Shown here one piece after another: positions 1 to 49,245 of a DNA stretch of 49,245 nucleotides (positions within the stretch are counted from its first letter, which is position 1; each line of letters starts with the position of its first letter). The notes below the pieces were generated by a model that made no database searches, was not told where the DNA came from, and saw only the letters and a program-made list of their open reading frames with translations. Both the position numbers and the translations under genes were made by a program. Source of the stretch: Deinococcota bacterium (lineage in GTDB: Bacteria > Deinococcota > Deinococci > Deinococcales > Trueperaceae); the NCBI GenBank assembly GCA_963170125.1, contig CAUJFI010000065.1, positions 1-49,245 on the forward strand, in the 5' to 3' direction.

Positions 1-2018
1 ACCGCGGGGCCGGTGCGATCGGGCGTGACGGTCGCCCAGCGGCGCCGGGCGTCGGCGGCGGCGGCCCGGCGTGTCTCGGGCGGCGCCACGTAGTCGAAGG
101 TCCAGTCCGCGAAGCCGGGCAGCGCGCGCAGCGTCTCGCCCGCCACGGCGCGCACGGCCGCGTAGTCGTCGTCGAGCAGCGCCGCCAGCAGTGGCGCGGC
201 CCAGGCCTCGCCGGACGCGCGCCGCGCCGGCCCGTAGCGGAACGCCCAGGCCGCGATGGCACGCTGTGCCCCGTCGCCCTCGAGCAGCCAGCGCACGGCC
301 GCCGAGACGGTCCGGTCGGCCTCGGAGAGGGCCGGCGGCGGCTGGCGATACCATCGCTCGAGCCACTCCGCCGTCCAGGCGAGCGTGCGGTCGAGGTGGC
401 ACAGGTTGCACGCGTTCGGACGTCCGTGCCGGGTGCTCATCTCGGCCGTCGGACTGTCGACGCGGTGCGCGCGGATGGCGCCGAGCAGCCCGAACGTCGT
501 GTGCGGCATGTGACAGTCGGCACAGGCGACCGCGGCGTGGCGCGCGTGATCCGCGGGGACGTCCGCGTGGCACTGCGTGCAGGCGCGGTCGCCGTCCATG
601 CCCGGCGCGAGCAGGTCCGCGGGCGCGGCGGCGCCGTGCATGGCATGGCACGAGCCGCAGGTCATGTCGCCCCGCGTCGCGCAGGCGCTGCGGGCGAGCC
701 CATTGGCTTCGCGGCCGGTGCTGCGGACGGTGCCGTCGCCCCAGAAGCCGCCGAGGTCGTAGGCGGAGGGCGTCTGTCCCCGCCATCCCAGCGCGTCGGC
801 GAGGCTCTGCCAGAGCCCCGGATTGTCGCCGAGGGCGAGCGGCAGGTGGCTCCCGCCCGCATGCGTCGACAGGGTGCCGGGCAGGCGCAGCCCGCCGATG
901 TCAACGCTTCCGCGGCCGCCGGGCAGGACGCGGTCGAAGTACACGCCCTCCTCGTCGAAGCCGCGGACCACGGCGACGACCGCGCTGCCGTCGGCGAGCG
1001 TGACGCGCGCCCGCGGGTCGCCGGCCGGGGGCACGAGGACGCGGCCGGCGCGGAAGGGATGCGGCGCCGGCAGCAGCAGCCGCCGCGTCGGGTCGAGCGT
1101 GTCGCCCGCCGTGAACGCGTCGCTCTCGCGGTTCAGCCGCGCGTAGTCCGTGCGCAGGAAGATGCCGTGGCACCGGCCGCACACCGCGCTCGCGCGCGTC
1201 GCGTCGAGGCGGCCGGGGTGGGCGGTCGTCGGGTCCTCGCCCGCGCCGAGGTGCAGCCCGTAGCGCCGGACCGGGTTGCGGTTCGCCGCGACGTGCGCCG
1301 CGCCCGGGCCGTGGCACGCCTCACAAGCGATGCCCAGCTCCGCCACGCCGGTCGCGGCGCGCCGGCCGTCGTCGCTGACGCCGCCGGCGCCGCCGACCGC
1401 GTGGCAGTAGACGCACCCGTCGTTCCAGGTGACGAACGGGGTGGTGCCGGCGGTGTCCGGCTGCAGGAAGCTGTCGGGCGTCGGCACCCAGCGCCCGTCG
1501 CGGATGTGCCAGGTGAAGGGGAGCGGCGCGTACCAGCCGTCGTCCTCGGCCAGCCAGTAGTTCTGCAGGTGGTGCGAGCCGGTGGTCATCACCGTCCGCA
1601 GCGTGCGGCGGACCTCGCCGCCCGGCCGGTCGAGCAGGTGCGCGAGGAACCGCCCGTCGGCGGTCGTCTCGAGGCGGAACGTCAGGCCGCGGTCGCTCAG
1701 CTCGCCGTCGAACCGGGCGCGCACCGTGTCCGGGGTCGCCGCCTGGGTCATCGTGCGGTGGTAGCTCGCGTACCACGTCGCGTGCTCCTTCGGGTGACAG
1801 GCGCGGCACGCGTCCGAGCCCGCGTAGCCGGCGCGCGGCGAGGGGCCGGGCAGGTCGGGGTCGGGCGCCGGCGGCGCGGGGCGCAGGAGGTGGGCGGCGC
1901 CGGCGGCCGCCACGCCCGCGGCGAGCGCGGCGGCCAGACCGGCGCGTCCCGGCGCGAACACACGCACCGCCGCGGCCACGGCCATGCCGACGCCGGCGAT
2001 CTCGAGAGCGGAGAGCAC
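1..2018 (-). CDS. Multiheme c-type cytochrome, C-terminus beyond the left edge
   Basis: This is an open frame on the minus strand that runs off the window, so only the N-terminal roughly 670 residues are seen. It carries eight CXXCH heme-attachment motifs in one frame: CRACH near 1808, CVYCH 1415, CEACH 1325, CGRCH 1181, CGSCH near 660, CTQCH near 585, CADCH 524 and CNLCH 410. The start is taken as GTG at 2018, followed by an Ala/Val-rich hydrophobic segment that could be a signal anchor. The first heme lies in a DACRACHPKEHATW context and the last in an NACNLCHLD context, both typical of periplasmic multiheme cytochromes. After the last heme there is an alpha-helical, HEAT-like stretch. The role is inferred to be extracytoplasmic electron transfer; the redox partner is unknown. 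Base composition by eye is richer in G+C than the region beyond 3.2 kb. Confidence 0.8.
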   Translation of the reverse strand, partial: MLSALEIAGVGMAVAAAVRVFAPGRAGLAAALAAGVAAAGAAHLLRPAPPAPDPDLPGPSPRAGYAGSDACRACHPKEHATWYASYHRTMTQAATPDTVRARFDGELSDRGLTFRLETTADGRFLAHLLDRPGGEVRRTLRTVMTTGSHHLQNYWLAEDDGWYAPLPFTWHIRDGRWVPTPDSFLQPDTAGTTPFVTWNDGCVYCHAVGGAGGVSDDGRRAATGVAELGIACEACHGPGAAHVAANRNPVRRYGLHLGAGEDPTTAHPGRLDATRASAVCGRCHGIFLRTDYARLNRESDAFTAGDTLDPTRRLLLPAPHPFRAGRVLVPPAGDPRARVTLADGSAVVAVVRGFDEEGVYFDRVLPGGRGSVDIGGLRLPGTLSTHAGGSHLPLALGDNPGLWQSLADALGWRGQTPSAYDLGGFWGDGTVRSTGREANGLARSACATRGDMTCGSCHAMHGAAAPADLLAPGMDGDRACTQCHADVPADHARHAAVACADCHMPHTTFGLLGAIRAHRVDSPTAEMSTRHGRPNACNLCHLDRTLAWTAEWLERWYRQPPPALSEADRTVSAAVRWLLEGDGAQRAIAAWAFRYGPARRASGEAWAAPLLAALLDDDYAAVRAVAGETLRALPGFADWTFDYVAPPETRRAAAADARRRWATVTPDRTGPA

Positions 2019-2255
2019 GGCCGCAGGATAGGGACGCAGCGGCCGGCGCGCGAACTCGCGGCCAGGCCAGGCGCGCTCGCGGCGCGTCCGGCCATCGTCG
2101 TGCCACGCGCGACAGGCGTCGTGCAGCACGCCCCGGGCGTCGCGCGCCTGCCTCGCGCCGGTGCCGTGGGCGAGCCCGGCGTCGCTCATCGCCGCGCCAT
2201 CGGGGGGGCGACCGCGGCGGGGGCGCGGGCCCGGAAGATGCAACACCCTCGTGAC

Positions 2256-3213
2256 ATGGAACCCGCCCGCCTGTCGGCGCTCGACGCCGCCTTCCTCGCG
2301 CTCGACCAGCCCACGGCGCCGTTCGTCGTCGGCGCGCTCCTGACGTTCGAGCGCGTGCCCCTTCGCCTGCCCGACGGGGCGCTCGACCTCGCCGCATTCA
2401 GCGCGTGGCTCGAGGCGGAGCTCGATCGCGAGCCGCGTTACCGGCAGCGGATCGGGCGCGTTCCCGTACTGCGGCATCCGGTCTGGGTCGACGACGCGGC
2501 CTTCGACCTGGCGCGCCACCTGCGCGTCGTGCGGGCGCCGCCGCCCGGGGACCGCGACGCGCTCTTCGCCCTCGCCGGCGACCTGCTGGGGCGCGACCTC
2601 GACCTCGCGCACCCCCCCTGGGAGTTGTGGCTCGTCGACGGCCTCGCCGGCGGGGCGTTCGCCATCGTGGCGAAGGTCCACCACGCCCTGGTCGACGGCG
2701 TGGCCGGGGTGCGGCTGGTCGAGGCGCTGCTCTCGCCGTCGCCGGGACGGGCGATGCCGGCGCGCACGGGCTGGACGGCGTCGCCGCCGCCGTCGGGCGT
2801 CCGGCTGCTGGCCGCCGAGGTGGCGCACCGGGCGCGGACGCTGCGCGGTCTCGCCACGCCCGGCGACGTCCGCGACGCCGCGATGGTGGCCGCCGGCCTC
2901 GGCTCGCTGCTCGTCCGCGGCCTCACGCCGGCACCCGATGTCGGCCTCAATCCGTGGCCCCCGCACCGGAACCGCCGCTTCGCCGGCCTCGTGCAGCCGC
3001 TCGCCCGGGTGCGCGCCGCCGGCGAGCGCCGCGGCGCGACCGTGAACGACGTGGTGCTCACGCTGGCCAGCGGCGGCCTGCGCCGCCTGCTCGAAGGCCG
3101 CGGCGTCGACACCGGGGCCCTGCGCGGCTTCCGGGCGATGGTGCCGGTCAACGCCCGCGCGCGGGGCGACGCGGCCGTGGCCCGCCGCGTCCCCCCGCTC
3201 GTCGTGTTTCTCA
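2256..3213 (+). pseudogene. WS/DGAT-like acyltransferase, truncated in mid-domain
   Basis: The N-terminus (RLSALDAAFLALDQPTAPF) and the HHALVDG motif, which matches the catalytic HHxxxDG, identify the wax ester synthase/diacylglycerol acyltransferase (condensation-like) fold. The family joins acyl-CoA to an alcohol or diacylglycerol to make storage lipid. Family members are usually about 450-500 residues. Here similarity stops after roughly 320 residues, just past FRAMVPVNARARGD and before the second conserved block. From about 3213 the frame continues only as meaningless sequence through the sdaAB promoter to a stop at 3374. An alternative start is ATG 2238. It is divergent from the cytochrome gene, with 237 nt between them. 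It is either a truncated gene or half of an assembly chimera. Confidence 0.75.
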
Positions 3214-3252
3214 CAACGTCCGTTCGGCACGCGTACCGCCCATGGGCGCGAG

Positions 3253-3267
3253 TACACTTGAGGCCGC
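3253..3267 (+). promoter_or_regulatory. Leaderless-type -10 box for sdaAB
   Basis: TACACT at 3253-3258 lies 9 nt before the ATG. There is no Shine-Dalgarno, so transcription probably starts at or next to the start codon. Confidence 0.5.
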
Positions 3268-3984
3268 ATGTCGCTCCTCGACCAGATCGGACCCGTCATG
3301 GTCGGCCCTTCCAGTTCGCACACGGCGGGCGCCTGCCGCCTGGCCCTCCTCGCGCGGAACGTGCTCGGCGCTGAGCCCCAGCATGCCCGCTTCGTGCTGC
3401 ACGGCTCGTTCGCCAAGACCGCCAGAGGCCACGGCACCGACCTCGCCCTCGTGGCCGGGACGCTCGGCTACTACCCCGACGATGAGCGCATCCGCGACGC
3501 GTTCGAGTACGCCGCCGCCGCGGGCCTCGCTTACGAGTTCACCACCGCCGACCTGGGCGACATCCACCCGAACAGCGTGCTCATGGAGTTCAGCGCCGGC
3601 GGCGACGGAGCGAGCGTGGTCGTCCTCGGCTCGAGCCTCGGAGCCGGCTTCGTGCGCGTCGGTCAGGTCAACGGCTTCGACGTGCAGGTGAGCGGCGCTT
3701 ACCACACGCTGCTGGCGCTGCACACGGACCGACCGGGCGTGATCGCGCGCGTCGCCAGCGTCGTCGCGGACGACGGCGGCAACATCGCCACCGCCTTCTC
3801 CGCCCGCCAGCGGCGCGGCGGGCACGCCATGCTGTCCATGGAGATAGACAGGCCCCTCGCGGATTACGCGGTCACCTACTTGAGCAGCTTGCCATACATC
3901 CACTGGTTGCGGCTGCTGCCAGCCGTTATGGCGAACGACGCTCCGGGTCCAACGGACGCGGTCGCGGACGGAGACACGCGATGA
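3268..3984 (+). CDS. sdaAB: L-serine ammonia-lyase, iron-sulfur-dependent, beta subunit
   Basis: This is the beta subunit of the two-subunit [4Fe-4S] L-serine dehydratase, which deaminates L-serine to pyruvate and ammonia in the cytosol. The N-terminus ([20 protein letters not shown]) is the signature of the serine dehydratase beta domain, with the SSSHTAG substrate loop. Residues about 150-205 form an ACT domain ([20 protein letters not shown]), as in the Bacillus-type enzyme. At 238 aa it is full length. The stop overlaps the start of the alpha-subunit gene by 4 nt (ATGA), so the pair should be translationally coupled. Confidence 0.95.
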
Positions 3985-4823
3985 CCCTGGCAGACATCAT
4001 GCTGTACCCCGGCAGGGCCTCGGAGCTCGTCTTGCAAGACGACCTCGGCGACGACGCCGCGGCGAGGACACAACTCCTCTTGACCATGCTCGGGCGCGTC
4101 GGCGAGATGCGCGACTCCATCCGCCGCGGCCTGGCCAGCACGGCCCCCAGCCGCACGGGCATGGTCGGGTGGAACGCCAAGACCCTCCACGATGCGCCCG
4201 ACGCCCTGGACGCGCCCCTCCTCAAACGCGTGCAGGCGTACGCCATGGCCGTGAACGAAGAGAACGCGCGCATGGGCCGCATCGTGGCCGCGCCGACGGC
4301 TGGCAGCGCCGGCACCGTGCCGGGCGCGCTCATCGGCGTCGCCGACCACCTCGGTAGGGACGACTCCGAACTCGTGATGCCCCTCGTCCTTGCCGCCGGC
4401 ATCGGGCAGGTCATCAGCAAGAGCATGTTCATCGCCGGCTCGACCGGCGGCTGCCAAGCCGAGATCGGCTCGAGCGCCGCCATGGCGGCCGCGGCCGTCA
4501 CGGAGCTGCTGGGCGGGAGCGCCCGCGCGTGCGTGCACGCCGCCGCCCAGGCGCTCATGAACACCATCGGCCTGGTGTGCGACCCGGTCGGGGGCTACGT
4601 GGAGGTGCCGTGCGTGTCGCGCAACGCGTTCTACGCCGTCCACGCCGTCGCGGCCGCGCAGTTGGCCCTCGCCGGGGTCGAGTCGTTCATCCCGCCGGAC
4701 GAGGTCGTCTACGCCATGGCCGCCGTCGGCCGCATGCTCCCGCCGGAACTGCGGGAGACGGGCGAGGGTGGGCTCGCCGACACGCCGACGGGACGCCGCG
4801 TGGCCTTGAAGATGGCCCGCTGA
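3981..4823 (+). CDS. sdaAA: L-serine ammonia-lyase, iron-sulfur-dependent, alpha subunit
   Basis: This is the catalytic partner of the preceding gene, 280 aa. It shows the conserved [16 protein letters not shown] segment, the [17 protein letters not shown] segment, and cysteines in VCDPVGG and VPCVSRN. Together these give three Cys positioned to bind the [4Fe-4S] cluster that activates the serine hydroxyl. The start ATG overlaps the sdaAB stop and has a GGAGA sequence about 8 nt upstream. The enzyme feeds serine carbon into pyruvate. Nothing looks damaged. Confidence 0.95.
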
Positions 4824-4905
4824 GCGCGGACCCCATGCTCTGAGCGCGACGCGGGGACGGCCCCGTCGCCCATGTGCGCCACGGCGCGCGCCGCCCGCCC
4901 GGAGC

Positions 4906-4923
4906 TTGTACAATCTTTCACAA
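4906..4923 (+). promoter_or_regulatory. Candidate Rex operator overlapping the ndh -10 box
   Basis: TTGTACAATCTTTCACAA is an 18-nt imperfect palindrome matching the Rex consensus TTGTGAAATATTTCACAA at 15 of 18 positions; the right half (TTCACAA) is perfect. It contains a TACAAT -10 box (4909-4914). Rex is the NADH/NAD+-sensing repressor of respiratory genes, known in Thermus and Bacillus, where ndh is a target. The site lies about 100 nt before the NDH-2 start. The other 150 or so nt between 4824 and 5019 show nothing recognisable. Confidence 0.6.
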
Positions 4924-5019
4924 GGGACTTTCGTCCCGTGCCCGGCCGGCGCCAGCCGGCGGCACGGCGCCGACGCGCCCAGACGGCGCACGAGCCTGTC
5001 CCTCGAAAGGTGGCGGTCC

Positions 5020-6375
5020 ATGCCTAGCCGTCCACGCGTGGTGATCATCGGTGCCGGCTTCGGGGGCCTGCACGCAGCCAAACGACTGGCGCACGCCCCG
5101 GTCGACGTCCTGCTGATCGACCGGAACAACTACCACACCTTCCAACCCCTCCTCTACCAGGTGGCCACGGCGGCGCTCGACAGCGGCGACATCGCCTACC
5201 AGGTGCGCGGCATCTTCAGGCGCCAGGCCAACTTCCGCTTCAGGCAAGGCGACGTCGTCGGCTTCCACCCCGCGGCCAAGGAGGTCGAGCTCCGAGGCGG
5301 CGAGCGCGTCGGCTACGACTACCTGGTGGTCGCCGCCGGCGCCGTTTACCACGACTTCGGCACACCGGGCGTGCGCGAGAACGCCTTCGTGCTCAAGAGC
5401 CTGGAGAAGGCCGAGACCCTGCGCTCTCACGTCCTCGGACGGTTCGAGGCGGCGGCGGCCGACCCACGCAGCGTCGAGCGCGGCGCCCTGACGGTAGTCG
5501 TGGTCGGGGCGGGCCCCACTGGCGTCGAGATGGCCGGAGCGCTCGTCGAGCTGTTCGACCGCGTCCTCGGCGCCGACTACCCGGAGCTCGACCTGCGCAT
5601 GGCGCGCGTCGTCGTCGTCGAGGCCGGCACAGGCGTGCTGCCCACCTTCAGCGGTAGCTCCCAGCGCTACGCGGAGCGCGTGCTGCGCCGGCGCGGTGTG
5701 GACCTGCGGCTCGGCTCCACGGTCGCCGAGGTACGCGCGGAGGCCGTGGTGCTGCGCTCCGGCGAGGTCATCCCCACCCAGACTGTCGTGTGGGCCGCCG
5801 GCGTGCGTGCCCACCCTATCGGCGAGGTAGTGGCCGAGAGCCTAGGCGAGGCCCTGCAACGGGGCTGGCGCCTCACCGTGGAGCCTGACCTCAGCCTGCC
5901 GGGGCACCCGGAGCTCTTCGCGGTCGGCGACGTGGCCGGGGCCGAGGGCCCGGACGGCAGGCTCCTACCCCAGGTGGCGCAGGTGGCTATCCAGGGCGGC
6001 AAGCACGTCGCGCGCGCCGTGGTCCGCCGCTTGCAAGGGCTGCCTTCCGAGCCGTTCAGGTACCACGACCTCGGCAGCATGGCCATCATCGGTCGCAACG
6101 CCGGCGTCGCCGAGCTCTCCCCCGCCCTGCTCGGCCTGAAGCTGCGCGGCTTCCTCGGGTGGCTGGGCTGGCTCTTCTTGCACCTCGTCTACCTGCCGGG
6201 CTTCCGCAACCGCTTCTCCGCCCTCTTCAGCTGGGCCTACGAGTACTTGACGTACGACCGCCACGCGCGCCTGATCCTCACGCAGCGGCCGGACACGTGG
6301 GAAGCGGAGCCCGCGCCCTCAACCCTGAGCGACGTGACGCCTGACCGTGAAACGCTCGACCAGGTCCTGACGTAG
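5020..6375 (+). CDS. ndh: Type II NADH:quinone oxidoreductase (NDH-2)
   Basis: This is a single-subunit, non-proton-pumping flavoprotein that passes electrons from NADH to quinone, peripheral on the inner face of the membrane. Two Rossmann nucleotide sites are visible: VVIIGAGFGGLHAAKRL at the N-terminus (FAD) and VVVVGAGPTGVEMAGAL near residue 165 (NADH). ELFAVGDVAG is the second FAD-binding motif. The C-terminal GFLGWLGWLFLHLVYLPGF segment is the usual amphipathic membrane anchor. ATG 5020 is preferred over the upstream in-frame start at 4906 because the protein then begins at the Rossmann fold and is preceded by AAAGGTGG; this gives 451 aa. Regulation by Rex is suggested by the operator upstream. 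The 3' end overlaps the convergent menC gene by 57 nt. Confidence 0.93.
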   Translation: MPSRPRVVIIGAGFGGLHAAKRLAHAPVDVLLIDRNNYHTFQPLLYQVATAALDSGDIAYQVRGIFRRQANFRFRQGDVVGFHPAAKEVELRGGERVGYDYLVVAAGAVYHDFGTPGVRENAFVLKSLEKAETLRSHVLGRFEAAAADPRSVERGALTVVVVGAGPTGVEMAGALVELFDRVLGADYPELDLRMARVVVVEAGTGVLPTFSGSSQRYAERVLRRRGVDLRLGSTVAEVRAEAVVLRSGEVIPTQTVVWAAGVRAHPIGEVVAESLGEALQRGWRLTVEPDLSLPGHPELFAVGDVAGAEGPDGRLLPQVAQVAIQGGKHVARAVVRRLQGLPSEPFRYHDLGSMAIIGRNAGVAELSPALLGLKLRGFLGWLGWLFLHLVYLPGFRNRFSALFSWAYEYLTYDRHARLILTQRPDTWEAEPAPSTLSDVTPDRETLDQVLT

Positions 6376-7455
6376 CGTCACGCCAAGGCCGGGGCCGTCG
6401 CTCGGCAGGCGCTGAACGCCGTCGACGGCATCGAGCCGCTGCTCGACGATGTCGTCGTCTCCCCAGTAGCGGCTGGCACTGGCGGTGTCGCCAGGGAGCG
6501 TGTAGTTCTCGAGCGTGCTCATGTGGAGGTTGTGCGCGCGGCCCACCCCGAGCTCGAGCATGCCGCCGCACCACACGGGCGCGCCGAAGGCGAGGGCCAC
6601 GTCGTGCACGCGCCGCGCCTCCAGATGACCGCGCACCCGCCCCAGCTTGACGTTGATGACGCGGCCGGCGTCCAGCGCCAGCCCCTTGCGGGCGTCGGCC
6701 GCCGAGTGTACGGACTCGTCGAGGCAGATGGGCGTGAGGAGCAAGGACTGGAGCTTGGCGTGGTCGACGAGGTCGTCGTGCGCGAGCGGCTGCTCGATGT
6801 AGTCGAGCCCGAGCTCGTCGAGTTCGCGGAACACGCGCGCGTCGGTCAGTCGGTAGGCGCTGTTGGCATCGACCGTCAGGTGCGTGTCAGGCAGCGCGTC
6901 CCTGACAGCGCGGAGCGGAACCACGTCCCAGCCCGGCTTGATCTTGAACTTCAGGCGCTTGTACCCTTCCGCGACGTGACGTTGGGCCTCAGCGACCGTC
7001 GCCTCCGTCGTCGCCTGGATGCCGAGCGAGGCGCCGACCTCGATTACCTCGCGCGCGCCGCCCAGGAGGCGCCAGAGCGGCAGCCCCGCCGCCTTGGCCT
7101 GCAGGTCCCAGAACGCCGTCTCGAGCGCCGCCACCGCCATGTTGTGGCCCCGTATGCCCTTGATGGCTGCTAGGAGTTGGGCAGGCGTCTGGAAGTCGCG
7201 TCCGACGACGCGCGGGAGGACGTACTCCTCGAGGGCCGTCCAGGCAACGGACGCCGTCTCGTAGCTGTAGCCGGGGACGCGGTTGGCCGTGACCTCGCCG
7301 TAGCCTTCCAACCCGTCAGAGTGCAAGACGAGCAGGACCTTGTGCAGGTCGCCCTCGACGCCGAAGCTGGTCTCGAAACGGAACTTTATGTCCACCGCCA
7401 GGGCGCGCAGTTCCACGCGTTCGATCTTCTTGAGGTGCCTCGGGCCGCACAGCAT
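6319..7455 (-). CDS. menC: o-Succinylbenzoate synthase / N-acylamino acid racemase family (enolase superfamily)
   Basis: This 378-aa enolase-superfamily enzyme has the KFKIKPGWD motif (K-x-K acid/base lysines), metal ligands in TVDANSAY, YIEQPL and CLDESVHS, and the second-face lysine in INVKLGRVRG. The C-terminal CGGMLELGVGRAHN and LPGDTASASRYW blocks are typical of the MenC2/OSBS-NSAR subgroup rather than Ala-Glu epimerases. OSBS dehydrates SHCHC to o-succinylbenzoate in menaquinone synthesis; some relatives are promiscuous racemases. No other men gene is present to settle this. ATG 7455 has no clear ribosome-binding site. It lies 41 nt downstream of the membrane-protein gene and is probably co-transcribed with it. 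Confidence 0.8.
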   Translation of the reverse strand: MLCGPRHLKKIERVELRALAVDIKFRFETSFGVEGDLHKVLLVLHSDGLEGYGEVTANRVPGYSYETASVAWTALEEYVLPRVVGRDFQTPAQLLAAIKGIRGHNMAVAALETAFWDLQAKAAGLPLWRLLGGAREVIEVGASLGIQATTEATVAEAQRHVAEGYKRLKFKIKPGWDVVPLRAVRDALPDTHLTVDANSAYRLTDARVFRELDELGLDYIEQPLAHDDLVDHAKLQSLLLTPICLDESVHSAADARKGLALDAGRVINVKLGRVRGHLEARRVHDVALAFGAPVWCGGMLELGVGRAHNLHMSTLENYTLPGDTASASRYWGDDDIVEQRLDAVDGVQRLPSDGPGLGVTLRQDLVERFTVRRHVAQG

Positions 7456-7496
7456 ATGCGGCCGGCGCCGTGCCGGCGGCAAGGCGGCAACCGGTT

Positions 7497-8426
7497 CTAG
7501 AACTCGTCCGGGAACTGCAGGCCGCGCTTCACCGGGGCGTCCTGTAGCGTGGGCGCACCCGACGTTGGCGCCGCCGCCTCGGACCCGGTGGCGGGAGCCG
7601 GCGTGGAACCACCGACGGGCAGCCGCGTCTCGTCCGTGGCGGGGGCGGCGCGGTGACCCTCCACCTGCCGCCTGAGACCGTCCGCCCGCTCCCGGACGAC
7701 CCCGGCGAAGGCCGCGCGTCTGGCCTGCCGCCGCTCGCGCGCGTACTCCAGCCCCTCGAACCGCCTGCGGTCCTCCGAAGCGAGCCTCTGGACGGCCTCG
7801 GTGCGCCCTGCGAGCGCCTTCACGCGGTAGCGCCTCGCCCACGGCTCCCACTCGAGGGGCGCGGACAGCCTGAAGATCCTGGTCCGGAGCTTGTTGGTGT
7901 AGAGGTACAGCTCGATGACGCCGCCGTCGCCCGGGAGATCGAAGAGATCGGCGGCCACGTCGACCGCCCCGTTGGGCGGCACGACCGCGCCCGCCTCGGC
8001 GACCACGGGCAGCCTGCCGCGCGCCGCGCGGACCGAGAGCTCCAGGAGTTGCACCGGGTAGGGGTTCAGGTTGCTCAGGGCCAGCTTGAGCAGGTACTTG
8101 CCGCCCGCCGGCGGCTCGAGACGCGAGTCGAGGCTGCCGTCGACCTTGCTCTCGACGAACGCCCGACCCCCGTCACCGAGCAGCACGATCTCGCCGTGCG
8201 ACAGCAACATCTCGGGCACGAGGCGACGGCGCCTGCGCCGCCTGGCCGCCGCGGCGAGCAGCAGCACGAGGACGACGAGCAAGAACGCGAGGCCGGCGAC
8301 CGACCAGGCCGTCGCGGTCCAGGTCGTCGGGTCGGACGAGGCACCCAGCGTCGTCGACACCCAGTCGGCAACGGCACGGTAAGTGTTGGCGACGGCTTCG
8401 CCGGCTAGCTGGAGGAAACGCAGCAT
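7497..8426 (-). CDS. Unknown membrane-anchored protein with a beta-rich domain and charged tail
   Basis: The family is not recognised. The 309-aa protein has one strong transmembrane segment (about residues 44-62, AGLAFLLVVLVLLLAAAA), followed at once by seven arginines, so the large C-terminal part should be cytoplasmic. Residues about 70-195 look like a beta-sandwich or PilZ-like accessory fold (LLSHGEIVLLGDGGRAFVE, KYLLKLALSNLNPYPVQL). Residues 200-255 are a charged helix likely to be coiled. The last 50 are low-complexity Pro/Ala/Thr. The start ATG is preceded by GAGAAG. It is divergent from mnmD and upstream of menC in the same orientation. Confidence 0.7.
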   Translation of the reverse strand: MLRFLQLAGEAVANTYRAVADWVSTTLGASSDPTTWTATAWSVAGLAFLLVVLVLLLAAAARRRRRRRLVPEMLLSHGEIVLLGDGGRAFVESKVDGSLDSRLEPPAGGKYLLKLALSNLNPYPVQLLELSVRAARGRLPVVAEAGAVVPPNGAVDVAADLFDLPGDGGVIELYLYTNKLRTRIFRLSAPLEWEPWARRYRVKALAGRTEAVQRLASEDRRRFEGLEYARERRQARRAAFAGVVRERADGLRRQVEGHRAAPATDETRLPVGGSTPAPATGSEAAAPTSGAPTLQDAPVKRGLQFPDEF

Positions 8427-8531
8427 CTTCTCGTATTCTGCCCGGCACTACCGGACGTTCCAAGTCTAGCGCCCGACATGGTGAGAACACTGCGCCCGGG
8501 TGAGGCGGTAGCATCGCCGGGTGAGCTCGCC

Positions 8532-9248
8532 ATGACGGACCTGCGCGGACCGGCGGTGGTCGTCACGGCCGACGGTTCCCGTACGCTCGCCTCTCCTACC
8601 GGGGAGGCGTACAAGTCGCTCCGCGGCGCGATCAGCGAGGCGAGGAGCGTCTACCTCGAGGGGAGCGGCGTCGGCGACCGCCTCGCCGCCGGCTCCGCGG
8701 CGGACGTGCTGGAGGTCGGCTTCGGTACCGGCCTCAACTTCCTCGTGAGCGCGACCGCCGCGGTGAAGAGCGGCGCCGCGCTGCGCTACCGGGCGCTGGA
8801 GCTGGCGCCGCCGAGCGCCGCGACGCTCAGCGAGCTGCGCTACGCCGAGCTGCTGGCCCCGTCCCGACTGCCCGGGGCCCTGATCGCCTGGCGCGCGGGT
8901 CTCGGTATGAGCGCGCCGGCGGGCTGGAACGTCTTCGAGCACGACCGCGTCACGCTGGAGCTGTTCGTCGGCGACGCCCTGTCCTCGGCGTGGGAGGCCG
9001 GTGATCTCCGCCAGGTCGACGCCGTGTACCACGACTCCTTCGGCCCGGCCAACGCGCCCGGGCTCTGGTCTGGGGCGTTCCTCGCCCGCCTGGCCCGCCT
9101 GCTCAGGCCCGACGGCCGGCTCGTCAGCTTCTGCGTCGCCGGAGCCGTGCGCCGGGCGCTCGCGGCCGAGGGCCTGCAAGTCAAGAAGGCCGCGGGGCCG
9201 GCCGGTGGCAAGCGCGAGGTCCTGGTGGCACGCAGGCCGGCCGCATGA
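8532..9248 (+). CDS. mnmD: tRNA mnm5s2U34 methyltransferase (MnmD type, MnmC N-terminal domain)
   Basis: This SAM-dependent methyltransferase corresponds to the N-terminal half of E. coli MnmC (DUF752), which methylates nm5s2U34 in the tRNA wobble position. The SAM site is DVLEVGFGTGLNFL. The conserved YHDSFGPANAPGLW (D-x-F-xP) loop and the N-terminal SPTGEAYKSL segment are present. ATG 8532 is chosen because GGGTGAG lies 7 nt upstream; an in-frame start at 8478 would add 18 residues. A TAGCAT -10 box sits at 8509-8514. The stop overlaps the next start (ATGA). Confidence 0.88.
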   Translation: MTDLRGPAVVVTADGSRTLASPTGEAYKSLRGAISEARSVYLEGSGVGDRLAAGSAADVLEVGFGTGLNFLVSATAAVKSGAALRYRALELAPPSAATLSELRYAELLAPSRLPGALIAWRAGLGMSAPAGWNVFEHDRVTLELFVGDALSSAWEAGDLRQVDAVYHDSFGPANAPGLWSGAFLARLARLLRPDGRLVSFCVAGAVRRALAAEGLQVKKAAGPAGGKREVLVARRPAA

Positions 9249-10339
9249 GTAGGCTAGGCAGCGAAGGGACCGCGCATTCGGCCGTGGACGTGCTCGTCAT
9301 CGGCGGCGGGATAGCGGGCGCCACCCTGCACTACCACCTCGCGCGCTCAGGGGTGAGCTCGCTGCTCGTGGATGCCGGAGCAGACGGCGCCTCCGGCGCC
9401 TCCAGCGTCCCTGCCGCGCTCCTCAACCCAAACCGCGGCCGCAGCGGCCGGTCATCGCTCGCCGACCAGGAAGGCCTGGCCGCCTTCTGGCGCCTAACGA
9501 ACGAGCTCGTAGCGGCCGGCCTCGATCCGGGCGCGATGCGCAGCGGCGTGCTACGCGTCGCGGACAACCCGCGCCAGGCGCGCGCCTGGCGGCGGCTGCC
9601 CGACACGACGTGGCTCGAGCCGGGCGCGGTCGACCCCGTCTACCACGCCCCGTTCGGCGCCATGCTCGTCGAGCGCGGCGGGTGGGTACGCCCGGCGCTG
9701 CTCCTCAGCGCGCTCGCGGCGGGTGCGGCGGCGGCCGGCGGCCGGACGCTGCGCGGCGTCGACGTCGGCGGCCTGAGCGAGACCCCCACGGGTGTGAACG
9801 CGACGACCGACGGCGGCACCATCGTCGCGCGCAAGGCGGTCCTCTGCTCGGGCGCCGCGAGGCGCCCCGGCCTCAGGCAGCCGGGGTTCGAGGCGGTCTG
9901 GGGCGAGGCCCTGGTCCTCAGCGCACCTGTCGCGGCCCCCTACCCCCTCGCCGGCGCGGTCGTCGCGGCGTTCGGGACGGTCGGCGCCACTGGCATGGCC
10001 GAGGTCTACGTCACGGGCGGCCACTCCGCCACCCCGGCCCCCATCTGGCCTCAGGAGCCAGCGTCGGAACCCGTTGGCGGCCCAGCGGGCGCCCTCGTGC
10101 GCGGCGCGGAGCACCCTCTCCTGGCCGCGTTGGCCTGGCAGGTGCCGGGCGTGGCCGGCGCGCGCGTCGTGCGGCACTGGGTGGGGGCGCGGGCCAAGCG
10201 CCCATCCGGCGAGCCGGTGGCGCGGCGCCTGACGCGCAACGTCCACGTGCTCGGGGCGCTGGGAGGGCGCGGCTTCCTGCGCGCCGCCACGCTCGCCGAG
10301 GCGCTCGGCCGACGCCTCGTCGCGGAGCTGGCCCGCTAA
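9245..10339 (+). CDS. mnmC: FAD-dependent cmnm5s2U34 oxidoreductase (MnmC C-terminal domain as a separate protein)
   Basis: This 364-aa FAD oxidoreductase of the DAO family opens with VLVIGGGIAGATLHYHLA and has a GASGASSVPAALLNPNRGR segment, the MnmC C-terminal signature (the G-x-PQGGLYP/NP region). It would convert cmnm5s2U34 to nm5s2U34, the substrate of the upstream methyltransferase. The ATGA overlap with mnmD indicates tight coupling. The two genes together replace the fused bifunctional MnmC of enterobacteria. The stop overlaps the SulP gene on the other strand by 4 nt. Confidence 0.85.
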   Translation: MSRLGSEGTAHSAVDVLVIGGGIAGATLHYHLARSGVSSLLVDAGADGASGASSVPAALLNPNRGRSGRSSLADQEGLAAFWRLTNELVAAGLDPGAMRSGVLRVADNPRQARAWRRLPDTTWLEPGAVDPVYHAPFGAMLVERGGWVRPALLLSALAAGAAAAGGRTLRGVDVGGLSETPTGVNATTDGGTIVARKAVLCSGAARRPGLRQPGFEAVWGEALVLSAPVAAPYPLAGAVVAAFGTVGATGMAEVYVTGGHSATPAPIWPQEPASEPVGGPAGALVRGAEHPLLAALAWQVPGVAGARVVRHWVGARAKRPSGEPVARRLTRNVHVLGALGGRGFLRAATLAEALGRRLVAELAR

Positions 10340-12618
10340 CGCTCCAAAGCGTCGACGGCCGCCATCAGGTGCAGCACACGACCGGCCATGAGCCGCGCCA
10401 CCTCACGGTGCAGGTCGGCGGCCAGTCCCGGGGCCTCGGTCGTGAGCCGCGCCAGGGCCGCTTCGCCAAGCACCAGCAGCGTCGACTCGCGGTCGGCCCG
10501 TACCGTGGCGCTGCGCGACCCACCGCGGTAGAACCCGAGCTCGCCGAGCAGCCCGCCGGAGCGCAAGGTCTCCAGGCGCGTGGCGGCGCCGTCGCTGGCC
10601 TCCGCCACCGCCGTCATCTGGCCCTCGACGAGGAAGTAGAGCTCGTCAGCCTTGTCGCCCTTGTGGATGAGCACGTCGCCGGCGCGCAGCTCCCGGCGGG
10701 TCAGGTACGGCAGCAGGTCGGCGAAGTCGAAGCCGGCGCCGGAGTAGTAGGCGACGGCGTCGGCCTCGGTGCCGCGCACGTCGCGCTTCGCGTCCCAGCG
10801 CTCGAGCAGCCGCTCCTCGGCGTGCTCGAGCGCGGCGTCGAGTTTGGCAAAACGGGGCGCCGCTCCGGCCTCCCCACCGCCCTGCCGCCGTCGGCCGAGG
10901 CGCCGGTAGAGGCGCTCGGGCACGGCGCTGAGCAGCAGCTCGAACCCGGAACTCTCGCCGAGCTTGAAGACATCCTCGATCGTCGCCAGGCCGGTGGCGT
11001 CGACCCCCGACACGCGCGAGAAGTCGAGGACGACCGACCGCACGGGCGGGCCGGAGCGCACGCGGCGCTCCAGGCGTTCGAGCAGCGCCGTGGCGGTCCC
11101 GAAGAACAGGAACCCCTGGAGCTGCACGACCATGAGCTCGCCGCCGTGCTCGGCAAGGCGCGCCAACTCCGCCGCGCCGCGCGTGACGCGCGAGCGCAGG
11201 TCGGCGCCGCCCAGCGCGTACCTGACGGCGTCCGTGCGGCTCGAGCTGATCACGAAGAGGACGACGGTGAGGACGAGGCCGACCCCGACGCCGGGCAGCA
11301 CCCCTGCGACGACGATGACCGCGAGGATGGCGACCACCACGAGGTACTCGCTGAACGGCAGGTCGAAGAGCGCCTCGTAGAGCCACTGGTGGAGGAACTT
11401 GAGACCGAAGTACGCCAGGAGGCCACCCACCACCGCCTTCGGCACCAGCGCCACGACCCCGGCGCCGAACAGGAGGCACGCGGCCATGGCGCCGACCGCG
11501 ACGATGGGAGCGTAGCGTGAGCCGGTGCCGGCGGTGAAGTTGAACGTCGAGAAGCTCAGGCTCTGGTAGCCGGGGGAGCCGCCGAGCCCGCCGGCCAGCA
11601 GGTTGCCTAGGCCTGCGGCGCGGAGCTCGCGGTTGAGGTCGCCCTTGCGCCCGGTCACTCGCTCGACGCCGATGGCGTTCAGCAGGAGCGCGATCAGGGA
11701 GATGAGTACCGCGGACGCGATGGTGGGCAGGTGGTCGAGCACGACGTCCCACCGCACCGCCTGCAGCTCCGAGGCCCTGAACGGGGCGAGCAGCGAGCCG
11801 GCGGGGAAGGGTCCGAGCAGCAGGCCCCGAGCGCGCCAGCCGTCCACGTCGCCGCCCGTGACCGCCATGACGACGTAGAAGCCGACGGTGACGACCAGCA
11901 TCGTGGCGGGCCAGACGAGGAAGTGACGGTAGAGGCGCGTGAGCAGCAACAGGGTGACGGCGAGCGCCACGCCCGGCACCCACAGCACGAGCCTGTCGGC
12001 CGCGAAGAGGTCGGTGAGGTAATGCAGGCTGGGCCTGACACCGGACATGACGCCGACCCCGCCCGTGAGGAGGAGCCAGCCCGTGCCGGCCATGAAGCCG
12101 CCGAGCACCGGGTAGGGCAAGTAGCGCACGAGGCTGCCGAGCCGGAAGAGGCCGAACAGCATGAACACGACCCCGGTCGCCAGGGCCGTGCAGGCTGCGA
12201 TGGCGACCATGGTGAAGAACCGCTCCTCGCCGCCGAGCGGGGCTCCAGCCACCAGTTGCGTGCCGAGCGTCGCCGCCAGAGCGCCGAGCACCGCGGCGGG
12301 CGCGTCCTGGGCGTTGGCGAATATCCCCGGCAACGACGTGAGGAGCGTGATCACGAGAGGGAGCATCGCCCCGCCGAGCAGCACGAGCCCTATGCCGCGC
12401 CCGAGGTACTCGGGCTGGCCGCCATACAGGAGCGCGGCCAGCGAGATGTCCATGGTGATCGCCAGGGCGCCGAGCACCAGGCCGACGCTCGTGTTCTGCA
12501 CGAGCCAGGCCACGGAGTGGGCACCCCCGACGCGGGAGCGCGCCTTACTTATCGGAGGCTCCGCCGCACCCACCTCCGAAGCCGGGAGGGACCCACTGCG
12601 CCGCACCGACCCAGGCAC
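10336..12618 (-). CDS. SulP anion transporter with C-terminal STAS and cyclic-nucleotide-binding domains
   Basis: This 760-aa membrane protein has three parts. Residues about 35-435 are the SulP/SLC26 permease with multiple hydrophobic helices, for example ITMDISLAALLYGG and the GLGGSPGYQSLSFSTFNF segment. Residues about 475-590 are a STAS domain (VVLDFSRVSGVDATGLATIE, with the conserved Ser-Gly-x-Asp loop). Residues about 630-745 are a Crp-like cNMP-binding domain. The nucleotide-binding cassette reads LGELGFYRGGSRSATVRA. Its Glu693 (ribose) and Arg702 (phosphate) are both present, with the 9-residue spacing seen in PKA. SulP substrates include sulfate, bicarbonate and dicarboxylates; which applies here cannot be told. 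The start is GTG 12618, 6 nt after the protease gene stop, so the two are probably one transcript. Alternative starts slightly downstream are possible. Confidence 0.88.
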   Translation of the reverse strand: MPGSVRRSGSLPASEVGAAEPPISKARSRVGGAHSVAWLVQNTSVGLVLGALAITMDISLAALLYGGQPEYLGRGIGLVLLGGAMLPLVITLLTSLPGIFANAQDAPAAVLGALAATLGTQLVAGAPLGGEERFFTMVAIAACTALATGVVFMLFGLFRLGSLVRYLPYPVLGGFMAGTGWLLLTGGVGVMSGVRPSLHYLTDLFAADRLVLWVPGVALAVTLLLLTRLYRHFLVWPATMLVVTVGFYVVMAVTGGDVDGWRARGLLLGPFPAGSLLAPFRASELQAVRWDVVLDHLPTIASAVLISLIALLLNAIGVERVTGRKGDLNRELRAAGLGNLLAGGLGGSPGYQSLSFSTFNFTAGTGSRYAPIVAVGAMAACLLFGAGVVALVPKAVVGGLLAYFGLKFLHQWLYEALFDLPFSEYLVVVAILAVIVVAGVLPGVGVGLVLTVVLFVISSSRTDAVRYALGGADLRSRVTRGAAELARLAEHGGELMVVQLQGFLFFGTATALLERLERRVRSGPPVRSVVLDFSRVSGVDATGLATIEDVFKLGESSGFELLLSAVPERLYRRLGRRRQGGGEAGAAPRFAKLDAALEHAEERLLERWDAKRDVRGTEADAVAYYSGAGFDFADLLPYLTRRELRAGDVLIHKGDKADELYFLVEGQMTAVAEASDGAATRLETLRSGGLLGELGFYRGGSRSATVRADRESTLLVLGEAALARLTTEAPGLAADLHREVARLMAGRVLHLMAAVDALER

Positions 12619-12624
12619 AGGGAC

Positions 12625-14538
12625 TCAGTAGTAGCAGCCGGCGGCCAGCGCGCTGTTCGGCCCGTAGAACGGGACCATGCCCGTTCCGCCGTAGGCCAGC
12701 GCCGGATGCTCTCCGGGGGCCGGAGCGCCGCAGACGGGCACGTTGCTCATGGCGTCGATGCCGAGGAAGAGGCTCACTATGGGCGCCGCGAACGACGTGC
12801 CGGCGTACGCGACCGTGCTATCGCCGCCGGACGCCAGCTCGAAGAGCCCGCCGGGCGCGGCCACCTCCGCCAGGTTCGAGTAGCTCGCCCCGGCGTACCC
12901 GCCGGCCGTGGCCGCGAGGGACCCGACGCTCACGACGTTCGCCGCCGCGGCCGGGTAGAGCGGGTAGCTGTTGCCGTAGTTGCCCGATGAAGCGACCAGG
13001 AACAGGCTCTGCGCGATCGCGAGGCCGGGGTAGTCAGCGTCGAGGCCAGTGCCGTCGCAGTACTGACCGTTCATGCTCGGCAGTGGGCAGGCGGCGAAGG
13101 CGAGGAGCGGGTCGCTGCCAAGGTCGACGGGCGTGGAGACGAGCTCGTCGAGGTCGCCGACGTACTGCGCCCCCACGTGGTTGCTCGCCGCCAGCGCCGT
13201 CAGGTAGTCCTGGAAGGTCGCGAGCCCCGCCGTGGAGTTGTAGTCCTGAAGCACGCTGCACGGCACGACGGCGAAGCTCATGTTCACGACCATCGCGCTG
13301 GCGCCCTCGACCTCGCCGTAATGCAGCATGGCGGCCTGAAGCCTGCCGGCGACGCTGTCTGTGTTGAGCTGCCCTACGTCGACGGCCTGGACGAAGAACT
13401 CGGTGCCAAGGTAGCCGTACTCGTAGTAAGGCTGGCCGTCGAAGGCGCCTGAGGAGATCAGGTAGACGTCGTTGGCGGTGCCGTGGTCCATCGACTCCAG
13501 GACCGCGAGGGTGTGATGCAAGACGAGCGTGCCGTGCGAGAACTGCCCCGTCAGGTTAGCGAGGTCCGTCCCCGGCTGGAGGGCGGCCGCAGGCAACTCG
13601 TAGCCGTTGCTGAAATCGTCGACGATGAAGATGACGGACCGCTTGCTGTTCCCGGCCCCGAGGAGTTGCCCGTACAGCTCGTCGCCCACTTGTGCCGGCG
13701 TGACGAGCGTGCCGTTGAAGCTGCTCGTCTGCCCCTGGAACAGCCCGCCGACGGCGCCGACGGCCTGCAGGCCGGCCCCGACGGCCTGCAGGCCCTGCCC
13801 CGGGCGCGTGAGGAACGACGCGGCGCAGTTGCCGGCCTGCTCGGCGAACGGGCCGCCCGAGAGGCTCGTCAGCTCACCCAGCGTGGCCGGCGGCGGGCCG
13901 TCGACGGGCGGGGTGGCCTGCGCCAGGACCTTGAAGCCGATGGGCAGCACGCCGAGCACGGATGGGACGGGCACGAAGCCGTCCGGCACAGCCTGACGAC
14001 CGAGGAAGAGGCCCCTGAAGGCGAAGATGTCGAGGTAGCCGAGGCAGGCCTGCGACGCGCCGTTGCAGACAGGCGCGTCGCCTGCACCCGCCGCGCGGAT
14101 CTCGGCCCGCAGGTACTGACTCGCCTTGCGATCGATCGTGGTGCCGAGCGCCAGCCAGATGGTGGCGTAGGTGTCGCGTTGGGCGACGATCGTGCGTTTG
14201 GCGGTCGACAGCGTGCCGCTAAGCGCCGCGCCGCTCGCGACGCCCGTCGCGGGATCGACGTTGAAGAACTTGATCTCGAGGTCGAGGCCGCCGACGAAGT
14301 CGCCTGAAGGGAACTTCTTGGCGAGCGGGGGGAGGAACCGCACCCGCAACGCCTCGTTCACCGGCAGGTTCAGGGCCTCCAGCTCGGCGGCCTGGTCGAA
14401 CTCCGGGTCGGCGGCGGGGGTGGGTGGCGGCGTCGTCTGGCACGACGCGAGGCCGAGCACCAAGGCAAGGCCGAGCAGGCGCCCGCCTAGACGCCAGTCC
14501 CGCATACGACGACGCTTCACATGGTCCGCACCAGCCAT
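12625..14538 (-). CDS. S8 (subtilisin) family serine protease, predicted lipoprotein
   Basis: This is a 637-aa secreted protease. ATG 14538 is chosen for GGAGG 6 nt upstream; translation then gives a basic N-terminus, a hydrophobic core and the lipobox LASC with Cys about residue 33. The catalytic set is visible in order: Asp in VIFIVDDFSNG (about 307), His in FSHGTLVL (about 335), oxyanion Asn in SSGNYGN (about 519) and Ser in YAGTSFAAPIVSLF (about 581). The Asp-to-His gap is short and the His-to-Ser gap long. There are several paired cysteines. A small in-frame repeat (LQAVGA twice) lies near 13755-13800. A likely promoter (TAGATAAT) lies about 65 nt upstream, within the 139-nt gap to the cyclase gene. 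It is followed at once by the SulP gene. Confidence 0.85.
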   Translation of the reverse strand: MAGADHVKRRRMRDWRLGGRLLGLALVLGLASCQTTPPPTPAADPEFDQAAELEALNLPVNEALRVRFLPPLAKKFPSGDFVGGLDLEIKFFNVDPATGVASGAALSGTLSTAKRTIVAQRDTYATIWLALGTTIDRKASQYLRAEIRAAGAGDAPVCNGASQACLGYLDIFAFRGLFLGRQAVPDGFVPVPSVLGVLPIGFKVLAQATPPVDGPPPATLGELTSLSGGPFAEQAGNCAASFLTRPGQGLQAVGAGLQAVGAVGGLFQGQTSSFNGTLVTPAQVGDELYGQLLGAGNSKRSVIFIVDDFSNGYELPAAALQPGTDLANLTGQFSHGTLVLHHTLAVLESMDHGTANDVYLISSGAFDGQPYYEYGYLGTEFFVQAVDVGQLNTDSVAGRLQAAMLHYGEVEGASAMVVNMSFAVVPCSVLQDYNSTAGLATFQDYLTALAASNHVGAQYVGDLDELVSTPVDLGSDPLLAFAACPLPSMNGQYCDGTGLDADYPGLAIAQSLFLVASSGNYGNSYPLYPAAAANVVSVGSLAATAGGYAGASYSNLAEVAAPGGLFELASGGDSTVAYAGTSFAAPIVSLFLGIDAMSNVPVCGAPAPGEHPALAYGGTGMVPFYGPNSALAAGCYY

Positions 14539-14677
14539 CGAGGGCCTCCAGCCGACAGGGCGGCAGGGGCCACGCACGCGTTATCCAACTACCCCGGTCG
14601 TCCGCCAGATTATCTAGCGCTTCAAGATACAGCCTCGCGAAGGCGCGCACGACGCAGACGCCACCCCGGCGCCCAAC

Positions 14678-17600
14678 CTAGCCGTGCAGAGCCCAGGCGA
14701 CCACGTCGGCGAGCGGCCTGTCGCCGAGCCGGGCCGGCACCGCGGTGTGCTCGCCGCGCGCCTTGCCGACGGCCAGCGCCGCGCGAACGTCCTCGTCCAC
14801 CGCGGCGCCGATGCGCCCTAGGAGCAGCTCCGCGGCGCGCGCCATGCGGGCGGCGGCCGTGCCCTCCGCCACCACGCTCGCCAACCCGGCCAGCGCCGCT
14901 GCGGTCTCGCGGCCGTTGTCGATGGCGCTCGCGAACCCGACGCTCTCCAAGTAGAGCCGTGTGGCCTCCTCGGTCGCGCCGAGGCGCGCCACCAACCCCG
15001 CGAGGTTGTTGAGCGAGACGGCCAAGCCGAGCCGGTCGCCGAGCTCGCGCCTGGACGCCAGGCTCCGCTCGTAGAGCTCCCGCGCGCCGGCCAGGTCGCC
15101 GCGTTCGGCGACCATATAGCCGAGGTTGTTGAGCGCGACGGCGACCCCAGCCACGTCGCCGAGGCGCTCCCTGATCTGGAGGCTCTCGGTGAACAGTTCC
15201 TCCGCGCGCGCCACGTCGCCGGCGTTGGCCGAGACGATCGCCAGGTTGTTGAGCGCGTTCGCGACGCCGTACTCGTCGCGCGCTTCCCGGCGCAGCTCCA
15301 GACTGGCGAGGAAAGCGGCCTCCGCCGCCGCGGCCTCGCCGCGGTAGAGGTGGATGTTCGCCGTGCCGTGCAGCGCCCTGGCCGCCGCGCGCGCGTCGCC
15401 CGCCGCGCGCGCCAACGCCACCGCCTCCGCGAGGAGCGCCTCCGCCTCGTCGTAGCTGCCCAGGTGCCACAGCACGTTGCCACCCAACGCCAGGAGGACG
15501 CGGGTCAGCTCCGCGCCGTCGCCGAGCTCCCGACATAGGCCCGCGGCGGCCTCGAGCCGGGCCTTGGCGCGACCGTGGTCGCCCTGGCGCTCGTAGAGCT
15601 CGCCGAGGAGCCGCAGCGCGGCGGCCTCACTCGGCCTCGCTCCCACGGCCGCCGCCAGCGCCGCCGCCGCCTCGAGGTGCTCCTCCGCGGCGCGGTAGGC
15701 GCCCACGAAGGTCATGACCTCGCCGAGCTCGATCAGCGTCGGCAGGCGTTCGGCGCCTTCCTGGAGCGCCAGGAGTCTCTCGAAGTAGTCGATGGCGGCG
15801 GCGTTCGCGTACGCGGCCTTGGCGGCGGCGCCGGCCGCCCCCAGGTAGTGGCCCGCCTTGGCCGCGTCGTCACCGAGCGCGAAGTGATACGCGAGCAGGT
15901 CGAGGTTGGGCTCCGAGGCGCTGGCAACGCGCCGCTCGATGAACCGGCCGAGCCGCGTATGCAGTAGCAGCCTCGTGGCGTGCGAGAGGCTGTCGTAGGT
16001 GACGTCGCGTGTGATGGTGTGGTTGAAGGCGTGCGTCGGCGGCTCGGCCGCGACGCGCTCGGTCAAGCCGGCCTGGTCGGTGGCCGCGAAGGCGCTCGCG
16101 GCGGCCCCGTCGTCCACGGCCCGGTCGTCCACGGCCGCCTGACAGCCGCTCACCCAACCGACCCGGAACTGCTTCCCCACGACGCTCGCCACCTTGAGGC
16201 TGAGGAGCGCGCCTAGCTCCAAGCGGTCGAGGCGCCCGAGGATGAGGCTATGCAAGCTAGTGGGTAGCTCCGCTAGCTCGGTCGGGCCGTGGCGCCCACC
16301 GGCCAGCGCCGCCCGCTGCAGCAGATCGGTCAGCAGCTCGCCCAGGTAGAAGGGGTTGCCGCCGGAGCGCTCCACGATCCGCGCCGCCAGCTCGTCACTC
16401 ACCTCGAAGGCCTGCCCGGCGCCGGCCAACCGCGCGGCCACCACTGCCAGCGCCGCCGCCTCGTCGAGCGGCCCCAGCCGCAGGACCTGCGCACCCGACA
16501 CGTCGCCCGCGGCCCGCTCCCGGGCGTCGTCGAGCGGCCTGGCCGACGTGAGCACCAGCGCCGGCAGGGTGGGCACCGTCCGGGCCAGCTCGGCGAGCAG
16601 CTCGGCGGAGGCGGGGTCGAGCCAGTGGAGGTCTTCCAGCAGGAGCACGAGGGTGCGGCCTTGCCGCGCCGTGTCGCGCGCCGCGTGACGGAAGACGTTC
16701 AGCAGCAGGGCGAGCCGCCGGGCGCTACGCTCCTCGGCGTCGGACGCCACGGAGCGCTCGGCTGACGGAGCGGGGAGGTCGAGGAGCGGAGCCAACAGCT
16801 CGGCCTGGTCGACGAGCACGGGGTCGACGGCGGCCAAGGCGGCCCTGAGACGCCGCGACCGCTCCTCGGCGGAGCCCGTAGCCTCCACGGCGAGGAGCTG
16901 CCGGAACACGCCCTTCCACAACTGGTAAGGCGCCGTGCGCCCGAAGGCCTGGCAGGCGCCGACGACGACGCGCACGCCCTCGGCGCCCTCGAGCGCGCGG
17001 CCGAGCAGCTCCGACTTGCCCATCCCGGCCTCAGCCACGACCTGGATCACCCCGCCGCGCCCGGCCGCCGCCGCCGCGATGCCGGCGGAGATGGCCGCGA
17101 GCTCCGCGGCCCGACCCACCGGCGAGCGGCCGCTCGCCTCCGCCCGTCTGCGGCGGGGGCCCGCCAGCCGGTCCGTGAGCTCGTAGGCCGCCACGGGCTC
17201 GGCGCTGCCCTTGACGACGACACCCTCGAGCCGCCGCAGGTCGAAGCCTTCGCCGAGCGCTTCCACGAAGGCCCCGCTGACGTAGATGCTCGCGTGCGGC
17301 GCGGCGCTCATCAGGCGCGCCGCTAAGTTCGTGCCGTGCCCGAGCGCGCCGTACGTGCGCCGCGCCGCCGAGCCGTACGCCCCCGTGCGGGCCGTCCCGT
17401 AACCAAGGCCGATCCTCAGCTCGTCGACGAACGGGAGTCCGAGCACGGCCTCGCGCAGGTCGAGGGCGGCGGCGGCGCAGCGGGCCACGTCGTCCTCGTG
17501 CGCCACGGGGGCACCGAACGCGGCGTAGAGGTACGTGCCCTTGTCGCCGGTGGTGAGCTGCAGCACGTCGCCGCCGTACTCCGTCACGCACTGCTGGACG

Positions 17601-18475
17601 CGGCGCACGAGCAGGTCGAGCTTCCCGCCAGCCGCCTCGTCGTGCGCCAAGTCGATGCCGGCGAAGGCGAGGAACAGCGCCGCAACCGGCCGCAGCTCAG
17701 TGAGGAAGTCCCCTCCACCGGCGCTCAGCCGTCTCTTCACCGTCGGCAGCAACCAGCGGCCGAGCTCGTGCTCACCAGGCATGGGCCGGTCAAGGGCGTG
17801 CTGGTCAAGGGCGTGCTGGTCGGGACCGAGCACCTTACCCACCGCCATAGCGCCGGCCGGCGCGGTCGCGTGCGCGAGCGGTCGCAGCTCCACCAGGTCG
17901 CCGACGGCCGACGCCACGGCGGCGCTGAGCACGACCTGGCCCTTGCCCGACGCGTTGTTGAGGGCCTCGAGTTCGGCCACCGGGTCGCCGGCGACCACGT
18001 CGAGCAGCTGCACCGCCTCGTCGCCCACCTTGAAGCGCCTCACCGCGCCGCTGGTGACGGCGACCTTGACGTCCAGGGCGATGGTCGTCGCGGTAGGCGC
18101 GCCACGTATGACGCTAGCGGCGAAGGGGGCCATGGCGGCCTGCATGGCGACGGCGCACGCCACGGCGGCTTGGCCGTCGTCGGCCGGGAACCAGCAGGTG
18201 ATGGCGTCGCCGGCGAAGCCTATGACGCTGCCCGAGCGGGCATGCACCGCGCCGATCAGCGCCTCGTACAGGCGGTTCAGGTAGACGGGGACTTCCTCAG
18301 CACCCCGCCGCGGGCCGAACAGCTCGGCCAGGGCGGTGGTCAGGGCGGTGAAGCCGGCAACGTCGGCGAACAGCACGGCGCCCCGGCACGCCTCGGGTAC
18401 GGCGGGCCCGCCCCCCAGCTCGGCCAAGCGGTCCTCAGGCAGGTAGGCGCCCAGCGCGCCCAGCAGGTCCGTCAG
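14678..18475 (-). CDS. Giant class III nucleotide cyclase: two cyclase domains, AAA ATPase, TPR array
   Basis: This is a 1265-aa protein numbered from a CTG start. Cyclase domain 1 (about 30-215) has the two metal-binding aspartates in LFADVAGFT (Asp38) and FAGDAITCWF (Asp90) but no Asn/Arg catalytic pair. Cyclase domain 2 (about 262-435) lacks the metal Asp in its first strand (ALFLAFAGID) but has GDKGTYLYAAFG (Lys312) and TNLAARL (Asn383, Arg387). A linker leads to an AAA/STAND-type ATPase with Walker A EAGMGKS (482-488) and a LLLEDLHWLD Walker B. The C-terminal roughly 450 residues are TPR repeats, including several near-identical ALNNLA(x)V units. The order C1-C2-ATPase-helical repeats equals that of mammalian soluble adenylyl cyclase. 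No ATG, GTG or TTG fits the N-terminus: homology requires a start at or above CTG 18475, which overlaps the TGA of the 129-aa gene. The product is probably cAMP, from the Lys. Confidence 0.85.
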   Translation of the reverse strand: MTDLLGALGAYLPEDRLAELGGGPAVPEACRGAVLFADVAGFTALTTALAELFGPRRGAEEVPVYLNRLYEALIGAVHARSGSVIGFAGDAITCWFPADDGQAAVACAVAMQAAMAPFAASVIRGAPTATTIALDVKVAVTSGAVRRFKVGDEAVQLLDVVAGDPVAELEALNNASGKGQVVLSAAVASAVGDLVELRPLAHATAPAGAMAVGKVLGPDQHALDQHALDRPMPGEHELGRWLLPTVKRRLSAGGGDFLTELRPVAALFLAFAGIDLAHDEAAGGKLDLLVRRVQQCVTEYGGDVLQLTTGDKGTYLYAAFGAPVAHEDDVARCAAAALDLREAVLGLPFVDELRIGLGYGTARTGAYGSAARRTYGALGHGTNLAARLMSAAPHASIYVSGAFVEALGEGFDLRRLEGVVVKGSAEPVAAYELTDRLAGPRRRRAEASGRSPVGRAAELAAISAGIAAAAAGRGGVIQVVAEAGMGKSELLGRALEGAEGVRVVVGACQAFGRTAPYQLWKGVFRQLLAVEATGSAEERSRRLRAALAAVDPVLVDQAELLAPLLDLPAPSAERSVASDAEERSARRLALLLNVFRHAARDTARQGRTLVLLLEDLHWLDPASAELLAELARTVPTLPALVLTSARPLDDARERAAGDVSGAQVLRLGPLDEAAALAVVAARLAGAGQAFEVSDELAARIVERSGGNPFYLGELLTDLLQRAALAGGRHGPTELAELPTSLHSLILGRLDRLELGALLSLKVASVVGKQFRVGWVSGCQAAVDDRAVDDGAAASAFAATDQAGLTERVAAEPPTHAFNHTITRDVTYDSLSHATRLLLHTRLGRFIERRVASASEPNLDLLAYHFALGDDAAKAGHYLGAAGAAAKAAYANAAAIDYFERLLALQEGAERLPTLIELGEVMTFVGAYRAAEEHLEAAAALAAAVGARPSEAAALRLLGELYERQGDHGRAKARLEAAAGLCRELGDGAELTRVLLALGGNVLWHLGSYDEAEALLAEAVALARAAGDARAAARALHGTANIHLYRGEAAAAEAAFLASLELRREARDEYGVANALNNLAIVSANAGDVARAEELFTESLQIRERLGDVAGVAVALNNLGYMVAERGDLAGARELYERSLASRRELGDRLGLAVSLNNLAGLVARLGATEEATRLYLESVGFASAIDNGRETAAALAGLASVVAEGTAAARMARAAELLLGRIGAAVDEDVRAALAVGKARGEHTAVPARLGDRPLADVVAWALHG

Positions 18476-18861
18476 GCTACCGCCACCGCGAACAGCTCGT
18501 CCGCCAGGCGGAAGAGCGCCTCCTTGGTGAAGCGCCGCGGCCCCTCGCTCAGGCCGGAGCCGTCCTTCGCCAGCGCCAGCTTCCGGTACACGTGCGACTC
18601 GAAGGGGTGCAGCACGACCTCCTTGAAGACGGAGGCGCGCTGGCTGGCGGACGCGAGCAGGATGGGCTCGTCGTGATCGTTGGAGAGGCTCGCCGAGAGG
18701 ATGGTGGTCGGGAGGTCGTAGGGGCGGGCCATGCGGTAGATGTAGTCGGTGAAGTCCGCCTGCTTCACGAACCGGACGCCCTCGTGCTCGACCGCGTACT
18801 CGCGCATCCACTCGAGCATGTCGGCCCAGGCCTGGTAGAACGCCATGTCCTTCTCTGTCAT
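18472..18861 (-). CDS. Unknown 129-aa protein coupled to the cyclase gene
   Basis: No family is recognised. The protein is soluble and mixed alpha/beta, with a Trp/Glu-rich N-terminal helix (FYQAWADMLEWMREY), then a YIYRMARPYDLPTTIL segment and a DHDEPILLASASQ segment. It has one Cys-free chain and no signal peptide. Its TGA stop overlaps the proposed CTG start of the cyclase gene (CTGA), so it is very likely co-translated with it and may be its partner or regulator. A TAGAAT -10 box lies 6 nt before the ATG. Confidence 0.75.
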   Translation of the reverse strand: MTEKDMAFYQAWADMLEWMREYAVEHEGVRFVKQADFTDYIYRMARPYDLPTTILSASLSNDHDEPILLASASQRASVFKEVVLHPFESHVYRKLALAKDGSGLSEGPRRFTKEALFRLADELFAVAVA

Positions 18862-18873
18862 GGGCTCATTCTA
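18862..18873 (-). promoter_or_regulatory. Leaderless-type -10 box for the 129-aa gene and cyclase
   Basis: TAGAAT (18873-18868) stands 6 nt before the ATG at 18861 on the minus strand; there is no ribosome-binding site. The rest of the 102-nt gap to the HAD gene shows nothing. Confidence 0.5.
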
Positions 18874-18963
18874 CCCGCGGGCGCGCAAGGCGCGACCGGC
18901 ACGGGGCGCTCCATACGGCCGGGGCGGCGCGACCGGCAGGGAGTGCGCAGCCTGGGCGGACCC

Positions 18964-19623
18964 TCACGCCCCTACAGCACGCACCACGCCCTCCAGGCGG
19001 TCGGCAACGAGCACCCCCACCGGTACCGGGCCGCGCCCGCGTCCGACGAGCAGCGCGCGCATCCCGAACGCCAGGGCGCCGCCCACGTCGACGTCCGGGT
19101 CGCACCCCACCATGAGCGTCGCGGCCGGCGCGCTCTCCAGGGCGGCGCAGGCGAGGTCGTACTGCCGCGGCGCAGGCATGCGCGCAGCGACGTCGCGGTC
19201 GCCGGACACGATGATCGCGCGGAAGCGCCTGGTCAGGCCGGTGGCGGCCAGCGCCGCGCGCTGCAGGTCGTCGGGTCCGTTCGTGACGAGCGCCAACCTC
19301 ACCCCGCGCCCGTCGAGCGTGGCCAACACCTCCGCGGCGCCGGGCTGGGCCCGGTAGTCGGCGGCGTACGCGGCGACGGCCGCGGCGGCGACGCCCGCCA
19401 GGTCGACCGGGCGGCGCTGCTGCAGCCGGTCGAGCACCCTTCCCAGGGCTACCTCGAAGGTGAGGGGACCGTCGCGCCGCGTCTCCTCGTCGAGGACCCG
19501 CGCGAACGCGTTCATGTCGCACTGGTGGAGGGCCAGCTCGTTGCGCAACCAGGCGGCGTAGTCGCCGAAATCCGCGGCGTGATGGCCCAACGTGCCGTCC
19601 AGGCCGAAGCAGGCAGCGTGCAT
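18964..19623 (-). CDS. HAD-superfamily-like protein lacking the nucleophile
   Basis: This 219-aa protein has a HAD hydrolase fold: motif I region CFGLDGTLG, motif II ALVTNG, motif III region ARMPAPRQYDLA and motif IV region VGCDPDVDVGGALAFGM. The first Asp of the DxDGT motif, which forms the phospho-enzyme, is replaced by Gly (codon GGC). The motif III Lys is also missing and motif IV is altered. Ordinary phosphatase activity is therefore unlikely. It may have kept a binding role. The cap region is helical, as in the YjjG/pyrimidine nucleotidase group. Confidence 0.75.
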   Translation of the reverse strand: MHAACFGLDGTLGHHAADFGDYAAWLRNELALHQCDMNAFARVLDEETRRDGPLTFEVALGRVLDRLQQRRPVDLAGVAAAAVAAYAADYRAQPGAAEVLATLDGRGVRLALVTNGPDDLQRAALAATGLTRRFRAIIVSGDRDVAARMPAPRQYDLACAALESAPAATLMVGCDPDVDVGGALAFGMRALLVGRGRGPVPVGVLVADRLEGVVRAVGA

Positions 19624-19638
19624 AGTAATCGCAGCCTA
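19624..19638 (-). promoter_or_regulatory. Leaderless-type -10 box for the HAD-like gene
   Basis: TAGGCT (19638-19633) stands 9 nt before the ATG. Confidence 0.45.
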
Positions 19639-19721
19639 CACCCGGGCCGTTCCGAGCGGCGCGGGATCGCCGTGGGGGACGCGACGTCTCCCCCTTCTCC
19701 GGGCGGTGCGGCCGACCGGGT

Positions 19722-19735
19722 TATGCTCGGCAACC
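19722..19735 (+). promoter_or_regulatory. Leaderless-type -10 box for pcrA
   Basis: TATGCT (19722-19727) stands 8 nt before the GTG start; there is no Shine-Dalgarno. Confidence 0.5.
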
Positions 19736-22006
19736 GTGCCGCATGAGGAGCTCCTAGCCACACTGAACGAGGAACAGCGCCGCGCCGTCATGCACTACGA
19801 CGGCCCCGCCCTCGTCCTGGCGGGGGCCGGCTCGGGCAAGACGCGCACGGTGGTCCACCGCATCGCCTACCTCCTCGGCGAGCACGGGGTGCTGCCCCAG
19901 CAGGTCCTCGCAGTCACGTTCACGAACAAGGCGGCGGGCGAGCTGCGCGAGCGCGTCGAGCACCTCATCGGCCCGCCGGGCCGCGACCTCTGGGTGAGCA
20001 CGTTCCACTCCGCGTGCCTGCGCGTCCTGCGCATGTACGGCGACAGGATCGGGCTGAGGAGCGGCTTCGCGATCTACGATGACGGCGACCAGCTCGACCT
20101 CCTCAAGGAGATCCTCGGGACGGTCCAGGGCCTCAGCGAGGCGAACCCGCGCGCCTTGCGCGCCGTGATCGACCGCGCCAAGTCCAACCTCTGGACGGCG
20201 GAGACGTTCGGCGACCAGGCGCAGCGCGTCTGGGGTCCGCTCGTCTCCGGCTTGCGCGTCGAGCTCGTCGAGGAGGTCTTCAGGCGCTACCAGGCGCGCT
20301 TGACGGGCGCCAACGCCGTCGACTTCAACGACATACTCGGGCGCACGGTCGAGCTGTTCGAGACGCACCGCGACGTACTCGAGCGCGTGCAGCAGCGCGC
20401 GGTCTTCATCCACGTCGACGAGTACCAGGACACGAACGCTTCCCAGTACCGGCTGACGAACCTGCTGGCCGACACCTACGGCAACCTCATGGTCGTCGGC
20501 GACCCCGACCAGAGCATCTACGCATTCCGCGGCGCCGACGTCCGCAACATCCTCGACTTCCGCCAGGACTACCCGGACGCCGCCGTCTACCGGCTCGAGC
20601 TCAACTACCGCTCCGTCGGCAGCGTGCTCAAGCTCGCCAACGCCGTCATCGGGCAGAACCAAGGCCGCATCGAGAAGAGCTTGAAGCCCGTGAAGGCCGA
20701 GGGCGAGAAGGTGCGGCTCTACCGCGCGACCGACCATCACGCCGAGGCCGATTTCGTGGCCCGCACGATCGAGCGGCTGCGCGCCGAGCGCACGCTCGAC
20801 TACCAGGACTTCGCCGTCCTCTACCGCACGAACTCGCAGTCGCGCGTGCTCGAGGAGGCGCTGAGGCGCGCCTCGATCCCGGCCCGCATCGTGGGCGGCG
20901 TCGGCTTCTACGAGCGCCGCGAGGTCAAGGACGCGCTCGCCTACGCGCGCGCCGCCCTCAACCCGGCGGACGACGTGGCGTGGCGCCGCGTCATCGGCCG
21001 TCCGAAGCGGGGCATCGGCGGCACGAGCGAGGAGCGCCTCGTAGCATGGGCGAGCCGCAACGGCCGCCCCTTCTCGGCGGCCTGCCGGGCGGCGGACGAC
21101 GTCCTCGCCGGTACGCCCGGCGCCAAGCGCGTCACCGAGTTCGTGCAGCTGATGGACGACCTCGCCGCCGCGGCCGACGAGCTGCCGGCCGCCAGCTTCC
21201 TCAAGTTCGTGTACGACGCCACGGGCTACGTGGAGGCGCTCAAGCGCGAGGGCACGCACGAGGCGGAGGGGCGCATCGAGAACCTCGAGGAGCTGTTGTC
21301 GGCCGTCACCGAGTGGCAGGAGGAGCAGGGCGGGAGTATCGCCGAGTTCCTCGACGAGGCCGCGCTACTCGGCAGCAACGACGACCGCGCCGTCGAGGCC
21401 GTCAACGGCGAGACGGTGGACGACGCCGTCACGCTCATGACGCTCCACAACGCCAAGGGGTTGGAGTTCCCCATCGTCTTCCTCGTCGGCATGGAGGAGA
21501 ACCTCATCCCCCACCGCAGCTCCGTTGGCTCCCTGCCGGAGATCGAGGAGGAGCGGCGGCTGCTGTACGTCGGTGTCACGCGCGCGCAGGACGAGCTCTA
21601 CCTGGTGCACTGCGAAGCGCGCCTGACGTTCGGGCGCACGGAGCCGGCGCGCCCGAGCCGCTTCCTGGAAGACCTGTCACCCGACCTCTTCATGGAGACG
21701 GACGTGTTCGGGCGGAAGCTCGAGCCCCTGCAGGACGCCGGCAAGTTCTCGCGCACCGTCTGGAAGCCGCCGGTCGTCGGCGCGCAGGCGGGGGCGCAAG
21801 GCGATGGCGCCCAGGCTCCGGACGCGCCCTCGACCTCGGGAGGCTTGAGCGTGCGCGGCGGCGAGCGCGTCAGGCACCCTAAGTTCGGGGTCGGCACCGT
21901 CGTGGGCGTGAGCGGCCAGGGGGCCAAGGCCGAGGTGACCGTGGTGTTCGAACAGGCGGGCGCCAAGCGCCTCCTGCTCAAGTTCTCGGGGCTGACCCCG
22001 GCGTGA
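19736..22006 (+). CDS. pcrA: ATP-dependent 3'-5' DNA helicase, PcrA/UvrD family
   Basis: This is an SF1A helicase of nucleotide excision repair and replication-conflict resolution, 756 aa. Motifs in order: TLNEEQRRAV (Q motif), AGAGSGKTRT (Walker A), TFTNKAAGELRERV (Ia), DEYQDTNASQYRL (II), VVGDPDQSIYAFRGA (III), LNYRSVGSVLKLAN (IV), VTLMTLHNAKGLEFPIVF (V) and LLYVGVTRAQDELYL (VI). The C-terminus GERVRHPKFGVGTVVG is the Tudor-like RNA-polymerase-binding module of PcrA/UvrD. GTG 19736 is used because the frame upstream is non-coding in character and no in-frame ATG fits. Confidence 0.95.
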   Translation: MPHEELLATLNEEQRRAVMHYDGPALVLAGAGSGKTRTVVHRIAYLLGEHGVLPQQVLAVTFTNKAAGELRERVEHLIGPPGRDLWVSTFHSACLRVLRMYGDRIGLRSGFAIYDDGDQLDLLKEILGTVQGLSEANPRALRAVIDRAKSNLWTAETFGDQAQRVWGPLVSGLRVELVEEVFRRYQARLTGANAVDFNDILGRTVELFETHRDVLERVQQRAVFIHVDEYQDTNASQYRLTNLLADTYGNLMVVGDPDQSIYAFRGADVRNILDFRQDYPDAAVYRLELNYRSVGSVLKLANAVIGQNQGRIEKSLKPVKAEGEKVRLYRATDHHAEADFVARTIERLRAERTLDYQDFAVLYRTNSQSRVLEEALRRASIPARIVGGVGFYERREVKDALAYARAALNPADDVAWRRVIGRPKRGIGGTSEERLVAWASRNGRPFSAACRAADDVLAGTPGAKRVTEFVQLMDDLAAAADELPAASFLKFVYDATGYVEALKREGTHEAEGRIENLEELLSAVTEWQEEQGGSIAEFLDEAALLGSNDDRAVEAVNGETVDDAVTLMTLHNAKGLEFPIVFLVGMEENLIPHRSSVGSLPEIEEERRLLYVGVTRAQDELYLVHCEARLTFGRTEPARPSRFLEDLSPDLFMETDVFGRKLEPLQDAGKFSRTVWKPPVVGAQAGAQGDGAQAPDAPSTSGGLSVRGGERVRHPKFGVGTVVGVSGQGAKAEVTVVFEQAGAKRLLLKFSGLTPA

Positions 22007-22037
22007 GGCGGCGCTCGGCCGCTCGTGCCAACGGCCA

Positions 22038-22065
22038 TTGGTCCCTCATAGCCTGGTGGTATGCT
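22038..22065 (+). promoter_or_regulatory. Extended -10 promoter for minDE
   Basis: TGG-TATGCT (-10 at 22060-22065) with a weak TTGGTC -35 (22038-22043) gives a leader of about 30 nt that contains the minD ribosome-binding site GGAGG (22088-22092). Confidence 0.45.
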
Positions 22066-22102
22066 CCACCGAGGTAACAACCCCCTTGGAGGATCGGAAA
22101 CT

Positions 22103-22909
22103 GTGAACGCCAAAGCCATCGTGGTGACGTCCGGAAAGGGCGGCGTAGGCAAGACCACCACCACCGCTAACGTCGGCGCGGCGCTGGCGCGTTTGGGAGA
22201 GAAGGTCTGCGTCATCGATACCGACGTCGGCCTGCGCAACCTCGACGTCGTCATGGGCTTGGAAGGCCGGGTCGTGTACGACCTGATCGACGTCTTCGAG
22301 GGCCGCTGCAAGCTCAGGCAGGCCATCATCCGCGACAAGCGCGTCGACACGCTGCACCTTCTGGCCGCCTCACAGACGCGCGACAAGTCGGCGCTCTCCG
22401 AGGACCGCATGAGGGACGCCGTCCAGGCGCTCCTCGAGGAAGGATTCGACCGCGTTCTCATCGACAGCCCCGCCGGCATCGAGTCCGGCTTCCAGACGGC
22501 CGCGAGCGCGGCCCAAGGCGCCCTCGTGGTCGTCAACCCGGAGGTCTCGAGCGTCCGCGACGCCGACCGCATCATCGGCTTGCTCGAGGCTCGCGAGATC
22601 ACCGAGGTCCGGCTGATCGTCAACCGGCTCCGCCCGGAGATGGTGAAGCGCGGCGACATGCTCGAGGTGAACGATGTCCTCGAGATCCTCGGCGTGAAGC
22701 TCATCGGCATCGTCCCCGAGGACGAGCGCATCCTGGTCAGCACCAACATCGGCAACCCGGCCTCGTTGGAGGAGAGCCCGAAGCTGGCCGCCGGCGCCGC
22801 CTTCCGCGACATCGCGCAGCGCATCCGCGGCGAGGAAGTGCCCTACCCCTCGTTCGACCAGCCGACCGGCTTCCTGGCCGCCCTCAGGCGCTTCTTCGGA
22901 GGCAGCTGA
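22103..22909 (+). CDS. minD: Septum site-determining ATPase MinD
   Basis: This 268-aa membrane-cycling ATPase positions the division site. Deviant Walker A SGKGGVGKTTTTANVG is at the N-terminus, with VIDTDVGLRNLDVVMGLE and DRVLIDSPAGIESGFQ (Walker B region) following. The C-terminal FLAALRRFFGG is the amphipathic membrane-targeting helix. GTG 22103 is chosen over an in-frame ATG at 22061 because GGAGG stands 10 nt upstream. The stop overlaps minE by one base (TGATG). minC, the FtsZ inhibitor, is not in the window. Confidence 0.96.
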   Translation: MNAKAIVVTSGKGGVGKTTTTANVGAALARLGEKVCVIDTDVGLRNLDVVMGLEGRVVYDLIDVFEGRCKLRQAIIRDKRVDTLHLLAASQTRDKSALSEDRMRDAVQALLEEGFDRVLIDSPAGIESGFQTAASAAQGALVVVNPEVSSVRDADRIIGLLEAREITEVRLIVNRLRPEMVKRGDMLEVNDVLEILGVKLIGIVPEDERILVSTNIGNPASLEESPKLAAGAAFRDIAQRIRGEEVPYPSFDQPTGFLAALRRFFGGS

Positions 22910-23148
22910 TGTTCCAGGGGCTCTTCGGTAGGCGCAAGAGCAAGGACCAGCTCAAGGACCGCTTGAAGCTCGTCCTCTCCTACGACCGCGCGAAGCTCTC
23001 GCCTGGCAACATGGACGCTCTGAAGCGCGAGCTCATGACGGTTATCAAGAAGTACTTCCCCTCCGACGGCAGCGACCTCGACGTGAAGGTCGAACAGCAG
23101 GGCGAGCGCGTCGTGCTGGTCGCTAACCTGCCCGTCCAGCGCGGCTGA
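22909..23148 (+). CDS. minE: Cell division topological specificity factor MinE
   Basis: At 79 aa it is the usual MinE length. The N-terminal MFQGLFGRRKSKDQLKDRLK contains the membrane-targeting and anti-MinCD helix with its RLK(L)VL sequence. The C-terminal half (ELMTVIKKYFPSDGSDLDVK) is the dimeric topological specificity domain. It is translated from an ATG overlapping the minD stop. MinE stimulates the MinD ATPase. Confidence 0.94.
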   Translation: MFQGLFGRRKSKDQLKDRLKLVLSYDRAKLSPGNMDALKRELMTVIKKYFPSDGSDLDVKVEQQGERVVLVANLPVQRG

Positions 23149-23158
23149 GGGAGAGCGC

Positions 23159-23941
23159 GTGACCGCGGGAGACCTGGCAAGCGAGCGCCCCGCGTTCGCG
23201 GTGCTCGTGGCGGAGGCGGACGACCTGCAGCTCCAACTCGTCGATGTCCTCCTCTCCGACCCCCGTTTCCGCCTGGCGCGCGCGGCCAGCGCCAGAGCGG
23301 CCCTCGAGTACCTGAAGGCCAACACCCCGGACCTGATCATCGCCGCTGCCGACCTGCCCGACCTGGACGGTTACTCGTTCGTCTCGCGCGTCAAACGGGT
23401 CGTGCGCCTCGCGCACGTCCCCGTCATCCTGACCACGGAGGCCGACGCCGGCCTGGGCCTATCGCAACGCACGAGGCGGCGAGCGGAAGAGGCGCAGGTC
23501 GACCTGCTCCTGCCGCGGCCGCTGGGCGACAAGAACCTGAAGGAGCGCGCGTTGCGGCTGTTGCAGCACGGCGCCGGCGCGGGCCGGAAGCGGGCCGACA
23601 AACCTCAGCTCGCCACGACCCTCGTGTTGGAGGAGGCGATCGAGCGTCTGCCCCTTCCACCTGCGACCGCCCCCTTGCGCCCCGCCCCATCCGGGTCTCC
23701 GGACGTGGCGGCGGGCGGCACCGACGCGCAAGCGGCGGCGGGCGCGCAGGCTCGCGGTCCGCAGCCTCACGTCGACCAGCCGCCCGTTGCGCAGGCCCAC
23801 CTCGCCAGGGCCGAGCGTGATTCGCTCATGCGGGAGAACGAGGCGTTGCGCAACGAGAACCGCGAGCTGCGCGCGAGCATCGAGCGCCTGAGGCGCGAGT
23901 TGAACGAGGCGCGGCAGGTCGGCAGGCCGGGCAAACGCTAG
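23159..23941 (+). CDS. Pseudo-receiver domain protein with C-terminal coiled coil, linked to minDE
   Basis: This 260-aa protein starts at GTG 23159, 10 nt after minE, with GGGAGAG upstream. Residues about 13-135 fold like a CheY receiver (AVLVAEADDLQLQL, LIIAAADLPDLDGYSF, VPVILTTEADAG). By alignment on LPDLDG, the phospho-accepting Asp is Ala and the conserved Lys is Arg (LLLPRPLGD), so it should not be phosphorylated in the usual way. A Pro/Ala/Gln-rich linker (about 165-220) leads to a coiled coil (RENEALRNENRELRASIERL). Position and architecture suggest a structural or adaptor role in division-site placement, which is an inference only. Confidence 0.8.
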   Translation: MTAGDLASERPAFAVLVAEADDLQLQLVDVLLSDPRFRLARAASARAALEYLKANTPDLIIAAADLPDLDGYSFVSRVKRVVRLAHVPVILTTEADAGLGLSQRTRRRAEEAQVDLLLPRPLGDKNLKERALRLLQHGAGAGRKRADKPQLATTLVLEEAIERLPLPPATAPLRPAPSGSPDVAAGGTDAQAAAGAQARGPQPHVDQPPVAQAHLARAERDSLMRENEALRNENRELRASIERLRRELNEARQVGRPGKR

Positions 23942-23944
23942 GCT

Positions 23945-24000
23945 GGGCAACGCTTGGACAAGGCAACGCTAGGCAGGGCAACGCTTGGACAAGGCAAGCG
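23945..24000. repeat. Short tandem repeat, 31-bp unit, nearly two copies
   Basis: GGGCAACGCTTGGACAAGGC starts at 23945 and again at 23976. The 31-bp unit also contains AACGCTAGGCA. It begins just after the stop of the pseudo-receiver gene, whose last codons carry a related GGGCAAACGCTAGGCT. No coding function is seen. Confidence 0.7.
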
Positions 24001-24055
24001 AACGTCGGGCTTGGCGCGGAGTGGTGCGAACGCGGAGGTGGGGTGGTGCGGCCGC

Positions 24056-24490
24056 CTACGATCGACCGGCGTCGCCCTCGAACGTACCGGGCTCGCCGTT
24101 CGGCTCCGCCGTTCCGAGGTGGGCGACGGCCCACACCCGGATGGCGTCTATGACCTCCTGCAGCTCCCTACCGGCATCCGTGAGCTCGTAGCTGCAGCGC
24201 GGCAGGCCCGCGGCGTGAGCGTCGTCGTGGAGCACTTCCTTGCGGATTACGCCGACGCCCTCGAGGCGGGCGAGGCGGTGCGCCAGGGTGGTCGGGTTGC
24301 AGCCTCCGACATCGCGCCCCAGCTCGTTGAAGCAGCGCGAGCCATCGAGCAGGGCGTGCACGATGTGCAGGACCCACTTCTCCTGGAGGATCTCGATGGC
24401 GGAACCGGCCGCGCAGCGCCTGATGGACACGCCGCGCACCGCACTCGCATCGGCGGCACGACCGCCGACAGCCTCACTCCGACTCACCAC
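24056..24490 (-). CDS. HxlR-family winged-helix transcriptional regulator
   Basis: This 144-aa regulator has a MarR-like winged helix: AIEILQEKWVLHIVHALL (helix 1), RCFNELGRDVGGCNPTTLAHRLARLE (HTH with recognition helix) and CSYELTDAGRELQEVIDAI (wing and dimerisation helix). Two cysteines (in RRCAAG and GGCNP) stand where HxlR relatives carry thiol-sensing residues, so redox or aldehyde sensing is possible. The start is GTG 24490. The target is unknown; neither neighbour is an obvious regulon member. Confidence 0.88.
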   Translation of the reverse strand: MVSRSEAVGGRAADASAVRGVSIRRCAAGSAIEILQEKWVLHIVHALLDGSRCFNELGRDVGGCNPTTLAHRLARLEGVGVIRKEVLHDDAHAAGLPRCSYELTDAGRELQEVIDAIRVWAVAHLGTAEPNGEPGTFEGDAGRS

Positions 24491-24503
24491 GTCGATGACG
24501 ATA
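24491..24503 (-). promoter_or_regulatory. Leaderless-type -10 box for the HxlR regulator
   Basis: TATCGT (24503-24498) stands 7 nt before GTG 24490. Confidence 0.5.
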
Positions 24504-24586
24504 CCACCGTCGGGGCGCGCGGGGTTTATCGCGGCCTACACGACACCGGCCTCCGCCTAGCCACTTCCGGCCGATCCGCGGCGTGA

Positions 24587-24702
24587 TGGTAAAATGACTT
24601 CCCGGGCGCTAGCGCGGCTGCGGCAGCCACCACCGGCGTCCAGGGGGTAAGGCGGCCTGAAGGCTACTGCCAGGAGCGGTAGGTTCGCCCGAAGGGAGCT
24701 AC
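24587..24702 (+). promoter_or_regulatory. Extended -10 promoter and GC-rich leader of hpf
   Basis: TGG-TAAAAT (24587-24595) is an extended -10 with no good -35. The leader of about 100 nt contains several short self-complementary runs (GCGCTAGCGC at 24605; GGCGGCC...GGCTACTGCC; GCGGTAGG...) and ends in the GGGAG ribosome-binding site 6 nt before ATG 24703. No known riboswitch class was recognised. Nothing else is seen between 24491 and 24702. Confidence 0.4.
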
Positions 24703-25236
24703 ATGAACATCTACAAGCTGATGGGTCGCAACATCGAAGTGACTGACGCCATGCGTCAGTACGCCGAGGACAAGCTGGCCCGGCTCGATCGTTACTTCGA
24801 CCAGATCATCGACGCCAGCGTGGTCATGGGTTACGACAACAGCGAGAACGCCGCCAACCCGGCCAAGGTCGAGGTGCAGCTCAACGTGCCCGGCGGCATC
24901 ATCCGGGCCGAAGAGCGCGCGCTGGACACGTACGCCGCCGTCGACCTCGTCATGGCCAAGCTCGAACGGCAGCTAAAGCGCTTCAAGGGTCGCCTCATCG
25001 CGCAGCGCGGCGAGAGCATCCCGCTACCCGAGGAGACCGAGCCGGAGGAGCGCGCCCCGCGCGTGTCGCGCGTCAAGCGCCACGTGCTGCGCCCCATGGC
25101 GCCCGAGGACGCCGCCGTCCAGATGGAGGCGCTAGGCCACGGCTTCTTCCTCTTCCGCAACGTCGAGACCGACCTCGTCAGCGTCATCTACCTGCGCGAC
25201 GACGGCGATTACGGGTTGATCGAGCCGGCTAACTGA
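24703..25236 (+). CDS. hpf: Ribosome hibernation promoting factor, long form
   Basis: This 177-aa protein dimerises inactive ribosomes into 100S particles. The N-terminal domain (about 1-100; IYKLMGRNIEVTDAMRQYAE, KLARLDRYFD) is the YfiA/HPF fold that sits in the decoding and mRNA channel. The C-terminal domain (about 120-177; RVKRHVLRPMAPEDAAVQME, LGHGFFLFRNVETDLVSVIY) is the dimerisation module found only in the long form. Expression is expected to rise in stationary phase or stress. Confidence 0.95.
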   Translation: MNIYKLMGRNIEVTDAMRQYAEDKLARLDRYFDQIIDASVVMGYDNSENAANPAKVEVQLNVPGGIIRAEERALDTYAAVDLVMAKLERQLKRFKGRLIAQRGESIPLPEETEPEERAPRVSRVKRHVLRPMAPEDAAVQMEALGHGFFLFRNVETDLVSVIYLRDDGDYGLIEPAN

Positions 25237-25250
25237 GCGCGCAGCCGGGA

Positions 25251-25964
25251 TCAGTCCCCAGGCGCGTCCGCCCGCCGTTCGCGGCGGGCGTTCACGTTGG
25301 CCACCGTCATCCCGAAGGCGAAGCCGCCAATGTGCGCCCACCACGCGACGCCCTCGCCGGTCGAGCCGCCGTCCGTCAGCACCGACAGCCCCTGCATGGC
25401 AGCCCAGAAGCCGATGTACGCCCAGGCCGGCAGCCACGGCGCGTACCAAGGCGCTTGGCGGGAGAAGACCCGGAGGAACAGCCACGGGGCGATGAGGCCC
25501 GGGATGAGGGCCTGTACGCGCTGCCGAGGGTAGATGACTATGTAAGCGCCCAGGACGGCGCTTATGGCGCCCGAGGCGCCGACGAGCGGAGTGCGAGGGT
25601 CGCCGCCGAGGAGGCCATGCACGAGCGCAGCGATCGCCGCGCCGCCGGCGTAGAAGAGCGCGTAGCGCAGGTGACCGAGCCTGTCCTCGACGTTATCGCC
25701 GAAGACGAACAGGAAGAGCATGTTCCCGAGCAGGTGCGCCAGGCCCCCGTGCAGGAAGGCGTAGGTGACCAGCGTGGGCCACGCGGCGAGCGGCTCGGCC
25801 ACCAGGCGCGCCGGCACGAAGCCGTTGTCGAACAGGAAGCGCAGGCCCGCCAGCCCGGTGCCGAGCGAGGCCTCGTAGAGGTAGACGACCACGTTCGCCA
25901 CCACCAGCGCCCACGTGACGTACGGCAGGGCGCTGCGCGGGTTTCGGTCTCGCAGTGGGATCAG
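25251..25964 (-). CDS. Rhomboid-family intramembrane serine protease
   Basis: This is a six-helix membrane protease of 237 aa. Catalytic Ser is in GASGAISAVLGAY and catalytic His in WWAHIGGFAFG. The L1-loop and TM2 hallmark HGGLAHLLGNMLFLFVFGDN is intact. The family-typical N-terminus MIPLRD(x)NP is matched by the codons from 25964 (IPLRDRNPRSALPYVTWAL), but the codon in the Met position is CTG. The first in-frame GTG (25904) would remove that block and half of helix 1. CTG is therefore taken as the start. It lies 13 nt after the stop of the hexapeptide-repeat gene. Confidence 0.88.
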   Translation of the reverse strand: MIPLRDRNPRSALPYVTWALVVANVVVYLYEASLGTGLAGLRFLFDNGFVPARLVAEPLAAWPTLVTYAFLHGGLAHLLGNMLFLFVFGDNVEDRLGHLRYALFYAGGAAIAALVHGLLGGDPRTPLVGASGAISAVLGAYIVIYPRQRVQALIPGLIAPWLFLRVFSRQAPWYAPWLPAWAYIGFWAAMQGLSVLTDGGSTGEGVAWWAHIGGFAFGMTVANVNARRERRADAPGD

Positions 25965-25977
25965 GTCGCCACCGCCG

Positions 25978-26643
25978 TCAAGCGCGCCTCGGGGCCATCT
26001 CCAGCTCGGAGCGGTACTTGACGACGCTGTCTCCCGGCACGATGCCGCCCGCCGTAGCCCCCGAGTAGATGATCGTGCGCGGGCCGACGACCGTCCCGGG
26101 CGCCAGGACTGCGTTGCAGCCGATGCTCACGCCGTCTCCCAGGATGGAGCCCAGCTTGCGCAGGCCGGTGGCCGTGCCGCCGATGGTGATGGCGCTGCCG
26201 AACGTCTTGAAGTTCGCGAGCTTGACGCCGGCGCCGAGGTTGACGTCGTGACCGACGACGCTGTCGCCGACGTAGTTGAAGTGCGGCGCCCTCGCGCCGC
26301 CGAGGAACACGGACCGCTTCACCTCCGTGGCGTGGCCGACGTGCGCGCCGGGCCCCAACACCACGGGCCCGCGCAGGAAGGCGCCGTGGCCCACCTTCGC
26401 CCCGGGGAACAGGTAGACCGGCCCCGTCAGGTACGCGTGCGGGCCGACCTCGGCCCCCTCCAGCATGGTCAGCGGGCCTTCCACGATAGCAGTCGGATGA
26501 ACGCTGCCGAGACGCTCGTTGCCCACGCGTTCCCCGAGCGCGTCCAAGCGCACGAGAGCCTCCCAGGCAAACTCGCAGTCCAACAGGTCGGCCAGTTCCG
26601 CCGGCAGGCGCGCGATGTCGAAGAGCTGGACGGGGTCGAACAT
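25978..26643 (-). CDS. Left-handed beta-helix (hexapeptide repeat) acyltransferase-like protein
   Basis: This 221-aa protein has a short N-terminal helical part (DPVQLFDIARLPAELADLLD) followed by about ten hexapeptide rungs (for example SVHPTAIVEGPLTMLEGAEV, LTGPVYLFPGAKVGHGAF). GHGAFL and the HFNYVGDSVVG loop resemble the acetyltransferase half of GlmU. No nucleotidyltransferase domain is present. The substrate is probably a nucleotide-sugar amine. ATG 26643 gives a leaderless start with TACACT 6 nt upstream. It shares a 55-nt divergent promoter region with the lipid kinase gene. Confidence 0.8.
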   Translation of the reverse strand: MFDPVQLFDIARLPAELADLLDCEFAWEALVRLDALGERVGNERLGSVHPTAIVEGPLTMLEGAEVGPHAYLTGPVYLFPGAKVGHGAFLRGPVVLGPGAHVGHATEVKRSVFLGGARAPHFNYVGDSVVGHDVNLGAGVKLANFKTFGSAITIGGTATGLRKLGSILGDGVSIGCNAVLAPGTVVGPRTIIYSGATAGGIVPGDSVVKYRSELEMAPRRA

Positions 26644-26655
26644 GCCGCGAGTGTA
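26644..26655 (-). promoter_or_regulatory. Leaderless-type -10 box for the hexapeptide-repeat gene
   Basis: TACACT (26655-26650) stands 6 nt before ATG 26643. Confidence 0.5.
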
Positions 26656-26681
26656 CCGCCGTCCCCGCCCTGCCCGGCGTG

Positions 26682-26698
26682 TAGAATCTAGCGCGAAC
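26682..26698 (+). promoter_or_regulatory. Leaderless-type -10 box for the lipid kinase gene
   Basis: TAGAAT (26682-26687) stands 11 nt before GTG 26699; there is no Shine-Dalgarno. Confidence 0.45.
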
Positions 26699-27592
26699 GT
26701 GCTGCAGCTCGTCTTCAACCCCGCCGCGGGCAAGGGCCGCGCCAAGGCCGCCCTGGCGGCGGCGCTCGCGCGCCTTGACGAACGCGGCGTGGCGTACGTG
26801 CTGCACACGACGAGGTGTGCGGGGCACGCGACGGAGCTCGCCGCCGCCGCGCCCCCCGGCTCGGTCGTGGTCGCCATCGGAGGCGACGGGACCGTCCACG
26901 AGGTGGCCAAGGGGCTGCTGCAGGCCGGCACCGCCCGTGACCCGGCGGGCGGTCGCGCGTTGGGCGTCCTGCCACTCGGCTCCGGTGACGACTTCGCCTT
27001 CAGCCTCGGCCTGGCGCGAGACGACCTCCCGGGCGCGCTGGAGCGCCTGCTCGCCGCGCAGCCGCGGCTGGTCGATTTCGGGACCGTGAACGGCGAGCCG
27101 TTCTTCAACGCGGTCGGGACCGGCTTCGACGCCGAGGTGGCCGAGCGGGTCAGGACGTCCCCCGGCTTCCTGAAGGGTTTCTCGGGCTACCTCTACTCGG
27201 TGCTCGCCTCGCTGGCGCGCCTGCGCGAGCCGCACGCGCGCGTGCTGGTCGACGGCGCACTCGTCCACGACGGCCCGACCTTGCTCGTCACCTCGCAGAA
27301 CGGACCGCGCTCGGGCGGGAGCTTCGTGTTCGCGCCGCAGGCCCAGCCGGACGACGGCCTGCTCGACGTGGTGATCGCCGGCAAGGTCGGCCGTCTTGGC
27401 GCTCTCGGGCTGTTGCCAAAGGTGTTGCAGGCCAAACACCTCGGCCACCCCGCCGTGACGCTGTCTCGGGGGCGCAGCGTGCGCGTCGAGTGGACCGAGC
27501 CGCGCCCGGCGCACGCCGACGGCGAGCTGCTCCCCACGACGGCCGTCTACGAAGTGACGCTGCACCATCGCGCCCTGCCTGTCCTGGCCTGA
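26699..27592 (+). CDS. Diacylglycerol kinase-like lipid kinase (DagK/YegS/BmrU family)
   Basis: This 297-aa protein has the DAGK catalytic domain: LVFNPAAGKGRAKAAL at the N-terminus (nucleotide-binding, NPxAG), VVAIGGDGTVHEVAKGLL (the GGDGT active-site motif) and LGVLPLGSGDDFAFSLGL. The C-terminal half is the beta-sandwich domain. It phosphorylates diacylglycerol or a related lipid at the membrane and returns it to phospholipid synthesis. GTG 26699 is chosen because the family begins right at this strand; upstream codons belong to the divergent promoter region. Confidence 0.9.
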   Translation: MLQLVFNPAAGKGRAKAALAAALARLDERGVAYVLHTTRCAGHATELAAAAPPGSVVVAIGGDGTVHEVAKGLLQAGTARDPAGGRALGVLPLGSGDDFAFSLGLARDDLPGALERLLAAQPRLVDFGTVNGEPFFNAVGTGFDAEVAERVRTSPGFLKGFSGYLYSVLASLARLREPHARVLVDGALVHDGPTLLVTSQNGPRSGGSFVFAPQAQPDDGLLDVVIAGKVGRLGALGLLPKVLQAKHLGHPAVTLSRGRSVRVEWTEPRPAHADGELLPTTAVYEVTLHHRALPVLA

Positions 27593-27657
27593 GCCCGACA
27601 GCGCCGCCAGGCGACCCTCGCGAACCGCCGCCGCAGGGCGGCCCCCGGGCCAAAGCA

Positions 27658-27681
27658 GGAGCCCCGCTTGCGCGGGGCTCC
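27658..27681 (-). terminator. Hairpin terminator of slpA, possibly bidirectional
   Basis: A 10-bp perfect stem GGAGCCCCGC / GCGGGGCTCC with a 4-nt loop (GCAA on the minus strand, a GNRA tetraloop) lies 44 nt beyond the slpA stop and 65 nt beyond the lipid kinase stop on the plus strand. On the minus strand it is followed by a weak TGCTTT tract. Confidence 0.8.
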
Positions 27682-27724
27682 CTACTACTTACTCCCGGCT
27701 TACGCCGGATCAGTCGACCGTTCC

Positions 27725-30532
27725 TTAGAAGGTGACGGTGTAGCTGATCTTGAACGCCTGGGCGGACGAGGCGACACCGTTGTTGTCGTTCTCGTAGGTG
27801 CCGTAGGCGAACTCGAGGTCGTAGTAGTTCCAGATGAGTTCGTAGCCGGAGACGGACTGCGTGCCGGTGCCGTTGACGTCACCAGCGCTGATGTCCGTGG
27901 CCCCGTCACCAGCGCCGCGAGTGTTCGTCGCGTTGTTGATGTTGGTGCCGGTCCAGCTGCCGTACTTGGCGGTGAGCTTGCTGTGGTCGAAGACGAACTC
28001 GTTCAGGACGAGGCCAACGCTCCACTGCAGCTCGCTCGCCGTGTAGACGGCGGCATCGCTGTGATCGGTCGTGCGGTAGTTGACCGCGGCGATGAGGCTG
28101 GGCTTGGTGTAGACGTCGAGCGGCGTGGTGGAGAGACCCGTGCCAACGCGGAGCGTGGTGGTGTCATCCGTGCCAGCATCGGCGTCGTTGACCATGCGGT
28201 ATCCGACGTACGGGGTCAGCGAGAGGATCGAGACGTTGAGGGCGTAGTCGGCATCGACGAACAGGGTCGTCTTGCTGAAGTCCGCCTCGGTCTGCGAGTA
28301 GCCCGCCGAGATGTTCAGGCCCTTGATGAGGGCGTTGGCGGCGGCGCCGTCGTGCTTGAGCGTGACGCCGAAGCCGGTGTTGTAGTTGTTGTCGCGCTCG
28401 ATGTCGGCGCCGGCGAGGGCCACAGCGGCCTCGCTCGCATCGACGAACGTGCGGAGGTCATCGACGGTCGTACCGTTGACGGAGGCCGAGTGGTACCAGC
28501 CGCCGAGGCTGAAGCCCGCGAACAAGTTGGCCGAGGCGTCGACGCCGAAGGACATGGCGCTGTCACCAGCGACCGTGCCGTAGGAGTCGAAGTACGCGCT
28601 CAGGTCGACGATGAACAGGCTGAGGCCAGCGTTCACGCCGAAGCCGCTCTGGTCTTCCGCGAACGGGAAGCCCGAGGCGTCAGCGCCGAGGTCGTAGCCG
28701 TTGGCAGTCCAGGCATCGCTGATGTCGCGGTAGTTGGCGCCAAGGCTCGAGAGGATGGGGATGCCGGCGGTATCGACGTCGAGCGTGGCGTAGAGGACCG
28801 ACTCGGCGGTCGCGCCGCCGGAGCCGTTGGCCCACTCGAAGCCGAGGTCGAAGATGGACAGCGAGAGGCTGCCGTCGACGCCCCAGACCGTGATCTGCTG
28901 GTTGTCGGCGAGGTAGTCGTCCTTGTCGCCAGCGCGTTCGGCGTACTGGGCGAAGCTACCGCCGAGCGTCAGGCCCTCGAGGGGGCTGACCGTGAGGCGG
29001 GCGCCGCGCAGGTAGTTGCCGTACCACTCCTGGTTGTAGTTCACGTCCGTGGAGTCGTTCCTGCTGACGTAGACGGCCGTGATGCCAGGGTTGAGGAAGG
29101 CGAGGAAGCTCGGGGCGCCGATGGTAGCGACGAAGCCCGGGTCATCCGTGCCGACGACGTACGGGGTGAAGCTCGTCTCGACGTTCGTGCCGAACGCGAA
29201 GGTAAGCGGCACGGCGCCGATGGGTTCGAACGTCGTCATGAAGTTGCGGATCTCGAACCAGTTGAGCAGGGGTTCGGAGCCGGAGACGATGGGGCCCGTG
29301 ACGCGCTGGGAATCCATGGCGATCGAAAGCACGCCGCTGAAGCTGTTGAGCTTGTTCGGGCTGCCCTCACCATCGAAGCCGAACTTCGCAGCGAAGCTCA
29401 GGTTCAAGACGGCGGTGGCCGCACCCGGGGTGTGCTCGATGTCGTGACGATCCTGGGCGACTTCGCCGACTTCCGTGCGGTAGTTGCGGGTGCCCGAGCG
29501 GTCGCCGTCGAGTTCAGCTGCGCCGGACGAGAAGACCGACGCGCCCATGTTGCGCAGGCTGTTCAGGCCGTAAGCGCGGTCGACGTCGAACTCCTGGCCG
29601 ATGACGCGGCCGACGAAGTACGTGACCGAGATGCTGCCGGAGATCCCGAGGGGGTTCTCTTCGAGCGCGGCGACGCGACCCTGCAGGTCCGCGATGGCGG
29701 CGTTCTGGGCGGCATCCGAAGCTTCCAGGGCCGAGACGCGGTCGCGAATGGCGATCTGGTTGCTGCGGATGAGGAGGACGAACTCGCGGATGTTCGCGAT
29801 GTCCGAGCGGTTGCGCTCGATGGCACTGTTCACGGCCGAGAGATCGACCGGGGCGGCGCCGGCGGACGAGGAGCCACCCTTGAGGCCGGCCACGTCAGCC
29901 TGGAGGAGCTGAAGGGCGCGGTTGAGGGCAGCGATGTCGTCGGCGTTCTGGCGACCGAGCGTGTTGGCCTGGTTGGCCAGGCTGTAAGCGGCGTCGGCGC
30001 GCGCGGCAGCGGCGTCGGCCTGGGCCTGCGCCGTGTCGAGGGCGACACGCTGCGAGGCGATCTGGTTCTGCAGATCGCGGAGGACCGCCGGATCGACGCC
30101 ACCGTTGTCAGCGGCGAGGGCCGCTTCCAGGTCGTCGAGGCGAGCGGAGTTGGCGGTCACGTCGTCGGAGAGGCCAGCGATGGCGCTCTCGGCGGCGGAC
30201 AGCCTCACGCCTTGGGCAGCGACGTCAGAGGCGAGCTCTTGCACGGCGTTGCGCAGCGAGTCGACGTCAGCCTGCGTGAGGGCGAGCGCCGAGTTGAGGT
30301 TGTCATTGATGACGTCAAGCAGGCGGCTGACAACGAGAGCGGCTTGGTAACGCGTGAAGGCTTCGTTGCCACGGAAGGTCCCGTCGGGGAAGCCGATGAC
30401 GATGCCGAGGTCGGAGATGCGGTCGACGGCGTCGCCCGCCCAGTGGTTCGCCGGGATGTCCGGGAACGAGTACTGAGCGAAGGCGCCGCTGGCCGTGATC
30501 GCCGCCAGGAGCGTGATGAGTAGCTTCTTCAT
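27725..30532 (-). CDS. slpA: SlpA-like outer-membrane protein: SLH domain, coiled coil, beta-barrel
   Basis: This 935-aa protein has a Sec signal peptide (KKLLITLLAAITASGAFAQ, cleavage after AFA). An SLH domain follows (YSFPDIPANHWAGDAVDRIS, GFPDGTFRGNEAFTRYQAA), then a long coiled coil (about 75-290, many Leu/Ala heptads). About 600 residues of alternating beta strands end in Phe (KISYTVTF), as in outer-membrane barrels. This is the architecture of the Deinococcus SlpA and Thermus SLH porins, which bind pyruvylated cell-wall polymer through SLH and link the outer membrane to peptidoglycan. The ATG is preceded by AAGGGG. Codons are those of a highly expressed gene. Confidence 0.92.
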   Translation of the reverse strand: MKKLLITLLAAITASGAFAQYSFPDIPANHWAGDAVDRISDLGIVIGFPDGTFRGNEAFTRYQAALVVSRLLDVINDNLNSALALTQADVDSLRNAVQELASDVAAQGVRLSAAESAIAGLSDDVTANSARLDDLEAALAADNGGVDPAVLRDLQNQIASQRVALDTAQAQADAAAARADAAYSLANQANTLGRQNADDIAALNRALQLLQADVAGLKGGSSSAGAAPVDLSAVNSAIERNRSDIANIREFVLLIRSNQIAIRDRVSALEASDAAQNAAIADLQGRVAALEENPLGISGSISVTYFVGRVIGQEFDVDRAYGLNSLRNMGASVFSSGAAELDGDRSGTRNYRTEVGEVAQDRHDIEHTPGAATAVLNLSFAAKFGFDGEGSPNKLNSFSGVLSIAMDSQRVTGPIVSGSEPLLNWFEIRNFMTTFEPIGAVPLTFAFGTNVETSFTPYVVGTDDPGFVATIGAPSFLAFLNPGITAVYVSRNDSTDVNYNQEWYGNYLRGARLTVSPLEGLTLGGSFAQYAERAGDKDDYLADNQQITVWGVDGSLSLSIFDLGFEWANGSGGATAESVLYATLDVDTAGIPILSSLGANYRDISDAWTANGYDLGADASGFPFAEDQSGFGVNAGLSLFIVDLSAYFDSYGTVAGDSAMSFGVDASANLFAGFSLGGWYHSASVNGTTVDDLRTFVDASEAAVALAGADIERDNNYNTGFGVTLKHDGAAANALIKGLNISAGYSQTEADFSKTTLFVDADYALNVSILSLTPYVGYRMVNDADAGTDDTTTLRVGTGLSTTPLDVYTKPSLIAAVNYRTTDHSDAAVYTASELQWSVGLVLNEFVFDHSKLTAKYGSWTGTNINNATNTRGAGDGATDISAGDVNGTGTQSVSGYELIWNYYDLEFAYGTYENDNNGVASSAQAFKISYTVTF

Positions 30533-30568
30533 GAATTCTTACCCCTTGAACTGGTGAAGTCTTCTTGC

Positions 30569-30688
30569 TCAGCGCGCTTCACGAGCCTCGGGGCGCGACC
30601 ACCGTGAGTGTCCGAGTTTCCTCGCCGGCGGTGCACCGCTTGATCTCGCGTCGCTCACTGGGTTCCTGCACTTCCCTGGCCGGTTCAA
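30569..30688 (-). CDS. Possible 39-codon upstream ORF in the slpA leader
   Basis: TTG at 30688 stands 7 nt after the perfect AAGGAGGTG, opens a 39-codon frame rich in Arg, Ser and Pro, and ends in TGA at 30571-30569, 36 nt before slpA. There is no similarity to any known peptide. It could be a leader peptide that tunes slpA translation, or the Shine-Dalgarno could serve mRNA stability only. The evidence is position and spacing alone. Confidence 0.3.
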   Translation of the reverse strand: MNRPGKCRNPVSDARSSGAPPARKLGHSRWSRPEAREAR

Positions 30689-30885
30689 AAGGTAGCACCT
30701 CCTTCCAGTGCGGCCACGGACGACACAGGTCCATGCGGATTAGACCACGCGGGTGGAGCGTGTGTCAAGGCGCATGTGGCCACGATGAGAGAGGGTTACG
30801 GCCTTCCCGACGGGCAAATCGTCAGTTAGTGAAGGGAGTCACTCATTCCCGCCTCATGAGAAGGCCCCCGGCGGCGCCCACCTGG

Positions 30886-30899
30886 TATCGTTTGACCCC
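30886..30899 (+). promoter_or_regulatory. Leaderless extended -10 promoter for thyX-rlmH
   Basis: TGG-TATCGT (-10 at 30886-30891) stands 8 nt before ATG 30900. Confidence 0.55.
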
Positions 30900-31841
30900 A
30901 TGGCCCGAATCACCGCGCCCGAAGCGGAAGCGCTCATCGACCAGGAGTTCCGGGTGTTGGATCACGGCTTCGTGCGCCTCGTGGACTACCTTGGGGGCGA
31001 TGCGCGCATCGTCCAGGCGGCCCGCGTCTCGTACGGCGACGGCGCGAAGACCGTGCGTGAGGACGGCGCCCTCATCGACTACCTGCTGCGCAACCGGCAC
31101 ACGAGCCCGTTCGAGCAGGTCATCCTCACCTTCCACGTGAAGCTGCCCATCTTCGTCGCGAGGCAGTGGATCCGCCACCGCACGGCGCGCCTGAACGAGA
31201 TTAGCGGGCGTTACTCCGTCATGCGCGACGAGTTCTACGTCCCCGGCCCCCACGAGGTGCGGTTCCAGGACAAGCGCAACCGCCAGGGGGGCGACGGACG
31301 CGACGTGCCGCCCGAGCTGCGCGAGCGCGTGATCTCCGTGCTGCGCTCCGGCCAGGAACGCACGTACGCCGAGTACGAGGAGCTGCTCGAGGACGACATC
31401 GCCCGCGAGCTTGCCCGGGTGAACCTGCCCTTGAGCCTCTACACAGAGATGTACTGGCAGATCGACCTCAACAACCTGTTCCACTTCCTGAGGCTACGGC
31501 TCGACTGGCACGCCCAGTACGAGATCAGGGCCTACGGCGACGCCATGGCGCGCATCGCGCAGGCCGTCGCGCCCATGGCGTACGCGGCCTTCGAGGAGCA
31601 CGAGCTGCACGGGCGCTCCTTCTCGCGCTCCGAGCTCGACATCCTGCGCGTAGCCATCGACCCGCGGCGTCTGGACGACGCCCTCTCCGCCAGCGGCCTG
31701 CGCGCCACGCGACGCGACGAGTTCATGCGCAAGCTCGGCCCCGTCGGCGCGCGCGCGACTGGCGGCGCTCCCGGTGGCAGCGGCGCCGACGCGGCGAACG
31801 GCGCCGCACCCGAACCCCGGTCCGGCGAGGCGGCGGGTTAA
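30900..31841 (+). CDS. thyX: FAD-dependent thymidylate synthase ThyX
   Basis: ThyX makes dTMP from dUMP with methylenetetrahydrofolate, NADPH and FAD. The ThyX motif is RHRTARLNEISGRYS, matching RHRxxSxNExSxRYS except that the first Ser is Arg. The conserved NRHTSPFEQVILTFHVKLPI and FHFLRLRLDWHAQYEIRAY blocks, with their dUMP and FAD contacts, are present. At 313 aa it is longer than most (about 210-260). The excess lies in a Thermotoga-like middle insertion and a C-terminal low-complexity Gly/Ala/Pro tail of about 30 residues. rlmH follows 10 nt later. Confidence 0.96.
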   Translation: MARITAPEAEALIDQEFRVLDHGFVRLVDYLGGDARIVQAARVSYGDGAKTVREDGALIDYLLRNRHTSPFEQVILTFHVKLPIFVARQWIRHRTARLNEISGRYSVMRDEFYVPGPHEVRFQDKRNRQGGDGRDVPPELRERVISVLRSGQERTYAEYEELLEDDIARELARVNLPLSLYTEMYWQIDLNNLFHFLRLRLDWHAQYEIRAYGDAMARIAQAVAPMAYAAFEEHELHGRSFSRSELDILRVAIDPRRLDDALSASGLRATRRDEFMRKLGPVGARATGGAPGGSGADAANGAAPEPRSGEAAG

Positions 31842-31851
31842 GGAGCAGACG

Positions 31852-32310
31852 GTGCGCTACCGCGTCGTCGCCGTCGGAAAGCTCAAGTCATCCTTCTACC
31901 GCGAGGCCTGCGCCCACTACCTGAAACGCCTCGCCCCCCTGGCGGCCTGTGAGGTCGTCGAGGTGCGCGAGGGGCGCGGGGCCGACGCGGGCACGACGCA
32001 ACTCGCCGAGGGCGCCGCCCTGCTCGCCAAGGTGGAAGGGCTCGCCGTCGCGCTGGACGAGCGCGGTAAGGCGTTCGACACGCACGGCCTGGCGCAACGC
32101 GTTGGGGCGCTGGAGAACCGGGGCGTCAGCCAGGTCACCATCCTCGTCGGCGGCGCCGAGGGGCACGGACGCGAGCTGCGCTCGGCGGTCGCGGAGGCGT
32201 GGAGCCTCTCACCCTTGACCCTCCCCCACGACCTGGCGCGGCTCGTCCTCGTCGAGCAGCTCTACCGGATCGAGACGCTCCGGGCGGGCCACCCGTACCA
32301 CCGCGGCTGA
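31852..32310 (+). CDS. rlmH: 23S rRNA pseudouridine-1915 N3-methyltransferase RlmH
   Basis: This 152-aa SPOUT methyltransferase acts on assembled 70S ribosomes. It starts VRYRVVAVGKLKSSFYREAC at GTG 31852, 6 nt after AAGGAG. The knotted SAM-binding region reads VTILVGGAEGHG, and the C-terminal LPHDLARLVLVEQLYRIETL with GHPYHRG is the family signature. It is co-transcribed with thyX. Confidence 0.95.
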   Translation: MRYRVVAVGKLKSSFYREACAHYLKRLAPLAACEVVEVREGRGADAGTTQLAEGAALLAKVEGLAVALDERGKAFDTHGLAQRVGALENRGVSQVTILVGGAEGHGRELRSAVAEAWSLSPLTLPHDLARLVLVEQLYRIETLRAGHPYHRG

Positions 32311-32318
32311 GCGGGCGG

Positions 32319-33014
32319 TCAGCGCCCCTTGCCCGATGCGCTCAGGAGCGCGGCGTGAAGGCTGAGGAGGTCGGCCATCAGCGGGCCGAGCGCGTCCAGC
32401 TCGAACGGCACCCCCACCTCCAGGGCCAGGTAGAGGTTCAGTGGGCCGATGGCGACGCTCGGCGGGGCGCCGTTGGCGTGGCGTGGCACACTCCCCTTCG
32501 CATGGCTGGCGGTGGCGGAGGCCACCACCTCGTCGGCCTCGCCCAGGAGCCGCGCGAGCACCGTCCTGACCGGACGCGTGAGGAGCGCCGTGGCCCGGTC
32601 GACCTCGCGCGCGTAGACGCTCACGGCGGTGTCGAACTCCGGGTCGAACGCGCCGTCGAGCCGCTGGGCCCCCGAACGCCCCGCCGCCAGCCCCTCGAGG
32701 ATCTTGTGCCTTCTCGCACTAGCCCTTAGCGAGACGGAGGAGTGCTCGACGCTGGAGCGCACGACGACCCCTATGCGCAGCCCCGCCAGCGTCCCGGCCG
32801 GCCCGTCGCGATCGTTGGCCTGCTCGAACACCACGGTGTCGGGCTGGTCTGGGCGCGCGCGTTCGTAGACGGTCGCGATCGCCCCCGGCCCCAGGTCGAG
32901 GTCCTCGCGCAGGGTCTCGGCCAGCGCCGGCGCCGGTTCGAGCTCGAAGGCGCCGGCGAACGCCCGCCATTCGCGCTCACGCAGGTCGCGGTCCTTTGGC
33001 CGCCAGAAAGCCAC
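32319..33014 (-). CDS. Unknown soluble protein, 231 aa
   Basis: No family is recognised. It starts VAFWRPKDRDLREREWRAF at GTG 33014, with TAGCGT 7 nt upstream. It is rich in Glu, Arg and Ala. A middle portion (GLRIGVVVRSSVEHSSVSLR) looks like a beta sheet, and the C-terminus (LYLALEVGVPFELDALGPLM) is helical with hydrophobic faces. No Cys or obvious catalytic motif and no signal peptide are seen. It is convergent with rlmH (8-nt gap) and divergent from ctaA. Confidence 0.75.
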   Translation of the reverse strand: MAFWRPKDRDLREREWRAFAGAFELEPAPALAETLREDLDLGPGAIATVYERARPDQPDTVVFEQANDRDGPAGTLAGLRIGVVVRSSVEHSSVSLRASARRHKILEGLAAGRSGAQRLDGAFDPEFDTAVSVYAREVDRATALLTRPVRTVLARLLGEADEVVASATASHAKGSVPRHANGAPPSVAIGPLNLYLALEVGVPFELDALGPLMADLLSLHAALLSASGKGR

Positions 33015-33027
33015 GGCGGAAACGCTA
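33015..33027 (-). promoter_or_regulatory. Leaderless-type -10 box for the 231-aa gene
   Basis: TAGCGT (33027-33022) stands 7 nt before GTG 33014. Confidence 0.5.
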
Positions 33028-33074
33028 GCCTGTGGCCGCCGCCGGCCCCTAGCGGAAAGGTCACTCGGGCGAAG

Positions 33075-33087
33075 TAGAGTTGGTCGG
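33075..33087 (+). promoter_or_regulatory. Leaderless-type -10 box for ctaA
   Basis: TAGAGT (33075-33080) stands 7 nt before ATG 33088. Confidence 0.5.
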
Positions 33088-34248
33088 ATGAACGGGACCG
33101 AACGCGGTCGCCCGGCGGGGGCGCACACGACTCGGGTGCACGGGGCGCCCGCGCACCCGGGAGCCACGCATGCCACGCCTGCGCTGGGAGCCGAGTTGAG
33201 CCCGCCGCGACGGCGGCGGTTGACGTGGTGGCTCCTCAGTGGGGCGGTCCTGACCTTCGCCATGCTCGTGGTCGGCGGCATCACGCGCCTGACCCAGTCG
33301 GGGCTGTCGATCGTGGAGTGGGCGCCGCTCATGGGCGTGTTCCCGCCCGTCGGGGAGGCCCAGTGGCAAGCGGCGTTCGACGCCTACAAGCGCTTCCCCG
33401 AGTACCAGCAGCTGCGGCCGGACATGACGCTCGCCGAGTACCGTTTCATCTTCTACTGGGAGTACGCCCACCGCCTCCTGGCGCGCGCCATCGGGGTGGT
33501 GTTCCTCGTGCCGTTCCTCGCGTTCCTGGCGCGCGGCTACTTGCGACGCCCACTGCTCCTGCGCCTACTCCTCCTGTTCGGGCTCGGGGCGCTGCAGGGC
33601 CTCATGGGCTGGCTGATGGTCGCGAGCGGCCTCGTCGACCGGCCCAGCGTCGCCCACGAACGCCTAGCGGCACACCTGCTGTTGGCGTTCACGATCTTCG
33701 GCGTCTGCCTGTGGACGGCGGCCGACCTGTGGCCCGGCCTCGTCGTCCGCGGCGGCGACGCCTGGCGCTGGACCCGGCGCACGCGCGCCTGGCTCGTCGT
33801 CTTCGGGGTGCTGCTCGTGGTCCAGGTGACCTACGGGGCCTTCGTGGCCGGCCTGGACGCCGGCCTGGCGTTCAACACCTGGCCGCGCATGGCGGGCGGC
33901 TGGCTGCCTCCCGGCGCCTGGCGCCTCGAGCCGCCGCTACGCAACCTGCTCGACAACATCGCGACCGTGCAGTGGCTGCACCGGACGCTGCCCGCCCTGC
34001 TCCTGGTGATGGCACTCTGCCTACTGATCGCGGCCTGGCGCCCAGTCGCCGGCGCCGGAGGCCGCAACCGAGCGCTGGCGGTGGCGCTCCTGGTCGCCAT
34101 CCTCGTCCAAGCGGGACTCGGGATCGCGACGTTGCTCGCGTTCGTGCCCGTCTGGTTGGCGGCCATGCATCAGGCCATGGCCCTGCTGCTCTTCGGCGTC
34201 TGGCTGGCGTGGTCGCACACGCTCAGCCGTGCCCGCCTGGCCGCCTGA
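33088..34248 (+). CDS. ctaA: Heme A synthase (COX15/CtaA family)
   Basis: This 386-aa integral membrane monooxygenase-like enzyme oxidises the C8 methyl of heme O to give heme A for aa3-type oxidases. After about 45 non-conserved residues come eight predicted helices. Heme-ligating His lie in YWEYAHRLLAR, AHERLAAHLLLAF, QWLHRTLPALLL and AAMHQAMALLLF. The first loop (GGITRLTQSGLSIVEWAPLM with PPVGEAQWQAAFDAYKRFPE) is of the COX15/alpha-proteobacterial type and lacks the Cys pair of the Bacillus type. ctaB and the oxidase genes are not in the window. Confidence 0.93.
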   Translation: MNGTERGRPAGAHTTRVHGAPAHPGATHATPALGAELSPPRRRRLTWWLLSGAVLTFAMLVVGGITRLTQSGLSIVEWAPLMGVFPPVGEAQWQAAFDAYKRFPEYQQLRPDMTLAEYRFIFYWEYAHRLLARAIGVVFLVPFLAFLARGYLRRPLLLRLLLLFGLGALQGLMGWLMVASGLVDRPSVAHERLAAHLLLAFTIFGVCLWTAADLWPGLVVRGGDAWRWTRRTRAWLVVFGVLLVVQVTYGAFVAGLDAGLAFNTWPRMAGGWLPPGAWRLEPPLRNLLDNIATVQWLHRTLPALLLVMALCLLIAAWRPVAGAGGRNRALAVALLVAILVQAGLGIATLLAFVPVWLAAMHQAMALLLFGVWLAWSHTLSRARLAA

Positions 34249-34283
34249 GCGCGGAGCCGGGCGCCTGGGCGGAACCGCCTACT

Positions 34284-34688
34284 TCAGACGTTGAAACCGA
34301 ACATGCGCATCTGCTTCTTGCCGTCGTCCGTCATCTTGGCCGGGCTCCACGGCGGCGACCAGACGAAGTCGACGCTCACGGAGTTCACCCCGTCGACCTT
34401 CATCGCCGCCAGCTCCGTGTCCGATTGGATCAGGTCCTGCACGGGGCAGCCCATGCTCGTCAGGGTCATCTCGATGCTCACGTTCCCTTGCCCGTCGATC
34501 TCGAGGTCGTACACCAGGCCGAGGTCGACGATGTTGACGGGGATCTCGGGGTCGTGAACGACCTTGAGGGCTTCCAGGACCTGCGCGCGTAGCGCCTCGT
34601 TGCCGGAGGCCTGGTCCGGGTTCACGGCCTGCCCAACCCCCTCGCCGGCCCCGACCGGGGCGGCGGTAGTCTCGTCGCTGCTCTTCAT
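34284..34688 (-). CDS. Iron-sulfur assembly protein of the SufT/MIP18 (DUF59) family
   Basis: This 134-aa protein has the DUF59 domain (LEALKVVHDPEIPVNIVDLG, LTSMGCPVQDLIQ with the conserved Cys, FVWSPPWSPAKMTDDGKKQM). The family includes SufT, PaaD and the CIA factor MIP18, which help mature Fe-S proteins. The first 30 residues are variable. ATG 34688 is favoured over the upstream start because TAACTT stands 7 nt before it. The client could include the serine dehydratase or the U32 protein here, as an inference only. Confidence 0.88.
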   Translation of the reverse strand: MKSSDETTAAPVGAGEGVGQAVNPDQASGNEALRAQVLEALKVVHDPEIPVNIVDLGLVYDLEIDGQGNVSIEMTLTSMGCPVQDLIQSDTELAAMKVDGVNSVSVDFVWSPPWSPAKMTDDGKKQMRMFGFNV

Positions 34689-34701
34689 ACCCGTGAAGTT
34701 A
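34689..34701 (-). promoter_or_regulatory. Leaderless-type -10 box for the SufT-like gene
   Basis: TAACTT (34701-34696) stands 7 nt before ATG 34688. Confidence 0.5.
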
Positions 34702-34811
34702 GCAGAACGGCGTGCGCCGCGCCGTAGCCTCATGGTCGGAACGCGGGCACGAGCGGCGGCTCGGGGGCGGCGGCTCCGCCGCATGCCGGGGCCGGAGTTC
34801 GCTGCCCAGCA

Positions 34812-35873
34812 TCACCAGTTCGCGAAGCGGTCGCGGTAGACGACCCACGCGAACGTCAGCGCCACGAGCGTGCTGAGGAGGCTGGTGCCGCCGTACGAGA
34901 CGAGCGGCAGCGTGATACCCGTGACGGGCGCCACCCCCAACGTCACGCCCACGTTGACGAGCACCTGGAAGCCGATGAGGACCACCACCCCGGTGATGAG
35001 GAGCTGGTCGCGCTCGAACGGACATTCGGCGGCCATGGCGAGGAGCCGCCAGAAGAGCAGGCCGTAGAGCACGAGCAGGGCGACGGAGGCGACGAAGCCC
35101 CCCTCCTCGGCGAGGACCGGGAAGATGAAGTCCGTCTGGCGGTAAGGGATGAAGCCTAGCTGCGACTGGGTGCCGGCGCGGTACCCCTTGCCCAGGAGGC
35201 CGCCCGACCCTACGGCGATGGTGGACTGGATGACCTGGTAACCCGTGCCTTGCGGGTCGCGGTACGGGTCGACGAACGAGACGAGGCGCTCGACCTGGTG
35301 AGGCTTCAGGTTCGGGAGCACGAGGGTTGGTACCGCGATGCCGACGAGGAGCACGCCGAGGACGAGGTGACGCCACGGCAGCCCCCGGACGAGGACGACG
35401 CCCGCCGTGATGGCGACGAGCACCAGCGCGCTACCGAGGTCGGGCTCGATCAGGACGAGGCCGATGGGCGGTAGGGCCAACGCCGCTACTCGCACGTAGT
35501 CCTGCAGTCGCCGGATGGGGCGCTCGTGGAGGCTCTGGGCGAGAACGAGGATGAGCGCCAGCTTGGCAAGCTCCGACGGTTGGAAACCGGGGAGCGGACC
35601 AAGGTAGAGCCAGGACTTCGCGCCGTTGACCTCCGTGCCTACCAGGAAAGTGAGGGCGAGGAGACCAAGGCTGGCCACGTAGACGTACGGGGTGAGCCGC
35701 AGGACCCTGTTCTTACCGGCCCACAGGGTCGTCCCTATCACGACGACGCTCGCGCCGAGGAAGACGACCTGGCGCATGAACTCGTCGCTCGGGGCGGCGC
35801 TGAAGAGCGTGAAGAGCCCGACCGTGATTATCAGCAGGGTGACGAACGGTAGGGCGAGGTCGACTCTCGTCAC
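34812..35873 (-). CDS. rodA: SEDS peptidoglycan glycosyltransferase RodA
   Basis: This 353-aa polytopic membrane protein polymerises lipid II for cell elongation with a class B PBP. It shows GAKSWLYLGPLPGFQPSELA (the catalytic loop of SEDS proteins), LIEPDLGSALVL (the essential Asp region), TDFIFPVLAEEGGF and TGITLPLVSYGGTSLL. About ten helices are present. GTG 35873 overlaps the stop of the upstream vWA gene (GTGA) and gives the right N-terminus. A TAGGCT lies 7 nt upstream, inside that gene. Confidence 0.94.
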   Translation of the reverse strand: MTRVDLALPFVTLLIITVGLFTLFSAAPSDEFMRQVVFLGASVVVIGTTLWAGKNRVLRLTPYVYVASLGLLALTFLVGTEVNGAKSWLYLGPLPGFQPSELAKLALILVLAQSLHERPIRRLQDYVRVAALALPPIGLVLIEPDLGSALVLVAITAGVVLVRGLPWRHLVLGVLLVGIAVPTLVLPNLKPHQVERLVSFVDPYRDPQGTGYQVIQSTIAVGSGGLLGKGYRAGTQSQLGFIPYRQTDFIFPVLAEEGGFVASVALLVLYGLLFWRLLAMAAECPFERDQLLITGVVVLIGFQVLVNVGVTLGVAPVTGITLPLVSYGGTSLLSTLVALTFAWVVYRDRFANW

Positions 35874-37735
35874 GCCCGCCAGCCTACCAACCGTCTGCGG
35901 GTGCCCGCACGGGCACCGACGTTGCGCGAACCGGCGTAGAGCCACCACTCGGCCAGCAGGGCGGCGAGTGCCACGGCGATCAGGCCGATCACGAGGGGGG
36001 TGGGCGCCGTTCCGACGCCGCGCTCCTCGTCCAGCGCTCCCGATGCGCCTTCCACCGCGCCGGCGGCGCCCTGTTCCACGGCGGCGGCGTCGGTGGCGCC
36101 GAAGGCCGCGGCGCCGCCGAGGCGCGACTCGTCGGGGGCCAGCAGCGAGGCCAGCGCCACCGCGGCCCCGCGCGTTGACGGGCTCACCGAGGCGGTCGGG
36201 GAACCAGACTCCGCGCCGGCGCCGAGCGGGTAGACGCCGGGCTCGAGGACGACCTCGCCGCCGGGCAAGGCCTCGCCGAGGCGCACCCGGGGCGTCACGT
36301 CGAGGGAGCCGACCCAGTTGGCGAGCAGCGCCGGGAAGGCGGGGCGCAGCACGAGGTCCGACTGGCTCGGGTGGAAGGCGAACTGAAGTACCGCTCCCGC
36401 CTCCGTGCGTCGGGTGCGCAGCAGCGAGGTGAGGTCGTCGGCCCTGGCGAGGACGCCCCAGGGCGCGCTCGCCGAGCCGGTCTCGGACGCGCCGTGGCCA
36501 TCGGTCGCCTCCGGCGGTATCGGCCTGTCGGGCGCGGCCTCCCAACTCGGGCGCTGGGGGTCGAGCCCGACGAGCGCGTCGTGCAGGTCGACGAAGCGCA
36601 TGACGTCGGCCGCGCGGTCGAAGTCGCGCACGACGTGGTAGACGGGGACCTGGGCCGGCGGCTGGAGCAAGAGGTAGTTGCCGGGCGGGAGCGCGGCGAT
36701 GGCCGCCTCGTCGGGCAGGTGGCGGGTGAGCACGTGCAGGTCGGCGGGCCGGCCGACCGCGTCGACGGCGCCGTACACGGCGACCCCCGGCACGGCGTTG
36801 AGGGCGCGCAACAGTGGAGCGTAGAGGTCGTCGGTGACGACCGTCAGGGCCCGGCGCCCGGCGAAGGCCACGTCGTCGAGCGGCAGCGCGTCGCCTACCG
36901 GGGCCAGGATGCGAGCCTCGAGCACACCCTCCCCCTCGGCGACATCGGTAAGCAGCGGGAACGTGACCGCGGCCGTGCCTCCGCCCGGCACGAGGAGCGT
37001 GCTCCGGGCGAGCTCCACCCCGCCGCCGAAGAGCCCGACCGTGGCCTCCGCCGGCCGGCGGCCGCTCGCGACGAGCGCGACGAACGCCTCGCCCACCCCG
37101 ACGTCGAACGCGCTGATGCCGACGTTGTCCGGGTCGGCCGACTCGGCGGCCGCGACGACCACGACCTGCGCCGTGCCGAGGGCGACCTGACGGTCGGTGT
37201 ACACGAGGACCTCCGCGCCGGGCAGGAGGCTCGTGCCGAGGTCGACGGCGGCGAGGAGGTCCGCCGACGCGTCACCCGCCCGCAACGAGGCCAAGGCGGC
37301 CGCGCGCTCCCCTTCGTCGGCCGCCAGGGGCGCGAGCAGGCGCGGCGCCAGGCCGGCGCGGACGAGCGCGACGGGTCCGCTCGTCCTGAGCCGGCCGCGG
37401 GCGGCGTCCACCGCCGCGTCTAGGCGCGCGCCGCCCTCGAAGCGTGCCGCCATGCTGGCGGAAGCGTCGATCACCACGACGAGGGCGCCGGACTCCGCGC
37501 CCTTCAGGTACGGCCCGGCCAGCCCGACGGCCGCGGCCGCCACGAACAGGAGTTGCAACGCCAGGAGCCAGCTCGGCGAGAAGCGGCGCCTGCGCGCGAC
37601 GCTCGCCTGGGCCCTACGCCAGAGGAACAGGGCCGACACGTCGCGCCGCCTGCGGCGCGCCCGCAGGAAGTGCAGGGCGACGACCACGGGCAGCAGCGCG
37701 AGTAGCCAGAGCGCCTGGGGGACGAGGAACGCCAT
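35870..37735 (-). CDS. BatA/vWA-domain membrane protein
   Basis: This 621-aa protein has an N-terminal BatA-type module: a membrane helix (VPQALWLLALLPVVVALHFL), an Arg-rich loop, and a second helix about residues 57-78. A vWA domain follows with the MIDAS start VVVIDASASMAARF (DxSxS), then beta-rich repeats. A further membrane helix is near the C-terminus (PLVIGLIAVALAALLAEWWL). Relatives sit with MoxR ATPases and function in envelope stress or chaperoning; no moxR gene lies here. It starts at ATG 37735 and is followed with overlap by rodA. Confidence 0.85.
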   Translation of the reverse strand: MAFLVPQALWLLALLPVVVALHFLRARRRRRDVSALFLWRRAQASVARRRRFSPSWLLALQLLFVAAAAVGLAGPYLKGAESGALVVVIDASASMAARFEGGARLDAAVDAARGRLRTSGPVALVRAGLAPRLLAPLAADEGERAAALASLRAGDASADLLAAVDLGTSLLPGAEVLVYTDRQVALGTAQVVVVAAAESADPDNVGISAFDVGVGEAFVALVASGRRPAEATVGLFGGGVELARSTLLVPGGGTAAVTFPLLTDVAEGEGVLEARILAPVGDALPLDDVAFAGRRALTVVTDDLYAPLLRALNAVPGVAVYGAVDAVGRPADLHVLTRHLPDEAAIAALPPGNYLLLQPPAQVPVYHVVRDFDRAADVMRFVDLHDALVGLDPQRPSWEAAPDRPIPPEATDGHGASETGSASAPWGVLARADDLTSLLRTRRTEAGAVLQFAFHPSQSDLVLRPAFPALLANWVGSLDVTPRVRLGEALPGGEVVLEPGVYPLGAGAESGSPTASVSPSTRGAAVALASLLAPDESRLGGAAAFGATDAAAVEQGAAGAVEGASGALDEERGVGTAPTPLVIGLIAVALAALLAEWWLYAGSRNVGARAGTRRRLVGWRA

Positions 37736-37749
37736 CGACGTGCAGTCTA
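37736..37749 (-). promoter_or_regulatory. Leaderless-type -10 box for the vWA-rodA unit
   Basis: TAGACT (37749-37744) stands 8 nt before ATG 37735. The remaining 37750-37841 between this and the carboxylase gene shows nothing. Confidence 0.5.
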
Positions 37750-37841
37750 GCGGCTAACCGCGGCGGGTCGTGCCGCCCGCTAGGCATACGCCTAGCGTCG
37801 CTCGGCCCCGACCCCGGCGACGGGCCCGCGAGCCCGGCTCC

Positions 37842-39614
37842 CTAGGTCTGGAACACGCCGAGGCGCATCTCGCCGGCCTGCGTGTCAGTGGCGCAGGCGT
37901 CGAGCGCGCGGATCAGCCTGGCACGCAACTCGTCCGGCAGCACGACCTCGTCGACCCACAGCCGGGCGGCGCCGTAGCGGATGTCGAGGGCGGCGGCGTA
38001 GTCGGCCTTGACGCGCTCGTACAGCTCCGCGAGGGCGGTGTCGTCCGGTTCTGCGCCGGAGCGCGCGAGGCGCGCGGCCTGGATGTCCATGATCGTCTTG
38101 GCGGCCTGCTGGGCGCCCATCACGCTGTAGCGGGCGCTCGGCAGGGCGAAGATGAAGCGCGGGGCGTACGCCTTGCCGCTCATGGCGTAGTGACCAGCCC
38201 CGTACGAGCCGCCCATGATGACGCTGATGCGCGGCACGACGCTGTTGCTCACCGCGCTCACGAGCTTGGCGCCGCGCCGGATGATCCCTTCCTGCTCGCT
38301 CTCGCGGCCCACCATGAAACCGTTGACGTCGTGGAAGAAGACGATGGGCACGCCGGCCTGGTTGCAGTCGAGCACGAACCGGGCCGCCTTGTCGGCGGCG
38401 TCGGCGTAGATCACTCCCCCCACCTCCAGGCGGCCGGAACGCTTGACGACGAGCTTCTGGTTGGCCACGACACCGACGGCGTAACCGCCGATCCGCCCCC
38501 AGCCGGTAACGAGGGTCGGTCCGTAGTCGCGCTTGAACTCGTCCAGCTCCGAGCCGTCGAGCAGGCGCGCGAGCACCTGTCTGACGTCGTAGGTCTGCGT
38601 GCCGCCGTCGACCGGGAGGATGCCCGTCAGCTCGTCCCCGTCGAAGCGCGGCGCGACCGCGGCCTTGCGCCCCGCCGCCCACGGCGCCAACGGCCGCACC
38701 GCGTACGTCGCGGCGAGGCGTCTCAGGCGCCAGATGGCGCGTTCATCGTCCGGCTCCTTGAAGTCGACCGTGCCGGAGATGTCGGAGTGCATGGCGGCAC
38801 CGCCAAGCTCCTCGCTCTCGACCTGCTGGCCGATGGCGGCGCGCACGAGCGCCGGGCCCGCCAGGTAGAGGCCGGAGCCTTCCGTCATGACGAGCGTGTC
38901 GCACATGACCGGCAGGTAGGCGCCGCCCGCCACGCAGTTGCCCATGATGGCGGCGAGCTGCGGGATGCCGGCCGCGCTCATCCTGGCGTTCAGGTAGAAC
39001 ACGCGGCCGAAGTCGTCTTGATCGGGGAAGATCTCGTCCTGCATGGGCAGGTACACGCCCGCGGAGTCGACGAGGTAGACGGTCGGGATGCGGTTCTCGT
39101 ACGCGATCGTCTGGGCGCGGATTACCTTCTTGGCCGTTATCGGGAAGAACGCGCCGGCCTTCACCGTCGCGTCGTTGGCGATGACCATCCAATCGCGCCC
39201 GGCCACCTTGCCGATGCCGGTGACCACGCCGCCGGCCGGCGCGCCGCCCTCATCGGCGTACATGCCGAACCCGGCGAAGGTCATGAGCTCGTCGAACCCC
39301 GCACCCTCGTCGAGGAGGCGCGCGATGCGCTCGCGGGCCGTCAGGCGACCCTTCGCGTGCTGCCTGGCCGCAGCCGCGAGGCCCCCGCCCAGGGCGACCG
39401 CGCCGCGCTGCGCGCTCAGACGCTCCCGCTCCGCGGCCCACGCGCGCCTGTTCGTGTGGAAGGGCGCCGCGCGGCGCTTCTCGAGCGCGATGCCCTCGCC
39501 CAGCCCGGCGCGGCCGTCCGGCCCGGCGCCGCCCTGCAAGCGCCCCTCCGGTCCGTCTCCATCGGGACGGCGCCCGGCGGAACGCTGCCCGGCGGAACGC
39601 CGGCTCGCGCTCAC
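37842..39614 (-). CDS. Acyl-CoA carboxylase, carboxyltransferase (beta) subunit
   Basis: This 590-aa crotonase-fold carboxyltransferase moves CO2 from carboxybiotin to an acyl-CoA. Core blocks: KGRLTARERIARLLDEG, YLVDSAGVYLPMQDEIFPDQ (3-methylcrotonyl/geranyl-CoA type), GNCVAGGAYLPVMCDTL, VFFHDVNGFMVG and GGSYGAGHYAMSGKAY. The sequence is closest in feel to methylcrotonyl-CoA carboxylase (leucine degradation), but propionyl- or acetyl-CoA specificity cannot be excluded. The biotin carboxylase partner is not here. The first about 55 residues are low-complexity Gly/Arg/Asp and lack a better start; ATG 39614 overlaps the cupin stop (ATGA). Confidence 0.88.
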   Translation of the reverse strand: MSASRRSAGQRSAGRRPDGDGPEGRLQGGAGPDGRAGLGEGIALEKRRAAPFHTNRRAWAAERERLSAQRGAVALGGGLAAAARQHAKGRLTARERIARLLDEGAGFDELMTFAGFGMYADEGGAPAGGVVTGIGKVAGRDWMVIANDATVKAGAFFPITAKKVIRAQTIAYENRIPTVYLVDSAGVYLPMQDEIFPDQDDFGRVFYLNARMSAAGIPQLAAIMGNCVAGGAYLPVMCDTLVMTEGSGLYLAGPALVRAAIGQQVESEELGGAAMHSDISGTVDFKEPDDERAIWRLRRLAATYAVRPLAPWAAGRKAAVAPRFDGDELTGILPVDGGTQTYDVRQVLARLLDGSELDEFKRDYGPTLVTGWGRIGGYAVGVVANQKLVVKRSGRLEVGGVIYADAADKAARFVLDCNQAGVPIVFFHDVNGFMVGRESEQEGIIRRGAKLVSAVSNSVVPRISVIMGGSYGAGHYAMSGKAYAPRFIFALPSARYSVMGAQQAAKTIMDIQAARLARSGAEPDDTALAELYERVKADYAAALDIRYGAARLWVDEVVLPDELRARLIRALDACATDTQAGEMRLGVFQT

Positions 39615-39919
39615 CGCGCCGAGGTCGCGAGCACCACCAACAGACCGCCGCCCGCGTTCTCGAGCGCGTGCTCGGTGTGCGCCGCGAGGCTCAGGAGCTT
39701 GCCCTTGCCGAGGCGGGTCGTCGCGCCCCCCGAGCGCACGAGCGCCTCGCCTTCCAGGACCTGGTAGACGACGCTCCCGGCCGGGCTGCTCGGCTCATCG
39801 CCTTGCCCGGCCTCGAAGCAGATGAGCTCCACGAGCAGCTCCGCCTCCTCCACCAAGGTCCGGCGCTGCACGGATTCGAGTGAGAAGCGCCTGGCTCCGC
39901 TGATCGTTACCGTCTTCAC
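39611..39919 (-). CDS. Small single-domain cupin protein
   Basis: This 102-aa cupin starts at GTG 39919, with GGGAGG 5 nt upstream. The barrel strands read VVYQVLEGEALVRSGG and LLSLAAHTEHALENAGGG. Motif 1 has no metal-binding His pair and motif 2 keeps only His residues in AHTEHA, so metal binding is uncertain. It is co-transcribed with the carboxylase gene through an ATGA overlap. Function is unknown; it could be a regulator or sensor. Confidence 0.8.
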   Translation of the reverse strand: MKTVTISGARRFSLESVQRRTLVEEAELLVELICFEAGQGDEPSSPAGSVVYQVLEGEALVRSGGATTRLGKGKLLSLAAHTEHALENAGGGLLVVLATSAR

Positions 39920-40408
39920 GTTCGCCTCCCAGGACGATGGTGCTAGCGAATCTCTCGGAGCTAGCGTACTACCTGGGCGCCACTTCGCGGTCTTCCGCTG
40001 GCCAGAGCATGTGGCAATAGGGGCAAGGTCTGTGGATAACCTGGCGGTCTTGACAAGCACCCGTTCCGACTGGTAGGGCGGGGCGGCTTCGGGACAACCG
40101 CGAGAGATACCGTCAGGGACGCGAACTTCGCAAACATCTCGTGCCCATCGGGCGGCTGGCGAAGGCCCGGTTCCGCGCTCGCCGCTTGTCCACAAGCCTG
40201 TGGAGAACAGGGCCTCTTTGTGGATAACTCCGTTAGCCCGATGAACACGGGGCGAGGGGCCAAGACGGCGCTCCTCAGGTCCAACCACTGCATGCGCCCT
40301 GGCGCCGTATGCACCGACCGCGCGCCCGCGAGGCCGCGCGGAGAGCAGCCGCTCGCGCCGGTACGCCACGGCATCGACCGCGCGCACGGGCGGGCGCTCT
40401 GGCGACCG
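39920..40408. promoter_or_regulatory. Gene-free 489 bp with four DnaA-box-like 9-mers
   Basis: No credible ORF is present. Four matches to the DnaA box (TTATCCACA / TGTGGATAA) occur: TGTGGATAA 40031-40039 and 40219-40227 (perfect), TTGTCCACA 40186-40194 and TGTGGAGAA 40199-40207 (one mismatch each). Three of them fall within 42 bp. A TTGACA (40050-40055), an 18-nt gap and TAGGGC resemble a plus-strand promoter with no gene after it. A GCTAGC pair flanks the leader of the cupin gene (39942-39966). No AT-rich unwinding element is evident. It could be an origin, a DnaA-titrating site or a regulatory region. Confidence 0.6.
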
Positions 40409-41071
40409 TTAGACGGGGGCGGCGCTCGCGCACTTGGCCGCCGCCACGAAGGCCCTGACGGCCTCCGGGTCCTTGACGCCGGGGCGCGCCTCCACCCCGC
40501 TCGCCACGTCGACGGCGTACGGTTCGAGGGTCCGCACCGCCGCGGCGACGTTGTCGGCCGTCAGGCCGCCGGCGAGCACGAGCCGCGGCCAGGCGCGCCA
40601 GGCCGGGGCGGCGGCGTCCCAGGCGAACGCGAGGCCGGAACCGGGTATGGCGGCGTCGAGCAGGACGGCGTCCGCTCCGTAGTCGGCGAGGTCGGCGGGC
40701 GTGAGCCCGGGGCTGAAGGGGAGCGCGCGCAGGACCTTAGTGGCCTTGGCCACCTCGCTGGCGTATGCGGCGGACTCGCCGCCGTGGAGCTGGACGCCGG
40801 TGAGCCGCAGGCCGCGGGCCAGGCCGACGACCTCCGCGAGGTCGGCGTCGACGAACACGCCGATCCGCGCTATGAACGGGCCGAGCGCCGAGCAGACTTC
40901 CGCCGCCACCTCTGGCGTCACCCGCCGCCTCGAGCCCGGAGCGAAGATCAGGCCGACGGCGTCCGCCCCCGCCGCCTCGGCCACCAGGGCGTCGGCGACG
41001 GACGTGATGCCGCAGACCTTCACCCGCACCGGCACCCCGCTCCCGACCGCGCGCTCGGCCACGCTCACCAC
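40409..41071 (-). CDS. trpF: Phosphoribosylanthranilate isomerase
   Basis: This 220-aa TIM barrel is the third step of tryptophan synthesis, the Amadori rearrangement of PRA to CdRP. Signatures: VRVKVCGITSVADALVAEAA (catalytic Cys in KVCG), AVGLIFAPGSRRRV, GVQLHGGES, VLLDAAIPGSGLAFAW (catalytic Asp) and LAGGLTADNV with VDVASGVEARPGVKD for phosphate binding. It starts at GTG 41071, overlapping the yraN stop by 7 nt, so it ends the ribosome-assembly cluster. No other trp gene is near. Confidence 0.95.
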   Translation of the reverse strand: MVSVAERAVGSGVPVRVKVCGITSVADALVAEAAGADAVGLIFAPGSRRRVTPEVAAEVCSALGPFIARIGVFVDADLAEVVGLARGLRLTGVQLHGGESAAYASEVAKATKVLRALPFSPGLTPADLADYGADAVLLDAAIPGSGLAFAWDAAAPAWRAWPRLVLAGGLTADNVAAAVRTLEPYAVDVASGVEARPGVKDPEAVRAFVAAAKCASAAPV

Positions 41072-41424
41072 CCCACGTCGCGGACGTGCTGGAGGCTGTA
41101 ATCGCGCTCGTCCCCAAGCAGGAAGACGGCGTCGAGGCGCAGCCGCGCGCCGGCCCCGCCACCGGCCGCGTGCGCGTAGTGCGTGGCGGCGTGCCTCAGC
41201 CGCCGGAGCTTGCGGGCGTCGATGGCCTCGAGCGGGTGCCCGAAGCGCACGTCCTTGCGCTGCTTGACCTCGACCACGACGATGACGGACCCGTCCTCCA
41301 TGACGAGGTCGAGCTCGCCGCCGCGCGAACGGTAGTTGCTGGCCAGGTGGCGGTAGCCGAGCCTCTCGAGGTGATCACGCGCCGCCGCCTCGGCCCAATG
41401 CCGCTCGGGGCGCGCGCCGTTCAT
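41065..41424 (-). CDS. UPF0102 family endonuclease-like protein (YraN)
   Basis: This 119-aa protein of the YraN family has a restriction-endonuclease-like fold. It contains HWAEAAARDHLERLGYRHLA, then GGELDLVMEDGSVIVVVEVK with the PD-(D/E)xK acidic and Lys residues (E, D and ExK). RKDVRFGHPLEAIDARKLRR follows. ATG 41424 overlaps the rsfS stop (ATGA). The biological role is unproven; members may process DNA. Confidence 0.88.
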   Translation of the reverse strand: MNGARPERHWAEAAARDHLERLGYRHLASNYRSRGGELDLVMEDGSVIVVVEVKQRKDVRFGHPLEAIDARKLRRLRHAATHYAHAAGGGAGARLRLDAVFLLGDERDYSLQHVRDVGW

Positions 41425-41831
41425 CTGCTCGGCGCCACTTCCACGCGCTCGGCGTCGGCCCAGAGGCCCTCGAGGTCGTAGAAGTCGCGGGCCTCCGGGC
41501 TCATCAGGTGAACGACGACCGGGCCGTAGTCGATGAGCACCCAACGCTCGGACGGTCCCTCGACGCCTCGCGCCAGCCGGCCCTCCGCCTTGCAGCGCAT
41601 GAGCACTTCCTCCTCCAACGCCCTGAGCTGGAGGCTGGACTCGCCGCTCGCCACGATGAAGCAGTCGAGCGTATCGGATACGCTCCGCAGGTCGAGGACG
41701 CTGATGTCGACCGCCCGCTTGTCGTCGAGCGCGTCGACTATCGTCTGCACGCCTTCTGGCAGGCCCTCGGCCTCCCGATGCTGTTCTCTCGTCAAGATCC
41801 CTCCGGCGGCTGCCCGCCTGGCACTTGTCAT
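41421..41831 (-). CDS. rsfS: Ribosomal silencing factor RsfS
   Basis: This 136-aa protein binds L14 (uL14) and blocks 30S-50S joining under starvation. Family blocks: IVDALDDKRAVDISVLDLRS, DCFIVASGESSLQLRALEEE, GRLARGVEGPSERWVLIDYG and VVHLMSPEARDFYDLEGLW. It overlaps the LCP gene stop by 4 nt (ATGA). Confidence 0.95.
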   Translation of the reverse strand: MTSARRAAAGGILTREQHREAEGLPEGVQTIVDALDDKRAVDISVLDLRSVSDTLDCFIVASGESSLQLRALEEEVLMRCKAEGRLARGVEGPSERWVLIDYGPVVVHLMSPEARDFYDLEGLWADAERVEVAPSR

Positions 41832-43129
41832 TCGCCAGCGGCGACGCTGGCCACGGTCGAGTCGGTCCCCATGGACGTCCTGGCGATGGCGTCAGCGCCG
41901 AGCACGAGCTCGAGCTGCACCGGGCGCCGCTGGACGGGCTGGAAGCGGTCGATCTGCTGCTTGCCGACGTTGAGCATGTCGGCGTAGTAGCCGGCGTCCC
42001 CCCACGAGGCGAGCGTGGCGAGGAGGCGCGTGGGCGACTGGTCGCCCGCCGAGCCGGTGCGCGTGATGATGTTGGCCTCGCTAACGCCGAGGGCCAGGAG
42101 GTGGTCGACGTACCATTCGAGCGCCCCGGGCTGGCCGCTGCTGTCCGTCACGAGGAGCGTGGCGTCGGGCGCCGCCTCGAACGTGCGGGCCTCGCCGCCG
42201 AACGTGGCGGCCATGAAGGCGTTGACGGCCGCGGGATCGTGGTACACGACCCCGGGGACGCCCCCCTCCTTCTCGTAGTTGGGCAGGGTGGCGGTGTTGG
42301 CCAGGACGAGACCGCCCACCCGCTGGACCAGCTCGCGCGCGATGGCGACGGTCGCGTTCGTCTCGACGTCGCTGAAGAACGTGTCCATCAACTCCGGCAC
42401 CTTCGTGACGGCGCGCACGTTCAGCTCCTTCACCTTCTGGAGCAGCGCGTACGCGAGCCGCTTGACGTTGTCGATCCTGTCGATGTCGCCGCGCAGCGAG
42501 TGGCGGAAGCGGACGAACTTGGCGGCGTCCTCGCCGGTCATGAGGCGGGGGCCGGCCGCGAAATGGATGTGCAGGTTGCCGGCGTTGTCGTCGTAGTCCA
42601 TGCGGTACGGCACGTCGACCACCACGCCGCCGAGGGCGTCGACGAGGTTCTGGAAGATGTCGAGCTTGATGATCACGTAGTAGTCGATAGGGACCCCGAG
42701 GATGGCCTCGACGTGCTCCAGGAGCCCTTGAGCCCCGTACCAGGCGTACATGGAGTTGATCCTGGCGACCTCGGCCGGCAACCAGAGGTCGCGGGGGATG
42801 GCGACGACCGAGATGTCGTCGCCCTGGATGTCGACGTAGAGGATGGTGTCCGTAAGCGTGCCCTCGGTCCCGTGGTAGCCGCGGAAGTTCCAGGCGACGA
42901 TCTCCCCGTCGGCCCCGTACACGGGCGTGGAGGTGCCGTTGTAGACGACATCGCGCCCCGCGACCAGGAAGCTGGCGTGGAACTCGTCGTCCTTGAGGCC
43001 GATCAGGCGGCGCTGATCGTCGCTGAGGGCCTTGCGGTCGACGTCGCGCGTGAGCCAGTAGCCCGCCAACCCGACGACCGCCACCAGGATGCCGAGGAGC
43101 GAGAGCAGGCGTGCCCGTCTACGCGTCAT
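41828..43129 (-). CDS. LytR-CpsA-Psr (LCP) family cell-wall polymer ligase
   Basis: This 433-aa protein has one N-terminal membrane helix (about 8-26), so the catalytic part is periplasmic. The LCP domain reads TEGTLTDTILYVDIQGDDIS (the R/x-TDT motif), VVAIPRDLWLP (the IPRD motif), INSMYAWYGAQGLLEHVEAI and VRFRHSLRGDIDRIDNVKRL, with the conserved Arg residues. A LytR_C-like domain fills the last about 110 residues. LCP enzymes attach secondary polymers to peptidoglycan; here the acceptor could be the SLH-binding polymer. It overlaps yqeK by 11 nt. Confidence 0.92.
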   Translation of the reverse strand: MTRRRARLLSLLGILVAVVGLAGYWLTRDVDRKALSDDQRRLIGLKDDEFHASFLVAGRDVVYNGTSTPVYGADGEIVAWNFRGYHGTEGTLTDTILYVDIQGDDISVVAIPRDLWLPAEVARINSMYAWYGAQGLLEHVEAILGVPIDYYVIIKLDIFQNLVDALGGVVVDVPYRMDYDDNAGNLHIHFAAGPRLMTGEDAAKFVRFRHSLRGDIDRIDNVKRLAYALLQKVKELNVRAVTKVPELMDTFFSDVETNATVAIARELVQRVGGLVLANTATLPNYEKEGGVPGVVYHDPAAVNAFMAATFGGEARTFEAAPDATLLVTDSSGQPGALEWYVDHLLALGVSEANIITRTGSAGDQSPTRLLATLASWGDAGYYADMLNVGKQQIDRFQPVQRRPVQLELVLGADAIARTSMGTDSTVASVAAGE

Positions 43130-43748
43130 GCCGACCCGCCGACGAGAAGCTGGCGTAGGCTGCCAAGGTGGCGTGGTGGACCGGCTTGCCGGTGCGGCGC
43201 AAGTACTCCACCTTGGAGGCGACCGCCTGCCGGTACGCCGCCCCGAGGTCGAGCATGGCCAGCTCCCTGAGGTCGTCGTTGACGCCGCGACCCGGCTCGC
43301 ACACGTCGGCGACGTAGACGCTCATGCCGACCATGTGGCCGTCCGGCACGCCGAAGACGTGGCCTTCCACCGCCTCGAGCACCACCGCGTCCCTCATCCC
43401 CCACCGTTCGGCCAGGGTGCGAGCCGCGCGACCGTGTAGGACGATGGGATGCTCGGCCTCCAACTCGCACTCCGGCGGGGCGAGGCGCTTGAGCTGCTCG
43501 TCGCCCATGTCGCGGGCCGCGTCGTGCAAGACGGCGGCGAGCGCCACCTCCTCGAGCTCCTGTTCGGAGAAGCCGTTCGACTTGCCGATGGCGAGCGCGG
43601 TCTGCGCGACGCGCAGGATGTGTCCGAAGCGCTCCTCCGTGACCGCTGCGCGCACCAGGCGGCAGTAAGGGGCGACGAGGGGGTTGTCGCAGGGCGCCTC
43701 GGCCTGCCGCGTGCTTGGCGAGGTCGCGTGGTCGGTGCTAGGTCTCAA
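43119..43748 (-). CDS. yqeK: HD-domain bis(5'-nucleosyl)-tetraphosphatase (YqeK family)
   Basis: This 209-aa symmetrical Ap4A hydrolase of the HD superfamily has RFGHILRVAQTALAIG (first His), LAAVLHDAARDMG (the HD pair) and GMSVYVADVCEPGRGVND. The start is TTG 43748, supported by GAGGAG 4 nt upstream. A TAACTT -10 box on the minus strand is near 43803-43798. In many bacteria yqeK stands between nadD and rsfS; nadD is absent here. Confidence 0.9.
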   Translation of the reverse strand: MRPSTDHATSPSTRQAEAPCDNPLVAPYCRLVRAAVTEERFGHILRVAQTALAIGKSNGFSEQELEEVALAAVLHDAARDMGDEQLKRLAPPECELEAEHPIVLHGRAARTLAERWGMRDAVVLEAVEGHVFGVPDGHMVGMSVYVADVCEPGRGVNDDLRELAMLDLGAAYRQAVASKVEYLRRTGKPVHHATLAAYASFSSAGRHDA

Positions 43749-43843
43749 GTTCTCCTCGTTGGCGCCCCGCCGTGGCGGCTGGGCGGCGTTGACGTGAAGT
43801 TAGCATGCGCTCGGACGCCGGCAGGTAGGGCCCGGGCAACCGC

Positions 43844-45283
43844 CTACTCGGTCCCGTCCAGGTCCTCGTCCGCTTCGGGCTCTTCCCCCGCGAGCTCGCC
43901 GTCGGTGGGGCCGCCCTCGTCAAGCTCGCCGCCCGATTCCCCCTCCAACCCCTCCAGGTAGCGCTTGCCGGCGCGGTCGGCGTCTGCCTGCGACGGCACG
44001 GCAGCCTCGGCGGCGGTGTCGTCGAAGTAGTCGAAGATGGCGCCGCCGATCTGCACCTCGTCGCCCGAGCGGGCGCCGGCCCGCTTGAGCAGCTGGTTGA
44101 CGCCCTGCGCCTTGAACGTGTGCTGCAGGTAGGCGACCGCCTCCGGGTTGGCGGGGTCGAAGCGCGCGACCACGGCCTCGAGCTCGCTGCCGGTCACTAG
44201 CCAGCCCGCGCCGGACATGTCGCGCTTGACGACCACCGGCTCCAGCAGCACGCGCGGCGTCGCCGTCTCGGCCACTGGCCGCGGCCGGGGTGGCAACAGC
44301 TCGAACAGGCGCTCCTTGAGGTCGTCGAGCCCGGTGCCGTCCAGGGCGGACACGGCCGCGAAGGGCATGCCGACGTCGTCGAACTCGGTCTCGGCCAACG
44401 CCAGCTCGTCGGGCGTCACCAGGTCCGTCTTGTTGAACACGAGCAGCGCGGGACGCTCGAGCAGCTCGGGGTCGTACTCGCCCAGCTCGAAACGCAGGGC
44501 GGCCAGGGTCTTGGCCGGGGTGTCGGAGACGTCGAGCACGAAGACGAGGAGGCGGGTCCGGGAGATGTGCCGCAGGAACTCGAGGCCAAGGCCCTTGCCC
44601 TTGTGGGCGTCCTCGATGATGCCGGGGATGTCGGCCATGGTGAGGCGCCGCATGTCCAGGTCTACGACGCCGAGGTTCGGGCTGAGCGTCGTGAAGGGGT
44701 AGGAGGCGATGGCCGGCTTGGAGTTCGAGAGGGCGGCCAGAAGGCTCGACTTGCCGGCGTTGGGGTAGCCGACGAGCCCCACGTCCGCGATGGTGCGCAG
44801 CTCCAGGCGCAGCCGGCGGCTGACGCCCGGCGCCCCCTTCTCGGCGAAGCGCGGGGCGCGCCTGGTGCTGGTCGCGAACGTCGAGTTGCCGCGCCCGCCG
44901 ATGCCGCCGCCGGCGGCGACGGCCGTCTGGCCGACCTCGACGAGGTCGGCGACGAGCTCGCCCGTGTCGCGGTCGGTGGCCAGCGTGCCGACGGGTACGT
45001 CGATGTAGAGGTCGCCGCCGCCCAAGCCGGCCTTGTTGCGGCCCTCGCCCTGTTGGCCGACGGGGGCCTTGAAATGGGTGCGGCCAACGAGCCGGTCAAG
45101 CGACGTTATGTCGTCCACCGCGCGCAGCAGGACCGAACCGCCCTTGCCGCCGTGCCCGCCGTCAGGACCACCCTTGGGTATGTACTTGAGGCGCATGAAC
45201 GACAGGCCGCCGTCGCCGCCCTTGCCGCCGTGCACTTCGATGTCTAGGACGTCCCTGAACGCCACGACTCCCACTCGCTCCAT
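43844..45283 (-). CDS. obgE: GTPase ObgE/CgtA
   Basis: This 479-aa GTPase acts in 50S ribosome maturation. The glycine-rich Obg fold (about 10-165) begins [20 protein letters not shown]. The G domain follows with [19 protein letters not shown] (G1), [19 protein letters not shown] (G3), NKTDLVTP (G4) and SALDGTG (G5). A C-terminal OCT domain (about 345-430) and an acidic Glu/Asp-rich tail complete it. GTG 45265 is an alternative start that fits the family N-terminus slightly better. It is the third gene after rplU and rpmA. Confidence 0.95.
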
Positions 45284-45290
45284 GAAGAAC

Positions 45291-45310
45291 GCGGCCCCGC
45301 CTGGGGCCGC
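45291..45310 (-). terminator. Stem-loop between rpmA and obgE
   Basis: An 8-bp perfect GCGGCCCC / GGGGCCGC stem with a 4-nt loop lies just before the obgE start on the minus strand, followed by GTTCTTC. It may partly terminate ribosomal-protein transcripts so that obgE is made at a lower level. Confidence 0.6.
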
Positions 45311-45367
45311 GCTTGAGGACTCAAACCTTGATGATCACCCAGGCGCCACCAAGCGCCGGAGACGCGC

Positions 45368-45652
45368 TCAGTCCGCCGCCACCGCGTCGGAGCCGCCGGC
45401 GTTCGCCTCGATGCTGACGAAGCGGCCCTTGGCGCCTTTGTCGTGGAAGCGCACCACGCCGTCGCGCAGGGCGAAGAGCGTGAAGTCCGAGCCGACGCCG
45501 ACGTTGCGACCGGGGTGGAAGCGCGTGCCGCGCTGCCGCACCAGGATGTTGCCCGCGAGGACGACCTGGCCGTCGAAACGCTTGACGCCCAGGCGCTGGG
45601 AAGTGGAGTCGCGTCCGTTGCGGGTGCTACCGACGCCTTTCTTGTGTGCCAT
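45368..45652 (-). CDS. rpmA: 50S ribosomal protein bL27
   Basis: At 94 aa, the N-terminal [20 protein letters not shown] reaches the peptidyl-transferase centre. The core continues [20 protein letters not shown] and [20 protein letters not shown]. No cleavable Firmicute-type leader is present. It has an extended Ala/Gly tail. It lies 21 nt after rplU. Confidence 0.97.
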
Positions 45653-45673
45653 CTCGAGCCTCTCCTCGTCGCC

Positions 45674-45979
45674 TCAGCCGCGGATGCCCGTGATCCGCAC
45701 GCTGGTGAACTCTTGCCTATGGCCCGTGTGGCGACGATAGTTGGCCTTGGCCTTGAACTTGTAGATATGGATCTTCTCGCCGCGCCCGTGACCGACGACC
45801 TCGGCCGTGACGCTGGCGCCCGCGACGTGCGGGGCGCCGACCTTGACGGTCTCGCCGCCGATGAGCAGTACGGGCAGCTCCACGGTGGCGCCGGGCTCGG
45901 CCGCGATCTTCTCCACCTTCAGCACGTCGCCCTCAGCCACGCGATACTGCTTGCCACCCGCTTCAACGATTGCGAACAT
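45674..45979 (-). CDS. rplU: 50S ribosomal protein bL21
   Basis: At 101 aa it is full length. It starts [20 protein letters not shown] and includes [20 protein letters not shown] and [20 protein letters not shown]. It is the first gene of the rplU-rpmA-obgE cluster, read from the minus-strand promoter about 105 nt upstream. Confidence 0.97.
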
Positions 45980-46090
45980 CTTCTCGACCTCCGGCCCGCG
46001 GCACGCTAAGCGACGCTAGCAGGCCCACGCCTTCTGAACACTTCGCACCGGACTCGCCGTTAGCCACGGCGACCCGATACCAGAACTGGC

Positions 46091-46120
46091 ATTGTAGCGG
46101 AAAAGAGGGCGCTATGACAA
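46091..46120 (-). promoter_or_regulatory. rplU promoter
   Basis: On the minus strand, -35 TTGTCA (46120-46115), an 18-nt spacer and -10 TACAAT (46096-46091) predict a leader of about 105 nt before rplU, long enough for bL21-type autoregulation. The 188-nt divergent gap (45980-46167) holds nothing else apart from the U32 gene -10 box. Confidence 0.7.
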
Positions 46121-46152
46121 CTGAGCTCAGAAGAGCGCCGCGCCCGGTGCTA

Positions 46153-46167
46153 TAGCATCGCTACGCG
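46153..46167 (+). promoter_or_regulatory. Leaderless-type -10 box for the U32 gene
   Basis: TAGCAT (46153-46158) stands 9 nt before ATG 46168. Confidence 0.45.
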
Positions 46168-48849
46168 ATGGCAGACTTCGAGGCTGGCACGAGGACGAGC
46201 GTACCCGAACTGATGAGCCCGGCGGGCCACTGGCCGCAGCTGCGCGCCGCCGTGGAAGCGGGGGCCGACGCCGTGTACTTCGGTCTGGGCCACTTCAGCG
46301 CCCGCTCCAAGGTCGGCTTCGCACTCGACGAGGTGCCGGACGTGATGCGCGAGCTGCACGGCCGCGCCGTGCGCGGCTACGTCACCTTCAACACGTTGGT
46401 CTTCGACGACGAGCTGGCGGCGGCCAGACGCGCCCTCGAGGCGCTCGGAGCCGCCGGCGTCGACGCCGTGATCGTGCAGGACGTCGCCGCCGTCGCGCTG
46501 GCGCGCGAGGTGGCGCCCGACGTCGAGGTGCACGGGTCGACCCAGATGTCGATCACCAGCGCCCAGGGCGCGGAGCTGGCACACTCGTTCGGCTGCAACC
46601 GGGTGGTGCTCGGCCGCGAGCTGAGCCTGACCGACATCGCGCGCGTCCGCCAGGCCACGGACGTGGAGCTGGAAGTGTTCGTGCACGGGGCGCTGTGCGT
46701 GTCCTACTCCGGGCAGTGCTTCTCGAGCGAGGCGTGGGGAGGCCGGAGCGCCAACCGGGGCCAGTGCGCCCAAGCCTGCCGCCTGGCGTACGACCTGCTC
46801 GTGGACGGCGAACGGCGCGACCTCGGCGAGTACCGTTACCTCCTCTCCCCCGGCGACCTGTACGCACTCCACCAGGTGCCCGAACTGGCGCGCATCGGGG
46901 TGAGCTGCCTGAAGATCGAGGGGCGCTACAAGGACGCCGACTACGTCGCCCTCACCACCGCGGCCTACCGCGAGGCGCTCGACGCGTACGCCGCGGCGCG
47001 CCCGCCGCTGATCGGAGGGGCGGAGGAGCGCGACCTGGCGCAGGTCTACTCGCGGGGGCTCGGACCGTGGTTCATGCAGGGCACGGACCATCAGCAGGTC
47101 GTGATCGGGCGCGCGCCGCGCCACCGCGGGGTGAGGGTCGGCGAGGTGACCGCGGTCGAGGCGGACGGCGTCAGGGTGCGGGCCGTCGCCGCGGCCACCG
47201 CGACCGCTGCCCATGTCGCGCCGGAGCTCAGCGGTGGCGCCGTCAAGCCCGGCGACGGCGTGGTCTTCGACGCGGCCCACCGCCGGAGCCCCGAGGAGCG
47301 GGAGGAGGGCGGCCCGGTCGTGCGCGCTGAGCCGGCCGGCAGCGGCGAGGTGAGGCTGACGTTCCTCCGCGGCAGCGTCGACCTCGGCCGCGTCGCGCCC
47401 GGCGATTGGCTGTGGCGCACCCACGACGCCGACGTGGACGCCAAGGCCAGGCCTTACCTGAGCGCCACCGAGCCCCTGTACACGCGCGCGCTCTGCCTGG
47501 AGGTCGGCGCGCGCGTCGGAGAGCCGCTCGTGATCACCGGGCGCGCCACCGGCCCAAGGGGCGTGGTGAGCGCGACCGTCGCCGGAGACGCGCCCGTGGC
47601 CGCCGCGACGCGCCACGGGCTGGACCTCGAGCAGGCGCGGCGCCAGCTCGGGCGGCTGGGCGGCACGCCGTACCACCTGGGCGAGCTGAGCCTCACCGCC
47701 GCTGGCGAGCCGTTCGTGCCGGTCAGCGAGCTGAACCGGCTCAGGCGCGAGCTCGTCGCGCGGCTGCAGGCGGCGCGCCTGGACGTCAGCGTGCGACCAG
47801 TGGACGGCCCGGCCTGCGACGCCTCGCCGGGCGCCGTGGCAGGGCGCCCGACCCCGGCGTCCGGTGGACGGGCGGCGGCCGCCGGCGTTCCGAAGACCGG
47901 CACCGCTCGAGCGCCCAGGACGGCGGCGCGGGTGCCGAGCACCGGCGGCCGCCTGCACCTGCTCGTGCGCACCCCCGAACAGCTCGATGCCGTGCTGGAG
48001 GCGGTCGCCAACCGCTCGGCCGCCCTGCCCATCGCCAGCGTGACCCTCGACTACCTCGAGCTGTACGGTCTCAGGCCGTCGGTGGAGCGCGCGCACGCCG
48101 CGGGGATCGCGGTCCGCGTCGCGTCGCCCCGTGTCCTGAAGCCAACGGAGCAGAACGTCGTCAGGTTCCTCCTCGGGCTGGGCGCCGGCATCCTCGTGCG
48201 CTCCGGCGGGCTGCTGCACGACCTCGCGCGCCTGAACGCCGACGAGCGGCCCGAGCTGCACGGCGACTTCAGCCTGAACGTCACCAACGCCGGCTCCGCC
48301 GACGCCTACCTCGCCCTCGGGTTGAGCGGCTTCGCGCCCGGCCACGACCTCAACGGCAAGCAGGTCGCCGAGCTGGCCGCCGCCGTTGGGGGCGAGGTCG
48401 TCGAAGCCATCGCCTACCACCACCTGCCCGTCTTCCACACGGAGCACTGCGTCTTCTGTCGGTTCCTTTCCGACGGGCACGACTTCCGCGACTGCGGTCA
48501 CCCGTGCGAGACGCACCGCCTCGCCCTGCGAGACGCGCGCGGGCGCGAGCACCCGGTCCTCGCAGACGTCGGATGCCGCAACACGGTCTTCAGCGGCGAG
48601 GCGCAGGTGGCCACGAAGCACCTGGCCACCTGGTGGGAGGCCGGCGTCCGTGACTACCGGCTGGAGTTCGTCCACGAGGACGCTGGGGCAGTCCGGGCGG
48701 TCACGCGGGCCTTCGCGGACGCGCTTGCTGCCGCCGCGTCTGGCGACTACCGCCCGGCGCTCCTGGAGGAACGCCTGGCGGGCGCCGTCGGCGCCACGAC
48801 GGAAGGCAGCCTGTACGTGCCACGCAAGACTACCGCCGTCCAGCTCTAG
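46168..48849 (+). CDS. Peptidase U32 family protein, RlhA/YhbU-like, with a second Cys-rich region
   Basis: This 893-aa protein has a TIM-barrel U32 domain at the N-terminus (ELMSPAGHWPQLRAAVEAGA, DAVYFGLGHFSARSK). The canonical Fe-S region reads VHGALCVSYSGQCFSSEAWG then GGRSANRGQCAQACRLAYD, with four Cys. Residues about 385-480 match the DUF3656-type middle region. The C-terminal part has another cluster, EHCVFCRFLSDGHDFRDCGH, PCETHRLA and VGCRNTVF. Members of the family hydroxylate RNA (E. coli RlhA makes 5-hydroxycytidine in 23S rRNA; TrhP acts on tRNA) or act with collagenase-like partners. RNA hydroxylation fits the ribosome-rich setting. Confidence 0.9.
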   Translation: MADFEAGTRTSVPELMSPAGHWPQLRAAVEAGADAVYFGLGHFSARSKVGFALDEVPDVMRELHGRAVRGYVTFNTLVFDDELAAARRALEALGAAGVDAVIVQDVAAVALAREVAPDVEVHGSTQMSITSAQGAELAHSFGCNRVVLGRELSLTDIARVRQATDVELEVFVHGALCVSYSGQCFSSEAWGGRSANRGQCAQACRLAYDLLVDGERRDLGEYRYLLSPGDLYALHQVPELARIGVSCLKIEGRYKDADYVALTTAAYREALDAYAAARPPLIGGAEERDLAQVYSRGLGPWFMQGTDHQQVVIGRAPRHRGVRVGEVTAVEADGVRVRAVAAATATAAHVAPELSGGAVKPGDGVVFDAAHRRSPEEREEGGPVVRAEPAGSGEVRLTFLRGSVDLGRVAPGDWLWRTHDADVDAKARPYLSATEPLYTRALCLEVGARVGEPLVITGRATGPRGVVSATVAGDAPVAAATRHGLDLEQARRQLGRLGGTPYHLGELSLTAAGEPFVPVSELNRLRRELVARLQAARLDVSVRPVDGPACDASPGAVAGRPTPASGGRAAAAGVPKTGTARAPRTAARVPSTGGRLHLLVRTPEQLDAVLEAVANRSAALPIASVTLDYLELYGLRPSVERAHAAGIAVRVASPRVLKPTEQNVVRFLLGLGAGILVRSGGLLHDLARLNADERPELHGDFSLNVTNAGSADAYLALGLSGFAPGHDLNGKQVAELAAAVGGEVVEAIAYHHLPVFHTEHCVFCRFLSDGHDFRDCGHPCETHRLALRDARGREHPVLADVGCRNTVFSGEAQVATKHLATWWEAGVRDYRLEFVHEDAGAVRAVTRAFADALAAAASGDYRPALLEERLAGAVGATTEGSLYVPRKTTAVQL

Positions 48850-48909
48850 GCGGACGTCCGCACAGCGACCCCGACCCGACCGGCGAGCGCCCGCGACCCG
48901 ACCGCCGTC

Positions 48910-49245
48910 CTAGAACAGCCAAGGGATGAGCGCCAGCCCGACCGCCGCCATCAGGACCTGAAGCGGCAGACCGACCCTCACGAAGTCGACGAAGCGGTAC
49001 GCCCCCGGCCCCACGACGAGCGTGTTGACCGGCGTAGCCATCGGCGTGCAGAACGACGCCGCCGACGCGAGCGCCACCATCATCAGCGCGCCTTCCGGCG
49101 CGACGCCGACCGTGGTGGCCGCGCCGAGGGCGACCGGGGCGAGCAGCACGGCGGTGGCCGTGTTCGACATCAGCTGGCCGAGGCTCGCCGTCAGGAGGTA
49201 GATGCCGGCCAGCAGGACCAGCTCGCCGGCGCCGCCGAACGCGGC
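48910..49245 (-). CDS. SLC13/DASS-type anion permease, C-terminal 111 residues
   Basis: The reading frame enters from the right edge. It shows the second signature of Na+/dicarboxylate-sulfate or ArsB/NhaD-like (IT superfamily) transporters: QLMSNTATAVLLAPVALGAA, then MVALASAASFCTPMATPVNT (the re-entrant SNT/TPVNT motifs) and a final helix ending in PWLF. The likely substrate is sulfate, phosphate or a dicarboxylate. It is convergent with the U32 gene, with only 60 nt between them. Confidence 0.85.
   Translation of the reverse strand, partial: AAFGGAGELVLLAGIYLLTASLGQLMSNTATAVLLAPVALGAATTVGVAPEGALMMVALASAASFCTPMATPVNTLVVGPGAYRFVDFVRVGLPLQVLMAAVGLALIPWLF

What the first reader, a model, noticed from the sequence alone, without database searches (positions are those of the whole stretch)
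10336..18861. Possible cAMP-to-anion-transport circuit: sAC-like cyclase close to a SulP transporter with a cNMP domain
Four same-strand genes in a row: a 129-aa protein, the giant cyclase, an S8 lipoprotein protease and SulP-STAS-cNMP. The transporter's pocket LGELGFYRGGSRSATVRA keeps the Glu and Arg that hold cyclic nucleotides in CRP and PKA, with PKA-like spacing. A local cyclase making the ligand for a local transporter would be a self-contained regulatory unit controlling sulfate or bicarbonate uptake. SLC26/SulP proteins and sAC are functionally linked in animals; a bacterial gene cluster of this kind is not one I know. There are at least two promoters (18873 and about 14600), so they need not be one operon.
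Basis: partly seen in the sequence, partly recalled or inferred. Interest (0 to 1): 0.85.

Follow-up and report, generated by a model that had tools for sequence, protein, structure and literature searches.

The report
Travelling cyclase–protease–transporter gene unit
Some Trueperaceae bacteria carry three genes side by side (a relative of the animal soluble adenylyl cyclase, a predicted secreted-type protease and a transporter-like protein with a cyclic-nucleotide-binding domain) in the same order at two different chromosomal places, and they are predicted to form a circuit in which the cyclase would make the signal that likely gates the neighbouring transporter.

Summary
The 129-aa gene is the respiratory subunit Nqo15 and is not part of the unit. 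The other three genes are real: a tandem sAC-like cyclase with AAA/STAND ATPase and TPRs (CYC), an S8 lipoprotein protease, and SulP-STAS-CNBD. Their order CYC-S8-SulP was read directly in 4 genomes of 2 genera. In the window's genus the unit sits between Nqo15 and a DAO-family gene, a junction intact in 5 of 6 relatives examined; one of these carries the unit elsewhere. Linked carriers form one clade in which the phosphate-binding Glu and Arg are kept in 29 of 29 rows, against 10 of 15 in the sister clade and 69 of 82 others. The cyclase fold is closest to human sAC and its metal and transition-state residues are invariant, so a cyclic-nucleotide-to-carrier circuit is the best reading. The sulfate/bicarbonate part fails: both sAC bicarbonate residues are lost, as is the TM8 carboxylate of BicA and SLC26Dg. 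The base-selecting pair is Gln-Gly, so cAMP versus cGMP is open. Coupling and substrate are untested. New variant of a known kind; nearest analogue: sAC-SLC9C1 of sperm.

The parts
14678..18475 (-). CYC: tandem class III (sAC-like) cyclase + AAA_16/STAND ATPase + TPR; start codon inferred (CTG overlapping Nqo15 TGA); the mechanical ORF runs to 18811
12625..14538 (-). S8 (subtilase-like) protease with lipobox LASC; triad D320/H348/S595 plus N533 in P0002 numbering; start ATG as in database entry P0245 (longest ORF begins at 14577)
10336..12618 (-). SulP (SLC26-fold carrier)-STAS-CNBD; 6 nt after the S8 stop
10444..10698 (-). cNMP-binding domain of the carrier (phosphate-binding E693, R702)
17177..18385 (-). 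Cyclase catalytic pair: C1-like part with metal Asp150/Asp202, C2-like part with Asn495/Arg499
18472..18861 (-). Nqo15, complex I accessory subunit; border of the inserted unit, not part of it
9245..10339 (+). DAO-family FAD oxidoreductase, other border; its stop overlaps the SulP stop

Best explanation
The three genes for an sAC-like cyclase, a predicted S8 lipoprotein protease and a SulP-STAS-CNBD carrier, which stand in the same order at two different chromosomal sites in two genera, likely work as a self-contained circuit in which the cyclase would make a cyclic nucleotide that binds the carrier's own CNBD and gates its transport. Shown here: gene order, two locations, an intact insertion point in relatives, co-variation of the three proteins, conserved catalytic and ligand-pocket residues; folds are predicted. 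Inferred: the TPR/STAND part senses a signal and switches the cyclase; the nucleotide (cAMP or cGMP) binds at E693/R702; this changes the transport rate of the SLC26-fold domain through STAS. Also inferred, and weaker: the exported S8 protease supplies the substrate, a small organic product of protein breakdown (amino acid or dicarboxylate) rather than sulfate or bicarbonate.
Against: No binding, activity or transport data. The genome has a second class III cyclase and six other CNBD proteins, so the nucleotide need not be private. Base-selecting K and T of sAC are Q and G in 43 of 43, so the product may not be cAMP. E693/R702 are also common in unlinked SulP-CNBDs (69 of 82), and the five sister-clade losses fall in two subclades (G086; the G075 group), so they are few independent events. 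Linkage beyond four genomes rests on equal contig lengths, not on read gene order. SulP-CNBD also occurs in 7 of 11 full-length genomes without this unit. An external protease has no obvious place in a purely cytoplasmic circuit.
Confidence: 0.55

Rival explanations
1. The three genes travel together and share expression, but the carrier's CNBD is structural or constitutive, as proposed for the RmlC-like domain of yeast Vsb1, and the cyclase signals to CRP-type regulators instead.
For: Vsb1, also SulP-STAS plus a C-terminal jelly roll, needs that domain but its authors find nucleotide or metal binding unlikely (PMC13160679, passages). Six other CNBD proteins are in the genome. Some SulP-CNBDs outside the unit have lost E or R.
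Against: 29 of 29 linked carriers keep both phosphate-binding residues while 5 of 15 of the sister clade lost one or both, though in only two subclades.
Confidence: 0.2
2. A Pycsar-like or other anti-phage signalling module: a STAND/TPR sensor switches a cyclase whose nucleotide turns a CNBD membrane protein into a harmful pore.
For: PADLOC PycTIR/PycC models match the CNBD (best 6e-11) and the cyclase (best PycC 2.9e-10); TPR/STAND sensor; patchy presence.
Against: The PADLOC matches cover single domains; S8 has no PADLOC match; the carrier has a full SLC26-type fold; Pfam scans of some window and G082 neighbours showed nothing that I recognise as defence. Neighbours were not scanned with PADLOC.
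Confidence: 0.1
3. One reading: a bicarbonate-sensing sAC controls sulfate or bicarbonate uptake.
For: sAC fold and SLC26 fold.
Against: K95 and R176 equivalents are Gly/Ala and Glu/Asp/Ala in 43 of 43. The SLC26Dg E241/BicA TM8 Asp position is A310 in P0001 (27 of 29 Ala, 1 Gly, 1 Glu). A more canonical SulP lies elsewhere in the genome.
Confidence: 0.05
4. The unit is a nutrient-scavenging cassette held together by S8 and SulP alone; the cyclase is a passenger regulator of their expression.
For: S8 and SulP are 6-8 nt apart while CYC-S8 is 125-172 nt by called starts; an unlinked relative sits in an oligopeptide ABC/M20 peptidase cluster.
Against: Pfam finds no DNA-binding domain in the cyclase, and it is linked to S8 at least as often as SulP is (11 and 8 shared lengths).
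Confidence: 0.1

Closest known systems
sAC (ADCY10) with SLC9C1 of animal sperm
   Same: An sAC-type cyclase supplies the nucleotide for a binding site on a solute carrier; the two are reported to associate in sea urchin (PMC12867704, passages). SLC9C1 is gated by voltage and cyclic-nucleotide binding (PMC6052114, search listing with start of abstract).
   Different: The carrier is SLC26/SulP-like, not an SLC9 exchanger; no voltage sensor in Pfam; bacterial adjacent genes with a protease between; bicarbonate residues and the base-selecting pair differ.
SulP-STAS-cNMP proteins of bacteria (NCBI 'SLC26A/SulP transporter family protein')
   Same: Same architecture, already widespread: listed homologues named as Trueperaceae, Chloroflexota and Actinomycetota, and cyanobacterial and rhizobial plasmids.
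   Different: Linkage to this cyclase clade and S8 was seen only in one SulP clade. Among the four plasmid contexts with annotation (8 kb each side, gene tables incomplete) none lists an sAC-like cyclase; Ensifer has a CHASE2 cyclase about 2 kb away.
Yeast Vsb1 (vacuolar cationic amino acid importer)
   Same: SulP core, STAS and C-terminal jelly-roll domain (passages).
   Different: Its jelly roll is thought not to bind nucleotide; eukaryotic, vacuolar.
Pycsar
   Same: Class III cyclase plus CNBD effector in one locus (recalled); domain-level PADLOC matches.
   Different: Carrier and extracytoplasmic protease instead of TIR/TM effector; no evidence of defence.
SLC26Dg / BicA
   Different: TM8 carboxylate absent; extra CNBD.

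Membership tests
sAC-type class III cyclase | C1-C2 tandem of sAC fold | tested here: met
sAC-type class III cyclase | Two metal Asp in C1, Asn and Arg in C2 | tested here: met
   D150, D202, N495, R499 in 43 of 43
sAC-type class III cyclase | Bicarbonate site Lys95/Arg176 | tested here: not met
   G198 (42 G, 1 A) and E282 (36 E, 6 D, 1 A) of 43; most nonmammalian animal sACs also lose one or both (PMC12867704, passages)
sAC-type class III cyclase | Adenine-selecting Lys334/Thr405 | tested here: not met
   Q418 and G488 in 43 of 43
sAC-type class III cyclase | Makes cAMP | not testable with these tools
   needs enzyme assay
SLC26/SulP | SLC26 transmembrane fold plus STAS | tested here: met
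SulP, BicA or DauA as curated in NCBIfam | Reaches the curated cut-off | tested here: not met
   sulP 142.3 of 380 bits, BicA 76.5 of 880, DauA 92.3 of 614
cNMP-binding domain | Phosphate-binding cassette Glu and Arg | tested here: met
   E693, R702; 29 of 29 in clade
cNMP-binding domain | Binds cAMP or cGMP | not testable with these tools
   needs binding assay
S8 subtilase | Asp/His/Ser triad and oxyanion Asn | tested here: met
   D320, H348, S595, N533 each in 84 of 84 aligned rows (47 and 37)
Pycsar | PycC cyclase and Pyc effector by family models | tested here: inconclusive
   domain-level matches only, no cut-offs given for PADLOC
SLC9C1-like regulated carrier | Carrier gated by cyclic nucleotide | not testable with these tools
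   needs transport assay

The most novel reading that the evidence does not exclude
A mobile bacterial counterpart of the sperm sAC-SLC9C1 pair: a private cyclic nucleotide, perhaps cGMP or another non-cAMP nucleotide given the Gln-Gly base pocket, made by a STAND-switched sAC-like enzyme, gates an SLC26 carrier that imports products released by its own surface protease.
Probability: 0.3. Interest if true: 0.82.

Novelty: new variant of a known kind. Interest (0 to 1): 0.62.

Why it matters
If true, it would be a bacterial cyclic-nucleotide-gated solute carrier packaged with its own messenger source in a portable gene block. It would make testable how a CNBD controls an SLC26 carrier, and whether the animal sAC-carrier partnership reflects a recurring design. 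The open-paper searches made (listings, and passages of a few hits) showed no description of such a bacterial cluster; subscription papers were not searched.

Tried and rejected
Rejected: that the 129-aa gene belongs (it is Nqo15). Rejected as evidence: the family co-occurrence Fisher test (table 8/1/4/26, p 6e-5), because the trees place the unlinked Trueperaceae cyclases (G084, G098, G101, G102, G103; a second G101 copy) in a distant subfamily. The shared length 4500 (P0015/P0240) is probably chance: P0240 is only 37% identical. A clean empty site on the G082 side was not shown: in 2 of 6 loci the MFS gene lies beside the ABC pair, but on its other side. Borders: one search looked for repeats within each border only; between the two borders the longest exact shared words are 8 (direct) and 9 (inverted) bases, nothing notable. 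No mobile-element gene appeared in the neighbours that were scanned. The only terminator-like site was within chance (1 against 1.8 expected). Substrate from neighbours of unlinked relatives is mixed: peptide ABC/M20 (G101), NMT1 and ABC (G075), glutamine synthetase (G084), hydroxyaspartate ammonia-lyase (Acaryochloris), but also HypF/YjeF (G086), DNA polymerase/SRAP (G103) and an ion channel (G100). The literature search for a precedent of the Gln pair (Rv0386, recalled) gave no usable passage. PMC5541321 and PMC5131308 (passages) gave nothing on regulation of such carriers.

Full report
Where it is. The window is contig C65 of a 3.08-Mb, 91%-complete genome. A 93%-identical SulP locus in the named collection is from an uncultured Trueperaceae bacterium, so this is Deinococcota. 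G+C of the window is 72%, so long spurious ORFs abound and domain and homology evidence matter more than ORF length.

The four genes. All are on the minus strand. The 129-aa protein is Nqo15 of complex I (PF11497, 3.1e-44), matched in 34 of 39 family genomes. CYC has two class III cyclase domains, AAA_16 with a Walker A (AEAGMGKS) and TPRs. P0002 is an S8 protease with a lipobox; a simple pattern found lipobox-like N-termini in 61 of the 80 S8 homologues scanned (of 81 listed). P0001 is SulP-STAS-CNBD. The CYC ORF is inflated: its first 112 codons lie over Nqo15, and the likeliest start before the fold is a CTG overlapping the Nqo15 stop, kept in G092 and G094.

Conserved unit. Full-length SulP-STAS-CNBD matches occur in 11 of 111 genomes of the order (G089 in pieces besides), all 11 in this family. 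CYC-S8-SulP, in that order and on one strand, was read in the window's genome, G092 and G094 (same genus) and G082 (another genus; 49, 37 and 43% identical). In the first three the unit lies between Nqo15 and the DAO gene. That junction is uninterrupted in G091 and G093 (same genus, no unit), G098, G083 and G082; the sixth locus examined, G100, showed no DAO match. G082 carries the unit at another place beside ABC and MFS genes. So the three genes were gained, lost or moved together. The other 7 of the 11 genomes have the carrier without this unit beside it (contig ends limit some).

Linkage beyond held genomes. The protein database gives no gene order, but it lists the longest contig per protein. 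Among the 120 listed SulPs (of 208), 120 listed CYCs (of 1182) and 81 S8s (of 81), SulP-CYC share 8 lengths, SulP-S8 8 and CYC-S8 11; 200 shifted controls average 0.34-0.50 with a maximum of 3. Five lengths are shared by all three. Nine units' distance matrices correlate at 0.94 (CYC-S8), 0.92 (CYC-SulP) and 0.90 (S8-SulP), 0 of 5000 permutations as high; three of the nine are close relatives. In quick trees the linked SulPs fall in one clade of 31 rows (support 96; the G082 row is a long branch) and the linked cyclases in one of 43 (100); P0168, linked only to an S8 by length, lies just outside, and P0240 was not placed. A slower tree of 36 rows keeps the 13 clade members together (100/100). 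Unlinked Trueperaceae carriers G075, G086, G101 and G102 are in the sister clade; those of G084, G100 and G103 lie far out. Unlinked cyclases of G084, G098, G101, G102 and G103 are a distant subfamily.

CNBD. E693 and R702 are both present in 29 of 29 rows of the linked clade (fragments P0019 and P0094 dropped), 10 of 15 of the sister clade and 69 of 82 others (near-duplicates P0005, P0006, P0041 and P0047 dropped). The rows are not independent: the five sister-clade losses are G086 and the G075 group. The residue after the Arg is Ser or Thr in 27 of 29, which from general knowledge allows cAMP or cGMP. The genome has seven CNBD matches in all and one further class III cyclase.

Reading. The conserved, co-moving pairing of an active-looking sAC-type cyclase with a carrier whose nucleotide pocket is kept is best explained by direct gating. 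It resembles sAC and SLC9C1 in sperm, where the cyclase's product binds the carrier and the two associate (PMC12867704, passages). The role of the protease is unclear; my guess is that it provides substrate outside the cell. Ligand, coupling and substrate are inferred.

Membership. The cyclase has sAC fold and catalytic residues but fails two sAC hallmarks (bicarbonate site, adenine-selecting pair), so I call it sAC-like, not an sAC. The carrier is an SLC26/SulP-fold protein with a CNBD, an architecture already widespread; what is new is the packaged unit. The open papers searched did not show such a bacterial cluster.

Noticed in passing
window 18472-18481: Cyclase appears to start with CTG overlapping the Nqo15 stop (CTGA), conserved in three genomes; in G082 the cyclase lies elsewhere without Nqo15.
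   Followed up: partly
L068:5685-12171: In G082 a second cyclase/AAA/TPR gene (Pfam) stands in a row with what by eye are a response-regulator/thioredoxin-reductase-like protein and a CNBD-histidine kinase: another cyclase-CNBD pairing.
   Followed up: partly
L034:934-8066: Unlinked SulP-CNBD in a row with an M20 peptidase and an oligopeptide-type ABC transporter (G101); G102 has two tandem SulP-CNBD genes beside a gene that resembles that M20 (L035).
   Followed up: partly
L098:7725-17857: Ensifer plasmid: SulP-CNBD near a CHASE2 cyclase and NHLP bacteriocin export genes; Shinella plasmid (L097) has SulP-CNBD beside C39/ABC export genes.
   Followed up: no
L073:10219-12447: G103 protein with, by eye, two CNBD-like repeats and a patatin-type domain (not scanned).
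   Followed up: no
L014: A SulP match in G093 has two in-frame TGA codons in the search row.
   Followed up: no
window 27725-30532: S-layer protein SlpA-like gene (SLH and SlpA_C).
   Followed up: no
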